NCBI GenBank assembly: GCA_027063755.1
Contig: JAMORD010000128.1
Span: forward strand, 1-5,728
Direction: 5' to 3'
Length of the DNA stretch: 5,728 bases
Source: a bacterium
Lineage (GTDB): Bacteria; Coprothermobacterota; Coprothermobacteria; Coprothermobacterales; JAADFF01
Position 1 is the first letter of the stretch, and each line of letters opens with the position of its first letter. Positions 1 to 5,728 of this stretch are shown here, piece after piece. The position numbers and the translations under genes are program-made. Under the pieces are notes generated by a model, which did no database searches, had not been told where the DNA came from, and saw only the letters and a program-made list of their open reading frames with translations.

Positions 1-19
1 GATAATGTTAAGACCCTTC

Positions 20-57
20 AAAAACTGCTTGAGGGTAGGTAATACCTACCCTCAAGC
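20..57 (-). terminator. Rho-independent terminator of the tldD-tldE operon
   Basis: A perfect 14-bp stem (27-40 pairing with 44-57) closes on a 3-base loop, AAT on the plus strand. Read on the minus strand it lies just after the tldE stop codon and is followed by AG and then five T residues (positions 24-20), the usual layout of an intrinsic terminator. On the plus strand the stem is followed by TTTACTTTAT, a poorer U-rich tail, so it may also stop transcripts entering from the left. The pairing is read directly from the sequence; the function is inferred from shape and position. Confidence 0.85.
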
Positions 58-63
58 TTTACT

Positions 64-1341
64 TTATCCTCCAATAATCTCTGCCCCCTCTGCCAATATG
101 TATGGCATGGGGCCTGTGTCAAGCATCTGAATATCTTTGCTGATATCCACGATACCGTTTAGTATATCCAGCACGGAGAATGACACCATGGTATCTGTAA
201 TGCCATATGCTATTTCGCCGTTTTCTATAAAGAAACTGTTTTTGGCAACACCAGATACCATGCCAGTCTGATAGTTGATATTGCCAGAAAACCTCTCAAG
301 GAGTATGGCCCTGTCTATAGACTTTATCATGTCATCAAGCCTGCTTGTACTGTCTATCTTTAGGCAGTGGGGTGCTACCCCGGGCACAGAGGAGTAGCCA
401 CCACTGGCATGTCCTGTGTTAACCATGCCCAGATACTTAGATGCATATGCATTAAGGAAGAAGTTTTCTAGTGTTCCCTTGCTGATAATAGGGGTTAGCA
501 ATGTCGGTGTTCCCTCTCTGTCAAATGCCGTTGCGTAAGGGGAGCCGTCAACAAGTGGATTGTCTATAATTGTGAGTTTAGATGAGGCTATCTGTTTGCC
601 AATACTGTCTTTCCACATACTGGCATTTCTCACAACCCTTAGACCGCTGGCATGGTATGTGATAAAGTCTATGATTATGTCTTCTACAGCACGGGGAGAC
701 AGAAGAATGATTCCTTTATAGGAAGGTGCCTTCCTGGGATGTAGCGTCTTTACAAGTCTTCTGACAAATGCCCTTGTCTCATTCTTGACCCTGCTTATAA
801 AATTTTCATAGCCGACATCTTCAACAGAGATGTAGTCAAATGATGATACCTCATCGCCCTCTATGGCCATACCGGATATAACCATAGAAAATGCCGTGCG
901 TTTTTCTGAGACACTAACACCTTCTGTGTTTTCCACAGATATCTCTGTTTTCTCTATATCCACCATCAGTGAGTCTATGGATATACGGCTGTCTGTTTCT
1001 TGGGCAAGTTCCAGAAAGCCTTTGGCAAGATCTGCAGCTGTCTTGACCATATCTATCTTGTCTATGGTTTCGTCGTATATACCTGTAATGTCTGGATATC
1101 TCCCGGGACGCCCCATATCAAGAAATGGGTCTTTGGGCGATGTCTGTGCTATTTCTCTCGCCATCTGTGTTAGCTTTTCTATATCTGCACTGCCTATGGC
1201 CGATACAAATCCTTGCCTACTATTTTCTATAACCCTGACACCTGTTGCCTGAAAGTTGCCATATGATACTGTTTTTAGCTTGCCACTCTCTACAAAGGCA
1301 TGTGCCTTATCGTTATAGGCTGTGAATATTTCCCTCTTCAC
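64..1341 (-). CDS. tldE: TldE/PmbA subunit of the TldD/TldE metalloprotease
   Basis: This 425-residue protein is the partner subunit of the TldD/TldE peptidase, a cytoplasmic heterodimer known in E. coli for maturing microcin B17 and degrading CcdA and unfolded peptides. It shows family landmarks: an N-terminal region around residues 30-50 (TGVRVIEN...GFVSA), a C-terminal block with LTIIDNP (256-262), FDREGTPT (273-280), LLTPIISKGTLENF (281-294), NTGHASGG (308-315) and FSGNINYQTG (351-360), and a closing G-rich end. The segment aligned with the TldD metal helix reads LLSPRAVEDIII (213-224) and has no HExxxH. This is normal for TldE, which lacks the metal centre. Length is close to E. coli PmbA (about 450). 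The start is GTG at 1341, inside the tldD stop (GTGA overlap), preceded by AGGGGG nine bases upstream. The overlap suggests translational coupling and roughly equal subunit output. The natural substrate here is unknown. Confidence 0.93.
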   Translation of the reverse strand: MKREIFTAYNDKAHAFVESGKLKTVSYGNFQATGVRVIENSRQGFVSAIGSADIEKLTQMAREIAQTSPKDPFLDMGRPGRYPDITGIYDETIDKIDMVKTAADLAKGFLELAQETDSRISIDSLMVDIEKTEISVENTEGVSVSEKRTAFSMVISGMAIEGDEVSSFDYISVEDVGYENFISRVKNETRAFVRRLVKTLHPRKAPSYKGIILLSPRAVEDIIIDFITYHASGLRVVRNASMWKDSIGKQIASSKLTIIDNPLVDGSPYATAFDREGTPTLLTPIISKGTLENFFLNAYASKYLGMVNTGHASGGYSSVPGVAPHCLKIDSTSRLDDMIKSIDRAILLERFSGNINYQTGMVSGVAKNSFFIENGEIAYGITDTMVSFSVLDILNGIVDISKDIQMLDTGPMPYILAEGAEIIGG

Positions 1342-2726
1342 TGTGATCTACCCCCTATCTTCATGCGGGTTCTTATATGTGGTCCGCCACCATCAACTTT
1401 GGCAGGTTGGAATTTGCCACAGTATCCTGTGCCCATTTCCAGTTTTATGTCGTTGCCTACCATGTCTACATTGCTAAGCACCTCAAATGCCTGACCAGAG
1501 ATGGTGGCAGATTTAACAGGGTGGGCTATCTTGCCGTTTTTGATGCGATATGCCTCACCTACACCAAACATAAACTCGGCATTGGCATCAGCCTGACCAC
1601 CGCCAAATGCCGTTGTCATGAGATAGCCATCGTCTGTGGCCTCAATCATTGCCTGTAGCGTATCGTTGCCGGGCAGTATATATGTGTTTCGCATCCTCAC
1701 AATAGGCTCATCCATATATAGCCATGCCCTGCTGTTGCCTGTGTTGTCAAGTCCCAGCTTCTGGGATGTAATGCTGTCTGTCATATAACCTTTCAGTATG
1801 CCGTTTTCTATGATAACTGCCTCTTTGGCTTCGGAGCCCTCATCGTCAAAGGGTATCCAACCTGATGCATGGGGGGCAAAGTCTGGATGTGGGTGGTCTA
1901 CTAGTGTGATTTTCTCAGATGCCACTTTATGTCCCAATTTGCCCGCTGTAATGGAGCCAGATAGCACAAAGTCTGCCTCCACAGTATGTCCTATAGCCTC
2001 ATGAGATAGTAGTCCCACAAGCTCGGGGCCAAGTATAACGGTGGCCTCTCCGCTTTCCGGATAGGGTGCATGGAGATTCTGAAGAAGCACTTTGGCAACT
2101 TTATCTACCTTGCCATAGGGATCAAACGATAGCATGTCATCCCATCCACCTGTTATACCTATTCCCTCTGCGTATTCTTCCCTGTCTCCATCTTCTTCGG
2201 CCGATGCAAAGGCAATAAGCTCAAGGTTAGGGTATTTGGTATATGCCTGTGTGCCCTCGGTGTTTACTATCCACTTTTCATCAAGAAGCTCTGTATATCT
2301 CACAATAGATGAGATGATGCGGTTGTCTGTGTCTTTTAGTCTGTTGTCAAGTTCTAACATGAGATGAACCTTATCTTTTAGGGGCACTGTTTCTGCAGGT
2401 GTGATGACCTTTGGTGGGAAAAATTCTCCTATCAGGGGATGAATAAGAGGTTTGATGTTTTCATGTAGACCTATAACCTTAGCACCTGCCGTGGCTTTTT
2501 CAAGGGCTTCTTTCAGCCCCGATGGGGATATGTCTGATGTGTAGGCAAATCCCCATGCTCCGTCTACGTACACCCTAACCGATACCCCTATCTTTTCGTC
2601 AAACTTGTTTTCTGTGACAACCCCGTTTTCTACACGGATAACCCTGACTTGCCTGCGATGGAGTCTAACCTGCGTGTGATGGTCTGGATGCAAACCGTGT
2701 TTTAGCGTGTTAAAAATATCTTTCAT
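1338..2726 (-). CDS. tldD: TldD, metal-bearing subunit of the TldD/TldE protease
   Basis: TldD is the catalytic, zinc-carrying subunit of the TldD/TldE peptidase. From the start chosen here it has 462 residues; E. coli TldD is about 480. The metal motif HEAIGH is at residues 242-247 (codons near 1986-2003). The third ligand expected from the E. coli structure is Cys436 in GYCGK, so H242, H247 and C436 are predicted zinc ligands and E243 the catalytic glutamate. Other family blocks include DDEGSEAKEAVIIENGILKGYM (residues 294-315), NTGNSRAW and FGGGQADAN. The open frame extends to an ATG at 2750. I prefer the ATG at 2726 because AAGGGAGGG sits six bases upstream of it, and because a TATAAT at 2756-2751 would put the transcript start at about 2744, downstream of the 2750 codon. 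tldE follows with a four-base overlap. The catalytic set looks intact and an active enzyme is likely. Confidence 0.95.
   Translation of the reverse strand: MKDIFNTLKHGLHPDHHTQVRLHRRQVRVIRVENGVVTENKFDEKIGVSVRVYVDGAWGFAYTSDISPSGLKEALEKATAGAKVIGLHENIKPLIHPLIGEFFPPKVITPAETVPLKDKVHLMLELDNRLKDTDNRIISSIVRYTELLDEKWIVNTEGTQAYTKYPNLELIAFASAEEDGDREEYAEGIGITGGWDDMLSFDPYGKVDKVAKVLLQNLHAPYPESGEATVILGPELVGLLSHEAIGHTVEADFVLSGSITAGKLGHKVASEKITLVDHPHPDFAPHASGWIPFDDEGSEAKEAVIIENGILKGYMTDSITSQKLGLDNTGNSRAWLYMDEPIVRMRNTYILPGNDTLQAMIEATDDGYLMTTAFGGGQADANAEFMFGVGEAYRIKNGKIAHPVKSATISGQAFEVLSNVDMVGNDIKLEMGTGYCGKFQPAKVDGGGPHIRTRMKIGGRSQ
1351..1356 (-). promoter_or_regulatory. Ribosome binding site of tldE inside tldD
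   Basis: AGGGGG on the minus strand lies nine bases before the GTG start at 1341 and within the last codons of tldD. It supports the GTG as the true tldE start and the stop-start overlap as a coupling point. Confidence 0.6.
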
Positions 2727-2732
2727 GTTGTT

Positions 2733-2741
2733 CCCTCCCTT
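2733..2741 (-). promoter_or_regulatory. Ribosome binding site deciding the tldD start
   Basis: AAGGGAGGG on the minus strand lies six bases before the ATG at 2726. It falls inside the open frame that begins at the ATG at 2750, so it argues that the first eight residues of that longer frame are not translated. Confidence 0.8.
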
Positions 2742-2750
2742 CTGAGGCAT

Positions 2751-2756
2751 ATTATA
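2751..2756 (-). promoter_or_regulatory. -10 box of the tldDE promoter
   Basis: A perfect TATAAT on the minus strand lies 25 bases before the tldD ATG. Transcription would start near 2744, giving a leader of about 18 bases that still contains the ribosome binding site. At a 17-base spacing the -35 position (2774-2779 reading TCCATT) is poor, and there is no TGn extension, so the promoter may be weak or need an activator. Predicted from sequence only. Confidence 0.5.
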
Positions 2757-2770
2757 CGGCTTTTTTCACT

Positions 2771-2776
2771 TATAAT
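2771..2776 (+). promoter_or_regulatory. -10 box of the receptor promoter
   Basis: A perfect TATAAT on the plus strand lies 40 bases before the receptor GTG and predicts a start near 2783. The -35 region at 17-base spacing (2748-2753, CATATT) does not match TTGACA and falls over the -10 box of the divergent tldDE promoter. I looked for a flagellar-type sigma-28 site (TAAA-N15-GCCGATAA) and found none. Confidence 0.5.
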
Positions 2777-2800
2777 GGATAATTACATGGTATATGTTTT

Positions 2801-2810
2801 GAGGAGGTGA
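2801..2810 (+). promoter_or_regulatory. Ribosome binding site of the receptor gene
   Basis: GAGGAGGTGA is an almost complete match to the 16S anti-Shine-Dalgarno complement, with its AGGAGG core nine bases before GTG at 2817. An ATG overlaps its end at 2810 but is out of frame with the receptor and too close to be used, so the GTG is the supported start. Confidence 0.85.
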
Positions 2811-2816
2811 TGTCTT

Positions 2817-4898
2817 GTGCGTATTGGAAAGAATATTGTTATTTACCTGATTCTCTTTGGCTTGGCGATGTTAATATTTTACGGTATATGGGCTGCGGTG
2901 GATATCCACAAGTATTCACCTGATATTGTCCTTAATAGATGGTATACATTAGATGGTAAGGAGTTTCCATTATCCGGCAAACTGGTTAACAATAATGACT
3001 GGAAATCTATTCAGCTATATACGACATTTTCTGTGAGTAATGAAGGACTATACTATCTTGTTCTGCCCCGTATTGATGCCGGGGGAGGATATATAGTATA
3101 TATAGATGGCAAGGAGGTAGCCTCAAGAGAACTTGGTAAGTCTAAATATCTCAATCTGTGGCATAAAACAGAGGTGTATCCTGCTTATCTAACTGCCGGT
3201 GAGCACAAATTGGCGCTGAAACTCACATATGTTCATACATATGGTTTTTCAGCCACCCCACCATTTTTCTCTAAGAGCTCTTATAGTGCATTTGCCTTTA
3301 GAGATGTATTCAATTTTTGGAACGAATGGATATATGTAGCCAGTGGTTCTATTATGCTTATTATGGGATTTATCTTCCTCATGCTTGCAAAACTGACAGG
3401 TAGCCGTATGAAGAAATACTGGTTGCTTGGGAGTGCCTTTGTGGTGATGTCTCTGACGAGTTTTGACTATGTGGCTGTTAATATCCCCATAAACTACCTG
3501 TTGTTTAAGAAAATCGTTGTATATGCCATGCTTATAGGAGTGGGTTTGTATCTTGAGGCTATGATTTTATTTCTTAGAGACTTGAAAAGATGGGAAAGGA
3601 ATGTTTTTTACGGTCATTACATAGTCGCCACGCTTATTACCATATTTAGTCCAACACTTTTTATATATAAGACTCTTTACAATTACTACTATCTTGCACT
3701 AATACTTCTCTATGTATATGTACTTGTTGTATATGTCGTTAGTGCTGTGCATCGTATAGACCGCATTATTCTTGGTGGTCTGGCATTTCTTGGAGCTTCT
3801 TATGTACTTGCCATTCTTGATGTTGCCGGTATTATCACATTGCCTGTACTTGCCACATCTATGGGTCTTCTTGGGGCCTCTGTGCTCAGTAGTATTGCCC
3901 TTCTTGTGGATTTTGCCAATGTATATGCTGAAGCCCTTAGAGCAAGAGCTGAGTCTGAAGAGGCCCGCGAGCGCATACAGAGTATTCTTACTGAAGTTGA
4001 AAATGAGACGGTGTCCATTGAGGGTGTTATGAAAGGGCTTGAAAGTATTAGTGAAAAAGTTGCTATGGCATCTAAAGATATGGAGGAGGTTGCGGGCACA
4101 CTGGAAGAGAAAACAGATACTTTGTCCCATGCAGCATCCTCTATTGCCGACAATATTGACGGTATAAAGGCCGCTGCGGCATCACTTTCACAGAGTGCTT
4201 CAGAACTGGCAGCATTTTCACAAAAGATGCAACAAGAAGTTGCCTCAGATATAACCGAACTAGCCCGTGTTGTAGAGGTATTTGAACAAGTTGGTAAGCA
4301 GATGGAGGATATTAATACATTAACTTCAGAGTTTCAGCGCGTATCCGATAGTGTAGGGGTAATTGTAGATGAGATTACAGGTATTGCCGATAAGACAAAT
4401 CTTCTTGCCCTCAATGCCGCTATTGAGGCAGCCCGTGCCGGTGAAGCGGGTAGAGGTTTTGCCGTTGTGGCCGATGAGATAAGGAAGCTTGCCGAGATGT
4501 CTAAGTCATCGGCTGCCAAGATACAGGAGATTATGTCTGGTCTTGCACAGTTTGCTACAACTCTTGCAAACGATGTGCATAAAACAACTGATAATCTTAA
4601 AGAGGCTATTAAGGGAAGTCTATCTGTTTCTCAGGGACTTGAGGATACATCTGAAGATGTGAGGAGATTGGCAGCGATGTCAGATGATTTGGCCGCCGTA
4701 TCAGAAGAACTATCTGCATCTACTGTTGAGGTTGGTAGTTCTATGGAGAGGCTAACTCAGCTGACTGAACTGATAGATAATCTCGCTGGCAAGCTTTCCG
4801 ATATTGCCGAGGACCAACGTGAGCTATCCGATGGCCTTGTTAGTAGCGCAGAAAAACTTGGTGCCGACATTAATCATCTTAAAGGACTGTTATCTTAG
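2817..4898 (+). CDS. Seven-transmembrane methyl-accepting chemotaxis-type receptor
   Basis: This 693-residue membrane receptor should bind a ligand outside the cell and control a CheA/CheW array inside. Order of parts: a membrane anchor or uncleaved signal (about 7-28); an extracytoplasmic beta-rich domain (about 30-168) with [16 protein letters not shown] and a later [12 protein letters not shown], a pattern like jelly-roll sugar-binding folds; seven hydrophobic helices (about 171-193, 201-222, 227-253, 265-285, 289-311, 316-338, 342-367); a charged coiled coil (368-395); and an MCP signalling domain to the C-terminus. The MCP tip [20 protein letters not shown] (528-547) is canonical, centred on E543 with about 150 residues on each side. 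A site matching the methylation consensus lies at 626-635, with E630 and E631. Basic residues fall in the loops after helices 1, 3, 5 and 7, which places the C-terminus in the cytoplasm. There is no HAMP domain and no C-terminal NWETF-type CheR/CheB tether. Overall it resembles 7TMR-DISM receptors with an MCP output. The ligand is unknown. MCP identity is very firm; the DISM relation is inferred. Confidence 0.92.
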
Positions 4899-4918
4899 CT
4901 GTTAGTGTGGTGAGATTT

Positions 4919-4930
4919 ATGCAAATGCAT
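4919..4930. promoter_or_regulatory. Short inverted repeat beside the SLH promoter
   Basis: ATGCA-AA-TGCAT is a perfect 5-bp dyad with a 2-base centre. It directly abuts the best -35 candidate (4931-4936) of the SLH promoter, a place where a regulator could act. It is short, has no U-tract and so is not a terminator; chance occurrence is quite possible. Confidence 0.25.
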
Positions 4931-4961
4931 TTGGATAAGTATGCTGCCTTTGTGGTATAAT
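4931..4961 (+). promoter_or_regulatory. Extended -10 promoter of the SLH gene
   Basis: TGGTATAAT (4953-4961) combines a perfect -10 hexamer (4956-4961) with a TGn extension. The best -35 candidate is TTGGAT (4931-4936) at a long 19-base spacing; extended -10 promoters often tolerate a poor -35. Transcription should start near 4968, leaving a leader of about 67 bases before the ATG at 5035. Confidence 0.7.
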
Positions 4962-4973
4962 TTAACCGTGAAA

Positions 4974-4995
4974 AGGTGTAGGCGTGCCTGCACCT
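4974..4995 (+). promoter_or_regulatory. 5' stem-loop in the SLH mRNA leader
   Basis: AGGTGTAGG pairs with CCTGCACCT around a CGTG loop, giving a 9-bp stem with one G-U pair. It begins only about six bases after the predicted transcript start and has no following U-run. A hairpin at the extreme 5' end commonly protects abundant, long-lived mRNAs such as those of surface proteins. The pairing is visible; the stabilising role is inferred. Confidence 0.5.
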
Positions 4996-5015
4996 GTAAA
5001 CCTTAAAAACCCTCG

Positions 5016-5023
5016 AAAGGAGG
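5016..5023 (+). promoter_or_regulatory. Ribosome binding site deciding the SLH start
   Basis: AAAGGAGG precedes two in-frame ATG codons, at 5026 and 5035. Only two bases separate it from the first and eleven from the second, so the second is the better start and gives a typical signal peptide beginning MRKYVV. The core GAGG (5020-5023) could pair with CCTC at 5011-5014 in a weak 4-bp hairpin. Confidence 0.75.
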
Positions 5024-5034
5024 AGATGTGCGAC

Positions 5035-5728
5035 ATGAGGAAGTATGTTGTTCTTCTCGTGGCCGTCGCCATTGCCCTGTCTGCAGTAGTTGCTGTTGTT
5101 CCTGTTAAGGCAGCAGGGTTTAGCGATGTGCCATCTAATTACTGGGCTTACAAGTACATTACAAGACTTGCCGATGAAGGCATAGTGACAGGTATGGGTG
5201 GGGGCAAATATGGCCCCGAAGAAAGCCTTACCCGTGCACAGATGGCTGTTATTGCCGTCAGACTTGCCGGTGTTAACCCCGACAAGTATAAAGGTGCAAA
5301 GGCCACATTCAAAGATGTGACAGATCCCAACAAGTGGTATTACAAGTGGGTCTATGCAGCTCTCAAGACAGGTATCGTAAAAGGTTATCCCGATGGTACC
5401 TTCAGGCCTGACAAGAAGGTTACCCGTGCTGAGCTTATCGTTATGGCAGAGCGTCTTTATAAGATCGTCAATGGTGTAGATCTTGAAAAGACTGTTCTTC
5501 CTGAGCTGAAGAAAAAGCCTTACTTCCCAGCTCTCCGTGCTTCTGACGAGCCCAAGTATCGTAAGCACTGGGCTGCTTACTATGCAACACTGGCTATTCT
5601 CCCACAGTATCAGCTCATCAACTGGCGTGAGCCTGGCCGTGTTATTGCCCTTGATGCTCCAGCAACCCGTGCAGAGATGGCTTACTCCATCTACAAGGTT
5701 AAGTATCCTGTAAAGATGGGTGGTACCC
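5035..5728 (+). CDS. S-layer or cell-surface protein with three SLH domains (partial, 3' end outside window)
   Basis: The first 231 codons of an exported protein are present, open to the right edge. A signal peptide covers residues 1-27: a basic start (RKY), a hydrophobic core of Val/Ala/Leu, and a likely cleavage after VKA or VKAA. Three SLH domains follow. The first (about 29-78) has FSDVPSNYWA and LTRAQM; the second (about 92-141) is the most canonical, with GYPDGTFRPD and VTRAEL; the third (about 164-220) is divergent, lacking the GYPDGTF-type loop but keeping ATRAEM. Three consecutive SLH domains normally bind pyruvylated secondary cell-wall polymer and anchor the protein to the wall. 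Whatever follows residue 231 (S-layer body, enzyme or adhesin) is not visible. Lysine is AAG in 19 of 24 codons, CGT dominates arginine and only one isoleucine is ATA, unlike the three upstream genes, which fits high expression. It has its own promoter and leader. It could be the main S-layer protein, but this is not proven. Confidence 0.93.
   Translation, partial: MRKYVVLLVAVAIALSAVVAVVPVKAAGFSDVPSNYWAYKYITRLADEGIVTGMGGGKYGPEESLTRAQMAVIAVRLAGVNPDKYKGAKATFKDVTDPNKWYYKWVYAALKTGIVKGYPDGTFRPDKKVTRAELIVMAERLYKIVNGVDLEKTVLPELKKKPYFPALRASDEPKYRKHWAAYYATLAILPQYQLINWREPGRVIALDAPATRAEMAYSIYKVKYPVKMGGT

Follow-up and report, generated by a model that had tools for sequence, protein, structure and literature searches.

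A chemoreceptor of a Dictyoglomota genome with a predicted divergent 7TMR-DISM module as its sensor

Classical chemoreceptors (MCPs) usually have two membrane helices, and in the sensory rhodopsin II/HtrII system a seven-helix (7TM) sensor that carries retinal drives an MCP made as a separate polypeptide. The 7TMR-DISM proteins reportedly received their name in a 2003 paper. A seven-helix module and an MCP module joined in one protein have been described in Myxococcus xanthus, where McpF (MXAN_2244) and McpM (MXAN_3453) were tabulated in 2014 as seven-TM proteins that combine "7TM diverse intracellular signalling" with an MCP domain (Table 1 of PMC3945109). Deletion of McpM altered S-motility, causing a defect; McpM-GFP formed peripheral membrane foci that were nearly immobile, and McpM interacted with CheW5b in a two-hybrid assay (PMC3945109). 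We found no separate class name for the 7TMR-DISM/MCP pair in our literature search.

Searching with the sensor of two such fusions (G172 and G025), we identified at least 20 distinct open reading frames, spread over 19 genomes from a single other phylum, that encode 7TMR-DISM and MCP in one frame; ten of these pass the curated Pfam cut-offs for both PF07695 and PF00015. The fusion is thus frequent in another phylum, among the closest 7TMR-DISM relatives. Loci ranked by PF07695 score carried mostly other outputs (an MCP output in 0 of 72, fused in 3 of 164), a misleading tally because that sample missed a weaker-scoring subgroup rich in fusions. Two candidates (L134 and L202) were rejected as fusions, as the MCP adjoins the 7TMR-DISM gene as a separate gene. 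Two of the ten fusions lie in tandem (L234, 574-5067), with nearly identical MCP halves and diverged sensors, and close to genes resembling CheR and a CheB/CheY-type receiver; the pattern suggests that the output half was recently duplicated or underwent gene conversion.

We analyzed a window of 5,728 nucleotides (the whole stretch of DNA under study) that contains a gene whose product is very probably a membrane chemoreceptor with a divergent 7TMR-DISM module as its sensor (Table 1). The initial annotation had regarded a chemotaxis output on such a scaffold as unusual, a view that does not survive the genomic precedents and the M. xanthus proteins tabulated earlier (PMC3945109). As these also rule out novelty of the fusion, the chemoreceptor is a divergent new example of an already known architecture.

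Table 1. Features of the window (positions within the 5,728 nucleotides)
Feature	Position	Strand	Basis or remark
PmbA/TldD-type peptidase genes (two, overlapping)	64-1341 and 1338-2750	-	upstream of the chemoreceptor gene
Shine-Dalgarno-like AGGAGGTGA	2802..2810	+	sequence, upstream of the GTG start
7TMR-DISM-like chemoreceptor gene	2817..4898	+	693 aa, GTG start, intact ORF
N-terminal helix, residues 7-25: membrane anchor or presumably uncleaved signal	2835..2891	+	hydropathy
Extracytoplasmic jelly-roll (galactose-binding-like) domain, residues 34-155	2916..3281	+	AlphaFold2, structural matches
Seven membrane helices, residues 172-367	3330..3917	+	hydropathy, AlphaFold2, sub-threshold PF07695, profile match
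Cytoplasmic MCP coiled-coil hairpin, residues 368-693	3918..4895	+	directly after TM8
PF00015 MCPsignal core, residues 490-650	4284..4766	+	Pfam
Conserved hairpin tip region	4392..4502	+	sequence comparison; presumably the CheA/CheW contact region, by general MCP knowledge
SLH-domain protein gene	5020-5728	+	downstream of the chemoreceptor gene

Hydropathy analysis of the encoded protein gave eight peaks (residues 7-25, 172-190, 203-221, 233-251, 269-287, 293-311, 322-340 and 349-367), with short loops that obey the positive-inside rule and a predicted topology in which the anchor is N-in, the domain is outside and the C-terminus is in. The AlphaFold2 model of the first 420 residues (window 2817-4076), built from an alignment with five family rows, contains a beta sandwich at residues ~42-152, in blocks mostly of pLDDT 71-93, and after it exactly seven helices at a pLDDT of ~50-60. 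When 15 external 7TMR-DISM rows were added to the alignment in a second run, the 7TM part reached a mean pLDDT of 84 (helices 156-194, 196-218, 227-252, 258-281, 285-312, 316-336 and 346-409), and the last helix ran unbroken into the MCP stalk. Hydropathy and AlphaFold2 therefore bear out the N-terminal anchor, the extracytoplasmic beta-rich domain and the seven hydrophobic helices after residue 168, with positive-inside loops, that the initial annotation had read from the sequence. Structure comparison of the model matched the jelly roll to the N-domain of a GH2 beta-glucuronidase (Z ~11), to CBM35 and to the RetS periplasmic domain; a PDB sequence search with the sensor returned no match. 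The top Foldseek match of the residue 1-420 model was human Wntless (WLS, 8tzs; E 2.8e-4), which has the same order of TM1, beta(-sandwich) domain and 7TM, but kinship was dropped given a TM of 0.30 and an rmsd of 14.6.

Of all Pfam families, PF07695 alone matches the sensor, in four of the five family rows, and its score falls below the gathering cut-off of 29 in both this protein (16.9 bits) and a paralog (28.4 bits). Because of these sub-threshold scores, we call the sensor a divergent relative of 7TMR-DISM and not a curated member. Against a profile of 181 external 7TMR-DISM segments, from which the family sensors had been left out, all three family sensors scored above all 903 controls (block-shuffled or reversed sequences). 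With hhalign, the sensor aligned to the 7TMR-DISM/MCP sensors of G172 and G025, which come from proteins above both Pfam cut-offs, at 96.6% and E 6e-10 over 351 columns that take in the jelly roll, the 7TM part and the junction; the match to a general 7TMR-DISM set was weaker (26% probability).

The low PF07695 score and the modest alignment to the general set would also fit a protein whose seven helices form an unrelated 7TM module, for example an opsin-like one, that merely resembles 7TMR-DISM, and the top VIA-align match is indeed sensory rhodopsin II (Z 14.2, rmsd 3.5, 192 residues). However, VIA-align itself treats a Z near 13 as usual for generic helical bundles, Foldseek with the 7TM part gave no match at E 0.001, and the resemblance of the fold to rhodopsins and GPCRs hardly exceeds what is common for helical bundles. 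A microbial rhodopsin was rejected, as the last membrane helix (residues 346-370) contains no lysine and hence no retinal Schiff base. Given that the alignment to the fused sensors extends from the jelly roll through the membrane part to the junction, and that shuffled controls were all outscored, we consider an unrelated module very improbable; judged by sequence comparison, the 7TM module belongs among the divergent relatives of 7TMR-DISM. The earlier description of a 7TMR-DISM-like module is upheld by the profile and RetS matches; in Pfam, PF07695 stays under its cut-off and DISMED1/2 are not among the families listed for the sensor.

The complete MCP hairpin of the initial annotation was recovered as well: the output half matches PF00015 MCPsignal at 123.3 bits (cut-off 34.6, E 1.2e-35), and it has an intact tip between two equal coiled-coil arms, with an arm length of 150 residues compared to 154 in the genome's other MCPs. 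The C-arm spans ~22 heptads, a hairpin type common to the classical MCPs of the host genome, and HAMP is not among the Pfam families shown for the chemoreceptor. If the architecture were homologous but its output no longer chemotactic, serving for example c-di-GMP signaling, the GGDEF genes beside the second paralog in both genomes and the location of the window gene outside a che operon would find an explanation. This reading is set against a tip typical of CheA-coupled MCPs, an arm length near that of the other host MCPs, and a genome that encodes CheA, CheW and FliG, and we regard it as remoter still than an unrelated membrane module.

The host belongs to a genus of Dictyoglomota of which two genomes are known, and the nearest record with a name comes from a Dictyoglomota MAG (L017, JAADFF010000079.1). 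Among the 9 genomes of the phylum, and likewise among 386 genomes sampled, the sensor occurs only in the two genomes of this genus. Each has two paralogs, ~37% identical in the sensor, of which one is intact and one is frame-shifted; the intact copies are the window gene and G001:C42, a gene of the same architecture in the sister genome. All segments of the chemoreceptor gene have a dN/dS of ~0.06-0.09 relative to the ortholog, indicating purifying selection, and this value, together with the intact paralog in the sister genome, argues that the architecture is real and no chance product. As the same dN/dS also holds in the broken copies, the frameshifts are either recent or assembly errors. 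In the copy G001:C57, the TM3 region carries a tandem duplication of 13 bp; G000:C30, set against its ortholog, is missing ~10 nt close to where TM8 meets the MCP part. The damage is reciprocal between the two species (L017 ~1897-1922 and L018 ~894), and the frame-shifted paralogs are recent pseudogenes or products of slippage or assembly error. In both species, two divergently transcribed GGDEF genes flank the second paralog (L018 2196-4999; L019 2319-5200).

The host genome encodes 14 MCP domains, CheA, two CheW, CheC, CheD and FliG, and contains a CheW-CheA-CheC-CheD-FliA cluster; its other MCPs that we examined have 0-2 hydrophobic helices. The chemoreceptor gene sits beside the peptidase and SLH genes, outside any che operon, and the genomic context therefore names no signal. 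As a link to carbohydrates has been made for the outer domains of other 7TMR-DISM proteins (PMC8544897, PMC6107284), we propose that the jelly-roll domain may bind a small molecule, a glycan or a partner protein, the cue probably being carbohydrate-like. Binding would shift the 7TM bundle, and TM8, continuous with the MCP helix and without HAMP, would convey this shift to the dimer's MCP four-helix bundle; the latter may in turn alter CheA activity through CheW and thereby flagellar behavior. Strict consensus methylation matches fall at residues 626-635 in the C-arm and 566-575 near the tip, with loose matches only in the N-arm; as the pattern gives one clear consensus site (626-635), we only infer adaptation, which would be of the CheC/CheD type.

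In the tree, the MCP domains of the other-phylum fusions cluster separately, and tests of a single origin of all fusions gave AU values of 0.117 and 0.45. We tentatively suggest, as a possibility somewhat short of even chances, that the Dictyoglomota fusion arose independently of the other-phylum fusions and of M. xanthus McpF/McpM, and that coupling of 7TM to MCP evolved more than once, the last membrane helix being spliced into the MCP bundle without HAMP. The chemoreceptor overturns nothing; it extends to a deep-branching thermophile lineage a little-studied architecture in which a 7TM sensor the size of a GPCR would drive CheA without a HAMP relay, and offers a usable system for studying the movement of an MCP hairpin by a 7TM bundle.

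Among the described systems, McpF and McpM resemble the chemoreceptor in their Pfam 7TM and MCP pair, seven TM, absence of a listed HAMP and size of ~730 aa, going by the published listing; they come from another phylum, and McpM acts in gliding and development, whereas the Dictyoglomota host has flagellar genes. The fusions of G172, G025, G409, G424, G446 and others (one other phylum) likewise encode MCPsignal in frame with a jelly roll and 7TMR-DISM_7TM, but PF07695 is above the cut-off in ten of them and their MCP domains group apart. RetS, LadS, NicD and RgsP share the order of an extracytoplasmic sugar-binding-like domain, 7TM and a cytoplasmic signaling module (PMC6107284, PMC8544897), yet their outputs are histidine kinase or GGDEF/EAL domains where the chemoreceptor has an MCP. 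The classical MCPs of the host genome are alike in hairpin type but have 0-2 membrane helices and no 7TM. In contrast to sensory rhodopsin II/HtrII, the chemoreceptor is one chain, without the retinal lysine.
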